Assembly: GCF_025024155.1 (NCBI RefSeq)
Contig: NW_026251823.1
Location: forward strand, 1 to 64,000
Length of the DNA: 64,000 nucleotides
Source: Gamsiella multidivaricata
Lineage: Eukaryota > Mortierellomycota > Mortierellomycetes > Mortierellales > Mortierellaceae
Reading direction: 5' to 3'
In this document: positions 1 to 64,000 of the stretch, piece by piece
How positions within the stretch are numbered: position 1 is the first letter of the stretch
How the letters are laid out: each line of letters starts with the position of its first letter
The notes under the pieces: model-generated
What the model was told of the DNA's origin: nothing
What the model saw: the letters and a program-made list of their open reading frames with translations, nothing else
Databases searched by the model: none
Made by a program: the position numbers and the translations under genes

Positions 1-1192
1 TTTGCGCCCATAGCCGGCTGACGTTCTCCTTGGCCTTTATGGCGTTGTGAACCTCCCTTAAGTAAGAGCTGGTTCCTCCAAGCGTTGATGTCGCACGTGG
101 AGGGAGGACGCTCTCGGGCAGCCTCCTGTAACGAGCTGCATGTAGGTCCTTCACTTTGTGCGCCGAGATGTAAGCGGAATCTATCCATTCTAGTTGATCC
201 TCGAAGCATGTATCCTCGTTCGTTGTAGGTTCTCAGGTCGATGAGAGGTGAACTCATATCTGGTAGATCGAGAACGTTTTGGTCGTCTTCTGGTGCCCTC
301 CTTCATCTTTTCGGGGACCGCCTGTTCCAACTCTGGAAATAAGTTGAGCCAACAAAATCCCGGTTTCATCATGGAAAGTTATATCTATGCAGTGAGATGA
401 GTGTGGACCTTCAGCTGGAGGGGCTTCACTTGCTCATCATTTAGGATCGCGCATGTCCAAAAGATAGATATAGGTTTGTTTCCTAAAAGTGAACGAAAGT
501 CTGGGCAATTCCTGACAGCGGTGCCAAGGTATAGCGGTTACTGTTCGTGCGGTTGAGCCGTACGAAATCCGTGATTGCCGGTGCGTTATGACCGATCTCG
601 ACGTTCTGTTTGGGTAACGGGCCCCTCTTGAACGTTTCCTTGATGCGATGTACGGAATAGGTTCAGGACATTCGTTCGGCCATATCGAGCGTATGCTGCA
701 CGTATGATTTGAGGAGTTAAATCAGAAATGTACCAGTAGGATTTTGTACATAGCATTCCTTGGTAAATAAACGGCAGAGGAAGACGGGACGAAATGGTTC
801 CTGGTCTATTTCCTCAAAGACCTCATACAAACGTGCCCATGCGCTTTCCCTCCGCTTATCGAACGTAGCAAGCGTTGAAAAGGTAACGATTATGGTCTTG
901 TAACCTTCGAGCGCGGATGATCAAGAACAGTACCCCTCGATGGCCGATGATCTATGCGCAGCTGTCAAGTCACAGTCCCATTGCCCAAGCTGATCCCTAA
1001 CCTGAGTGTGTCGTCGCATCTCCCGTTCTGCGAAGGAACAAGGCCCCTCTTCGGAGCCTCATTCTAAGGGGTCTCATCGTAAGTGTGCTTTGTATCTGAA
1101 GCTCTTGTCGTTTCTGGCCGTGGTCCTCCAACTTGCTTCTATTCGAAACTCTTCTGTAGTCTTTGTTCTTAGACTCTGGCTCTAGGTCTTAG
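1..1192. other. No supported gene at left edge
   Basis: Only short interrupted frames are visible. The base composition resembles the adjoining transposase relic rather than a coding exon, so this may be more of the same decayed element. I see no splice-consistent gene, RNA gene or repeat. Confidence 0.4.
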
Positions 1193-2058
1193 TCACCTCT
1201 CGCCCCTCTTCGTGATTGGTACGCAATTTATTACAGTAAGCTTAGTTTGATTAAGGTTTTTGTTGACGCGTAGAAACTTTACTGAGCAATGTATCCAAAT
1301 GGCGTTAATCTCATTTTGTCCTCGATCGGTAATAGCCACAGTCGGCTGAGACTCGTCATTGCATCTTGCATCCACCTTTGCTTTTAGCTGATAAAGTCAA
1401 CTCACCGGAACACTTGAATGTTGGTTCTTTGTCAAGAGGAAAGCAACAGAAATACGATAGCCTGTCTCCCTATTTATCACGACAATAGGAAACACGTAGA
1501 TGTCGTGCTTGATAAGAGATGGAAGAATACGTAGTGCATGAGTGATTGTCCGCTTCGAGCATGACAAAAGAAAATGAGCGGAATAACATGCCCACAGGCA
1601 TGATGTGTCATCAAACGGAGCACACCTCCCCATTTCCTCAGCTCGTTCAGCTGCCGCGGCGATGCAAATTCTTGATATAGGCAGCGATCTTGATCGTAGT
1701 AGGTGAAATAGCTTTGCTTCTCAGGACCTTCCATCCAAAGTCGCGCCAAAACAACTAATCCACGTTCTTACTCATTTTTTTGCAAGTTAGTATATACAAA
1801 ATGTTGTAGAAGTCGTCATAGGTAATGAGATAGTCCCTGGAGTCTCGTTAGTTGTCGCCGCCTTCCATAAGCCGAGAAAACGTTGCACGACCGATGGTCA
1901 ACTAGTTCATGATCGCGGACATCGACATTCCTTTCACCAGCATAGGATTTAGCCTCTCTTTCTTGGCTTGGGAGCTGTATTCGTGCAACTTGGTGGTGTA
2001 TACGTGCGGATGCCCTTGTGATGTAAGTCGGTGCCGATGCTGATGCCGTGCCTCCCAA
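1193..2058 (-). pseudogene. Decayed transposase relic, possibly MULE-like
   Basis: Several short broken frames on the minus strand read like pieces of one transposase. At about 1,400-1,630 there is FPIVVINRETGY followed by AFLLTKNQ, and at about 1,190-1,375 there is VAITDRGQNEINAI. This order resembles the catalytic region of Mutator-like transposases, where a conserved strand ending in a hydrophobic LLT is followed by a short acidic D...E.AI segment. A further piece lies at 1,816-2,058. Stops and frame changes separate all of them and no full-length frame exists. The family call rests on motif resemblance only; it could be another DDE family. The SWIM-finger fragment at 47.7-48.2 kb may be a C-terminal relic of a similar element. 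Confidence 0.35.
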
Positions 2059-2628
2059 CCATCGAGTTAGCTCGCCTTGAATTAAAAGGCCAGGCGGCTT
2101 TTATCGTCCTGGATTATGATATTCATGATTGCTGCCACTTATGCCGTCGCCGAAGAGACTATCATTCCTAGTTACATCACCGTCCTTGTCAGGCATGTCC
2201 ATCTCAGCTAGGCGAAGTCTCTTGATGTATAGTTGCTAGGAAGGTCAGAAGTAGCAGAGTGTAGCATCATCAGTCGGGTAGCCTGCCAGGGCATCTACGA
2301 GGGCTCACAACGCTCGGTCCAAGTACTCATTATCCTGACTCTCAGATGGGTTAATTGGTTGATATCCGGGACTACGGTATCCGGCCCGTCCATGTTGTGC
2401 TGTGTGTGGTGCTGTTCGCTGCGGTGCACATCCCTATTTCCTGGCTGAATGAGGCTGGATAGGAAAGAGAAAAATAGCGTCCTCACGTGGAGGTAGTTAG
2501 CATACTGCGTTAATGAAAAAGGAAAAAGGATGTTGCATAGCTACCCACTCAGCCTTCTTCCGTTTCACGCGACAACTTCGACATACCCATCTTTCTTGCA
2601 TAAGCAAGGCAACAGCGGATAAGGCGCC

Positions 2629-5600
2629 ATGGAGCAACAGAGCACTCAGGACGAGCTGGAAGGCTATATCCGAGGTAAGGATGTTCGGCTGTTCATACCC
2701 GTCGATGGAGTAGTCCGGTATGTGCTCTAAGAGACACAGATCAGTAACATATCGCTGCTTGGTTGCAATAGACATGATGGCGATGCAAAGCGAGTCTACG
2801 ACTGAGCAAAGCCTCTATGGACTGGATGCAGAGTTGGAGTGCCTCTTCCCAGGTAGATCTCAATCATTGCTGATAAAAAAAAAAAAAAAAGAGAGAGAGG
2901 TGGTCGCATCAACACTAACAAAAGCGCCTCTTCCGCACAGAAGTAGCCCGGGATCACAGCTTGAAGCAGTACTCGGCTGGTCAGATGCCGACCATGTCCT
3001 TCACTGTCGGTACCAATCTGATCCAAGAACCGTCTCCTCTTAGCGCTTCAGCGGTCACACTTTCCAAGGACTTACCGCGAGATCTTCTCGAGCAATGGTT
3101 GGAAAGCTCCTTGGCATCTTCGTTGCTTAGCAGTTTATCATCAGGCATCACGCATGATGGAACGGATTATCCGATCTGTGTCATATCACCACAGGTAGCC
3201 CCGTTGATCACCATCGATGCTGTTCACGGAATTTTCAAGCTGTGCGGGTATCTTCCATTACAGATCCAGCCATATGCGCACCCATCAGCACTCTCAGCCT
3301 ACCTGGCAATCTTGCCTCCGGGTTCGGTGTATCCAGTTTTAGGTGTCATGGTTTCCTGGCCAGACAAGCTACGCGTTTTAGGAAGTATTGCCGACTCCTC
3401 GGGCGATCCTGGCAGACTCGTTCCATGTCTTGATCCCATCATACCCTCTCAGAGCGAACCCCTGGCCACGAGCGTCAGGATACATTTAGAAAACACGCTA
3501 CAGCTCCTTCATATGGGGCTTACAGGGCATCCGCAATCCCGAGGGAAACTGCAGGATGATGTCCGGTCCCTGGAACAACAGCTCTTTTTCACAAGGGCAG
3601 AAGTGCAGAGACGAACCGTGAACACAGAGATCCTACGGGAGCGTTTACGTATGGAGCAAGTTATGGACCAACAGCGAACGTCTCTGCAAACATTCTATCG
3701 CAGCATCGGAAAGGCCAATCTGGCAAGTAACATGGAGCTGGCGGCGGAAGACAGTAGCAGGCAACGGTCCATGCTATCACGAGAGCTTAACGTGGAGATC
3801 AGGCTGATAGCGAATGCGAGGAAGAAGATCAAGGGTATGGACAGGGCCCTGAAAGGATTGAGGGACCGAGATCCATGGATGTCCGACTTCGTATCCCTGA
3901 GGCAGCATCAAGATCAGGCAGACTGCACAAGCACTGAACCAGCTCTATGTGTTCCTCTCTCCAAGTTCCAATCAGCCCCCGGCTTCAGCTATGAGCGGCA
4001 TTGGAGAGCACTTTCAGCGGTCAATTGCATCAAAAACGTGCTAGAACCCGGTCCGAGAGTTCCATTACCAGGCAACAAACATTCTGACAATGTCCCGCTT
4101 TTTCTAAATACTACTGCTGGGAGTGGTGCTGAGCCGTGCGAGCAGTTCAAGCCCTCCTTACTTGTGGCTCGCTTCCAACGTTGGGTGCTTGCTCGCGAAG
4201 AATCAGCACGAAGCGGATATGGAGAGACCTCACTGCAAGACGAGTCCACAGATTTGCTTTTGCTGGATGCCGAGAGTGACTTTCTGCGTTCGAACAATCT
4301 TGACGTGGACACGTATTACAGTCTGTGTGACAGACATAAGCTACAGCTTCCAGAGATGTCTTTCCGCGATACTTCATCTGTGGCTCAAGGTAGGCTTCAA
4401 AGTGATCAGACAGGCGTTCAACGATTGTATGGTTGAGCAACATCTGCGAGTATTTCTTTCTTATTATTGACGATCGTCATATTTCTGGCTCTGGCGACAC
4501 TAGGTGGTAAGATTGATAATGCTACAGAGTCCGACGGCAGTACGCGTGCTGACAGTCCGGCAGGAAGCGCTCTGGAAGGAAGCACTTTGGACGGAAGCCT
4601 GTTGGATGATTATTTCCAGCTGGATAGCGCTCCCTATCAAGAAGCGACAGAACCACGATGCGAACCAGCTATGCACTTACCGTCCATACTGGCCTGGTCA
4701 ATCCTCAGCCCAGACGCGTCTCTTGTCCCGATCAACGAGGATCCTCGCGACCAATCACACACTGACCCCGATTTTATCATAGAGGAACCGTTACCAAACA
4801 TTGCTACTCATGTCCGGGCCTTTACAGAGGATTCTTACACGCCAATTGTGCAGAATACTCTCAAAAACATGTGGCCAAGACTCGATGGAACTCAACAGCA
4901 CCATCTCATGTCATCACTCGTGAGGATATTGGCCTCCATATGGAAAAACTTTGACCTTTTGGGTGGAAGTGCCCTTGAGGCACTTTTCGACTGCGATACA
5001 GCACGGGACATCTCGCAAGAGGAGGGGCAAGAGGAGCAACAAATTCACGAGCGCACTCGAGTCTGTCTGTCCACTATTTTGCCGACCAACGCTGAAATGT
5101 TCACTGTCGACTGGGAATGCACCAAGGAGCCGACACGTCCTAAGGAGACCGCGGAAGAACGTTTGTGCAAACTTGAGAACGAGTTTCTGAATCGTTCTTT
5201 CTTGGACGCTTTCAAAGAGGCCATTTCGCCTATGCCACGCTATCCTCCTCTGACGATCCACGATGACTCGAATAAAAACAGCGACGACTCGATCATAAGC
5301 GTCGACTGTCTACCTGAGCCTCGCATCGAGACTGAGCAGATGAGACCCAAGGACGGAATGGACGAAAATCGCCAATACTCGCACTCTTTTCTGGTATCTG
5401 GCAGCGGTCATGCCTCGCAGCGAATGACCACAACAAAGGCAAGAGCACAGGAAAGCATCACAACTCTGAAGACACATATCTTGCCCCTCAAGATAGATAC
5501 TCAACGGAAGTGTAGCTGGATGCGCCCGATGGATTTTTCGCTAGACGATGTCCTTGTCCAGGCTGAGATCCGAGACCCTACTATAGCAGACAAGGACATA

Positions 5601-6566
5601 GCTATGAGCCATGCTGGACATAGAATACCCAGTATCGTGGGTGTGTCGAGGTGGAAGACGCTTTTCCCTATCAAAACTGCAGCTGGTCTGCTTGAAGGAT
5701 CGGTACCAAGAAGCTCCAACATGTTTCAGACTAGGGCTCGGTCGTCCTCATATCCGCTTGTTCATCTGCTGACTCTTCCAGACGTGTTTTGTTCGACAGA
5801 ATTTGGAGGACAGGATGATGGACCTAAAAGAGCGGTTGTTGATCTAGAACAGGAGGCAGACAGGTCAGGGCCGTGGCGTGGTTTAGCATACGACATGCGC
5901 CTTTGTTTGACCAGACATGACCCTAAGGCTGGGCAGTTTCTGGCCTTGTCTTTAGAGGACAAGGAGCGTGTGCTATACCACCGCTGGATGGTAGCATGGC
6001 ATGAGCGATCGCCGCATGCACCCAAGGCCGCCCGGACGCGGTTTGAGATGATGAGGACTCTTGGACGCTACAGGTCCGAGGGGCGCAGGCGTAGGACTGA
6101 GGGGATTGATGATCGAATGTCAGAGCAATTACGCCAGAGCGGACAAGGACAAGAGCAAGGGGAACAGCCCAGGAAGAAGACACTTAAAGGGTGTGCTCGA
6201 TGTGTGATCGAGAGAGAGGAGAGAGAAATGGCGTCGCAGGAGGTGGGATGGTTTGAGGAAACAGCCCAGTTTCTGGACGAAATGTTGTGCGAGAGTCATG
6301 GGCGTGCAGGGGAGGATTGCAGTGATGACGATGGTGTTCCTGCAAGAGAGCAATTGCAGACACTTGGGCTGAGCAGCGAACAAATGCAGCAGCTGGCCCT
6401 TGCGCTGGGGATGGACAGAGTGGGAGATGATGATAGCCATGGCTCTCATTATGGTGGTGGTGCACGACTGCAGATGCCTCTGCTGCTGAGAGAGAAGATG
6501 CAGTTGTCGGAGGAGGAGAGGGCCTTGGTGAGGACACAGATTATGTCGTCGACAGGACGTAGGTGA
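2629..6566 (+). CDS. Large protein of unknown function with a central coiled coil (4 exons)
   Basis: Splicing 2629-2674, 2772-2852, 2941-4389 and 4504-6566 gives one frame of 1,212 residues. All three introns have GT-AG ends and all junctions keep phase, which also joins two long frames that overlap no other gene. The start ATG follows GCGCC and opens MEQQSTQDELEG. Residues of about 210-330 are rich in Glu, Arg, Gln and Leu and look coiled-coil (SLEQQLFFTRAEVQRRT region). The middle is acidic and low-complexity. Near the C terminus there is a Cys pair in GCARC, a basic stretch with RRRRT, and an acidic tail. I do not recognise the family. The long coding run and phase-consistent introns make the gene solid; the function is unknown. 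The first two small exons are the least certain part. Confidence 0.75.
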
Positions 6567-7040
6567 AGGGGCGTAAGTAGCCAGCACCCAGTCTGGATAT
6601 ATCTGGCAATAAGAGCACGGCCCACATCCAAAGGAGGGGTAGTTTGTCTATGTTCGCTGCCACAGCCCGCCGAGTCTAATGTGCGCGAGAAAGCGTGCGT
6701 GAGAGTGTCCAGCAGACAAGCATGCTGGTGGATGTCATCAATGGCCAAAAAGAGGGCTCTCCTCCCCTCTGTTCTGCTCAGTCCCTTGCCTTTCCTTGGA
6801 TAAATATGCCCTTCAATCCCCTAATCCAGCCTCTTTTTTCCCTTTTCTCACCTCGTTGTACATCCGCCTCCGCCATCACCACCACCTCCTCCTTGCATCT
6901 CATTCCCCTCTTCCACCTGCTTGACTCTGCTCCAACGACAACTCTACCTTACTTTACTTTGCTTTACTCTGTTTCTACTCCTCTTGTGTCCTCGTACACA
7001 TCCTTGACAAAGAACAATTGCAACAATAACATCCCCTCCG
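6567..7040. other. Intergenic region with pyrimidine-rich leader
   Basis: About 470 bases separate the unknown gene from the phosphatidylserine decarboxylase gene. From about 6,840 onward the plus strand is strongly C/T-rich, as expected for a fungal promoter and 5' leader of the downstream gene. No conserved motif was identified. Confidence 0.5.
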
Positions 7041-7765
7041 ATGATGTCTGCCGCTATCGCCCCGCACTCAGGCGCTGCAGGCACAGAGGTAACCCCCATG
7101 GGCCAACCGGCGCCGGAGGAGGTCTCTACCCGCATGAGACTCCAAATCTCAAGAGCAACGAACCTGGCCGTCAAGGATCTGGTACATATGGAAGGCATCC
7201 TCAACGGATGTGTGGTTGTTGAGAAGTGTACATTTGGGCGCTCATTACTAAATATATTTATTCGTCTCCCGTAGAATGGCTTCTCGGACCCGTATGTCAA
7301 GGTCTCGATCGGTGGCCACAACTTCACCACAAAGTTCGTTCCTAAGAGCCTGAATCCAGTTTGGAATGCCCACTTTGACTTCGAGCTCGAGACCCAATCG
7401 GTACCGGACCAGGTCACCCTCATGTTTTGGGACAAGGACTGGATTAGCAAGGACGACTTCATGGGCACCGTCAGCATCCCCTTTGACGAATCCTCGATCT
7501 GGTCTGATGCTATCCCAAAGCACTTTGATGACCCAGACAACCAGGTAACAATTATGTGATATTGCGCGCATTAATACGGCCTGATGAACTCGCAATGCAA
7601 TGCTGTCCATCTCTCTCTTTATTACCGCCTCCCCTTACTCGGGTGAATACACAAACAAACAAACAAAAAATGATTGACCAAGAATCACAGAGGATATGTG
7701 TTGTTGTGTGGGGTGTCAATGGCGGTGTTCGGTGTTGCTCCATGCTACGGGACGACGATGGTCCG

Positions 7766-7796
<31 letters not shown>

Positions 7797-10692
7797 GCCC
7801 GCTGGCTGTCTGCCAACCATGACAGTCAGCAAGCGGACTGATGCGACAAAGGCTGTGCTAGTCTACCCATGGACGGACGTCATCATTGCTAGATCGCACC
7901 AGCATTATAGCCACCCTTCCCTTGCTTTTCCCTGCGTTGGTCTAACGTCTTTTGGACGCGCTCCATTGCCTATTGCCTAGTCCAAGTGGTTCCAGCTTAC
8001 TACCCTCCCAGGAAAGTCGTCGAAGGTCAGCGGCGAAGGTATGTTCGCCCTTCTACACTGCCTTGCCTTATCGTCTTTTTGTGCAACGGCGGATTGACTA
8101 TCTACGTGCATCTGATTTGATATCACTTCGCCCTGGATAGTCGAGGTCAAGTTTGGATTCCTAGACTCTGCCCTATCACCTATCTATGGAGACTCGCGAA
8201 AAGAGTGCCAGAAAATCTGGACCACGCTCTTGAGCGGACGGAATCAGCTGGGTCTAGGCCAGCGACAGTACCGCAGCTCCGACAACAAGACCATTTCCAT
8301 GGCAGACATCCCCTTGGCTGTCAGCGAAAATGACCCTTCACTCGGAAACAACACATCTCGCCAGGACCAATCCTCACCTACTTCGACATCCTCGACTAAC
8401 GACCTGCACGGCATCGTCTTTATGGAGATTGTGAACGCCGCCCATCTGCCGCGGCTACGCAATGTCACTAGGACGGGCTTTGACATGGACCCCTTCGTCG
8501 TCATCTCCTTTGGAAAGTACATCTTCCGAACCAGGGTGGTACGCCACAGTCTCAATCCTGTGTGGAATGCCAAGCTCATGTTCAGAGTCCACCATGGCGA
8601 GGAGAACTTTAGCGTCAAGTTCTCTCTGCACGACTGGGATAAATTCAGTGGAAACGACCATGTCGGCGCTGCCATACTGCCTATCAACAGCCTTATCCAG
8701 GCGGCTAATGAACAAGAAGAAGCCCCGGTTTACCCGTCAGATCCCTTGGCCGACGGTGCAGATCCAGATATGAGGGAACATTATCTCAATATTGTCCTTG
8801 ATAGTAACATTAAGATTGCCACAATGGACCCGCACCTATGCATTCGCGCAAAATTTGTCCCCTATACAACCCTAAGACGGCGCTTCTGGCTCAGTCTCGC
8901 AAAGGCCTACAACGCTGACAACGAACGTGGTCGTTACAGTAAGGTCCTAATTCAGACGATGCTCGAGGGACTTGGCTCGACTCTCTCCAGCAAGACCATC
9001 GACAGCTTCTTTGCGCCTTTCAACAAAAATCCAGAGAAGGACGAGTTGACGTTTGACGAGTTGTTTGAAAGACTGGAGCGACAAGTTAAGCTGGACGATC
9101 GTGCAACGGCCCCTGCTCCAGAACCGGTCTCTCTGAAGAAGTGGTTTAGACGGTCCCGTTCCACCAATCCTTTGGATACCAGCTCAAAGGATGATCAGGA
9201 GGGAGGGGAAGAGGACCAGGAGGACGCAGAACTGTACCGGGACCTCACCCGCAGCCAGGCCCCACGCGAGTCGAGTCCTCAGGCCGCAGACATGGTCGAG
9301 CCCACAGAAGCCGATTTTGATCCGCAAAGTTCAGAAGGGGAACATGTCATCCGCATATCGACGTGCCCTATCTGCCACGATGCCGGCCTTGGCCACAAAT
9401 TGGAGACGGACGTCATCACTCATATTGCTGTCTGCTCAGGCAACGATGGCTTCAACATGGACAAGCTGATTCTAGGTAACTTTGTGACCGAGGCGAATGC
9501 TCAGCGCAAATGGATCACCAAAGTAGTCAAGAGTCTGGGCTATGGCCGATATGTCGTTGGCAAGGTAAGGAGTGAGCCAGATTTGACTATATTTTAGTCC
9601 GAATACTGCAGAGACGCTCCACTTTTCTGACCTTCCCTTCTCACCTTTTCTTTTCTTTTTTTTTTTTAATGAACAGAGCAACGCAAACATTATTGTCCAG
9701 GACCGTGCAACGGGAGCCATGTTGGAGGAAAAGATGCCAACATTTGTTCGCCTCGGAATCCGTTTGCTCTACAAGAGTCATGCGAACAAGATAGGCGTAG
9801 GCAAGATTCTAGCGGACATGTCCAGGAAGCAGGGTCTTAAGTTTGATGATCCACGGTCGAAACGCGACATCGAGCCATTTATCCGGTTCCATAATCTCGA
9901 AGCGCAGATGATGGAGGTCCTGGAGCCTGTCCAGAACTTCAAGAACTTTAACGAGTTCTTTTATCGCAAACTCAAGGCCAGTGCACGCACATTGGCCTCA
10001 CCGGGAGATGATCGAGTTGCTGTCAGTGTGGCCGACTGCCGGATGACATGCTTCCAGACGATCTCGGACGCACAAAAGTTCTGGATCAAGGGACGGCAGT
10101 TTACAATTGCCAAGATGCTTGCGGACGAAGAATTGGCCAAGAAGTACGTGGGCGGTAGTCTGGCCATCTTCCGTCTCGCACCTCAGGACTACCATAGGCA
10201 AGTTAATCGGAAGGAACACCGGTCTTTTTGCTGATATATAAGCACATTCAACCCTTCCACTAACAGAGCATCATGTTCGTTCTATTCTTAAACAATAGAT
10301 ATCACATTCCCGTCAAGGGCGTTCTCTCAGAATCTAGAGAGATTGTAGGAGAGTACTACACCGTGAACCCGATGGCTATCCGCAGCCAGTTGGATGTCTA
10401 TGGCGAGAACAAGCGTACGATCTCCACAATCGAGTCTAAGGAATTTGGCACGGTCGCATATGTGGCGATCGGCGCTATGATGGTCGGCTCGATCATATTG
10501 ACAACTAAGGGCGGACAAGCCGTCGAGCGGATGGATGAGCACGGCTACTTTGCCTTTGGTGGCTCCACTGTCGTTGTTCTCTTTGAGCCAAACTCGATTC
10601 ATTTTGACGAGGATCTGCTGCGATCGTCCAAGGAGCAAATTGAGATGCTCGTCAAGGTCGGCATGCGTGTCGGTGTTTCCACCAGAGCGTAG
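7041..10692 (+). CDS. PSD2: Phosphatidylserine decarboxylase, C2-containing Psd2 type (6 exons)
   Basis: The enzyme converts phosphatidylserine to phosphatidylethanolamine; Psd2-type proteins act on endomembranes (Golgi/endosome/vacuole). Exons 7041-7181, 7275-7544, 7981-8038, 8141-9564, 9677-10197 and 10299-10692 splice in phase to 935 residues. Domain order: C2 at about 15-160 (NGFSDPYVKV), a second C2 at about 244-345 (SLNPVWNAKLMF), an EF-hand-like segment at about 415-490, a CPICHDAG...H...C knuckle at about 568-592, then the decarboxylase to the end. Visible catalytic features are the Asp in VADCRM (about 750), the His in APQDYHR (804) and the FGGST self-processing site (about 891-895), whose Ser becomes the pyruvoyl group. 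The intron after DYH(AG) uses a GC donor; splicing it there restores DYHRYHIPVKG. The architecture matches fungal Psd2; the mitochondrial Psd1 type lacks C2 domains. Confidence 0.95.
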
Positions 10693-10935
10693 AGAGGAAG
10701 CAAGGGCATAATACCTTGTATGCTGTAAATAAACATCGCAAATAAGCATAGCGTAGCAACAGCGATGCGCATGCGTGCATGCATGGTAATGAACTTTAAC
10801 AGATTGTTTATTGCTTGCAAAAAAAAAAAAAAGACTATATAACAATGAAATATAAACAGGCGCAAGCCAAATGAGTAGATACAAGAAAAAAGGAAATGGA
10901 GGGGTTGCCTTCGAGAGGATGATTAAGATGCTTGC

Positions 10936-12545
10936 TTATTCGAGCTTCTTATCCGACTTCTTCATGAGTCCCTTGTCCTTGGCGAACTGCTCAGCCTTAG
11001 TGTAGACGGAAGACCACTGCTCCTGAGCAACCTGGCGTCCTTTACCGACATGCTGTTGAACGAGGTTGTTGGTCTTGGCGACATTGGCATCAATCAAGGA
11101 CTGGTTGTCGAGGTAAATGCGGGGTGCCGCAAAGAGCGAAATAATGATCATGGACAAGAGAGTGGTGGTCGAGAACCAGCTGCGGAGGGTCCAGATAGCG
11201 TAGAAGATACCAATGAACTAATATGACACCGCATGAACAATGTATATCGTTTTAGTACAATGATCATAACGAGAGAGAAAGAACATACCATGCCATGCCA
11301 TGTATATATCTCCTATCGAGGAATAGAATAAAGTACCTTCAGACTGCGTTTGTTGTTCTCAATCAAAACAACCTTGGCGAGCTCGGTGAGGATGGCATTC
11401 AGACTGTCAGTGACATAGTCGACACGGCGGTGGACGTTGTCCGAGTCCAAGTGCAAGAATTCTGCCGAGCGCGAGTAATACCTCCTAAAATTTGATTACA
11501 ACACGTTGGGCTCGGTGAGTAAAAGACGGTAGGCTTACAGACATGACGGAAAACAGGGTCCCAATAAAAGACGAGATCTTCTTCGCGCTTACTCTAATGG
11601 GCGAGGAGTGTTGGCCTTGTTGGTGACACGGTTGAAGACCAACAGACCGTTGACATAGACAAAGGCGCCTGCGATACCGAAGACAAAGAGGGCGCAGACG
11701 ACGTTCAGGAGCGAGACCCAGCGGCAGGTGAGCACCAGGCCGAGCGCGGACGCGAGTACGGCGCCCGAGACTGCGGGCTTCTCCCAGAGGACGAGGCTCT
11801 TGAGACGGGGGGTCATGTATCCATAGGGACCTAAACAGCGATGGACAGCAGAGGAAACAGACAGTATTAGCACTGTTCTTATTTTTCGGGGGAGGGGGGG
11901 TTTTTTGCACGCGACTGAAAGGGGAATCCATTCATATCCATGTGAATCTCTTAGTTGGTTGGCTGATGGGGAGTTTTTTTTTATCTTTGCTATCAGAAGT
12001 ATCGTCATCACCACTTATTGTGACATAAGCGGATCCATTGACGGGACTGCAGTAGGAAAAGAAAAAGAAAGTGTTGTACAACCGCGGGATAGTTCTGCAA
12101 CCGATAAGAAATATGGAAAAAGAGCCAACAATTCCAAGGCGAGGAAACACAAGGATACAATGATAGTAGCCCAGGCCTCCCAGCCCAATGCCCGTTAAAA
12201 AAGTACGAGACAATCGCACCGCGAATTGGCCAGGGTTCTCTTTGCTCCCGCAGACAGTCTCCTTTGCACACAAACACACATGGCGACGTTCCCCAAGCAT
12301 TGCAACAAAGACGTAAAAAAAAACGAAAGAAGGCGGTGTAGTGCAATACCTGCAGCGCCGAGGGAGTCAGTCTTGGGCTTTTCTACGGTCTCGGAGGAGC
12401 TGCGTTCGCGACGGATCAGGGCAGGGTCGATGGAGGACACAGGGAGGTTCTCGGTGAGGGTGATGTGGGTCTGCTGCTGGATGGTGTCCGAGAGGAGAGG
12501 GTCGGCCTTAAGGTAGTCGGTGTGGATGTTGTCGTGTTGGTCCAT
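10936..12545 (-). CDS. RTN1: Reticulon-like ER-shaping membrane protein (4 exons)
   Basis: Reticulons bend ER tubules through two long hydrophobic hairpins. Exons 12545-12350, 11830-11593, 11484-11337 and 11217-10936 (read on the minus strand) splice in phase to 287 residues with GT-AG introns. After a hydrophilic N terminus of about 75 residues (MDQHDNIHTDY start) comes SLVLWEKPAVSGAVL, the classic reticulon entry to the first hairpin. The second hairpin reads FIGIFYAIWTLRSWF and SMIIISLFAAPRIY. The C terminus is short and Lys-rich (MKKSDKKLE) and lacks a strict KKXX. Intron 1 is long (519 bases) compared with the others. Length and hairpin spacing fit fungal Rtn1. Confidence 0.93.
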
Positions 12546-13515
12546 GGCTGTGGGCTGGTGTGCTGTTGGTAGTGGTTGGGTGGTGGTCCGGTCGAGGAGA
12601 GAGAGATATGAATGATGGGAGAGCGGGAAAGGAAGAGAAGAGGAGAGGAAGCCGAGGATGGTGTTTATATGGGTCCTCGCAGGCGGCCCTGCTAATCGGA
12701 TGCCTTGCATTACAACACCCTGAGTCCATATGAGAACAGAGCTAGCCTTCGCCTCATGATGATGACAGCGATTTTGATTTCGATTTCGATTACAACCTAC
12801 AGTTTACAACCGCAGGGTACTATCCTGTCTCCCCTCACCCCGGTCATCCCTCTGTCCATCCTACTCGTCGTCCTCCGTTGTTCGTGTGGTAGTCTCGCAG
12901 TGTTGTGGTGTCGAGGTGCTGCATGCATGTCTCTGAACCACCTTGCATCCGCGGCAAGGAGACCCGTGAGAGAAATCAACCCTTTCGCCTCTTCCACCGA
13001 TCATGCAAGGGGCAGTGCATCGTGTATGCAGACAGGCAATAGCAACAGCGGTCAGTGCCCTCGAGTACCAGACGACAGGAGGGCAAGTAAACACCAAGTC
13101 GGCTGAGATTGCGGGAAATGAGGTTGTACAGGTCAAGGGCCGATGCGCAACAGACGATACATGAAAAGCAATAACCGATTGTAAACGCGCCCTTGATAAC
13201 GAGCCCTCACGGTGCGCATAGTACAGTGTCAACATGTACCAAAAGGAGAGCTCAACAGATACCCGTTCCATGGCGCTATGCTACCGTGGACGCAAAATGA
13301 ATGAGAAGAGGATCACGATAGTGCGAAAACTGCTGCGAAAACTGCTGTGAATGAGCATTGCATTGGGCCTCATGGCTCGTGCACCTTCCATCTAGAAGCT
13401 TATCGTGTGCCCAACATCATGATCCTATATAGAGGCAAGAGCCCTGAATAAATGACTCAAGCACGGCTTCATAAAAAAAAAACTACAAGCGTGTATTGTG
13501 GATTTTATTGAACGT
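12546..13515. other. Intergenic region without recognised gene
   Basis: This stretch holds the reticulon promoter (minus strand, C/T-rich leader near 12,550-12,700) and the 3' side of the ribosomal protein gene. A 13-base duplication (gcgaaaactgct repeated) lies near 13,323-13,350. No coding exon is supported. Confidence 0.5.
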
Positions 13516-15178
13516 TTAGATGAATCCAATCTTGTTGGCGACGTCAAGGGCATCGACATCGGCGGTCAGCTTGATGTAGGCCTTCTTGTTGCCGTCAGGG
13601 CTATCATACATGATGCAGAAAAAGAAAAGGAAAAAGAAAAAAAAAAACTCGGACGTGTTAATGACACAGAGCAGAGACATGGCACAACCTGAGTGATATC
13701 GTGTATCTGTCGTCCGTATGGCGCGAGTGGATGTAGTAAAAGATTGACTGCCGCATAAGAAAATACACCCTTATCCGTGAACGCCCTGCTTTGAGATCTT
13801 GTGGAGTGATCCCTTGTCATTAATGTCGAACTTGATGCTGCAAATAAAATATCTGCTGGTCGTTCAATGCGTTCAATGCTCGTTTTTTTTTCTTTTGGAG
13901 CAGCCACTCCTTGACAACATAACCGCTACCACCACCACCACCGCTGCTGGACAACTCTATGGGGCAACGTGCTCGTCAAGACTCGATCTTGCTCCACTAT
14001 ATCCTACAAAATGTTCTGGAGAACGTCCCGCAAAATGTCCTGAAGAACGCCCTCCAAGGTGTCTCCAAATATGAACCGATAATTCAGGTCTGAGGCGAGA
14101 GAAAGAGTGAGAGATAACTGTAGAAAGCACACTTTACCGAATGAGGGTGTTGACCTTGAGAGCGGTAACGTCGTACATCTTCTTCAAGGCATCCTTGATC
14201 TGACGCTTGTTCGACTTGACGTCAACGAGAAAAACGAGGGTGTTGTTCTCCTCAATCTTCTTCATAGCCGACTCCGTGTTGAGGGGAGTCTTCAAGACCT
14301 TGTACTGGTCCAGACGAGGGACGTGGGGGATAGACTTGCGCGCATACTTGGGGCTGCGGGCAAGCTTCAGGGTCTTGGGACGGTTGAAAGTGGTCGAGGT
14401 GCGGATCTTGCGGGCCTTCTGACCGTTGACACCCTTCAAGGCAGCCTTTTTGGCGGCGAGGGCCTTGTTCTTATCCGATGGCACGGCTAGTGGCGAAGAA
14501 AAAGTCGAAAGATCGCAGATACCAAAAGGACCTTGGTCAGTCGCCTGTGATGTGATATACATGTCAGTTAACACCTGCTTGTCCTGCAATACGCGATCCT
14601 GAGGAGCTGAGTCTTCCTGGCATATCCCGTAAACGTTATTGTATGCTATATCCTGTCTGACCGCAAAGCTGACTACCCTAAACCGGGTCCCACATAGCAT
14701 CTCCAAAGAAAAAGAAAAAAGGACTGGCAGATGTCTGTTTTCGTATGACATTCTTCTGAAAAAAGAAAAGATCTGGTGTCTCCTGTTGAATCAGCGCTCC
14801 TGGTCGCACTCTGGAAGTTGACAACGGCCATTAAAGCCGCCCTCCTGCATAATAGCTGTTTCAATTGCTGCTGTTTGCTGTGCTATGTATATGCGGTCTC
14901 CCGGTTGTTTGAATGACAGCAAGCTCCAAGAAAGATGTCCGCGGTGATGGTTAAAAGTGTTTGAGCAGAAGCAAAAGGATGAACTGTCGAGATAGGTCCA
15001 GCAAGGCGGATGCAAACAGTCCGTGAGTGGATGAGTCGATGAGTTGATAGATCGATGGGATCAATGGATTGATGGATCCGCCTGTCCCTGTGCTGATGGA
15101 TGTGTCCCTGCCCGGTCCCTCTGCGCACCTTTCGTCATTTCAGAATCGATTATTGAGGCAAGAGAGAAAGTCGCACCC
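13516..15178 (-). CDS. RPL25: Ribosomal protein uL23 (60S L25/L23a)
   Basis: This large-subunit protein sits by the polypeptide exit tunnel and binds 25S rRNA. Exons 14486-14138 and 13600-13516 are certain: together they read [18 protein letters not shown] ... YKVLKTPLN ... [19 protein letters not shown] and end DVANKIGFI, the uL23 fold and C terminus. The second exon starts in phase 2 and needs one preceding base plus a start. The best candidate is ATGG at 15178-15175, followed by a GT donor (gtgcga), which would give MAVPSDK and 145 residues, near the yeast length. That first exon, and so the roughly 690-base first intron, is an inference. The 537-base second intron is long for this genome. 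The gene is divergent from the Cox7a gene. Confidence 0.9.
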
Positions 15179-15327
15179 ATTTCCAAGAATACGCGAACCA
15201 TATTTCCTACAGTGCGACGGGGGATAAAACACGTACATTGGAGTGTGTACGTGCGTTTCCTTTTTCCCTCTCATCTCACATCGCACTCTCTTCATCAATC
15301 GCCGCTCACTTCATCAAAGCAGCAAGC
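15179..15327. promoter_or_regulatory. Short divergent promoter between RPL25 and COX7A
   Basis: If the inferred RPL25 start is right, only about 150 bases separate the two start codons. The plus-strand side becomes pyrimidine-rich just before the Cox7a ATG. A ggggataaaacacgta stretch lies in the middle. Calling it a shared promoter is inferred from position only. Confidence 0.4.
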
Positions 15328-15825
15328 ATGTCGCTCATCAATCGCCCCAACCCCGTCCCTCACCTTCAGCGTCTCTACCAGGTACGAAGAGACCGCTATG
15401 ACTTCCTGCGAGGATCAGCGCACTATGGCAGGCTGCGACAGCTGGACCCTCAACAACTATGATCCGATCTGGAATCCTGAAGGACAAGGACAACGACAGG
15501 AGCAAGAACAAGGACATGAGCACGGACATGGACAAGGATGAGGGTCAGAGCAGCACTTGAAATTGACGCAGTGGATAACAACCAGACAGGATCCAGGACA
15601 AACTAAGCGTCGCCATAACTGCCTTTTCCCTTGCCGCTGACTCTGTTGCCAATATTTTCGCTATATGGTGACATTGTGATATAATAGACCAATACCCATG
15701 TCCCAATTTACCTCAAGAAGGGCGGAGACAAGTTCGTGATGACCGCCTTTGTCGGATTGATGGCTGTTGGTCTTACTGGAAGCTTGTACGGAGCCACAAA
15801 AATGGCTAGAGTAAGGATCGTGTAG
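15328..15825 (+). CDS. COX7A: Cytochrome c oxidase subunit VIIa-like protein
   Basis: A small nuclear-encoded subunit of mitochondrial complex IV. Exon 15328-15381 encodes MSLINRPNPVPHLQRLYQ and exon 15688 onward encodes TNTHVPIYLKKGGDKF followed by a single membrane segment (VMTAFVGLMAVGLTG). The pattern LYQ...VPIYLK.G is the Cox7a signature (animal: LFQ...PVHLKGG). The end is ambiguous: reading on gives a stop at 15823-15825 and 64 residues, but gtaagg at 15811 is also a good donor, so a short last exon further downstream is possible. Confidence in the family is good, in the exact C terminus low. Confidence 0.75.
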
Positions 15826-18272
15826 CATGAATGTTCCTGTTGTTGGAATTATTTTTTGGGCATCCCTTACTCATGGCCCCTCTGTGCACTCGTTTCTATC
15901 GAACTACGGCATAATAGGGAGTCAAGAACTAGAAACACTCCTCCAATTGAAGAACACAAATAAATGGACAATGTCTTTACTCGCGCATGTCCTAAAACAA
16001 TTGACAACGGGAACAATACGCGTCATTAGCGCCTAGATTACTGCAGTACTTTGTATCTTTGACATGCTGCAAAGTCTACACTTTCAGCGTCATATTGTGT
16101 ATGTAATAATGTTTAGACCGTAACACTTTATTTTATGCGTCGCCTTCAAGTATGCCGCTGATCTGCCACCTGCCACGGACCAAAGTAGGGCTCATCTTTG
16201 CGATGTTTACAGGCAAGCATGGCTGCGTGACAAATGCCCAATCTGACAAAATTATTTATCTCTCTCTCGGAGTCAGTTTATGGTGGCAATGGGGTATGAA
16301 GGCAACACGCTAATCTGGTCCTTTTCCTTTGCTGCTACTTTACTGCTACTTTGGCACCTGTTTAATTATAATGAAGGAGAAGTCTAGGTCTTGGCTCTAA
16401 GATGAACAAGTGAGTTCCCGATCCAGATCGAAAATGCTCTGAGGCACACAAAGCAGATTTACAGACGCGTTTTTTTTTTAATCCTTGTAGTTTAGCATTT
16501 ACAAAAAAAAAACTCCACACAAGCATGTGCAAAGGAGTAAAGAGTGAAGCTTTTTTACGCTAGGGTGTGGAAATTGAGTCATAAACAGAAACCGAGCTTA
16601 CACACTTACGCTTTGGTCATGAATGAAAAAGAAAGGATCGTCCCTCTACATCCTTAAAGGGACAAGGGTGAGGGATCTCAGGCTGTACATGTACGAGTGT
16701 ATAGACTATGGAGCAACTGCGCTTTCACACTGGTCCCAGATCGTTTTTCTTGAGCTGTGATCGTGTCCTCATTTGGACATCTTTTGCAGACAAACCAGCG
16801 GGGAAAGTTGGCATTTCGGCGCCCCACTTTACCCCATCGCACTCTCCTTCTTTCACATCAAAACAACACACACGGCTCCCTTGTTGTGTTTCTTTGCCTT
16901 TTTCTTTTTCTGGTGTGCATGCAGCATGCACTTTTACAACCCAAACACTCATTTACTTTCACTCGCGCTTCTCACATATAAATATATAGGGTCTGCGGGC
17001 AATACCCTGGATCCTCTTCCTCTTTTTTTGTCACCCATCCGCAACCTTAAACTGAACAAGAGTCAAGGCGAATTCTTTCCCGCACACATACGGACACAAA
17101 GGCCATTCGGCACACCCTCTTGTACCTTACCCGGACACAACTACGCCCATACACTCCATTCTATACAGGATTCTCAGGCATAATCATGTATGATGACCTT
17201 GGCCTTCTTTTAATTCATTGTCCCTTGTCCCCTGCTCCTCCCTTGCTCTACCTACTGCCTACATTCGGATAAAACTTTTTTTTTTTGTGCGTGCGTGTAT
17301 TACGTGGGTAGGGGTATCTATGATGGAGACGACGCAAAAAAAAAAAAAAAAAAAAAGACAATAACAACAACCTCGGCGAGCTGCATGTGGCAGACCGCAA
17401 CAACAACAACATACAAATACACAGGGGTACGGATACATGCTCAATGTATGTACCATGTGCGGCAAGCACACTGGACTAAGATCCACGCGAAAAATGGGTC
17501 AGTCTGACTGACGCAGTGTCTCCTTGTCGTTGTCTGACTTGGTCAACTGCCCCCGCACTTTGTGATCCTGTTATTTCTGTTTTTTAAGACTACCAGACGA
17601 GGGCATGAACAGGGGGGCACGGGCAGGGAGGGAGACAGCGCAGGGGCGGAATCAGAATGCACCCTGAGTGCTAATGATGTGTCAACCTTTGTGAGCCAGT
17701 CTGCCACCAGTTGTAAGAAACAGAAGAGCAGAGCACAGAGCACCGAGGATCGGAACCAAGTGCTCAGCTTTGTCCGTTTGAACTCAACCCCGGCTCATTG
17801 ACGGTGGCCATGGTTGTCGCTGTGGTTATCCAGGCCGTTGGGGTGCGGTAGTCTAGTATCTCCTAGTCTACATGTACATGTAATTCGAGTGCCGATCATC
17901 GCCCCCCTCTCTCCTTCCTTTTGGCGCCCGACCTGCTCTCGAATAAGGTGTTGCATAGGCATGCATGCATTTGGATGATTTGCCCGTTGGAAGAGGCGGA
18001 AAAAATAAAATAAGATAAACGAAAGAGGTGTTAGGCTTCAAAGGATAGCGGCACTAGGAACGACTGCTCAACTAGTGGACATTAAGACATGGTGCTGACC
18101 AGACTTCTTTCGCTCTTTACTCTTCCGTCTTCGTCTTCTTCATCTTCCACCTCTTCTTACTTGTCCTCCACTCCCTCTATTCTATTATTTTCTTCAACCT
18201 CCATCTCTCCTCCGTCCTCCTACCCTTTCTCTCTCTTTCTCCTCCCCCTTTCTCTTCCCTTCACACCAGTCA
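15826..18272. other. Long intergenic region, no gene supported
   Basis: About 2.4 kb with only short frames. It contains an A-run near 17,336-17,354 and a strongly C/T-rich tract at about 18,110-18,270 directly before the LITAF gene, which fits a promoter and leader. If Cox7a has a third exon it would lie near the start of this region. No RNA gene was recognised. Confidence 0.45.
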
Positions 18273-19721
18273 ATGACTGTCTCGCCGTTTGCCCTCCAGT
18301 CCTCACACACACCCATCCCCAAGGGATCAACGGCCCCAGGGAGGACCGACACTGTATCGAATGTCCATGCCAACAACACCTGCAAAGACCAGCCGCCGAC
18401 CCCCTCCACATCCTCCATACCGCTCTACACCCCGATCTGGGACTATGACCGCTTCCCAGTCGGGCCCTGTCTCCAAGGTCGCAGGTCGCACGAGCAGCAG
18501 AACCCCTTTTACATCGACTATACCCAGCATCATCGGCCTCAGGCAAACATCTCCAGCTCAGACATGATCCGTTCACATTCCTCGTCCTCCTCTTCCTCAA
18601 CCTCGTCCTCGACCGCTTCTCCCCCCTTCCTCTCGGACACGGGCTCCAGTCGGCACCATCGCCATGCCAGCAGCCACAGACACAGCAGCAGCAGGCGAAC
18701 CAGCTGCTTTGGAACGGATCACGATAGCAACCTCTTGGGCACCTCCTTAGTCACCCCCCACACAAACGTTGTCTCTCCTCTGAATGCTGCAGATGCACAT
18801 GCACTTGCTGCAGATGCCTCCTTCTCCACCGCACCTCAACAACAGCTGGCAACAATCAGCAAATTCGACCAGTACAAGGCCCAGATGGAGCGCCTTCGAT
18901 CCATCCGGACGCCGTCATCATCATCGTCTGTGTCACCTAGCCCGTTATCATCATCCACACCATCCCCTGTAACAGAATCATCGTCAGGGGCAGGGCCACA
19001 TTTATCGCCTAGCGCCAAGAAAAGCCCCGGTTTCATCCCGAAACTGTTCAAAAAGGCCTCGCTCTCCAAAAAGTCGTCCCGGGATCGACAGCCACAGCCA
19101 CAGCCACAGCCACAGCCATCGTCGACACCGGAAACGCGTCGGGCCGATAGTGCGACCGAACCTTTGTTCTCCCCCAACGCAAACCCAAGCTCTTCACAAT
19201 TCTCGCTGGTCAATGAAAAACCTGGCGAGGTTTTCCAGGCTCAATCATCCATACCCCATATCCAACCTCGGCAGCGGCCACAAAGACGGTTCCGCTCTCG
19301 ATCCAATCCAGAAAAGAACAACGCCCTCGCAGAGGGGTCGGAAGCGATCGAATCCTACAAAAGTGCACCCTTTTCAGCAACGACTGATCAACGGTCCCCA
19401 CTCGAAGAGCAGCAAGACCGCTGGCGTGATGAATGGCTCCGACCCTCAGGTGCGATCCATTCCAAGTTCCGGGACCGACCCTCCAAGTTCAACTGTCCCC
19501 ACTGTGGAGCGATCAAGGTCGTGTCCCATATTCAGTTCGTGCCCGGTGTCATGTCCTACTTGGTCGCCTTCGGACTCTTGTTTCTCACCCTCGGAACACT
19601 ATCGTACCTGCCCTTCCGCAAGGATCATGAGGAAACCAAGGATTGCATCCATTGGTGTCCTGAATGTGGACAGAGAGTTGCCAGATTCAATCGTGCGAAT
19701 GCCACCTGGGAGTGGATTTGA
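18273..19721 (+). CDS. LITAF-like zinc-ribbon membrane-associated protein
   Basis: Single-exon frame of 482 residues. The first 380 or so residues are disordered and low-complexity: poly-Ser runs, a His/Ser stretch (RHHRHASSHRHSSSRR) and a PQPQPQPQ tract. The C-terminal 75 residues form a LITAF domain: KFNCPHCGAIKVV, then a hydrophobic helix (MSYLVAFGLLFLTLGTL), then WCPECGQRVARF. In LITAF/SIMPLE proteins the two CxxC knuckles form one zinc site on either side of a membrane-inserted helix, and the proteins work at endosomes and lysosomes. The function here is inferred from the domain. The start is the first in-frame ATG after the C/T-rich leader; an upstream overlapping frame is not needed. 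Confidence 0.85.
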   Translation: MTVSPFALQSSHTPIPKGSTAPGRTDTVSNVHANNTCKDQPPTPSTSSIPLYTPIWDYDRFPVGPCLQGRRSHEQQNPFYIDYTQHHRPQANISSSDMIRSHSSSSSSSTSSSTASPPFLSDTGSSRHHRHASSHRHSSSRRTSCFGTDHDSNLLGTSLVTPHTNVVSPLNAADAHALAADASFSTAPQQQLATISKFDQYKAQMERLRSIRTPSSSSSVSPSPLSSSTPSPVTESSSGAGPHLSPSAKKSPGFIPKLFKKASLSKKSSRDRQPQPQPQPQPSSTPETRRADSATEPLFSPNANPSSSQFSLVNEKPGEVFQAQSSIPHIQPRQRPQRRFRSRSNPEKNNALAEGSEAIESYKSAPFSATTDQRSPLEEQQDRWRDEWLRPSGAIHSKFRDRPSKFNCPHCGAIKVVSHIQFVPGVMSYLVAFGLLFLTLGTLSYLPFRKDHEETKDCIHWCPECGQRVARFNRANATWEWI

Positions 19722-20659
19722 ACCCCACCTTCGTTTTCTTATTTTTTTTTTTGCACCTCTCTTTTTTCGCATATCAGCATAGTCTTTCTATTATATTATT
19801 ACTCCTCTAGCATAATCATTCTCCACCAAATTGTACCATCAGATTCGATAATAAAACATTCTTCATCAAAACAAGTGCTCATCAGGGGCGAGAGGCATAA
19901 TACATTCTTGTCTGCTTCCGTTTCAAGAAAGGGAGGCGAAGTTCACGTTCTTGTACTTTTATTTTCATTTTCATTTTGGCGACAAATGACGGCGACAATC
20001 CATTGTAAAATCACACAAAAGACCTCTGGTTTTTTTTAATAGAAACTTTTTTTTTAGTCTTCTGGTTTACGTGGCAATGAATATGAATGTGAATAATAAA
20101 AAAGAAGTGAAACAGGTAACGAAGAAAGAACAAGCAAGAAAGCAAAAAAAAGAAAAAAGAAAAGAAAAGAAAAAAGAAAAATAAATAAATGCTAAAGTAA
20201 AAGAACAGACAAATAGGGGGAGAAAGAAAAAAAAAGAAAGGGAATTAAATAGTACGGATGGATGCCAAGAAAGCAATTGATTTTTTGTTGGCATAAAAAC
20301 GCCATTGACAATTTGTCGGAAAGAAAGGTAGCAGCATGTAGAGACAGGAAAACGCTTATTCAGCCGCACGTAGAAAAGGGAAGCAGAGGATAAACGAAAA
20401 TTAAAGAAAAGAACGACAGATAACGAAGCAAGAAACAAAAGCAGTTGGGTTGTCTGAGACAGCAGAGAAGATACAAGTGGCGGCACAACAGCATGATCGC
20501 CAAAGAAGAAGTCGAGGAAGAAAAGAAGAAAACGAACATGAAACAAGAGAAACGGGCGAGAGATAGATGGCTAAAAGAGATGGGAACAGGAGAGCCGACG
20601 ACGATAAGACGCTGTGAGTCCTGGGATCCAAACGGGGTCTGCTGTCGTGGTCATCATCA
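19722..20659. other. Intergenic region with A/G-rich tract
   Basis: From about 20,095 to 20,250 the plus strand is almost pure A/G (aagaaa-type repeats), giving spurious Phe-rich frames on the other strand. No gene is supported. It separates the convergent LITAF and PKA genes. Confidence 0.5.
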
Positions 20660-21217
20660 TCAGGCTATCTCCATCGGACTCCCAGCCCTATCGACGCCTC
20701 GCAAAGACCAATCTCCCTCCCATTCGCCTCGCCGCCTCTTGGAATCAGGCTCGTGTAAGAGAAGGCCCGCGTCCGCATCCATTGGATGGGCCGAGGTCGT
20801 CGTTATGACATTAGCACTTCCAAGCCCATTGACCGGCATGGTCCCCCATGGAGATTCCATTTGGCCGTTCTGATATGCGGAACGCAGTGTGGATCCGCTG
20901 CCATTCATGTCGTGTTCTGTCTCCATCCACGATCTCTTGCTGCTCAAAGTCCTCTCAACGTATGGTCGGACAGATACTTGGTCTCGTGTCTGATCCACAT
21001 ATTGATGCTGTTGTGCATTCGACTGGTATGATTGCTGCTGCTGCTGCTGCTGTTGCTGTTGTTGTTGTTGCTGTCGTTCTTGTTGTTGATGTGGTTGGTC
21101 GTGATGGTGGTAATGTTGCTGAAGTTGTTGTTCCTGTTCTAGGGGCCATGGTTGAGATTGAGAAGGCTGGTATTCATGGGGTATGCTGCTTTTGTCGCCA
21201 ATCTTTCCGGCATCATA
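20660..21217 (-). other. Open in-frame extension downstream of the PKA stop codon
   Basis: Directly after the PKA TGA, the same frame runs 185 codons with no stop, ending at 20660. It begins YDAGKIGDKSSIPHEY, passes through a Gln/His-rich tract with a CAG/CAA run (20.96-21.16 kb), and ends in a protein-like segment with a basic patch (DSKRRRGEWEGDW) and a TGA after SPMEIA. No in-frame ATG precedes the Gln tract, so it is not an obvious independent gene. It could be a readthrough extension, an alternative 3' exon that skips the TGA, or a 3' UTR open by chance and CAG expansion. The first two would make a kinase with a prion-like tail. Confidence 0.45.
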
Positions 21218-23725
21218 TCAAAAGTTGGCAAACAACGACCTGTAAGGGTCACCCTGAGTCGTGTCGTCGTCCGTCACCTCGGGATACTTTTCAAAGTTGC
21301 CAGTGTCACCAGGATGGATGTACGGTGGTACGATCGGCGCGGTTACGGTCCTGTCCAAAAGTCCCTGCCAGTCGACGCCTCGGAACCATTTATGATTCTT
21401 GATGTCATCAGAACCATCCTAAAGACAACCGATTCGTCAAATGGAGCATTCGTGTCAATAACGGAACCCTACGGTGACCAAACCTTTTGCTTCTCCATAA
21501 TAAAAGTTTGTAACTGGATCCTCACCTTCAAGTTGCCCAATCTTTTCGTCCGATCGGCTGTCAACAATTTCTTGATCAGATCCTTAGCTGTCGAATCGAT
21601 ATGTGCCGGGAAATAGATACGTCCAGCAAGAATCTTTTCGTAGATGCCAAAAGGGTTATCGTCAAAGAAAGGCGGGTACCCCGCAAGCATCTCAAAGATC
21701 AGAATGCCCAGAGCCCACCAATCGACAGCCTTTCCGTGTCCTTTTGACTGGATGATCTCCGGTGCAAGATATTCAGGTGTTCCACATAGCGTCCAGGTTC
21801 TAGTGACAATCATTAAGATGCAAGATGTGGTTGATTAGTTATTTCAAGAACTGCTACAACATGCGCCGCCATGCAGGGTCTAGGCCCTCGGAGGAGTTAC
21901 TTACCTGTCCTCGACTCTCTTTGCGAATCCGAAATCGGTAATCTTGACATGGCCCGTTGAGTCCAGGAGCAGGTTTTCTGGCTTCAGATCACGGTAGATA
22001 ATGTCTCTTGAATGAAGGTACTCGATCGCGAGGACAATCTCTGCCGCATAGAATCGGGTCATATCGTTTGTAAACCTCCCTGCCTTTCGCAGATGTGAAA
22101 AGAGCTCTCCTCCGATGACATATTCGAGCAGCATGTACAGGTTGCGGTCGTCTTGGAATGTAGTGAATCTGGTATAGAAATGAAGCAGTAAATTTATCTT
22201 GGTCAGTAAGCACACGTGGAAATGTGTTGTGTGCAGTTTGACAACATTGCTGCTTCCACTTACAGGTTGACGATGAAAGGAAAGTGGACTTGAGAGAGGA
22301 TCTGCTTTTCAGAGTTGATGTGCTCGACCTGCTTCAGCCTTACGACCTCCGTCTTCTTGAGCACCTTCATGGCATAGAAGGAGTGATCGTGGCGAAACTT
22401 TGTCAAATATACACGTCCAAACGTTCCAGTGCCTAGACAAGCAGCAAAGTGGAGATCATGCGCATTATTGTTAGGCTGCGTTCCAAGCTGTTTGTTTCTT
22501 AATGATTAGCTCCCAGGCTAATTCGTCCAGTGTTAATTAGTAATGAATATCTCTTGGTGCTTTCCTTGAAATCCCTGTCATCCTGGGTACCGAATCGGGG
22601 CCGGTGTATATAAATATTTTTGTCAATTATAGTTCGCTCCAGACGACGACATCCATTTGTCGCCCTGCAATTTCCCCCTGTGCCCTTTGTCCAATAGGAG
22701 TGCGTCTCTCAAGAAAGAGCTCTCTCTCTACCCTCTCGCTCTTTTTTCCTTCCGTCCCACAGAAACTCGTGTGGCCCCATCATTCATCGCTTGCTTGCTG
22801 TCATCAGTATCGTTATGGCTGTGTAAGGCGTATTCATGCCCAAAATCTGCTGCTTCGGCAGCAAAGGGAGCCCACAGAGCATGAATGCGATCGGGATCCA
22901 CAAAGTTCCTGCTTCAGTCCAGTACCGATGGTGTTTGGTGCTTGCAGAGTAGTCTCCCTGCGCATGGTATCGTTGATGGATGGCAACGATTCCAAGATAT
23001 TGGGTCCGTTCATTATCGTTGTTGTTGTGTCCGGATTTCTCTATGGTGCTGCAACCATTGTCTGGTGATAGCTGCTTTGGCGCTCAATTGCTCAACTTGC
23101 ATTTTGTTTTGCTCTAGTGCGGCTCTCAACATGAACACACACTCACACCTATACCCCAAGACCCATTCCTTCAGCACATGAATCCATGAATGTACTAGCA
23201 AACTTCGTTTTCTCTCTTCTTTCTTCTGCCCCTTCAGCAGCACTTTTTGCTTCCCTCGTTGCCCGTCCCTTGAGGAATATCATGCCCTGTTGCAGGTCCG
23301 ATATCCTTCAATACTGTCCGATCCAAGAGGAGCTTTGAGCGGATTTTTTTCTCTCTCTCCTCAGTGTGATTGTTGAAGAAGCAAGACGATACAAGAAGAA
23401 ATGGATCCTTACCAAGGGTCTCGAGCAACTCGAAGTCAGCAAGGCTATACTGTGGTCGGGCATCGTAGCATGGGCTGGCAGTGGGGATGATGAGTTGCCC
23501 CTGGGAGGTATAGTAGGGTTGGTTACCGTCGTTTGGAACGGGATCGTGTGGATGGGTGCTGGTCTGGTGAAGGTCCATTTGTTGCTGGTGCTGGAGCCTA
23601 TACTTTTCCTGGAGTCGAAGCTGGTGCTCCTGGTACTGCTGGCTGCGCAAGGCGGCCTCGTCGAGCGGACTGAGGCTTGCTGTGGCCATTCCACCCGGCT
23701 CAAAGTTGCCGTGTCCGTTGCTCAT
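21218..23725 (-). CDS. TPK: cAMP-dependent protein kinase catalytic subunit (5 exons)
   Basis: Ser/Thr kinase of the AGC group, released from its regulatory subunit by cAMP. Exons 23725-23413, 22432-22264, 22168-21905, 21799-21526 and 21418-21218 join in phase to 406 residues. The N terminus is Gln/His-rich and disordered. The kinase domain begins [20 protein letters not shown], with the glycine loop split by intron 1. Catalytic features are YAMKVLKK (Lys127), [17 protein letters not shown] and the activation loop [14 protein letters not shown]. The AGC tail ends in FANF at the stop, the F-x-x-F hydrophobic motif expected at the very end of PKA-C. Intron 1 is about 980 bases, far longer than the rest. 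The frame stays open for a further 185 codons after the TGA (see next entry). Confidence 0.95.
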
Positions 23726-25379
23726 TATTATTATTGATAGTAGTTATGAGTGCTGATGATGTCCTGATTTTCCAGCCGGGAACGGGAAGAAGCGAGAGAG
23801 AGAAAGAGGGAGGGAGAAGGAGTTATATTTTGCGGAGAAGAAATTAAAAAGAAAATGGAAAAAAGGCCTTTTCACTTGAAGGAACCGAAGCGTGGCGGGG
23901 AAAGGTGGGCGGATGCGATCGAATGAAGACTTGAGGATGGAAAGAAGGGAGGAGGGAGGAGGGAGGAGGGAGAGAAGAGTAAAGAAGGAAGCAGAGGAAG
24001 TAAAGGAAGGAGATGGAGCGCGAGGTAGCTAGAGTGTGATAAAATGTGAGAAAAAAAAAGGGTGTGAGGAAAACGAACAATTGGGAGTGAGAGAGGGAAG
24101 GAGAGGAGGAGAGCAGCGGTGGAGGAAGGAGAGAAAGGGTGGGGTTGGTGGAGGAGTTGCGGGGTGGGACGAGGTTGATGGTGATGAAGAGAAAAGGGCA
24201 CACAGATTAGTCACCAGAAAAGCGGATTGAGGTGTATGAGTGTGTGAAGGTGAGTACAACAACAATATCATTCCAAGGCAGCCCCAGAGTGGAGAGAGAG
24301 AGGGAGGCCGAGGACTGGTGAATGGAGAGTGGGGAGTGCGGAATGCTGCTGACGATGAAAGATGATGATGATGAGGGCGATGATCCGACGCGGTTCATAC
24401 AATACAATACGACAATATGTTGAAACAAGGAGGGATTGCGAAAGAGAGGCGGGTGGGGAGTGGGAGTGAGGAGGAGGGGTGAGGGGTGGGGGGTGGTCGT
24501 ACCGGGTCGGGCTCTGCTGAGATTAGGATGAAGAAGAAGGAGGAGGGATGATCGCTTTGTTCTTTGATGAAAGAGGGAGGAATGAAGCTGGTGATCGTTG
24601 TGTGTCGGAGGAGAAGGACTTTTTTTTTTTTTTTTTTTTCAGGCACAAACAACAGTTTTCACACTATCCACTTTGGAGTGCGGTGTCAGGGCGTGTTCCT
24701 GTGCCTGAACACCACACACACACACACACACACACCCCTCCTCAGACGGGCGTGGCACGCGTCCGGTCAGGTCAGGTCAGTCAATTCCTTCGTTCTGTGT
24801 GCCTAGTCTTGTCTTTGCAGTTGCTGCTGGTTGAAGCTGCTCTTGTTTGTTTGTCTGTCTGTCTGTCTGCCTGTTTGCTTGTTTGTTTGTTGTTCCGCAT
24901 TTTGTTGTGCTACTTCATGCACGATGATGTTCCATCCGCGTACAACATGCATGTAGTCTACAAAACAGCGCTCCTACGAAAGAGCCAAAGAGAAAGAAAG
25001 AAGAAAAGAAAGACGCGTCTTGGAGTACCGTCGCGGTGTTGTGTATACACATGCCCACTTGAACTCCCTGCATACGCTTCCATGGTTGTGTATCTCCCTC
25101 CCCCGTGTAGATTGCAGACTACGGACTATAGGACGACAGGACTATCACACCAAAGGAAAGGAGAGCAGTTGGTGGCAAACAAAAAGGAGGGTGGGAGAGT
25201 ATAGCTGTCTTTGTTTCCTTCCTCTACCTCTTTTATTGTTTTTCTCATCTCACACTGCACTCTTCACTCTACTCCTTTCCCCAATGGTCTCCTTTGCGCC
25301 GCTGCAATAACGAACAAGCATCCATCTCCACTTCAACCCCCCCCCATTTCGCACCACCGTAAATAGTAAAGCAGCGCCC
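23726..25379. other. Divergent intergenic region with purine-rich tracts and (CA)n
   Basis: Between the PKA gene (minus) and the acetyltransferase-like gene (plus). The plus strand at about 23,780-24,560 is very purine-rich, so the PKA leader would be pyrimidine-rich. A T-run lies at 24,620-24,640, a (CA) microsatellite at 24,713-24,735 and a (TGTC) stretch near 24,845. Probably two promoters; no coding gene supported. Confidence 0.5.
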
Positions 25380-27385
25380 ATGCAACGAGTGCAGGAAATA
25401 CACGGTCTGCACAGACGCAGGGGTTCGGCTCAGTCCTCACCCATATCAGACAGCCATCCATCCATGGGACACCAACAAGACCCCGCCTATTCACACATCT
25501 CCCACACCCTCGCCCCAACAGCTGTTCACTCTACAGCCATCGACATCGAGACTGACAACCACAACGATATCACCATCCACATCTACAAAGACCTCTGCAA
25601 CGGTTCTCTCTCCTCTTCAACCACAGACACGAATACAACGTCGGAGACCAAGATGATTGGGAACCCACCGATCAATCAACACGACAACTCGAACCAGCCA
25701 TCCCAGAACAAGTCTAGTCTTCCTCTAGCGCCTACTCTCTCGACAGAAACCACCCCTGCACATCCATACCCACACCCTTCGCCTTCGTCCTTAATATCCA
25801 AGCGACTCCAGCCGCTCGAAATCCTGCGAGGGATCACCATCGTCTTCATGGTCCTCGTGAACACCCAAGGAGCAGACCTCTCTCCACAACTGGCCCACAG
25901 TGAATGGTTCGGATACACCCTCACCAATTGGGTTTTCCCAAACTTCATCTTCATGGTCGGCATGGCCGTCGCCATCGTTCTCTCACCCACTAAATTAGCT
26001 TTAATCTCACAGCAGGACCACTCTGCAATTCCAACAGACACTCCAAAGCAAATGATCCCCTTCTGTAAACGGCACCGGACGCGCATCAAAATGAACCTCA
26101 GGATCCTAAAGAGAACCATCCTTCTCTTTGGTCTAGGCATCAACCTCTCTGCGCTCGAACTCATTGGCCTTCCAAAGGAAGCACTCTGGGTCCGTATCCC
26201 TGGTGTTCTGCAGCGAATTTCCCTGTGTTACTTTGTCCTTGCCACCTCGGTGCTCTGGGCTGCACTTTTGACGCCACCAAGAAGTCCGCCCTCACCAAGC
26301 ATCCGGATCGGCCTGCCCGTCACCTGCACGGCTCTATGGTTCATCCTCGCCTACACTGTTCAGTCCACCGCCACAGAACCCATCGTCAGTTGTGATTACT
26401 CACCCGACGCTATTTCGCCTGATGACAATGTTCTTCCTGGGTATTCATCCTCTCGTAGCCAGCTCTCGCCTCAATGGTATACCGCTCAAGCGTTCCTCGA
26501 CACAGTACTCTTCGCCAAAGATCGGAACGTGAACGTCCCCTTGTTTGATTCTGAAGGGTCCATCAGTACCTTGATGGCCGTGGTCACCGCATGGTTTGGA
26601 TGGATGCTGGGTGCCGCAGTGATGAAGCAGCAACAGCAGCAAATGTGGAATGACGATAGGTCGCTGAAGACCCTGGTTCAGAAGATTGAGAAGGAAGGCC
26701 CGGCTGATGGACAACCAACCTTCGTTGAGGAATACGACTCTGGTGCGGGCGTCGATCCATTCATTACAAGTGAAACTCATCAACAGGCCATTGCTAACTA
26801 CCGCATAACACCTCCGCAAAAAGGTTTTACTATCGATTGTTTGAGAAGCGCCGGTCCTCTTTGCTCGTCCATTTAGGCGAATGGTTCATGGCGGAAGTCT
26901 GGATAATGTTCTCAGACACCATCCTCGGTTGGGTTGTACCCATCTGCAAGGGCCTTTGGCCCCCCAGCTTCACCCTTTACTCTGCTGTGATGAGCATCAA
27001 TGTTCTGTGCGTCCTCATCTACTTTTATGATCTTCCCTCTACCACACAATCACCACCTCCCCTCTCCAGAACGGGGAAGATCGCACAAATGACCGTGCAA
27101 CTCAGGAGCTATGTGCGGAGTGGGCTCGTTTCCTTTGGATCTGCTACGGCCGAAACCCAACGCTAATCTACGTACTTTCGGAGGCCGTCAAACTTGTTCT
27201 CGACAAATTCATGTGAATGGTCCATTTGAATGGACCAAGATTGCGTGGTCGTATACCTTTTCTTCAGCTTTGTCACTTTCATGCCGCCGCCATGGTCAAG
27301 CCTAGTTTTTAGCCTGGTTTATGTCCTTTTGTTCGCGCCGCTCTTATGGTACCTCAACAGAAAGGGCATATACCTTAGGGTATAA
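25380..27385 (+). CDS. Heparan-alpha-glucosaminide N-acetyltransferase-like membrane protein, 3' part frame-slipped
   Basis: Multi-pass acyltransferase-like protein of the HGSNAT/DUF5009 group. The intact 5' frame (25380-26823, 481 codons) has a hydrophilic N terminus, then SKRLQPLEILRGITIVFMVLV, WVFPNFIFMVGMAVAI, a conserved helix (ILKRTILLFGLGIN) and GVLQRISLCYF. The remaining domain is visible but only by moving through four frames: LGEWFMAEVWIMF and FTLYSAVMSIN, then YGRNPTLIYVLSEAV, then NGPFEWTKIAWSY, then LLWYLNRKGIYL ending at 27385. Each move behaves like one missing base. Two of them can instead be explained by tiny 53- and 59-base GT-AG introns, the other two cannot. It may be a young pseudogene, a gene with sequence errors, or a protein truncated after 498 residues. 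A paralogue lies tail to tail just downstream. Confidence 0.75.
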
Positions 27386-27497
27386 CAAAAACATCAGCTA
27401 TCATTATTTATTTATTAAAATTGAGTATGGATAGATATAAAGGCATGGTTTGTAACGGTGTGCAAATGTACAGGAAGGCTGGAAGGCTGACTGCCGT

Positions 27498-29497
27498 TTA
27501 GATCTTAAAGTACCACTTCTTATAATCCAGAAAGATGGCCAAAAGAACGTGGAGGGCAGCAAAGCCCAAGGAATAGAATAGCGATCCCCATCCGCCAATA
27601 TCGAGCGCGCCCCAGGTGTGGCTAAAGGCAGAAGTGCACAGGTCCCATGAATCGCCTGTGGCCGGGTCAGTGCCACCGGGAATGAGCGAGCACGTTCCCT
27701 GAACGAGTTCCGAGCACATGTACATCAGGATTGCATTGCGACCCATGCTGCCCAAGACCACAAGGATGGCCTTGCGGAACCAGTGACGGAGAAAATGGTC
27801 GACCTTGTAGTACATATTCAGAGCGCTCGAGTAGTTGGTTCTTGTTCTAGCAGGCACAGACACACCCTGCTCCGTGTCGCGATGGCGATAGTGGCGTGAT
27901 AGCTGGTTGTTGGAACGGAAGCCTTGATGCTCCAGGTACACTTGCACCAGGCGCTTGGTCTTGGGCTGGGCATCAAACTTGTAAAAGAGGATGGAGAGGA
28001 CTGTCTGGGAGACGCCAGCGGCCAGAACTGCATACGTTGCAGTCCAGCTGGGCTTGGAGAGAGGCAGACCCAAGCTGAAGACCCATCCTGTAAACATCCA
28101 GAGGATGCCCCACCAGAACCACTGGCTCAAGTGTTCGTTATAGATCCTGGTGATCATCTCCTGCTCGAGGACATCCTGCACCAGCGACTCCTGGTCCTCG
28201 GCATTGCCTCGTGCCTCGCGCCAGGCCTTAAAATCATTGGTTGTCTGCTTGACCTGAGCGTTGAGTGATCGGACCGTGCATCCAATGAACCATCCAAACC
28301 AGACGTTCAAGATTGAAGTCAGGGTCGAGAGAGAGCCCTCGGGATCAAAGTTCAGGTGGCGGTACGTGTGAGCCGTGCCAAAGACCTTGAGGTCAAAGTA
28401 GGCCTGAGGACTGCATGCGGGGTCACGGATCATGGCCCGCTCGGGGCAACCCTCGACCTGGACGGTATAGGTACAGATGAGCCAGATGAACAAGCACGAA
28501 GCGGGCAAGTAATATGGGAGGGTCACCCGCAAGAACCACGACCAGGCACCGCTATCGTTATGGTCTGACTCGGAGTCAGCCGTTTTACTGTCCTCGATAT
28601 AATCCTTCTTGGCGTCTGCCTCAAAGCCGAGGGGGCGCGCTTGAGGTCCGTTGGTTTGTGGGTTGAACGAGTAGAGGTAGGAGGAAGACAATGGTTTCTC
28701 TGGGATTCTTCCGCGCGCAAGGACAAGGACGTGCATCCAGCCGACAATCAAGTAGCAGAAACCGATACGGTTTAGGACATTGGGCCAGCGGAACTTGTCG
28801 GCACCTACGTGGAGCTGAACCAGTCCATAGAGGTTGAGGACGACTCCCAGCAGCCAGATGATAACGGATCGCTTAAAGACTCGGAGGGCCTGGCTCCTAT
28901 AATAGTGACTACCTGGTCCTGGATTGGGGTCCGCGCGCACTGACAGTGGCATGGTGCAACCGGTGATGAAAAGGAAGCTGGGGAAGACCGTGTCTTTTTT
29001 CGCAGAGCAGGTTTTTGAGTGTCGATTAGAATCATTTGTTATGGAGCGATACTGACAGCAAGAGCGCTAACATGCAAGGCAAATATGCCATTGGAGCATT
29101 ACCTGCGATAGTGAAGCCAATCCATGCCGGGTGCTCTGTCAAGTACAAGAATGAATACATTTCAACATTAAGATACTTGCGCTTTCACCGGTGAAGAGAA
29201 AAGGCTAATACACTTACCAAGGATGAAAAAGACTGTGTCGCCAATTTGTGCATTGCATACAATCATGATAAGGATGGCGAGTCCTCGCAGCAAGTCCAGG
29301 GAGAGCAGGCGATTCTGCGAGAGTTGCAGACGTTGCTTGATGCCTGATTTTGACGAAGGCAGCGGAAGGGGCTCCTGAGGAGTTGGTGCCTCGGCGACAG
29401 AGAGCTCGGGGGCATTACCGGCAGTAGGGACAGATGAGAAGGTGGAGAGGTTGGTCAGCTCTGGACGCTCGTCCGTGGTCTTGGAAACGTGCTCCAT
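27498..29497 (-). CDS. Heparan-alpha-glucosaminide N-acetyltransferase-like membrane protein, intact (3 exons)
   Basis: Exons 29497-29218, 29135-29103 and 28993-27498 splice in phase to 602 residues. The order of motifs matches the upstream paralogue: LLSLDLLRGLAILIMIV, EHPAWIGFTIADTVFPSFLF ITGC, VFKRSVIIWLLG, PNVLNRIGFCYL, then, after a luminal loop, LSTLTSILNVWFGWFIG, FWWGILWMFTGW and GRNAILMYMCSEL, ending in a Tyr/Lys-rich tail (DYKKWYFKI). About ten membrane segments are apparent. In animals HGSNAT transfers an acetyl group from cytosolic acetyl-CoA across the lysosomal membrane; the fungal substrate is unknown, so the function is inferred at family level only. This copy is uninterrupted and serves as the reference for the broken neighbour. 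Confidence 0.88.
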
Positions 29498-30836
29498 TCC
29501 GAACGCGGGTATTCAAATATTCAAACAGGGATTAATGTAGCGAAGTATCAGCAATGGGCACCAAACAGCTGGCGGGGGAGGCGAGGAACGAGAGGAGTGT
29601 AGAAAGAGGAACCAGAGACAAAGAAGAAGGAAAAGGAAGGAAAGGAAGGAAAGAAAGAAAAGAAAGAGTGTGAGAAGAAAAAGTAGAACAGGGCCTCCGC
29701 CCTTGACCTGCAGCAAACCCTTCAGGGAACCGGTCCATCGCTTGCCTTGAAAAGAAGGGGGTGTGCCCAGTACGATCGGCTTATCCTCATCGGCCGGCTT
29801 CTTTATCGCATCGATGCAGACACGCACCCATAGTCTATCTTCTGTAGCATATGTAACGCATGAAGCAGAATCGTTTGTGGAATCGGCTTATCCATGGATC
29901 GTTATCGACCGATGCACGAGTGCTTTCTTTCTTTTCCTGTTTGTGCAGTGGACCGTATTGTAATACTGCATCCAGAAAAAAAGAAAAGGCACACGACTAA
30001 GAAGGTTTGTTATTCTTGCCCTGGCTAGCGTTATCAGCGCCAAAGATCGCGCTCGATCCCAGGCCAGGTGGACTCTAATTGGAACAAAGTATTTTTTGAC
30101 CTTCTTTGCCTGGGAGAATTCTGTCCACTGAACTGCTGTGGGGATTGCTACGTGCGTAGTCGATGATCCACATACACTCCGGAGGGCGTACAATCAATCG
30201 ATGGTTATTGTTTGTTTGTTTGTTTGTTTGTTCGCTTGCTTGCTTGTGTCTTTGTTTGTCCGTAATATGGAGTTAGTCTATCGCTCGTTTTGATATTCGT
30301 TTTTGGCGGCATGGGGGGAGGTTTCCTGCGCAGAGGGTTCTGTTGAGCACAATCAGTCCAACCATCGCAAATCGCCTGATGGACACAAGTTTTCTTTCTT
30401 TCTCAGGGTTTACAAAAAGGGCTCTTTTTTTGTGCTCGCTTATCCTTACAATGATCACGATTATGCATGCTACAGGGATAACTGGTGGGATTATAGTGCG
30501 TCAATAGCCTGTCAACACACAAAACAGTACTCATTAGCCATATTTCCACCGAAACGATAGCAGGAAATTGATAAATAAAGCATCTGCCATGGCACGCCAC
30601 AAAGCTTAGGTAGCTCATGCTCCTTCTCGTAGTATTATGAAGAAGCAAGAAGCGTACGAGTATATATTAGAGATATCAAAGTAACAAAAGCGGAATCAGC
30701 AGCGAGAGCAGGCTATGGTCGCGAAGAGACTCAATGATTAGGACTAGGACTGCGGCACGAAAGTCTACCGTAGAAGGAGGGTCCGCACACGACTCAGTAG
30801 CTCGGCTGATGCTGGGATAGAATAGGAGAACGATCT
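29498..30836. other. Intergenic region, promoter of the acetyltransferase-like gene and 3' side of the syntaxin gene
   Basis: A nearly pure purine tract lies at about 29,578-29,690 on the plus strand (pyrimidine-rich leader of the minus-strand gene). A (TTTG) microsatellite spans 30,209-30,232. No gene is supported in the rest. Confidence 0.5.
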
Positions 30837-33016
30837 TTAAATGACGTTGGTCACCTTCAGGACGATAAGAACGATGATGATCAGGAGGATGATGCTGATA
30901 ATCAGGCAAATCCACTTCTTTCTTCTGGCCCCGCGGGCATTCGTAATGGCACTATCCACCTGCTGGTTACCAGACTCAAGGTTGGTGTCCGCCTGTTGCG
31001 TGTTTTGCTCAACCGAGTCCATAACCACCCCTTGATCTGTTACAAGCGTCTCCATATCGATAAAGAGTTGTTGTAGTTCCTATACGTATCACAAATAAAA
31101 CAGAGTCAATAAAAAAGGGGATGGGGGGAATGTTCGAGTCGGTTGCGCGTTTCTGTTTGCACAATGGCGCGTAAATGGCGGACAAAGAAGTCGCGTCGAA
31201 ACATACGAGGATGGTCTTTTCAATCTTCTTGATGTCGTCGTGCCGGGTTTGAACCTCGCGGAGCGCGCGGTTCGCGTCGCCGTAACGGGTACTTTGAAGA
31301 ACCTATCCGCAAAGGAGACACGAAGAGCGGACGATATTATAATATTATATTGACGCGTTAATATTCCCCTACACCTGACCCGCAGAACATATGGAAAAGC
31401 AAACTAGTCCGCGCAGAGTTCACATACCGATTGAGCAAAGACCTGCTGGTTATCGCCCTCCAGGACCTGTGCAACTTCCGCCTGTGTTGCATCCGGCTTG
31501 ACTAGCGTTGCCGATAAAGGTGCAAGCAATAAAGATGGAAAGTAGGAAGGATGTTGGGAAACTGGACACTGCTAATGGCGACGCCCTCAAACATCCAGGT
31601 GTACAGATTGAGATTCCTTACCAATCTTGTACTGTCTCTCCATGCGATTCTGGTACTTTTTACGCGCCTCGCTCTCTGCTGTCTGGTATCGACGAAGAGT
31701 CGTCAGGAACTTTTCCTTGAGTGCTTTGGCTTGCGTCCTGCGAATCTGAATGTCAGCAGAGCTGGCCAATCGCAAATTGGCAAGTTCAATATCTGGGTAG
31801 ATAAAAAAAAAAGAAAAGAAAAAGAAATAGCCACATAATGTGTGCGCGATCAGAAACACATTCGAGTCCTAGCACTAATATGCACGGACAGCAGCATATA
31901 CTGTCCAGTAAAAGCTAGCTGCATTAGCGTACGCACCTTTGATCCTCTTCTTGATCCTGTTGGACAGCTGGGTTGTATCCGCAGTAATGCCCTCCAACTG
32001 ACGAGTGGTGCGTACGGCTTGATCCTCCGTCGACACACTGTTGAGCGAGATATCATGAAGTTCTTCAATCCGGGTGATGTTTTGCTCCAGTCGTGAGATG
32101 TCATCTTGAATCGAAGTGACCTAAAGGACGAAACGAATATCGACACGAGAGCGTAGAGTTGCGCAAGCAATTAATACAAAGCGCCAAATCAAGTTCGCAT
32201 CCTGCAATTGAGCCATTACGGTTCGCTCTGGCATGTCACGGACAACAAGGCGAGGGGCCTACCTCGCTGAAAAATGCGTTCATATCATTGGAGGGAGAGG
32301 AGACAGAACCCATCTCAATACGTGTAGGTTGCGGGTACTGCTGTTGCGGTTGCGGTTGATACTGGGCTTGCTGCTGTTGAGCGAACTGTTGCTGCTGGCC
32401 GTACTGTTGTTGACCATACTGGTGTTGACCGTATTGCTGCTGCCCATACTGCTGCTGTCCATACTGCTGCTGCTGGGGTTGGTATTGTTGTTGGCCATAT
32501 TGTCCATGGGGCTGTTGGCTATTTTGTTTGTTTGTTATTTAAGAGCATTCCATAATGATATCATCGACATCAGTACAGGAACACAAATAGCAGGTATTCA
32601 GCATTGGAAAGCATCATCACGCCACCATCCCAAGGACGAAACGGTTGTGATACCCTGTTGGAGATAGGATGTCGTGCCATAACCGGCTGCATGATTCTGA
32701 CTTCCCCTGGCCTGGCCAGTTTTCCTTACTCTGCGTGAGAAAGAAAGGGAAAGGGCGCATGCGTAGGGTGTGGCATTGTTACATCTTGTCTTAAAATAGA
32801 CCATGCCCACAGAGAGAGTCGGTACCTACCCATAGCCTTGGTTATTGGTTCCTTGCGAGGGGGACTGGGCCTGTTAAATGAAGTGCGAATAGGTTAGAGA
32901 ATATCATCAAAGCGATTCTAAGGACGAAAAGTGGAGCATCGAGGAGTAGTTTGAACATAGCTATTAAGGAGGAAAGTGCGCACCTGAAAATCGGCAAGAC
33001 GGTCTCTTCCGCTCAT
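30837..33016 (-). CDS. SSO1: Plasma-membrane type syntaxin (Qa-SNARE), Sso-like (8 exons)
   Basis: Qa-SNARE that pairs with SNAP-25-like and synaptobrevin proteins in exocytic fusion. Exons 33016-32984, 32870-32830, 32518-32263, 32120-31937, 31792-31622, 31501-31428, 31302-31207 and 31079-30837 splice in phase to 365 residues. Domains: a short start (MSGRDRLADFQ), an unusual Gln/Tyr-rich segment of about 75 residues with repeated YGQQQ, the Habc bundle (DDISRLEQNITRIEELHD onward), the SNARE helix with its central Gln in LQQLFIDMETLV, a basic RRKKW and a C-terminal anchor (ICLIISIILLIIIVLIVLK). Seven short introns, all GT-AG. Yeast Sso proteins are about 290-295 residues; the excess is the Gln-rich insert. 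Confidence 0.93.
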
Positions 33017-34444
33017 GTTGACAGTTCCGTGGATATGTTATGGAAAACGCGAGTGAAGGCTGGAGAGGGAGATAGCATTAGATAAGATGCGATTGAAGGT
33101 TGTTCTTTATAGCCGACCATGAGTATATCGATATACCTTTCTATGCAACTGGAGTACGATGAGAATTGGAGCGGAATGGAATGGAATGAGAAAGTGAGGA
33201 AAGAAGGAGGGAGTGCGAAGTCCATGGACGGGCCGTTGAGTGTGAACGTGTGTTACAAAAAAATTTCGGGTGGGATGGTTTCTGATCGGGTGCAAACCAA
33301 GGAGGAACACGTACGCGGGAAGTAGATACACATACACGTGGCAGTGGAAGGGCAAATACCTGGCGAGCCCATGGGGAAATAGGATCCAGGAAGGGAGCCA
33401 GGAAGGGAGCCGGGAAGGGAAAGAGTATCGACTGATGGGAGCGGGAGGGGGTATGCAGTGTCCTCAAAGCACAAGTCAGCCAGCCAGATGCCCCAGGATA
33501 AAAGTTCACCCACTTTTTTTTTTTCAATTGAACTCCAAACAGTCCGCTTCGGTGTTTCAGTGTTTGGTGGCGGTGGAATTCATTGACTCCTGGTCGCATA
33601 CATCCCGCATGCATAGTCTATACTTTCCTTTGCTCAGGCTGGAACCGTTTTGCCTTATTTTCATGATCAATGCTATCGTCGTGCGTCGCTAGCATATATA
33701 CAGCCTGGCTGTCTGACCCATCCATGGATTGCATTCCTTGTCTTTACCTCCAACGGACGTCGACATCGACGTGCACATTCTGGCCTATTTCATGGAGCTG
33801 ATACCACGTACGCGGAACATGCACGACTCGATGTGTTGAGAGCGTTCATTCTTCAAACGCCAAGATGTCCTCGATGGACGTCGTCTATAGCCGAGCCAAT
33901 GACAATGTAGGCAACCGGGAGCTTCCGTACTGAAGCAGTGCAGGCCGCAAGAGACAAGGCAGGACAAGGGCTGCCAACATGTTTTCCAACCCCTCCCTCC
34001 CCTCCCCTTGAACCCCCCTTCCCTTCCCAAGGGGAACATACACGCAGTCCTTCACTCTTCCGCTCCCATCGCTGTTCATTCTTTCCATCACACTCTCTGT
34101 TCATCTCATTCATTCATCCCTCCCTCCCACACCCAATCAGCCAACCACTCCAACCCAGCCACCAACCAACCCGCTACTAACTATCACCACTCCTAACCAC
34201 ACAATCACACACTCGCACACTCGCACACTCATACACCCGCCCACCAAGTCTATTCAGCCTCGCCTCGCCTTCTTTCATCCTGTCTTTCTTCTCTTGCCTG
34301 GTATCCAGCGACCACGAATCAGATTCACCCTCGGCCTCACCACCCACCCCCGTCTCTTTCTCCCCTACAACCAGCTCCAAATAGCTGTCGGGTTTACAGG
34401 GTCGTCTGCCAAGAAACCCCTTTTTCCTCCCCAAGGTCGAAGCC
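33017..34444. promoter_or_regulatory. Divergent intergenic region (syntaxin / F-box WD40)
   Basis: About 1.4 kb between two divergent genes. A 12-base tandem (aagggagccagg type, three copies) lies at about 33,388-33,420. The final 450 bases before the F-box gene are C/T-rich with many cccacc and cactc runs, a plausible leader. No coding exon recognised. Confidence 0.45.
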
Positions 34445-35887
34445 ATGGTCACTGTCGTTGGGCAGCGCGTTGTCATATATCCATCGCATACATTGCGTGC
34501 ACACTTCGAAAACCAGCTCTATGCCTTGCTGCTGGGCGGTCCACGGATAGACATCCTCTCCAGACTGCCATACGAGATCGCAGTCTACGTTCTCCGCTTT
34601 GTTGATATGTCCAACTTGTGCAAGATCGCACTCATCTCGAGAGCCTGGAACCAACTCTCAAACGACAATGAGGTCTGGAGAAGTGTGTATCTCTATCAGC
34701 AGCAATGGAAAATCAAAATCCCAACCCGGAAGTCAACCCTCATTAACAGCAGCAAAAGCAATAGCACAAGCAAAAGCCTCGTAGATCAACTACAGGATCT
34801 CTCACTGTCAACGCATAGCCAGTTGAATTGGAAGCAGCTCTGTCACGACCGCAAGGCACTCGAGAGCCGCTGGAGATCCATTCCCACTAAGACAAAGCTC
34901 ATTGGCCATGAAGACAGCGTTTATTGTATCCAGTTCGACAGCACAAAGATCGTCACGGGCTCAAGAGATCAGACTATCAAGTTCTGGGACGCACACACAC
35001 TCCAATGCACCGACACCCTTCATGGCCACTCGCAGTCCGTCCTGTGTCTGCAGTACAATGAGCACAGAATGATCTCTGGATCCTCCGACAACACAATCAT
35101 AATCTGGGATATGGAGACACGCCAGCCTCTCTCGCGTCTTCATGGACATGCCGCCGGTGTGCTCGATGTGTGTTTCGACGACCAATATATCATCAGCTGC
35201 TCCAAGGACACCTCCATTAAAGTCTGGGACGTAAATAAGATGGTTCTCATCAGGACCATGACCGGTCATCGCGGACCCGTCAATGCTGTTCAGCTGCATG
35301 AAGGCCAGGTCGTCTCTGCCTCGGGAGATGGGCTAGTCAAGCTGTGGAATGTGGCAACAGGGGTCTGCATACGCGACTTTGTTGGTCACGAGCGGGGTCT
35401 GGCTTGCGTCCAATTTGATGGAGTGACTATCGTTTCAGGTTCGAACGATAACACTATCAGGATATGGGAGGCAGCGACAGGACGATGTATACGGACCTTA
35501 ACCGGACACGAAAAGCTAGTTCGGACACTGCACTTTGACCAGAACAGGATCGTCAGTGGGAGCTACGACTATACCGTCAAGGTCTGGGACGTGGAGACAG
35601 GAGAATGCACCTTGGATCTCAACGACGGGCACGTCAGCTGGGTCTTTGACGTGCAATTTTCGAGCAGCCGCATTATCAGGTAACTCCAGGAACTCGTGTT
35701 TTGTCTCTTGCTTGTATGGTTCGATATCAAAGAAATTGACGTGAATGCTCTTCCCATTTGCACTGGCCCATGGAACCATATCGCATATCCACCCATGCTG
35801 AAAATAAACAACGACAGTACGTCTCAAGACAAGAATATTGTCGTTTGGGACTTTGCGGGGGATATAGACACCAGTCTGTTCGTGTAG
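34445..35887 (+). CDS. F-box and WD40-repeat protein (SCF substrate receptor type)
   Basis: Likely substrate receptor of an SCF ubiquitin ligase. Exons 34445-35679 and 35818-35887 splice in phase 2 to 434 residues. The F-box is at about 35-80 (ILSRLPYEIAVYVLRFVD...CKIALISRAWNQL). Seven WD40 repeats follow from about residue 150, each with GH...GS.D.TI..WD (for example GHEDSVYCIQFD, GSSDNTIIIWD, GHAAGVLDVCFD, GSNDNTIRIWE, GSYDYTVKVWD). The second exon supplies the last strand (QDKNIVVWDF) and closes the propeller. The layout resembles yeast Met30/Cdc4 and fission-yeast Pof1; I cannot say which substrate it binds. Confidence 0.92.
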
Positions 35888-36271
35888 CGTGTGTTCTCAA
35901 GGCACCGGGCTACATAACACGTGCCCAGGAGTTTTTTATCGTAATAAATTCCAATGCTGGCTGCACTCACTCTTGGATTTGGTATTTGCAGGTGTGGGAC
36001 AAACAGGGTCCATCGATGGTCGCATACTTTCTGAAAGCGGACAAAACTTTGATGGAGCCACTCACGTGCGATAAGTGATGACTGCTACTGGAAGAAAAAG
36101 TAAACATATTTTTTTTTATTCCCTTTCTAGAGCCTTTGTCCAGCTACAACTTGGTGCATTCCCACTTCACCCTCTCTCTGCCATCCTTTTTACAGTCAAT
36201 CTCTACTTCCTTTCTCATCAGACTCCTATCCCCCGTCCCTTCATATCAAACCACATAACCTATAACTCACA

Positions 36272-37162
36272 ATGCGTTTAGAAAAGTGCTACTTCTGCTC
36301 GTCGACCTGCTATCCAGGGCATGGCACTATGTTTGTGCGCAACGACTCAAAGGTGCGTCTTCAGCCGCAGTTGCCTTTCTTTACCTTCAGTCTGGCTGCT
36401 CGTTGCCTCAATATCGTTGAAAATATGTTGAGTGACAGATGACAGCAACTAGTGTTCAGTGGAAACCTATGCGCCCAGACACAGTCTCGGTGGTGTTGGT
36501 TTTCGGCGCAATGGTCATCGAATTCAGATGTATCTACTTTGCCTTGAGGCTCTAGATAACTACAAATCTGATTCCACTTTTAATACTAATAAATGGCTCA
36601 TATCGCTGTCTGTTCATCTAGACGTTCCGCTTTTGCAGATCAAAATGCCACAAGAACTTTAAGATGAAGCGCAACCCTCGTAAGGTCCGCTGGACCAAGG
36701 CCTTCCGCAAGGCTGCTGGCAAGGAAATGACGATCGTAAGTGGATAGTCGACCTCTCTTCCTTCCCGTGATTGTATCCGCCAGTGCATGGTCCAGGATGC
36801 GACCGACAATGAAGTTGAAATTGTGGATACAAAGACTATAATTATTAACATTTCTTTGTTGTTTCATCTTGTAGGACTCGACATTCCAATTCGAGAAGCG
36901 TCGCAATATCCCAGTCAGATACGACAGAGACCTTATGGCAACGACGATCAAGGCACTCAAGCGTTCGCAGGAGATCAAGGCGAAGCGCGAGCGTGTGTTC
37001 TACAAGAACAGAATGTCGGGCAACAAGTTGCGCCAGAAGTCCGAGAACCAGGCATTGGTGCAGAAGCACATCCATCTTGTCGACACCCCTGCGATCAAGA
37101 ACCTGGCCCAGGTCCAGAAGGTGGCCCAGAAGAGCAAACTCATGGATGTGGACATGTCATAA
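36272..37162 (+). CDS. RLP24: Ribosome biogenesis protein Rlp24 (3 exons)
   Basis: Placeholder for eL24 on pre-60S particles, removed in the cytoplasm by the AAA ATPase Drg1. Exons 36272-36352, 36622-36735 and 36875-37162 splice in phase to 160 residues. [18 protein letters not shown] and [19 protein letters not shown] form the eL24-type zinc ribbon; the following [16 protein letters not shown] is typical of Rlp24 rather than ribosomal eL24. The basic C-terminal helix reads [16 protein letters not shown]. Yeast Rlp24 is 199 residues, so the tail is shorter here. Introns of 269 and 139 bases. Confidence 0.93.
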
Positions 37163-37812
37163 TTTTTCCTCTCTCTGTGCGTCTGTTCTTTTCTTCCTTT
37201 GGTCTGTTCATTTTCTTTCACCCATACATCTCCAGCATCGGCATTTGTGCTCAAGTATTAATAAACACAGCAGAGAAACAAACAAAAATGATTTTTTAGC
37301 ATTGGCGCCCATTTTGTCTTTTTTTGCTCATATCCAGGTGATATATGATTGTGCCTGAATAGGTGAAACAAATAAGGTTAGCCACTACAGTGGCGAGCAG
37401 CCATTGGGGAAAACGGGAAAGGGGAGGGGGGAGGTGTGCCCATCATCCGTCCTTTACATCCCATCATTCGGATCTTCATTTTTCTTCATCTTCTGCTCAT
37501 CATCCGACGTTCTTCAACCACAGCTCCATCCCTCCGCTCCATTCTACTCGTCTCTTTTCTTCTCCGCTCCCTTGCAATCCTCAGCGTACTGCAAATCCTC
37601 TCATATCATCCCTGCTTTCGCACGCGTATCAGCCCAGCTCAACATCGTATCTCACCCCTCGCCCTTGAACAAGCCCTTCCTTGCAAGTCATCTTCCTGTC
37701 ACATACCCGCTCGGTAGTCCTTACCGTTTGTCCGAACTGTTGACCTAGTGGCAGCGTTCTTGACGATCAAGAACCAATTGAAAGTATAACCCAGGCCGTT
37801 TGATATTGCAAC
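37163..37812. other. Intergenic region
   Basis: 650 bases between Rlp24 and the F-box/LRR gene. The plus strand from about 37,440 is rich in C/T with repeated catcat and tccatc, compatible with a promoter and leader. Nothing else recognised. Confidence 0.45.
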
Positions 37813-39216
37813 ATGGCCCTCGAGAATACCGTCGACGTCGAGCAGTCGATCCCACACCCGTACCAGTATTCGAGCCCATATTACCTGACCAGCACCGCAA
37901 GCACCAGCACGAGCTACAACAACTCCTCCACGGACTTACATCTCCAGCAGGAAGATCAGGACGGTGTCACAGGACAGGACGTGCTAGCGCGCCCAGTAGG
38001 GATACACTCTCTCAAGCCCTCACTTCTGCGGTATATCTTCTCGTTCCTCGCAGTCAAGCATTACGACTATCTTAACCACCGTACGCATATTCTCTACAAT
38101 CATCTGGGACCAGCCAGTCTGGTCTGCAAGACCTGGAACAACATTGCATCGCCTCTTCTCTGGCAGGAACGTACATTTCATGGATGGATGGCTGGCGAGG
38201 AGCTCAACGTCTTCTTACAGCTGACCGAGAACGCTGACTTTTCCTCAACGCACGAGTATGGCGAGTTTGTCAAACGCATCGAGATCATTGACTCGCATGA
38301 CGTCGTCGATAAGCAGAATGGCGAGTTTGTCATCAACTGGATCACGCCCGACGTTGTCTTGGCCCTGTCAGAACACTGCTCTAAGCGACTCTGTGATCTG
38401 ACGCTCATCTTTGCCACTGGGCGTCAGGTATCGACCGAGACCGAGGAAGGGTTGATTCCCTGGGGCGCACTCGCAGAGTCTTGTCGTCGACTGTCTGTGC
38501 TTTCGCTCGCCAACTATCTATGCCCAATTTTGCCTATAGGGAACGGTCATCCCTTTCACAAGTTTTCAACACATACGAATCCCTTGACGGAACTTGTCCT
38601 GAAGAGATGCAAGAACATACCGACCGAGACCTTCCAGCAACTTGCTCGAACCTGCGGTAAAGCGTTGACCAAGCTGGTGTTGTTGGATTCGGACGAGGGC
38701 CTGGGCATCGAAGAGATGACCGAGTTTGCGCGACACTGTCCTAATCTGCGCCATGTGAGCGTATCCTGGATCGAGTCTGTAACGCCCAAGATCAATGACG
38801 ATGTTCTGCTGGAACTGAGCTCAAACTGCGAACGGCTCGAGTATATATCGCTTCTGGATGCCAACGAGATTTCAGACGTGTCCTTCCAGACACTCTCCAA
38901 GTTACGGTACTTGCGCAACCTGATCCTGCCGCGAGCAGGGACGACTCAAAGCGGGATGGCCTACGAGCAAGAGTCGCTGATCGCGCTGGCAAAGAGCTGT
39001 AAGCGGTTGGAGCAATTGCATTTGGTGGCCCCGGGGGCAGTGACCAGTCGATTCTTTGAGGCGTTGCTGTACTGCCCGCATTTGCAGGTGTTGGTGGTTG
39101 TCGAGCTGAGCAAGGGGCTTTTGATTGATCAACGGTTCAAGTCGCTAGGTCTTGCCAAATATGTCGATCCAGAGTCCGTAGAATCATACAAACTTGTATG
39201 GCACAAGAAAACTTGA
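37813..39216 (+). CDS. F-box / leucine-rich repeat protein
   Basis: Single-exon frame of 467 residues. After a disordered N terminus comes an F-box-like segment at about 65-115 (LKPSLLRYIFSFLAV...ASLVCKTWNNIASPLLW). The rest is a series of irregular LRRs of the cysteine-containing type: LTELVLKRCKNIPTETFQQLA, ALTKLVLLDSD, LRHVSVSWIESV, LEYISLLDANEISDVSFQTL, LEQLHLVAPGAVTSRFF. This fits an SCF adaptor of the Grr1/FBXL group, although substrate and partner are unknown. The ATG follows gcaac and is the first in frame. Confidence 0.88.
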   Translation: MALENTVDVEQSIPHPYQYSSPYYLTSTASTSTSYNNSSTDLHLQQEDQDGVTGQDVLARPVGIHSLKPSLLRYIFSFLAVKHYDYLNHRTHILYNHLGPASLVCKTWNNIASPLLWQERTFHGWMAGEELNVFLQLTENADFSSTHEYGEFVKRIEIIDSHDVVDKQNGEFVINWITPDVVLALSEHCSKRLCDLTLIFATGRQVSTETEEGLIPWGALAESCRRLSVLSLANYLCPILPIGNGHPFHKFSTHTNPLTELVLKRCKNIPTETFQQLARTCGKALTKLVLLDSDEGLGIEEMTEFARHCPNLRHVSVSWIESVTPKINDDVLLELSSNCERLEYISLLDANEISDVSFQTLSKLRYLRNLILPRAGTTQSGMAYEQESLIALAKSCKRLEQLHLVAPGAVTSRFFEALLYCPHLQVLVVVELSKGLLIDQRFKSLGLAKYVDPESVESYKLVWHKKT

Positions 39217-39450
39217 AGGAGCGACGCAGCAGACTGGTTGAGAACACACTGCATGCTGCGCCGACGCATTTGGAGCACATTATCTTTCATTCTTTGCCGT
39301 TTCTTTTTCTTTCGATCTCTTTATATGGATTAGATAGGGAAGACAGCTAGACCGGAAGGGGTGGGATAGCACAGGCTTGAATGGAGTAATTTGCATTCAT
39401 TCCAACAACATCGCAGCCAACTCATTATAGATACATTCGGCCAAGCGCAT

Positions 39451-40350
39451 TTATCCTTTGGTAGTGTAGTGCAGAGCGTCATTCCAATTCTCTTTTCGTT
39501 CTTTATCTGACATTAAAAGGTAGTTGAAGCCGAGACTAGGATCATTCAGATCGAGAATCCGTTTCTTGGGACAGAAACGATGCAGAACGTAATGGTTCAA
39601 TGGATCCTTGGTGTTCTTGTCGTGCGGAGCCAACCGGTCAAAGACATTGTAAAGGACAATGAGCTGCAGAAAATGCTTGAGCGTAAGCGAGTCCATTAGG
39701 AGATCGTAAATGGGCTCGAATGAGATTTGTGTGATAGTCTCGTCGAACTGAGTAGAGTCTTGTGAAAGATCGGAAACGACTGCTTCAAGGTCATTTGTGC
39801 CGCCTAAGAGGGCGAGGTATTGATACTGGCCCTGTTGCAGCAGTTCTATTAGTCGCGCGTGGATGTCCTTGATGGTGTCTTCGTCGACTCCGGCGTTGAC
39901 AAAGACGACGACTCGATCGTCGTGATGCTGAGCTCTGAACATTTCTGTGAGATAATCCGAACAGGGTACGTGGAGGTTTCCATCCACGAACCCTGCTGTC
40001 AACGAGTCTCCGAGACAAGCGCTTTGATTGTATACATTTGTCGAAAGTGGGGTCCACTGTGAGTAGCAGTAAATACGAAGGGTGGCCTAACTGCCAAACG
40101 AGACAGAAAATAAAGAGAATACTTGTTAATACGTTGCCCCAGTCCGCAATGAAAGCTGTCTGTCTAGATCCTGACACTTGTTATGGCTCACCGAAATACA
40201 AAATATGTCGCGACAATTGAGGTCGTATTCCGTGTTTGGCTCTCTTTCATCCAGAGGCTCGTCAGTATGTCGTTGAACTTTATGCGAGCGTAGAAATCCC
40301 GAAGCATGCAGTCTGCCGCGCGCCTCTGGCCTGATGGACACCATGCACAT
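39451..40350 (-). CDS. GDSL/SGNH-family esterase or acylhydrolase (2 exons, N terminus uncertain)
   Basis: SGNH hydrolases cleave ester bonds of lipids or acyl groups. Exon 40056-39451 carries the blocks: CLGDSLTAGFVDG (nucleophile Ser in GDSL), a strand with DRVVVFVNAGVDEDT, LALLGGTNDL (block III, Gly/Asn-Asp), and near the end NWNDALHYT, the D-x-x-H that supplies Asp and His. The upstream exon 40350-40192 joins in phase through a GT-AG intron (40191-40057) and starts MCMVSIRPEARG, but it has no family resemblance, so the true N terminus may differ. With it the protein is 254 residues, usual for this family. No clear signal peptide. Confidence 0.75.
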
Positions 40351-40938
40351 AGAGGTCTCTTTGTGGTGGTTCACGACGGGATTGAGTCCTTCATGTCGCC
40401 TAATCCAGTATATCCCACTTCGCTTCGCTGCAGCTGTAAGAAATGGATCCTGATCACTACCTCTCGAACCATATTTATGACCTTAGTCCCAAATGGTGCG
40501 TCTACCCTCTTTGTGTCCTTTCTGTCTGTCGAGGCACCCTTCTCCAGTTCTATGCAAAGGAAAAGCAATAGAGGTGACTCAGGATTCAGCGTATTCAGTG
40601 TCTCCTAGCACAAGGGTTCGTAAAAGCATGGGGTAGTCTAATTCTATCGCGTACTATTTACTCTGAACTAGATTAACAGCAGCTTGTGTCCAGAAAATGC
40701 GCTCCAACTTTATGCTTGGTTATGGTTCGTGTAACCGCCTCCACTGTGAAAAACGGGACAGCTTTCTCTTTCGAATCCACGAGGTACAACGCCCGATCAC
40801 CATGTCCTGCCTATTGATCGCGATAAGGCGTTGAAATTTACCGATTAGCAGGCAAGTACCGGACTATCCCTTAGACCGTCTCAATTGGAAAGAGAGACAA
40901 CCACCTAGGATAAATTTTAACTAATACGGCCAGTACAG
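40351..40938. other. Boundary between housekeeping genes and transposon-rich block
   Basis: No gene is supported. This is the downstream side of the minus-strand Fanzor copy and the place where an element end or a guide-RNA gene would be expected, but I could not identify a terminal repeat or a convincing hairpin by eye. Confidence 0.4.
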
Positions 40939-43563
40939 TTATTCTTGCTGGGGTCGGCGAAGGGGCTCTGGGCGAGACAGGCTACTGATCCATTCGAGGT
41001 CAATATTAGCCAAATTCTGAGCGCCCACGCAGTCCCTGTCTAGCCATCTCTGGCACCCATCCTCAAGACAGACGAACGCCCGATTCGCTGGCTTTGCCAT
41101 TCTTCGGTCCTTGTTTTGTCGTACACAGCTTGGGCATTTCGATGACGTGAGATACTCATCCGAACAAACGACGGTGTACCCGAGGCTGTTTGCCTATGTA
41201 GTGCAATGGCATGCGGAAACATGGCATCAGTATCGATACTAGACTGAAAACAAGCAAATCGCAACGAATATCTTTAAAACAACATACCTTGTGGAAAAAA
41301 TACCCCTTGAAGCTCTCGTGTAGCGATACCAGCCTGGTATGAGTGTTGAACTTTCCTGACCCGTGTACAAACATCGCTGGTCTCGTTGGCCCAGTATGCA
41401 TCCCGCCTTGTGGGTCCAAGTTCGCAATGCCCCATGCACGGCATGATCCTTCTCTGCCCGGTTCGTCTTTTTGAGCTCCCACAGCTTTTTTTCATCGAGC
41501 GGGATCCGTAAAAATCGCGAAGTGGTTGTAGGACATAGCTGAACTGTCGAAAGCCGTGCCGGTGTTCTTCCATGCTTACGAATGACGACGACGGTAGCGA
41601 GGCTTCTAATTCGGATATGCTAGGCGTCTCGCATGTATGCCCGCTTAATCCTGTAATGTCTTTGATTGTGACAGTGGTCCGTTCGCGTTTTTTGGCCTCC
41701 AGCGCGACTCTGAATGACAAACTGGGACTGTAGAGAGCGGAGCGTCTGATAGGTAAGTTCGTGACTTGGTTCGGTTTTCGGGGGTCCAGCGCACAAAATG
41801 ATGCTGAAATTACTTCACCGGGGTCCACCCCCACCCCCACAACATTCTGGAGGTCTTGATCGAAAGCCTTTGCGAGGGACCCTTTGTTAGGAAATCGCGA
41901 TGTAATCTCCGGGATCCGCGCCTTAAATTTGGATGACTGTCAACGTCGTCGTATGCCAAATGCCATTAGGTGGAGCTGGACTCCGTCTGTTCTCATCATA
42001 TTGCTGATGGCATAGTGCCCCTTGACGCTGTCATTACTTGGGGGGCCGGGGGACACGGGGGGCTCCGTGCCTTCGGTAGCTGCTTGCTTCCTGGCCTTGT
42101 GATTTGCAAAGACCCTCTTCATGTACCCATCGAGTGCAGCTTGGCTGTATGTGTTTGGATGATCCTTCAGCAATCGGTTCATGGTCGTTGTTTCCTTGCC
42201 ATATAAAGTTTGGTTCTTGAGGGGATCCGCCTTGATCTCGACCTTGTCTCCGATAAACAGTAGTCGGAAAAGCTCCCCATATTTCTCTGATGCAAGTTCG
42301 TGGGCCGTCTCGGAAGAGCAGACTTGAGATTCCATGATATGCCGTGTAGGGTGCGTCTTTGAATTTGGATTGCCCCAAAGAAGTGAAAGAATGGCAGCCT
42401 CAGAGCACAAGATGAAAGAGTCTCCCAACTTCGACACTGGACAGAAAATAGGACGCAACTCCGACGGCACACGGAGAAAGTACCTCCACTAAGTTTGGAT
42501 GTGCCCCTTCTTAAATGACACCTTGTCTTTCTGTTTATCGCCGTCGGAGCTCTCGTCATCCTCAACTGGAGGTATATCATCCGCACGCTTCAGCTAATAG
42601 AAACAAGAAATAAACGTAAGTTCACAGTGGAAAAGCAAATCGACGCGAGATATATCTTGTTCCGGACAGTGGAAATGTTACCTTGTTCACAATGAACTTG
42701 GGCAGTCTCTGGAAATGCTTTCGAACCCCGGTCCGGACCTCCACCGCCAGTTCCGCCTGGATGACGCTCAGGGGTATATCTTGGCAGTCCTTTGTCGGTG
42801 CGTAATCTGAAAGAACGCTCAGGAAATCGTCATAAATCGAGCGCGCAATTGTTTTCGCCTGAATTGCCGCCGAGTCTTTAGATGGTCTCCCGCAGGGCGC
42901 TACTGGACCATTCAGAATCAAAGAGATCAGATTTCTGATGATAGTTTCTCCATGTGCCTTGTGCAGAATGAGATCAAGTGGGTCCGCGTTCTTTTCCTCC
43001 TTGTGCTGGACTTTCGGAGCACTCGCTTGATTGACATCAGTGCCCAAGTTCTGATCTGGTGCCGGGCGCGCTTGATCCAAATTGGATGTGGTGGTAGTGC
43101 TGACCTCCTTGTAGAGAAAAAGTTCGAGCGCTTTAAACACGAGAATACGAGTTTGGCTCATGATGCGGACCGCCTCGCTGATGCGTTCCGCGACAATCTG
43201 GTCTGGACTACGTTCAGCTTCGTGGCGCGGTGCAGGCATCCTGTGATCGACCCTGCAGTCATTGTGGCAGCCTTGAAAGCCTCACCGAACAGGTGCTTAG
43301 TCAGGTTAGCTCCAGCTCGCCTCTCCACTTTTTCACCATTCTGCTCGTCCTCCTTGGACTTCGTCTTGGTTTCACTCGCGGCCTTAGGATTGTCATCCAT
43401 GCTTCCGTCCTTCTTCTTCCGCGGGCGCGGTTCCTCGATGGACATCTTTTCCAATGCGACCTTGTCGACCGGGCATGACTGGCTGACGCCCATGACAACG
43501 TGAGGGGAATAACGAGGGTTGGCATCTCCATTCCTGCTCTTGTACCTAGGGGACAATCCCAAA

Positions 43564-43597
<34 letters not shown>

Positions 43598-45398
43598 AAT
43601 AAGATGATTGTACCAAAGCGACAAAGCTGTAAAAGGTCGTAATGAATTTGAACTCGCTAACAAAGTCATACGACAATCATACCTGCTTCGTCTCCATTTT
43701 GCCTCCCGGGCTCTTTTACGTCTTGTTTTGCCTTTGGGGCGTCGCTTTCTCCGTTGCTGGGCGTTCCCTTTCTCGTGTCTGCGGCGACGGCGTCGGGTCT
43801 GAAGAATCATCTGCTGTCCAGGCGTCTGCAGGCTGTGCTGGACAGGGGAAGAAAACGCCAAGCCTGCAGAAGTGTCGCTGGTGAGTGTATCGGCTGGAGA
43901 ATTTGTCCGCAAGACTCGAGTCATATTTCTCCTTTGCAGCTTGCACTTCTCGAGCTTCTGGAGTATGCCCAGTATTCTCTCGTGGGTCGTGCACGATGGC
44001 TTAGCGGAGTCAAGGTAGTCCTCACGCACTTGAACGAAAGCCGAAATGGCGTGGGTGTAGTCGTCCACACCCTTTTTTTGTCCTCCTCTCGCCCGTTGCA
44101 AATACTCTTGGATCAGCTCCTTGATAATCTCAGCCTCAGTCGTCTTGGATCCTGGCGCGTCCGTTGTTGATCCATCGCCTGCTCTGGTCTCAGTCCTCAT
44201 CTCTCGGATGATCTTGGTGTTTCTTTGGAAGCCGCGCCACGGGAGCGCCTTGGAGTAATCGTTCTTAGTAACGATTGATGCCAGCAACAGCTCACGGTCG
44301 CATGCGAGGTCCAGAGACTCGAGCAGGTCAGCCTTCTTGTACGTGGTAAGCTCTCGGTACTTTCCGACGGATATAGTGATTTCTCTAACACCTTGATATA
44401 CCATCATATCACTGTCGGCGGTAATGATTGCGAGGTCGTCTTTGTTGTTATCAGCTTGATACAACTCGGCAATGTGCGTGTCTGCTTGGAAGGGAAATTC
44501 GCAGGTGTGCCACTCCAAGGTCTCCAGCCCATTTCTTATGTCTGCCAGCGCTGCCTTGGATGTCTTGTACGCGTTTCGACATTGCTTGACAGGGGGGCCA
44601 AAGAGCCGCTGTTTTTTTTCTATGGCGTTGTCAGCTCGCGCTTCCAGAGCCTTGATCCGGTTGCTGAGGGATATGGCCCGACCTTGTCGCTCTTGAGACT
44701 TTTGTATCGAGGCCTTTCCGTCAAAGTGTAGAACCGTGGTTGATTTGCTAAAGTGCTTTGACATGATTTTGTTGAGGTCGTGCGCTATATGGCCGTAATT
44801 CTGTGACTAGAGATGAGGCGGGGTCGAGGAACGAAGCAACAGAACATGTGTCAGCGCTTGATTGCTATGCTGCGTAAGCTGATACGAAACCATTGGCACA
44901 TTTAATTACCTGCTCTGTTGTTCCAGGTCGGTCTGGTGTCAATCGTCCATTAGGGCCAATGAACAGTGCAGGATGTTGCACTCCGGTAGCCTGTATCTCG
45001 CTCGCATAACTAGAGCAAGCCTTTCCTCGCTTGGATGGAGCCTCGGAGAAACTCAGGGCGCGCTTCTTGATGCCGCTTCTCCTGCTAGTGCTGGCGTCTG
45101 CAGTTGAAGGCGCGTCTTGCGCTGCTGAGGCTGTGGAGACTGCAGGGACTGTGGGGACTGCGAGAAAAGTCGCCGTTGCTGTTAGGATAGAAGCCGCTGA
45201 TGCGTTGGTAATTGTCGTAGCCGTTGCCTCAGCTCTCGCTTCCTTGGCGACTCTGTTACACGTCGCTTTGAAGGCCCTTGTTTGCAAGAATCCGAAGTAC
45301 AGACTTAAGACATCGACATGAACTTTCTTGCTCTGCAGACCATAAGCTAGCGTTCCTTTGGTGTCTTTTATAGCTTTGGGTAGCCCAGTGACTACCAT
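40939..45398 (-). pseudogene. XPG/FEN1-like nuclease followed by Fanzor (TnpB-like) nuclease, degraded copy
   Basis: Fanzors are eukaryotic relatives of TnpB, RNA-guided DNA nucleases usually carried by transposons. Exon 1 (45398-44910) opens like an XPG N domain (KKVHVDVLSLYFGF). Exon 2 (44806-43683) continues with VLHFDGKASIQK, FQADTHIAEL and ITADSDMMVY, the XPG-I acidic sites, then a linker. Exon 3 starts at 43545, in phase. Fanzor parts follow: SEAVRIMSQTRI, AISNMMRTDGVQLHLMAF, the RuvC-I strand VGVDPGEVISASF (about 41.8 kb), SLHESFKGYFFHK, and in the last exon (41193-40939) SDEYLTSSKCPSC and CQRWLDRDCVGAQNLANI, that is, the zinc ribbon and RuvC-III. Breaks: in-frame TAG near 42.49 kb, TGA at 41940-41942, and frame slips near 43.23, 41.49 and 41.43 kb. 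Catalytic D, E and D are still present. Not expected to give a full protein as read. Confidence 0.75.
43569..43595 (+). repeat. A27 homopolymer in an intron of the minus-strand XPG-Fanzor copy
   Basis: A run of 27 A on the plus strand (T on the coding strand) sits in the intron at about 43,546-43,682, next to its 3' splice site on the minus strand, where it could act as a polypyrimidine tract. Confidence 0.7.
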
Positions 45399-46589
45399 CT
45401 GGTACAATAAAGGCCAAGTCAAAGTAGACAGCTAATGAGGATCAAATTTGGTGCACGTATCCATTCGCAGAAGCATTCAAGACTCACATTGAGAATATGC
45501 GACAGTGCTTGAGGGCTGATAAGGGAGTGGATGAGGAAAGGAGTGGGGTCAAGGATGTGAGGAATGATGTTTCTTTTAAGACTCCAAAATCTACGTCCAA
45601 AATGTGTGTATGTTCATGCACTATGCTATAGAAATTGCAGTGTTCACATTGATTATTGATTATTTAATTCGTATCTAACAGGGATTGATCACTGTTCTCA
45701 TAAACCACCTAGACTGGGGCAGCGAAAAACTGCAGTTGCTGCAAGATAGTGTATTTCGTGTCAGGAGGGGGCCTGCGAGAACATTATGGCGCCATAGGCT
45801 TCTAGACTGTAGTCTCCCTGGAGGATAGCAACAAGAATGAAGGTAATCATTTATTCTAGTCAACTGGATTGTTAATTAACAACGTGAATTTCTGCAAAGG
45901 CCCCTAAAATTCAGCCCTGTATTCCTTTGCCAGTCACCCTTAAAATAATTTGGAACCGATATGAAGGATCGATTCATGGGAGTTATTTTGTGCTAGATCC
46001 GCTAGGAGCTATGCGAGATTTTGGTCAATGTGCAGAATATGTCGTTCTCTTGAGTAGACCCTGACCTTACTGGTCCTCTGCTTTTCGTTTATCGCTTTCC
46101 AGCTTGCCGAGGGATTCACATGGTGTTCCGGAGTGGACAGGCCCAGAGTACGGTCCAACTTGCACTTGAAAACGTCTGTCAGCAGTCAGAGGCCCACAGA
46201 CAATAATTGGAGGATCAAGAGCCGAGGAAGGAAGAGCAAGAGAGCCATGGTGCTTGCGAAAGTACTGTTAGCCGGTGGTCCTTGTTCCTCCAACTTTTTC
46301 GTATTGCTGAGTTGGGCAAGGCGATAGAGGTCTTCCGATCCAAGGCCATTCGCCGCCGCGTTGAAGTAGAATCCCCATTGTGGACACAGCACCTCAATCA
46401 CGGAGCGAGCCTTCCCCTATTCTCAAACACCGAAAACAGGAAACTCTTGTGCTCCAGTCCTTCCTAGGACACGTTTGGTCTGAGTCGCTGGGGGAAGGAG
46501 AGGAGGGGCAGGACGTACTGTATCTGGAGGCCCGCAAAAGAGCAGTCAGCGCCAATACGTCGCAGGGTCGAATCAACCACTGAACGCCT
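45399..46589. other. Accessory-region sequence without recognised gene
   Basis: About 1.2 kb upstream of the minus-strand XPG-Fanzor copy. Only short interrupted frames are present. It probably contains the promoter of that copy and degraded transposon or effector sequence. No terminal repeat recognised. Confidence 0.4.
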
Positions 46590-46722
46590 CGGAATCCAGC
46601 GCGTCAAGTAGGGTGACATCGTGTTTGACGGTAGTGAGGACAGGGATCGAAACGAGCCAGATAGTGAGCGCGGCCGTATCCACGTTGCTGAACTCGGCAT
46701 CCTTCTTGGCCTTGATACTCTG
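46590..46722 (-). pseudogene. Relic of a Crinkler-type N-terminal (ubiquitin-like) domain
   Basis: On the minus strand the sequence reads SIKAKKDAEFSNVDTAALT, then IWLVSIPV, then DVTLLDALDSEA, and stops at TGA. The pattern IK..K..EF..VDA..LT.W.VSIPV is the second half of the ubiquitin-like N-terminal domain of Crinkler (CRN) proteins, which are numerous in Mortierella-like fungi and in arbuscular mycorrhizal fungi as well as in oomycetes. The first half is missing: the open segment begins immediately at the terminal repeat of the piggyBac-like element, suggesting the element landed in the gene or that a rearrangement occurred. No C-terminal effector domain follows. Family assignment is by motif only. 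Confidence 0.4.
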
Positions 46723-46762
46723 TATCCCTTACTCTGTACGACGTGACGGGCAAATTTGCCCG
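46723..46762 (+). repeat. Left terminal inverted repeat and subterminal palindrome
   Basis: TATCCCTTACTCTGTAC, then a variable 7-base spacer, then the 16-base perfect palindrome CGGGCAAATTTGCCCG. The outer 17 bases match the right end exactly in inverted orientation. Confidence 0.85.
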
Positions 46763-47699
46763 GCAAAATGAAAATTTCCCTATGCTACAGTCATGTAAAT
46801 TATTCAAAGTTTTTTACTCCAGGTCTGTGGGTTGTGTGTGATATTCTTTGAAACAAGGTCTGGCGCCATTGCTACACAAGGGAACCTTGCATATCTGGCA
46901 CCAGATATTGCTTTGGAAGGGGTTCTTCTGGCTCATGTAGATCTGCTTGGTTTGGTATTTCCAAGAACACAGCATACAGGTCCCTCGATGCTTTCGGGTC
47001 ACTGGAAAGTGGTTGTCATCGGTGAATCGGTCATTGGGGAGTTCAAAAGGTCTTTGTCACTCGAGGTCATTTCCAGACAGTGTCATCCTCGTTCTCGTCT
47101 CCCTCCTCCACAGCATTGTGGCGCCGTGCCTTGCTTGAGGTATGGGCCGAATCGATTAACCCCCAGATAAGAGAGCTGCGAAACTCTTTGTGCGTGAGAA
47201 GGGATCCTTTTTTTCGGGCTATGAGATAGGTGTTGATGATAGTCGTATCCAAGAGCCAGAAAAAAATTGGCATCCAGTTCCGCCGCGTTGTTGACTGCTT
47301 GCTGTAGTAGGATCGAAGTTGGTCGGTAATATCAACTCCACCCATATTGCAGTTGTAATCATCGATGACCTTTAGGATCTTGAGTTCCTTCCTGGGAGAG
47401 TTGCCAAAAATTGCTCGCACCTTTGCTCCGTTTGTACTTGTTTCTCGTGGTCGGCGCCGTTTCGAAGGACCTCCCATTCCGCACCTGCAATCCCGTAAAT
47501 CGTTGTTATCATCGTCACCGGTCCATTATCCTGCCAGAAAACGACCAGTACTCCTCCAACCACAACTCCAGACCGAGTATCCCAACCCAACTTGGTGCTC
47601 TTTTCCACCTGTGCTCTTTCGATCGAGCTTAAAGACCAGGGAGGGGTGGCTAAACAGAATTTCGAGATAAAACGAAAAAACGCTGTCATTTTATTTTAA

Positions 47700-47735
47700 C
47701 CGGGCAAATTTGCCCGGTGTACAGAGTAAGGGATA
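47700..47735 (+). repeat. Right terminal inverted repeat and subterminal palindrome
   Basis: The palindrome (here 18 bases, CCGGGCAAATTTGCCCGG) is followed after one base by the inverted copy of the left 17-base end. The spacer is shorter than at the left end. Confidence 0.85.
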
Positions 47736-48207
47736 ATGAAGAAAGACAAAGTTGTAGCCCTAGAACACAATCATTACCTTTACATCCATGCATTGGTACT
47801 GTGTAAGAGCCAGGCGTCGAGGACCGAGGTGAAAGGGTTTGCTCCAAAGACGGTGGAAGTGTTGAATCAGATGAAGGATCAAAATCATTCTGGTTGGCCT
47901 GTGCTTGTAAGTGGTCAATTTCGTAAAGCTCTCCTTGATAAGAAATCTCCATGCCCTTATAGACCTTTGCGGTTAAATACATATGTTTGCACGGCGCCTG
48001 ATGTTGAGCATAATAGTTGCAGCGACAGGCAGCAATGATGGCGAATTCTTCGTCTGTACGGACGTCATATGTAAGACTTGTGGGTGAGCGAGGAACAACG
48101 AGGTGAAAACGAGGGAGACGAGTGAACAAGGTGAGTGAACAAAGACGAATATGTGAAGACAATAGTTTATTGACTAGACTGTTGTGAGTATATGAACTGG
48201 GGTTCAA
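47736..48207 (-). pseudogene. SWIM zinc-finger fragment, probably C terminus of a MULE-type transposase
   Basis: A minus-strand frame contains the SWIM finger CRCNYYAQHQAPCKHMYL (C-x-C ... C-x-H), preceded by YDVRTDEEFAIIAA. SWIM fingers of this kind sit at the C terminus of Mutator-like transposases, although some host proteins have them. The segment after the finger is Ser/Pro-rich and runs into the terminal repeat of the piggyBac-like element. No catalytic domain is found upstream on this strand, so it is a fragment. Confidence 0.5.
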
Positions 48208-48584
48208 CTATATAGTCTGTCTTCCCTTATATACATCAGACGAATAAAGGTCCTGATTAGTAATCCATGGTTCTAGACGTTTCGGTGCTGCCTTTGCTCA
48301 TCTTTACATCATGGAGCTTTCTGTGATGAGGGCGACGTTGATCCAATCTTAGACGCGTCTAGCGTCACATGACAATACCAATCAGAGTTAAGCTCTGACA
48401 TGAACCCACGCGTTACAGCACTGATCACTCGTTTTCCTTCCTTACTTTAAACCTCATAACCTCATCGTCTTTGCAGATTCCCGACATCCGACCTCTTTTC
48501 CATTGAATCGATCACATTACTTCAGCTAAACACTACACATTCGACAGCAGCTCTCTCATCGCGCCACTCGACGTACAGGAAGTG
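48208..48584. other. Upstream region of the plus-strand XPG-like gene
   Basis: 377 bases. It holds a perfect 10-base palindrome AGACGCGTCT near 48,350-48,360 and a C/T-rich stretch before the ATG. It probably contains the promoter and perhaps an element boundary. No terminal repeat was matched to the other side of the Fanzor. Confidence 0.4.
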
Positions 48585-49645
48585 ATGGGTCTTAAAGGCT
48601 GGTACGCCTTTCTTCGTAAGAAGGGTTACCAACCCTCTGTACTTTACCTATCAGCCGCGTCAACAACCTCGAGCACCGCCACCAGAAGATTCGACCTTCT
48701 CTCTCGCTTTTCAGTCATCAGGAATGCTTATACACAGAACTCCATCGAGATGGCCCATACGGTCCTAGAGCTGGATGTCATGCGGTTCGGGACCAAGGAA
48801 AACACCATTATCTACGTCGACGGAATCCAAGCAGAGGAGAAGGAGTTCACTGCTCAGATCCGCCAAGAAGCTCGGGAGAAGACCACTAAGCGTTGCAAAG
48901 AAAGTGTGGATGAACTACAAAGACGGATCGATAACAACCTCAAGGTTCGTAAGCGACACTCCGCCGATGCCTGGACCAGCCTTGCGTCCTCCTTCTATTG
49001 GTCCCTGCCCATCCGTGATGCATTTGTCAAGTATATGCAGGGTGAGGGGTGGAACATTCAGCGATGCGAGACGGAAGCTGATGTTGTGATCGCTCAGGAT
49101 TGCAGATTTGACGATATTGTCGTGTCTGCGGACAGCGATATGCTCGCGTACCCATCCGTGTCAAGTCTGTGGCGCCCGATTTCAAAGAACTTGATTCTGA
49201 TCTACAAAATATCGGATATCTGTGAGGTTCTCGGTGTGTCCAGGATCCAACTCACGGCCCTCGCTGTTGCCTCCAACAACGACTACGGAAAAAAATATCT
49301 ACTCTCTTGGACCGGCGACCAACTTTTCGATTATCAAGACGATCAAGAAACAAGGTAAATATCAATGATCAAAGTATTAAGGAGCGAGGCTGAACCATTT
49401 AACTAATATATATTTTTTTCTACTTTTTTTTACCCTATTTTTGCAGATGTGCGACAGACGTGAATGCATATTTGGAAGACTCCAAGGTCGTTTTAAAAAT
49501 CACAGACAACAAAACACTTGAACTTGCACTCAGAGTCTTTGTTAATCTCCAACAGACGCCTGTCAGCGATCCTCGCCCTTTGTCCAGCGTCTCGTCCTAC
49601 AGTGAGCTTTACAAACAACTCAAGGATCTTTGTGCCATGTACTAA
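48585..49645 (+). CDS. XPG/FEN1-like PIN-domain nuclease (2 exons), upstream partner of the Fanzor
   Basis: Structure-specific nuclease fold of the FEN1/XPG/EXO1 group. Exons 48585-49354 and 49447-49645 splice in phase to 322 residues. It begins MGLKGWYAFLRKKGY, the XPG N-terminal signature. The acidic sites are IIYVDGIQAEEKE, the ETEADVVIAQD segment (E-x-E-A-D) and VVSADSDMLAY. A helical segment with ALAVASNNDYGKK corresponds to the H2TH-like DNA-binding part, here without the usual Gly-rich loop. The frame ends at a TAA (49643-49645). Beyond that stop the same frame runs to a GT donor at 49681 and splices in phase into the Fanzor exon, so the stop may have split what was one fused protein. 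The minus-strand copy at 44.8-45.4 kb is the only relative in the window and has the same order of motifs. Confidence 0.75.
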
Positions 49646-49776
49646 GAGAACAAGGATTTTCGCGCACAACTGCAACCAAGGTATGCTATATTTCTGTTCA
49701 ATATCGCACGGCATTTAGGACTTGGCATCGGCAATCATCTCACAGCTCACCTTACTTATTGTTTTGATGTCAATAG

Positions 49777-52700
49777 TACTCGCAAGGATCGGATCATCCG
49801 CCTCCGCTCCTCACAGTCTTTCATTCGATATAGGACAGTTGAGTCTCCAGCTATGTTGAAGCCTGGCCTTGGGTCGCGCTTACCACAGCCGCCATCACCG
49901 CAACCATCCTCGGCACAACCACAACAACCTGCACCGATTCTGCAGGATAACCCTTCGACCACATTACCGTCTCAGGAGTCAAACGGTCACCCGCCGCTTC
50001 CAAGGACGCAATTCCCACGAAATCGCCATCGTTACTCATTCAAGACGAGGACAGGGGCAACAAACCCCCCACCCCCAGTCAAGATGAAGCTCTACAAGTT
50101 CAAGCCTTACAAGGAGCCTGAAGCAAAAGACGAGCTTGAGCCCTCCAGCGACGAGCCCAAGCCCAAGCCCAAGCCCAAGACCAAACTCAAAACGTTGTCC
50201 GATTCGAGTGCAGCCACCCGCAAGCTCGCTTTTACACGGTTATTACAATACCAGCACCCAACGTCTACTTTGAACGTCGGTACTCTATCCGCTAACCTCA
50301 GACGAGCTCTGCCAAACGACGGTACCGTTCAACAGGAAGTTGCCCTCTGTATCCGAAACGCTGTGCGCGAGGCTGCCAGGATCAAACGACAAGGTCAACG
50401 AGTAATTGGAAAGGTTGTCGAGCATGTGAACAAGCATGAACCGGGTCCCAACGATCGTCGATTCATGAATTTTCTTTGTCCTCGAGTCTCCATGAAGGAC
50501 GCGAAAAAACTGGATGACGGTTGTGCTGCAGAGGACGACGATGAGGATGGTGGTGACATGGACCAGAAATCCAAAGATGGCAAAGGCTCTGAGCAGTTCT
50601 TGTTCCTCCAGAGCTTTCTGGCATACCTCTACTCTGGGAACTACCCACGAAAAAGTGGTACCGGTCAGAAGGTCAACGATTTCATTGATCGCCTCAAGGA
50701 TCTCGGACTGTACGCCCCACCATGTCCTCGGGCCGCTCTCAACGAGACAACTCCCTTCTCACCAAAAGAGTTACTCCTATCGGTGGCGTTGCAGCTCAAG
50801 GTCGAACTCAAAAAAATGTACCGTAATGGGACCTGTGAGCTGCATAATAAGGTATGAGTTGAGGGCACTACTGGTCATCTTAATGTACATCAAACCGATA
50901 CCTATCATGTCTCTTATTTATTATTTTCTATCTTCTCAATTATAGCTCCAGGAAAGAAAAAAGAAGGGGCTGCTGGGATCCGATGTTAACGTGGAGGTCC
51001 AGGAGGAGGTATCTGCTATCGAAAACTACCTCGCGATCAACAAATTGAGTCCAAACCCTCGTAGGATCATCCCCATGTCGACGGCGAAGCAACCTTTTGT
51101 CAGTTTCACGGAACGACAACTGGCTATGTTCTTTTTCAACTGCGGAGACGCACTGAGGGCACGGGTTCAGGAACTGGTCGGTACCGTCTGCACATCCATG
51201 CGGGATGTTGAGGAGCGGATAGGAGGAAAAGAACCAGGCTTTCTCATCAAGCACCTCATCGTCGATATCGATCCCGAAGACCTGACCAGTCGCAAGAGAG
51301 GCAAGGCTGGACACCGCGCTGCGATCAAGTTGTTATCCCTTGATGATCTCGAGACCCACTTGCAGATGCTGGACGATCCAGAGTTCAGACCGGAGACCTA
51401 TGCCCGCAAAGGATATTTTCTCAGGGGGTTCTTACGAACTGACGGATTCACTATGCAGCTCCTGTGTTCCAAAGTCAGGGAACTTCTGTCAGTCAAATAC
51501 AAACGGTTGCCCGGCGATCGCCTACCTCCTCGATTGACTTCAACACTTCACGGTACCAGTGATTTTTTGACGGAGATCCGAAACGTTATCCGAACCAAAG
51601 ACGATGTGGCGAGACTTTGGCTTGGTGTCGATCCTAAAGATATCAAGATTCTCACCCTTGACGCAGGACAAGCTTTTGTCGTTGGAGCATATGCATACCT
51701 ACCAGGAAAATCGATGAACAAGGACGAGTCCACTTCCTTCAATGGTGCATTCCCTATCGCCTCTTACTCCACAACAACACCACAGGATCTGATGCAAAAG
51801 CCGTCTTTGGAGGCACAAACAACTTCAACACCACAGGATCTGATGCAAAAGCCGCCTTTGGAGGCACAAACAATTTCAACACCGCCAGCAACAATGACAG
51901 TGTGACAAGATCCCTCACCACAATCTTACCGTCAACCAGAAGGCCGTGATGCAGCCTGTCTTCCGATATAGACGCTGGCTCGAGGATGAGAAGCAACTGA
52001 AACCAGAGGGTCCAGAGCGGCAACATCAATTGAAACCGGATATCGGGTTACAGTCGATTGCGCATATCGAGTCCCAGCTCCCACCTCTCCAAGGTCCAGA
52101 CACCAGTGTCACCAACTATATTGAGGAGTTGAAAAAAGTCGAGAACCGACTCTTGGAGTTCTATAACGGGGACAACTTTCGATTCAAGAAGCACACATGG
52201 GACATGAAGAGAGCCAAGCACATCGAGTACCAGGCTATTGCCAACAGTCTGCTTGGAATCGTTGGCGGTAGCATTGGTGAACGTCGAGCCAATGATAATC
52301 CAGTGTTGATTGGTGTGGGCCTTGGCCAGTTCGGGAGCAGTAGTCGACTGTCGTCTCTCCACTCATCGTTTTTGTCATACTTTGTCCCTTTGGTAAGCAA
52401 ACGTTTTGTTTTTTGTATCATTGACAATATTTTCTGAGGATTGAGTGCAGGTGAATAACTTATTTTAATTGTTGTAATTAGGCGCGGTCCCTCGGGTATA
52501 TTGTCGTCGGTCTTAATGAGTTTTATACCTCAAAGAAATGTCCGGATTGCCACCGGTTTGTGGCCGAAGTCACCCTTCGACAATTCTTCTGCCCCCACTG
52601 TGGACGGTATCACCACAGAGATGTCATGGCAGCCGAGATATGTCCCATATTGTACGAGAGTACCTGTTGTACCAAGAGCGACCGCGATATCTGCACCCTG

Positions 52701-52915
52701 CTGCAGCAGACGGCAGGTATCCATGGATGGAATCATTGAGTTCAGGACAAGGGACAAGCGTCGAGGCGGCTGTCGGAATTAGTGACTCCACCCCACCGAT
52801 CCAGGCCGGTGGTACTCGATCTCGGAAAAAACGATCGACCTCCAGTTCGACTCAGCAGGAACGTCCAAGAAAAATGGCCAACATTTTGTGTGTACGGCCA
52901 CACCCACCCACGTGA
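49777..52915 (+). pseudogene. Fanzor (eukaryotic TnpB-type RNA-guided nuclease), nearly complete but frame-slipped
   Basis: Exons 49777-50851, 50946 to about 51.9 kb, a frame-shifted segment to 52392, and 52482-52739 (shifted frame to 52915). An independent start could be ATG 49853. A Pro-rich N terminus precedes helices (LAFTRLLQYQHP, NAVREAARIKRQG), then LRGFLRTDGFTMQLL, the RuvC-I strand ILTLDAGQAFVVGAYAYLPG, FRYRRWLEDEKQ, the helix WDMKRAKHIEYQAI, VLIGVGLGQFGSSSRLSSLHSSF, then NEFYTSKKCPDC (alternative catalytic Glu) and FFCPHCGRYHHRDVMAAE (zinc ribbon and RuvC-III Asp). The order and motifs are those of Fanzor proteins. A one-base loss just after DVMAAE hides the normal ending RPRYLHP, which is present in the next frame; a second disruption lies in a 51-base repeat near 51.78-51.91 kb. 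Both can be evolutionary decay or sequence error. Confidence 0.8.
51777..51890 (+). repeat. 51-bp coding tandem repeat inside the Fanzor
   Basis: Two complete 51-base units (51777-51827, 51828-51878; two substitutions or so apart) plus a partial third. The length is a multiple of three. In the annotated frame they read TPQDLMQKP.LEAQT.S; in the +2 frame they read TTGSDAKA.FGGTNNFN. The reading frame of the Fanzor changes across this repeat. Confidence 0.85.
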
Positions 52916-53905
52916 TGATTACAGGGGCGTTGATGAATTTATGATGACGTAGATAACGCCCAGATAGTCCTGTTTTCAACTTGAGATTTGGCAGTTTCTT
53001 CTATCGGTTGTCGCCCTTTTTAGGTAATGCGAATGGGGAGCACAATAAGGTTGCGACAAGGGTGTGGAGTTGTGCCATCATGGACGAGGGATGAGCCCGT
53101 GGAAGGGAAGGTAGCCCCCATCCTCTCTCTCTTTCCCAGAGACCGCGCCATGTGTGGGGATCCGAACGAGAAGATACGGCTGCTCTCTGGCCTTCTCCAC
53201 AGACGCAATTGATTGGCCTGGACCTGTTAAATAAATACTTCCGAGGCATTTTCATTTTCCATTCCAGCTGTTTCCGGGTCTGGCGCCCCCCTCCTCTCTC
53301 TCCCCCCCCCCCCCCCAAGCTCTTCTCCCTCTCCACATTTCATAGTTCAACATCGCATGGTAAATTGTTGGGTCTGAATGAAGGTAGCAGGACTGGATGG
53401 GCCTTGGCATCCATCCCTTGAGGACGGACGAACAAGCGAGTAATAGACTACACCCATGGTAGTCTAGCCGTTGAATGCATCCATTTCTTTGCTGCGTTGC
53501 ATATCCTTTCCCTTCCTCTTCCTCTTCCTCTTTTCCTTTTGAATAGGACACTGCAATCGGATGGGACCCTATTGGCGGGTCCTCAGCAGATGGATGATGA
53601 AGTCACTGCACCGCACTCTAGTATAAATACCAACGCTTGTTCCTCTCTCCTCTCTCTCCATTCGTTGATCTCTCCCCCCTCTTTTAATTCTTCTCTCGTT
53701 CGTTCCTCTCCACTCTCCACTCCCTACTCTTCACTCTCCACTCTATTTTCTCCGCACTTCACACTTCACACCCCACACTCTGCACCTCGTGTTTCCCTTG
53801 ACGTTCTTACTCTTGCACTCTCCACTCTCCACTCTTTACTCTCCACTCTCCACTCTCTCCACTCTCCACTCTCCACTCTCCACTCTTAAACTCTTACTTC
53901 CGTCA
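52740..53905. other. Fanzor 3' flank and promoter of the carnitine acyltransferase gene
   Basis: Guide RNAs of Fanzors usually map to the 3' end and flank of the gene. Here a hairpin-capable pair GGGCGTT (52925-52931) and AACGCCC (52955-52961) lies just after the Fanzor end. Further right is a G/C-rich tract with a C-run (about 53,300-53,320) and then the CTCCACT tandem before the acyltransferase ATG. No gene is supported. Confidence 0.4.
53817..53887 (+). repeat. (CTCCACT)n tandem in the leader of the carnitine acyltransferase gene
   Basis: About nine imperfect copies of the 7-base unit CTCCACT end 20 bases before the start ATG, extending a C/T-rich leader from about 53,640. They would lie in the 5' UTR. 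Confidence 0.8.
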
Positions 53906-54790
53906 ATGGCTGTCTCTGCACACTCTTATAATATGCCTCCACACACTCAGCCTCGAGGATCTGTGCCAGTCTCCAATCCCACTTTCATGCCCAACAGTTG
54001 CCAGTCGACTCCCTCGTCCTGTGCTTTGTCCGTCAACAATGACGTAGGGGTCATGGACAAGGGCCAAGACCAGCTGCCGTCCTTACCCGTCCCTCCTTTG
54101 GATCAGACCTTGACAAGATACCTAGAGTCGATCCGACCCCTGACTTCCGATGATGAATACAACCGAATGGCCGATGCAGTCCAGCAATTTAATCAGTCCG
54201 GTCAAGGCCCTTCGCTTGACCAGAGGCTGCGTAAACATGCCAAGGAATGCGAAGCGAGAGGCACGAGCTGGTTGGCAGAGTGGTGGGATGATTGGGCTTA
54301 CTTCTCACACCGCGACTCGTCCACGTTCTTTGTCAACTACTATTTCGGATTCCAGGATGATCCGCGCATGCCCACCCAAACAGCCCGCGCTGCGCTGCTC
54401 GTCAGTCTTGCCCTGGAATTCAGGCAATTGATCTCAAAGTAAGTGCTGTGTGCCATGCACTGGTTGTCATACTGCGTGTTGCACTGTGTATCACCGTGTA
54501 TCACTGTGTATATTGCCCACATGGCGTTTAATCTGAGGTGTCTGGTCACTTGTACAAGATGTTCGGACGTTCTTATTATCTCGGCTTTGATCTCCATATC
54601 GATGACATATTTACAAGTGTACGGATAATTAAGGTTCAGATTTTAATGCGGACAATATCAGAAGGGCCTGGGCTCATTCTCAGAAGTGTACTCTAATTTT
54701 AAATGCGATGCTGGTATTTCTCATCCTGGTGCTGCAATTGGGAGCCAGAGAAGGAACCCATTTACTTCTATATCCCTCTCCTTCTCCTGG

Positions 54791-54830
<40 letters not shown>

Positions 54831-57057
54831 ACGATAATGGCGACGACAAGAAGCAGGGGGAAGTGGCACGTGCCCCTTTCCGAAAGATTGTCTATGTGTG
54901 GTGGTGCATCTTCCTTTTTGGGACTACCGGATGGAAGAACTCTACAGTGATACTAGACAAAACGATGGTCAAGAGGCCTTAGCGATCGTGATCATGAGCA
55001 CTTGGATCTGGGTTCGGCTGCTAACCACGTTCTGACACATTCTTTCATTGCAATGCACCCGTAGTCGAACATTGACTCCTGATATGGCTAGAAATTCGCC
55101 CTTCTGCATGAACATGTACCGCTTCCTGTTCAACTACAGCCGCATCTCCGGGACCCCCACTGATGCCGCCGTCGGCTTCCCTACTGAGGCCAACAATCAC
55201 ATATGTGTCGTCCGCAATGGCAAGTTCTACATCTTCGAGACACAGCATATACCCTCAAAGCCATCTTCAGTTCTCAGTCCACGCGAGATCATGATCCAGT
55301 TGGAGCGCATTAAAAAGATGGCCGACGATGACAAGTCGTCTGCCCCCGCCGTCGGCATCCTGTCCACGGGCCAGCGCGATCAGGCTGCCAAGGACCGTGT
55401 CACTCTCTTCGAGGCCCATGCGACTAACAAGGCCCATATGGCCAAGATCGAGTCCTCGATGTTTGTCCTTTGCTTGGACTCGACTTCGCCCTCGACATCT
55501 GAAGAGTTCTCACGCGCGTGCTGGCATGGAGACGGAGCCAGTCGTTGGTTCGACAAATGCTTCCAGTTGATCGTCTTTGCGAATGGCCGTGCAGGAATGA
55601 ATGGAGAGCACTCCAAGATGGATGCAACCCCCACGTCGCGTCTCTGCCGCTACCTAATTGACGAGGCCCAGGCTCGTACCCTGCCAGACTTTCGAGGACT
55701 GAATGCAGAGGATTTGTACGAAATCGCCTCTGTTCTGGATAAGCCCCAGCCGCTCAGCTTTGTCAGCAGCTCCGCTCTCGACAGGGCCATTGCGAACGCC
55801 TTTGCGTACTTCAGGGCCACTGTGGACGCACACGAGATGATCCCGACAGAGTTCAGGGGCTATGGCAAGGGTCTCATCAAATCGTTTAAAATGTCGCCGG
55901 ATGCCTATGTGCAAATGGCTCTGCAGCTTGCCTATTACCGCAAGCACAAAGAGTTGGTTGCTACATACGAATCTGCAGCCACACGAAAGTACCGGCACGG
56001 TCGCACAGAGACAGCCCGATCGTGTTCCAACGAAAGCAAGGTCTTTTGCGAGGCCATGGATAATCCCGACGCAAGTCTTAAAGTGCGCGTTGCTGCCTGC
56101 CGCGCTGCCGTCGCGAGACATGCACAGTACACTGCCTGGGCCGTGGATGGACAGGCAGTCGATCGTCATCTGCTTGGTCTGCGGTTGATCCGGAAGCCAG
56201 ATGAGCCGATTCCGGCCCTATTTGCAGACCCAGTCTTCGCACGTACTTGCCGCTGGCGACTCTCGACATCTCAAATCTCAGACGACTGCTTCATTGCATA
56301 TGGATGGGGTGAGGTTGTTCCGGATGGCTATGGATGTGCCTATATGGTCAAGGAGTCAGAGCTGTACTTTTGTGTAACGAGTTTGAAGCTGGGCTCCAAA
56401 GAATTTGGCCAACACATTGTCGACGCGCTCGAGGACATGCGGTTCACGTTCGAGGAGGTACGCAAGATTGAAAAGGCCGAGGCGGCCCAGGCGGCCATGG
56501 TGGCAGCCGCAGCCGAGGCTCTTTCGCATGCGGAACGAGCAAGCGAGCTGGCCATGGCTAGCAATAACATGGACCCATCCCAAGCTACAGTCGGACGAGT
56601 TCGCAGTGAGCGAGTCGCGCTTTCGGACTCTTTCATGTCGAGGAGTCCGTCTCCAGCACGACCTCCTCTCCCTGCACCAAGAACAAGTCTGTTTTTCCAG
56701 AAACACGACCCTGTTTTGCGTACAGCCTTGGCACGAAACGCAATAGCGATGGCCCAGGAAAAGTACCTGTCCGGTATCGATGAGATTGCGTTTGATGACC
56801 TGGCTCCCGGATCGCCGCGGCCTCAAAACAAGACACTGCCTTTGAATGCATCGACAACGACTTCAGTTGAATCTGAGAAGCCTGCCACGGGTGACACTAG
56901 CGGAGCAATTGTGGGTCGTCCTCGAAGTGACTCTGGCGCGCATATCAGGACCTTCAGGGCCATCTTAATGGGAGAGGATGGAATTTTGAGTCGACTGCGG
57001 TCCCGAGGAGGCTCCAACAGGACCGGTAACAAGACTACGCCGCCACCAAGTCCTTGA
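53906..57057 (+). CDS. Carnitine O-acyltransferase (acetyltransferase type, 2 exons)
   Basis: Transfers acyl groups between CoA and carnitine. Exons 53906-54438 and 55065-57057 join in phase 2 (LISNRTLTPDMAR) to 841 residues. The N-terminal part has PPLDQTLTRYLESIRPL and SWLAEWWDDWAY; the catalytic His is in NGEHSKMDATPTSRL (about residue 360); later blocks include FKMSPDAYVQMALQLAYYR and ISDDCFIAYGWGEVVPDGYG. This is the choline/carnitine acyltransferase fold. The last 170 residues are an unusual disordered tail (Ala-rich helix then Ser/Pro/Arg). There is no clear mitochondrial presequence and no C-terminal peroxisomal tripeptide, so it resembles the cytosolic/outer-membrane Yat type, an inference. 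The 626-base intron contains a T33 run. Confidence 0.92.
54794..54826 (+). repeat. T33 homopolymer in intron
   Basis: A run of 33 T inside the single intron of the carnitine acyltransferase gene, about 240 bases before the acceptor. Confidence 0.85.
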
Positions 57058-57541
57058 TTCCTTGATTCCTTGATTCACCCGAGAAGCTCATCGCGTCGAA
57101 CTGTCAAAGTACTCTGTGTTGTACACTTTTACACTCCTTCATTCATTTGCCCAAATGGTAGTCTACTATACTGTGCATCGTTTTTTACTTTAAAATATTC
57201 GTCCGATTGCTCCAAACTGCATGCACAGATAACTTTCTCCATGTAAGGTCCTGTATCACTCAAACAGGCATGCACTGCACCTCTTAAGACGCATTTGAGA
57301 TGGCAATAAAGGGTGATTTATTGGCTTCGACGAATTTTGTGGGTATGGAATAAGGCGAGTGCGACTAGTGAAATAAAGCGAGCGGGATACGACGAATATT
57401 GGCATTATGGCCATGACGATCAACGCCATGGCGATAGAGGAGGATGAGGGGTATAAGGTATATATACATAATTGTAGATACAGAGAGGAGTGGTGTACTC
57501 GGCTCGGGTACTCGCGCCTTGGCTTTCTTGAATATGTCAAC
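57058..57541. other. Convergent intergenic region
   Basis: Lies between the 3' ends of the acyltransferase (plus) and lipase (minus) genes. It starts with a triple ttgattcc repeat right after the stop (57,053-57,075). No gene supported. Confidence 0.5.
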
Positions 57542-58697
57542 TTAGGTCATGGCAGACAGACAGTTGATAGTCTGAGGCCTCGCTGGGTTGAAATAGGCAT
57601 CGACCGCGTTAAAGACGATGGGATCGACCATCTGGGCGACGTGCTCAGACAGATCCACCGGGCAAAGGCTTTGGAGGACGACGTTTTGCACAAGCGGGTT
57701 CTTGTCCTTGAGGAGGCCACTGGTGTAGGGGGTCACAACCTCATCCGTCTTGGATACAATGAACTTGTACTGGACACCGGGCACAGTATCACCACCGGCA
57801 TTGAGATCCTGAAGAAACTGTGAGTTTGGTAGGAACTGGAAGCAGGAGAGGCACACAGGATCGATGATACCCTTGATGGTGTCATAAAGGCCGAGCGAGG
57901 TCAGGAAGGGAACGAGACCGCTAAGAGTGGTGCCATATGCAATGGCGCCAAAGGCGGCGAACTTGTCTATTCATCAACACAAAAAAAAAAAAAAAAAAAA
58001 AAAGCTGCATCAATATTCAGTCGAGTCAATATTTTCATGGTATAGGATGCAAAGTATGAGGTGCAAGGTTACCGATCTTGGAGGAACCTCCCAAGTATTT
58101 CAAATAGTATCGGGGCATGAGCGAGCCCTCGGAGTGGCCCAGCAGGTTGACCTTGGTGGTGTTGGTTGCAGCTAAGACCTTGTCGACAAAGGCAGACAGC
58201 TGAACGGCGCCGTTCTCCATCTTGTCAAGACCTGCAAGCAGAGGAATGCCTGGCAGCTGTCCGTAGGTCAAGCTGTACACACAGTATCCGCGTGCAACCA
58301 GTCTCGGGGCCATGTACAGCCAGTTGTCCCAGTTGTTAGCGATCTAGGGTGTAGAGGATATCCATGTTAATGATCAAACCACAAATGGTTTAGTACAAAT
58401 GAATAGGAACAATACTCGTCATGAAAGCATAGACGCCAGACATACCAATCCGTGGACCAGGATGATAGCACGGGGGTGTGCGCTCGAGGGTTTGCAGGAC
58501 CAATCATTGAAGCCGACCGACGAGCGCTTTAGGATCTTCTCGTGCTGGTCAACCTGTTCAGCCGTGTACATGCGCTTGGTCACGGGGACATAGTTGCTGA
58601 CGGCAGCGTTGGCTGGGATGGGAGAGGCTTCGACTAGGGTGGACGCGATAGTTGCGAGGGCAACAGCGGCGGCAAAGAGGGTCTTGTAAACGTACAT
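57542..58697 (-). CDS. Secreted lipase/esterase (alpha/beta hydrolase, 3 exons)
   Basis: Exons 58697-58446, 58343-58073 and 57966-57542 splice in phase to 315 residues. The N terminus is a signal peptide (MYVYKTLFAAAVALATIAS, then VEASP) followed by a short basic propeptide-like stretch (KRMY, LKRS). The oxyanion strand is PRAIILVHGL, the nucleophile elbow NLLGHSEGSLM (Ser about 155, GHSxG), the acid Asp in SKTDEVVTPY and the catalytic His in SEHVAQM. This fits bacterial/fungal class-2 lipases that act extracellularly on short- or medium-chain esters; substrate inferred. A24 lies in intron 2 (about 57,979-58,003). Confidence 0.9.
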
Positions 58698-59557
58698 AGT
58701 TATTATTCTTGCGGCTGCTTGCGGGATGGGAAAGGCGGGGCAAGGAACGTAGAGTTGTAAAGGAACTGGGAGCGAGGGCAGGGGAGGGATAAGAGGGTGG
58801 AAGGTGCTGTGACGAGGAGAACACGACAGAATGTAGGGTGGACTCCGTTTGCTTTATATAGCTGCCGACATCCCAAGGCATGTATATAGCTATAATATCT
58901 CGTCTGTTTATTCGCATTAACCACCGCGTTGTTTAGTATAGTGGCCGTTGCCCCATGCCTCCTCAGGGGAAGCCGGGCGAGCGGCGAACAAGCATGTCTG
59001 AGTGTGTAGGAGTGTGTTGGAGAGAGGGCGTGTGTGTAATTCCCATGCTTCCACTTTGCCTTGGCGTTTGCTATCCTCCTTCGGCAATCGTTGTACAAAG
59101 TGCCTCTGGTCTTTATGCTCGTGCCTTGCATATTTTGCTGTCCATGTTTACATATACTTCAACCCTATAAGAAAAAGACCCAGTTGGTTCTTGTATGCAG
59201 AAAGTTGGCAGGGCAAACTCAATCATCCTAAATCCCTAAAAGAACGCTGGTGACAGGAAAGCAGAAGTAACACAACCCGGAGCTGACTCAATAAATATGA
59301 ACCGAGCGAGATGTTATGTATGCCTCGGCAGAGCAGGGATAGTATCATACAAATAACGCGTGGAGCACGTTGCAAAAGTACATGCACTTGTACACCGATT
59401 ATCGAGTGAGCATTTGAGCACAAGTCATGTTCTGGATCGCCTCAAATTTTCTAATCCCGTGCAGTCGCAGACGAAGTGTAAGTGTTAAAGTGAGCGACCA
59501 AGGACGAAGGAGTAAACCAACAAAAAGGCATCATTCGCGTTACCTTCAACACCTTGT

Positions 59558-59590
59558 CTTGCCTTGCCTTGCCTTGCCTTGCCTTGCCTT
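59558..59590 (+). repeat. (CTTGC)n pentanucleotide microsatellite
   Basis: Six or so uninterrupted copies of cttgc/ttgcc. Confidence 0.85.
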
Positions 59591-59623
59591 CCAAGAAACG
59601 CACATGAAAATGGAGCCTTGATA

Positions 59624-59687
59624 TTGTTATTGTTGTTATTGTTGTTGTTGTTGCTGTTGTTGTTGTTGTTGTTGTTGTTGCTGTTAT
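59624..59687 (+). repeat. (GTT)n trinucleotide microsatellite
   Basis: About 20 imperfect copies of GTT with GCT and ATT variants. It produces poly-Asn/Val frames that are not coding. Confidence 0.85.
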
Positions 59688-61001
59688 TCACGAAACAAAG
59701 CGATCGATAAAGAGAGGGACGCGTTTGAATCGTTTGTCGCCATGATTGTCTATGCTGCAGAGACCACGCTGCAAGAGGCCCAGGACAACTAATGTACCTG
59801 AAGAAGTACATACATGTTCTTTTCCCCTGACGACTCTTTGTCTCCTGGCACAGGCTGTCGGGGAGAGCAAGCGGCGCACGGTGTGGAGAGGACGGGAGGT
59901 TGTGGATAACAGACGCATGCTCTGGAATGCAGCGAGGCATGACAGGGTTGTGGGGGAAATTCAAATTCAGGGCCGTAGCATCTGCATGTGCTTCCTGAGA
60001 TTTGTCAGGGGTGCATCCAACGAGGGCGTCATCCGGCGAAAGGGATGTCGCACAAGGTGTGGAGGGAGGCGATCAACAAGCAGCAAAACAAACAAACAAA
60101 CAAACAGAGTCTATCCAAGCGGAATGTGAAGTTAGTCTAGCCTAGTGCTTCGGCTTGTATTGATTCCATGCGCTCAATTGTCCGCTATCTGATTTGATAT
60201 CGCCAGCCGAGAAAGGGAAAAAGCGCGCATCAACAAACACCATACCCATGCATGGAGGACTACAGAAGGACGCGTGCTCATGGCCGGGTCAACTGCAGGG
60301 AGGCCACAAAAAAAAAGAGACAGATCCAGCATGCTCGCATTTTTTTTATTGTTCGGCGGATGCAAAACAATGGAATATTACATGCTTATTAACAGCAAAT
60401 AAACAACGCGGCCATACGCTTCCGTTTTGCCTCCAGTATACCGTACGGATGTTTTTTCTCTTGAGTAGCACCCACAGGCCCCTCTCCCCACTTCCCCCTA
60501 TTCTCAGGATAAGCACTTGACTTTAAAGAAGCACCGACCGCCAGGACGTTGCTCGGTCCTCGACAATAAATTTGACAAAACGCGTCTGACATTTGCCTTT
60601 CAGACGCATGCACACACGCAACCAATGTTGATTGCTGGAAAAACATCGATTGGAGCAAATAAGTAAAACCACGGTTTGTATCGATCGTTCACGGCCCGAG
60701 GCTAGAAGAAAATGAAGATAAACAGGCGCCAGGAAACCACTTTGATGATCTTATGCGGGAACAAGTCCAGGATCAGGGCCGAACCGATATGCACACGCAA
60801 ATTGCAATCAAGCGCGCCTATCTTTCTCATACAGGCCGTAGGTGACAAAACCATTTCTCAGTATCTACTATATGCTCGCGATGGGCTCTACGGATTTTAC
60901 TGTGTGGTCTATAGACATTTAAGTCACTGCTTCTGTAGCGCGTTTATTTATTTCTTGCAGTCTACGTTCGAAATACATGTTCCAACTACTTCACAGCATG
61001 A

Positions 61002-62645
61002 TTAGACAGCATATTGGACAACTACAGAATGAGCAAGAGCCCAATCCACATCCAAAGGGTACGCTTCCTTTTCATGATGCCGTCTGCTAGGATCGTCCTT
61101 CCTCTCTATACATGCCGCTGCATGTATCGCTTGATGGTCGTCCAAGCAGCTGAAAGTCTCTACACTCATGACAGGGACAGAAAGCGGTGGGAGCAGCGGA
61201 GCAAAAGAATTGCTCGTGGCAGCAGTGGATGCCTTGCTCTCCATTGCCAATTGCGAAAGCTCTGTTATAGCCGTGTAGCCAGCAGCAGCTACGATGAAGG
61301 TTCCGACAATGGCCAGATACACCCGCGAAAAGGTCGCCATCACCTGCCAGATAATCGCCAGCATGTCGCCCTGGAGCGCCTTAAAATGCAGTCGACCGGC
61401 ATATGCAGGCATGAGCTGCTGCGTCAAGATTCTGACATCGCTGTATGAGAACGTGATGAGTCCGCGGCCCCACACTTGTTTGAGTGCCAGCACCACCTCG
61501 AGGTATGAGAGGAAACCATCGAATTCGGGCTCGCCGACATACAGTTTGTATTGCAGGTGACAGAGGAAGCGCCGTTCCAGATCGTTCAATTCTACAGTGG
61601 TATATTGGCCTCTTGTAAAGTCGGCCCATTCGGCATTGGAAAAAGTTGCATCGAACAGATACTTGTCTGCACAAATAACAGCAACAAGAAAGAGCGAGAT
61701 GCTTGACCAGGGCTTCTGTCCGTGCTTTAAGGTGCTGCTGCCATTACTGCTGCTGTTGCAGTCGCTGCCATAGTTACTACTCCGTAGTGTTGATGACGAG
61801 AGACCGGAGGATGGAGACGTTGTGTTTGAAGAGAGGCAAGAAGATGAGGGACTGACAGGTAATGTGTCGCTATCGTTTCGAACAAGGTCTTCAGCGAGAG
61901 GCGAAATGTCAAGCTTGCGCGCGTGCTCATAATCAGGTCCTTGATCAAGTCGGGTCCTGCGCTTAAGAGTCCTCGCCAGCCTAGCCTTGAACCGGTCGAT
62001 GTAGATGAGGGCAAGGATGAGGGTGGTGCACGATAGCTGTGTTCGCTTCAGGATTCGCTGAATAAAGTGAAATATATCGGTTCCGTCATGGTCAGATGGT
62101 TGGTTTGCGGCCTTCTTTTTCTGCTGCTGTTCCTGGTGGTAATGGGTTTGATGAACCTGGTCCTTATACATATTTCCGCCAAAGAGCGACAGTTCCTGAC
62201 CGGTGATCATTGATGCAAGCACTGCGGCCGCAAGGTCTATGGTTTGTAAGACGTGAAAGAGTCAATACATGCTGGTGCTTTCGTTAAGGTGAGAGGACCC
62301 AGCTTGGCAAGTTGGGATACAATGGGCCAGAGTATGCTGGTACATACCGATGAGGTTAAGGGGGATTCTTGTGAACTCGTCCCTGGCATACCCTCGGCTC
62401 TTGAGATGGTCCAGGAAGCCGTGGTACTCGCGTAGGGGTTCGGCGTACTGGAGTTGACAACGAAGGCAGAAAGATGAGCTGGAGGTCAAAGTGCGTTCCC
62501 TTTTCTCCTTTCACACACAGCGTGCGAGTGTTCCTTGAATGTTCCTCGGATGGATTACCGTGGTGTCGGACATGAGTGTTCGGGCCTTGTCCCTGTTGGA
62601 TTGTTCCTTCCGGGAATGTTTCCTCCTGCGCTGCTTTGCTGCCAT
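61002..62645 (-). CDS. Cyclin of the Pho80/Pcl group (3 exons)
   Basis: Regulatory partner of a Pho85-type CDK. Exons 62645-62559, 62447-62348 and 62236-61002 splice in phase to 473 residues. The cyclin box begins FIQRILKRTQLSCTTLILALIYIDRFK, is interrupted by a Ser-rich insert of about 75 residues (SSTLRSSNYGSDC region), and resumes ISLFLVAVICADKYLFDATFSNAEWADF...LNDLERRFLCHLQYKLYV. The insert between two halves of the box is common in fungal Pcl cyclins. The C-terminal part has one hydrophobic stretch and a Leu/Pro-rich region. The basic first exon (MAAKQRRRKHSRKEQ) may be a nuclear signal. Which Pcl subgroup it belongs to is unclear. Confidence 0.88.
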
Positions 62646-63271
62646 TTGGTTGGTGTGTGCTTTGTTTTCAGGATGGATCGAGTTGAGAGTGATGGCGAAA
62701 AAGGGTAAACTGATAGTGGAATACACTGGAGCAGAGCAAACTAAATAACCTTATTTGTTTCAGCTGCCTTTTCATCAACCCCCCCCCTCCACAGAAACAG
62801 CAGCACATGCATGAAAGGATTCTGGCCAAGTTTGCTCTTACGAAGGTGGTATAGAGTCTTGAGCGAAAGGATTCCCCGGCTGTCCACGCTCCAAATGCCG
62901 ACTAAAGTGCTCAAAGTACGCTGCCGATTTTTTTTTTTTCCTGAGAAGGGGGTAAAAGCGATCTCGTCAACTCCTCAGCCGAGGGGTCCAACGAGGGTGG
63001 GATCAGCGATCATTTCAGTCTGCAACATCAACGATGCCTATCGATCCCTAAGGATGGGATAATCCTAATCGAAGTGTGGCTGTTGTGACACCAAGGTGCC
63101 AGGCCAAGGAAATCTACAGGCAGCGACATCAGAGCCCTCGCCCTCTCCCTTATCTTCCTTCCTCTTTCTTCTCTTCCACTCTTCCTTTGTCCCTTTCGTC
63201 TCACTTTTTTTTTTCTTTTCCCTCGTGCTCATTCGTTAATCCTCCTTACGCATCAAAGTTGTATCGCTACA
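62646..63271. promoter_or_regulatory. Divergent intergenic region (cyclin / ADP-ribosylglycohydrolase)
   Basis: About 630 bases between divergent start codons. A T-run lies near 62,930-62,940, and the last 130 bases before the plus-strand ATG are C/T-rich. No gene supported. Confidence 0.5.
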
Positions 63272-64000
63272 ATGGCTTACTCAACACTCACCAGAGCCGA
63301 GTTGCGAGACCGCATTCGAGGGTGTCTGATCGGCTCCGCAGTTGGCGATGCTTACGGCCTCGCTACTGAGTTCATGAGCCGCAGCACAGTCGAGGTCATC
63401 TATGGCAACGGGCCCATAGCCTTCGGACGCGATCCAGGGTTAGTCTTTATAAATGCAGCTCAGTTGATCTTCTGTTCGTTTTCGCTTCGTACATAACGAG
63501 CACCAATTGACTTTGTTTAGTTATCCGGTATGGGAGGATCACCATCGATCGATCGCGGACCGAAACGATTTCACAGACGATACCGACCAACTGCTTCTCA
63601 TCCTTCAATCCCTGCAACAAACGAGAGATGGGAAGCTGGACCCGGTCAATTTCGCTCACAGGCTGCTCGAATGGTTATATCAGGGGATCCCGGAGATAGG
63701 TACAGACCCCGGGCGCGGACTAGGTTTTACCGTCGGCCAAGTCATTCACCATCCGTTGTTCAAAAAGAACCCGCACAGGGCAGCATTTGAGGTATGTGTC
63801 CTGGTGCCAATTATATCCATATACGAAGCGTTTTCTTCATTGCTCATGTTAATTCGGCGTGGTTGTGGTTGCTGGCTTAGGTGTGGGACGCTTCTGGACG
63901 CAATTTAGCCCCCAATGGGGCTGTGATGCGTACAGCTGTTCTTGGTATCGAATCCTTTTGGGATGAACCCCGCGTAGTAGAAAATACGATGGCGGCTGCA
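63272..64000 (+). CDS. ADP-ribosylglycohydrolase family protein, 5' part only (cut by window end)
   Basis: Removes ADP-ribose from proteins or related substrates in a Mg-dependent reaction. Exons 63272-63438, 63521-63791 and 63881 onward splice in phase. Signatures: RIRGCLIGSAVGDAYGLATEF at the N terminus, NDFTDDTDQLLLILQSL (metal-binding T/D-D), and LAPNGAVMRTAVLG in the third exon. These are the DraG/ARH fold. The C-terminal half with the second metal site lies beyond the window. Fungal relatives are mostly uncharacterised; the substrate is not known. Confidence 0.9.

Follow-up and report, generated by a model that had tools for sequence, protein, structure and literature searches.

In the genome of Gamsiella multidivaricata, an XPG/EXO1-like nuclease and a Fanzor almost certainly form the two halves of one predicted gene, whose product would be a single fused protein. 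The stretch of DNA analysed here (the window) comprises the first 64 kb of the 91-kb contig C19, in an assembly of 37.5 Mb and 180 contigs. A preliminary description of the window had reported an XPG-like nuclease followed by a Fanzor on each strand; both arrays are present where it placed them, together with every motif that it quoted. Its pairing of the two nucleases is borne out, and in a stronger form than it envisaged, as the association extends beyond neighbourhood to fusion. It had not noticed that both window copies are broken or decayed, that each belongs to a transposon present in multiple copies, or that the transposons hosting them seem to differ in kind.

The organization of the gene was compared between the plus-strand copy of the window and diverged relatives elsewhere in the genome. 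Four GT-AG introns occupy matching places in the window plus copy and in two loci, L022 and L085, whose XPG proteins are about 53% and 46% identical, respectively, to that of the plus family. Wherever both sides of an intron can be read, the phases agree (intron 1 in L085 and a plus-family sibling, L010; introns 2 and 3 in the window, L022 and L085; intron 4 in the window and L022), and in L010 the frame is open over the exon 2-3 junction. When a joined model of the L085 family, carrying an X at one frame break, was used as a query, it matched 26 database proteins, 10 of them over 91-100% of the query, and all 26 come from genera that NCBI places in the Mortierellaceae. One database protein, P0006, holds XPG_I, XPG_I_2 and TNB together, each above its Pfam cut-off; across 23 proteins submitted to Pfam, TNB was detected in 15, XPG_I in 8 and XPG_I_2 in 5.

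As a check on bias, the database was searched again with the Fanzor part of protein P0005 alone, and the XPG domain was scored by a profile built from Gamsiella copies only. We looked here for Fanzors of the same clade that have no XPG neighbour in other genomes, the outcome that would have made the pairing a coincidence, and instead found an N-terminal XPG domain in 62 of the 98 proteins recovered by Fanzor sequence, including 48 of the 55 that are at least 1,000 amino acids long. The domain begins within the first 44 residues in all 62 matches; the match range of P0003 is wider owing to another stretch close to the C-terminus. Fused gene models occur in nine named genera of Mortierellaceae. 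Because the introns at the junction match in diverged families, and because fused models exist in other genomes, we reject the reading of the halves as two genes.

Assignment of the N-terminal half to the XPG family is firm only when relatives are included, since the window exons alone score weakly: the plus exon matches PF00867 with an E-value of 0.0059, below the cut-off, and the minus exon by itself returns no XPG match in Pfam. Five transposon copies elsewhere in the genome pass the PF00867 cut-off, and a profile of the database family matches chains of FEN1, RAD2 and EXO1 with E-values between 8e-14 and 4e-10. Searches of the PDB with XPG-only profiles of genome copies gave weak matches to XPG/RAD2/FEN1 for the plus type (E 0.05-0.95, with an unrelated protein ranked first) and, for the minus type, an unrelated chain as the sole match. 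Over the N and I regions the half is homologous to the XPG/FEN1/EXO1 family, whose fold it shares; assignment to some other fold, which would count against the pairing, was sought, and both profile and fold searches return this family.

The C-terminal half contains a TNB/zinc-ribbon domain and a Fanzor fold. The Fanzor1 motif, given by Bao and Jurka 2013 (PMC3627910) as D-X(125,275)-[TS][TS]XX-C4 zinc finger-X(5,50)-RD, is present in P0005 (D877, TS at 1066, gap 188). Pattern matching located the RuvC-I motif in 72 of 100 database proteins and the whole Fanzor1 motif in 37 of these 72; among the remaining 35, 34 lack a complete downstream zinc-ribbon match, many being short or partial models. 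Counting only proteins with sequence around a given site, and leaving aside the first zinc-ribbon Cys (n=2, gap columns), the XPG acidic sites are kept in 33/35, 45/45, 57/59, 57/59, 54/66, 58/66 and 63/66 proteins, and the RuvC Asp, Glu and Asp in 95/95, 59/70 and 64/69. Judged by sequence, both nuclease halves are expected to be active in most of the proteins. The minus family argues against full XPG activity in every family, as it has lost one acidic position to Gln (window 44491, FQAD versus the family's TEAD, in five of five copies aligned).

About 139 Fanzor-like C-termini, belonging to many families, are present in the 37.5-Mb genome, a large expansion. How often the halves adjoin or are fused, a count that the preliminary description had proposed, can now be given as at least 68 of 139 loci adjacent in the genome and 62 of 98 proteins fused in the database. 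The genomic figure refers to TNB loci with an XPG-like match no more than 7 kb upstream on the same strand; in 47 of the 68 the spacing, taken from coordinates alone, is 2.7-3.14 kb. As controls among the same 139 loci, an XPG-like match lies downstream on the same strand at no fewer than 5 and on the opposite strand at no fewer than 6, among the matches listed. With the PF07282 list alone, at least 62 of 120 TNB loci pair with an upstream XPG. Viewed from the XPG side, a TNB end lies downstream of at least 68 of 105 XPG-like loci, leaving 37 without one among the matches listed, and when the Fanzor N-terminal region serves as anchor, an XPG match lies within 3 kb upstream in at least 42 of 65 cases, 6 of the other 23 being less than 600 nt from a contig end. 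These adjacency counts are lower bounds, as the underlying searches scored a capped set of candidates (150 in two of the searches). Four of the 71 unpaired Fanzor ends were examined (L048, L049, L050 and L086); two run off the contig and two appear, from their reading frames, to be N-terminally truncated. Separately, 11 Fanzor ends have less than 4 kb of upstream sequence before a contig end (on C10, C11, C12, C19 at 88018, C33, C62, C88, C111, C121, C129 and C148); several are near-identical, and it therefore seems that the assembly is interrupted within a family of recent activity.

Features of the two window copies and their surroundings are collected in Table 1. The positions originally assigned to the arrays were right, but the elements reach further, the plus element spanning 47828-52979 and the minus element having its 3' end at 40865.

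Table 1. Coordinates of the XPG-Fanzor copies, their host elements and neighbouring features in the window.
Feature	Position	Strand	Remarks
Plus element, XPG-Fanzor gene on 5'-truncated transposon copy	47828..52979	+	3' terminus ...CCTGTTTTCAA at 52979
Putative MULE-type transposase remnant, C-terminal end	47828..48207	-	SWIM-like CxC...CxH by eye
Exon 1, XPG/EXO1-like nuclease domain	48585..49354	+	ATG 48585; frame break near 49287
Intron 1, GT-AG, 92 nt	49355..49446	+	L010 joins in frame to DVRQTVNAYLED; phase equal in L085
Exon 2, C-terminal part of XPG half	49447..49680	+	Frame break near start; TAA 49643-49645
Intron 2, GT-AG, 96 nt, phase 2	49681..49776	+	Phase equal in L022, and in L085 with frame-keeping acceptor
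Exon 3, linker and Fanzor N-terminal region	49777..50851	+	dN/dS 0.155-0.192 versus 66% family
Intron 3, GT-AG, phase 0	50852..50945	+	Equal in L022, L085
Exon 4, Fanzor with RuvC-I Asp (LTLDAGQ)	50946..52392	+	Frame break near 51.8-51.9 kb
Intron 4, GT-AG, phase 0	52393..52481	+	Equal in L022; in L085 acceptor alone placed
Exon 5, Fanzor catalytic Glu (NEFYTS), zinc ribbon, RuvC-III Asp (HHRD)	52482..52739	+	TNB PF07282 E 3.5e-13
Candidate guide-RNA end	52858..52979	+	GTGTGT/ACACAC hairpin and TGACGTA motif, up to 3' terminus
Minus element, XPG-Fanzor gene of second transposon family	40865..45431	-	3' terminus 40865, TATCCCTTA read inward
Frame with XPG N-terminus, minus copy (MVVTGLPKAI...HVDVLSLY)	44865..45398	-	Reading frame; donor site not located
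XPG exon, minus copy (FDG, FQAD, TADSD, KNDY)	43955..44806	-	AG acceptor immediately before
Fanzor matches, minus copy (RuvC-I VGVDPGE; DEYLTSSKCP zinc ribbon; LDRDCVG)	40924..42110	-	Sequence matches
DDE_Tnp_1_7 (piggyBac/IS4-like) element, ~1 kb	46723..47735	-	Located between the XPG-Fanzor copies; 17-bp inverted ends TATCCCTTACTCTGTAC match perfectly

Several frame breaks mark the window plus copy as a pseudogene. The single TAA that had been seen between its two halves is real, but it cannot serve as the boundary between two genes, because it sits within exon 2 and is replaced by a sense codon in the sibling L010. The plus XPG stretch recurs in the genome as nine copies at 94-100% identity (the window's among them), a further five at 66-67% and two that are partial. 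The 3' terminus is common to six of eight plus-family siblings (L009, L010, L011, L013, L014 and L015), with a different last base in L010 and L015; L012 and L016 stop short of it. The minus XPG stretch has 11 near-full and 4 partial copies in the genome. Minus-family homology was compared at 17 other places and ends at 40862-40865 in 11 of them; the 5' limit of the element varies among copies, from about 45.6-45.9 kb to 46.7 kb in one. The preliminary description had the minus XPG exon splice in phase toward the Fanzor part; the sole splice signal seen at that exon is the AG acceptor at its start, just before 44806. The Fanzor matches of the minus copy fall at 42110-41466, 41404-41276 and 41220-40924 (TNB E 1.8e-7). 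A third, decayed Fanzor fragment lies at the very start of the contig (window 5-367, minus strand), with mid-Fanzor matches at E ~1e-17.

Both families have fixed 3' ends and 5' ends that are ragged from copy to copy, an arrangement that is unusual for cut-and-paste elements and is expected if the 3' end makes a guide RNA. The hairpin and TGACGTA motif of the candidate guide-RNA end are conserved across three families; no covariation was found in the seven pairs of the hairpin. The plus element has relatives at L022 and L085, and at both the XPG-Fanzor gene has a head-to-head neighbour in divergent orientation. The product of this neighbour matches SWIM in L085 (PF04434, E 1.1e-5) and, weakly and below the cut-off, MULE in L022 (PF10551, E 0.11). 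Just the terminal part of this putative MULE-type gene is retained beside the window plus copy, where Pfam gives no match. With regard to transposon termini in the plus family, the copy L010 shows a stretch of 37 bp that matches the 3' end in inverted orientation at 78%; target duplications, for which a MULE would have 9-11 bp, were not seen by eye at plus-family copies.

The small element between the two window copies carries a DDE_Tnp_1_7 domain and lacks a flanking TTAA pair, and we therefore leave it as piggyBac/IS4-like; inspection by eye revealed no target duplication. The terminal TATCCCTTA of the minus element equals the first nine letters of the small element's 17-bp inverted ends, and four of the small element's five genomic copies, among them the window's, are found on the same strand as a minus-family XPG, 0.2-1.3 kb upstream of it. 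The minus family may be a simple piggyBac transposon with XPG-Fanzor as cargo: TATCCCTTA is common to the small element and the minus 3' end, but the small element has two ends of its own and its distance to the XPG varies by copy.

Comparison of the plus family with its 66% relatives gives a pN/pS of 0.28 over 192 codons of the XPG exon, and of 0.36-0.40 for Fanzor exon 3 (dN/dS 0.155-0.192), values that show both halves to be under constraint. More distant pairs yield XPG values of 0.35-0.51; because synonymous sites are saturated in every XPG pair, all of the XPG values are rough. Near-identical copies show an exon 3 pN/pS of 0.65-0.72, as expected of drifting copies. Distances in the XPG and Fanzor halves correlate across 49 proteins (Mantel r 0.557, with 0 of 999 permutations), which points to a long joint history and agrees with the earlier suggestion that the pairing is old. 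In short-word searches, no relatives outside the Mortierellaceae appeared among the protein matches listed, one unnamed JGI protein aside, and 34 pattern matches in the viral contigs scanned included none that encodes a relative.

The reading of the pair as a two-nuclease module is thus supported; what that module would do, at DNA ends, at R-loops or in mobility, we can only infer. In our judgement the chances are evenly balanced that the transposon protein would cut an RNA-matched site and trim its 5' ends, so that recombination copies the element in. The Fanzor half would be programmed by RNA from the fixed 3' end of the transposon and, with the guide RNA made from that end, the guide would be the flanking DNA of the element's own insertion site. 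An empty site, whether one that the element has left or an allele or sister chromatid without it, would then be cut by the Fanzor. The tethered XPG half would start 5'-to-3' resection in the manner of EXO1, or remove 5' overhangs or flaps; such trimming would disfavour end joining and commit the break to homologous repair. With a copy still bearing the transposon as the repair template, the element would be retained or would home. Three published studies provide precedents: SpuFz1 leaves 5' overhangs and takes its guide from the 3' flank of the omega-RNA (PMC10432273), a Cas9 editor based on human EXO1 raises HDR and lowers NHEJ (PMC11107001), and TnpB, which records in its guide the site of its own insertion, cuts plasmids that lack the element and drives its IS (PMC11870625). 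More tentatively, and at somewhat short of even chances, the protein may be a natural exonuclease editor and homing device at once, in which the Fanzor cut, fused EXO1-type resection and recombination copy the transposon, making it a self-spreading drive of Mortierellaceae genomes.

Other roles for the XPG half can be weighed against resection. It may instead serve the transposase reaction, trimming 5' flaps or gaps at transposon ends on excision or insertion, in the way that FEN1 acts in repair, with the Fanzor fusion merely a means of delivery. In fold, the half matches both FEN1 and EXO1, and in both families the gene adjoins transposase sequences; the domain is nonetheless joined to the Fanzor in the fused models, the halves co-diverge, and the same fusion occurs beside two different transposase types, so that we regard this role as unlikely. 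Action on RNA or R-loops, either in processing the 5' end of the guide RNA or in clearing R-loops for turnover, would resemble that of related 5' exoribonucleases and strikes us as quite improbable. We are marginally more doubtful still that the half acts as a module for DNA binding or positioning that catalyses little, one that holds branched DNA, for example, or blocks end-joining proteins: one carboxylate is lost in the minus family, and a minority of proteins show substitutions or gaps at some catalytic positions, yet 45/45, 57/59, 57/59 and 63/66 proteins keep the acidic residue at four positions. That the two nucleases merely lie side by side on shared transposons, and that gene-prediction software joined them, is highly improbable given the matching introns across the junction, the frame open over it in L010 and the many fused models from different genomes, even if a few database models (P0108, P0110) hold little beyond the XPG half and the fusion is read from sequence alone.

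If resection is indeed the role of the XPG half, evolution would have reached the combination that engineers chose for precise repair, Cas9 with EXO1, and natural Fanzor-exonuclease proteins would be candidate editors. A conserved, fused second nuclease offers a direct clue to why eukaryotic transposons keep Fanzors, and makes the homing idea testable. We found no description of a Fanzor paired with XPG, FEN1 or an exonuclease, nor of a Fanzor in Mortierellaceae, in the titles and passages searched of the open-licence literature; those passages of Bao and Jurka (PMC3627910) contain no XPG beside a Fanzor, and the portions seen of two further Fanzor papers (PMC10711439, PMC11423790) make no mention of a fusion or flap.

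The closest known relatives, to judge from the sections of PMC3627910 consulted, are the Fanzor1 proteins of fungal MuDr-type elements (Rhizopus ROr-4, Phycomyces PBl-3 and Mucor MCi-4), which, as may hold in Gamsiella, reside on Mutator-type DNA transposons of early-diverging fungi and have a C-terminal motif in common with XPG-Fanzor. Those elements are reported with no second nuclease and no transposase, whereas the Gamsiella protein adds an XPG domain and L022 and L085 carry a divergent transposase-like gene. In the same excerpts, virus Fanzor elements (PGv-1 with GIY-YIG, and Mariner-2_PGv) also encode another nuclease, but as separate proteins of other types, unlike the fused XPG. The solved Fanzors SpuFz, GtFz and PpFz have chains of 590-726 residues, compared with about 1,100-1,340 in XPG-Fanzor; PpFz aligns to residues 445-1122 only, and the matches of the XPG half were to other proteins. 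EXO1, FEN1 and XPG/RAD2 share the profile, fold and acidic active site of the N-terminal half; they are cellular enzymes, whereas the Gamsiella domain is transposon-borne and fused to a predicted RNA-guided nuclease. The Cas9-human EXO1 editor (PMC11107001) likewise unites an RNA-guided nuclease with an EXO1-type nuclease; that editor is man-made, whereas XPG-Fanzor is natural, Fanzor-based and carried on transposons.
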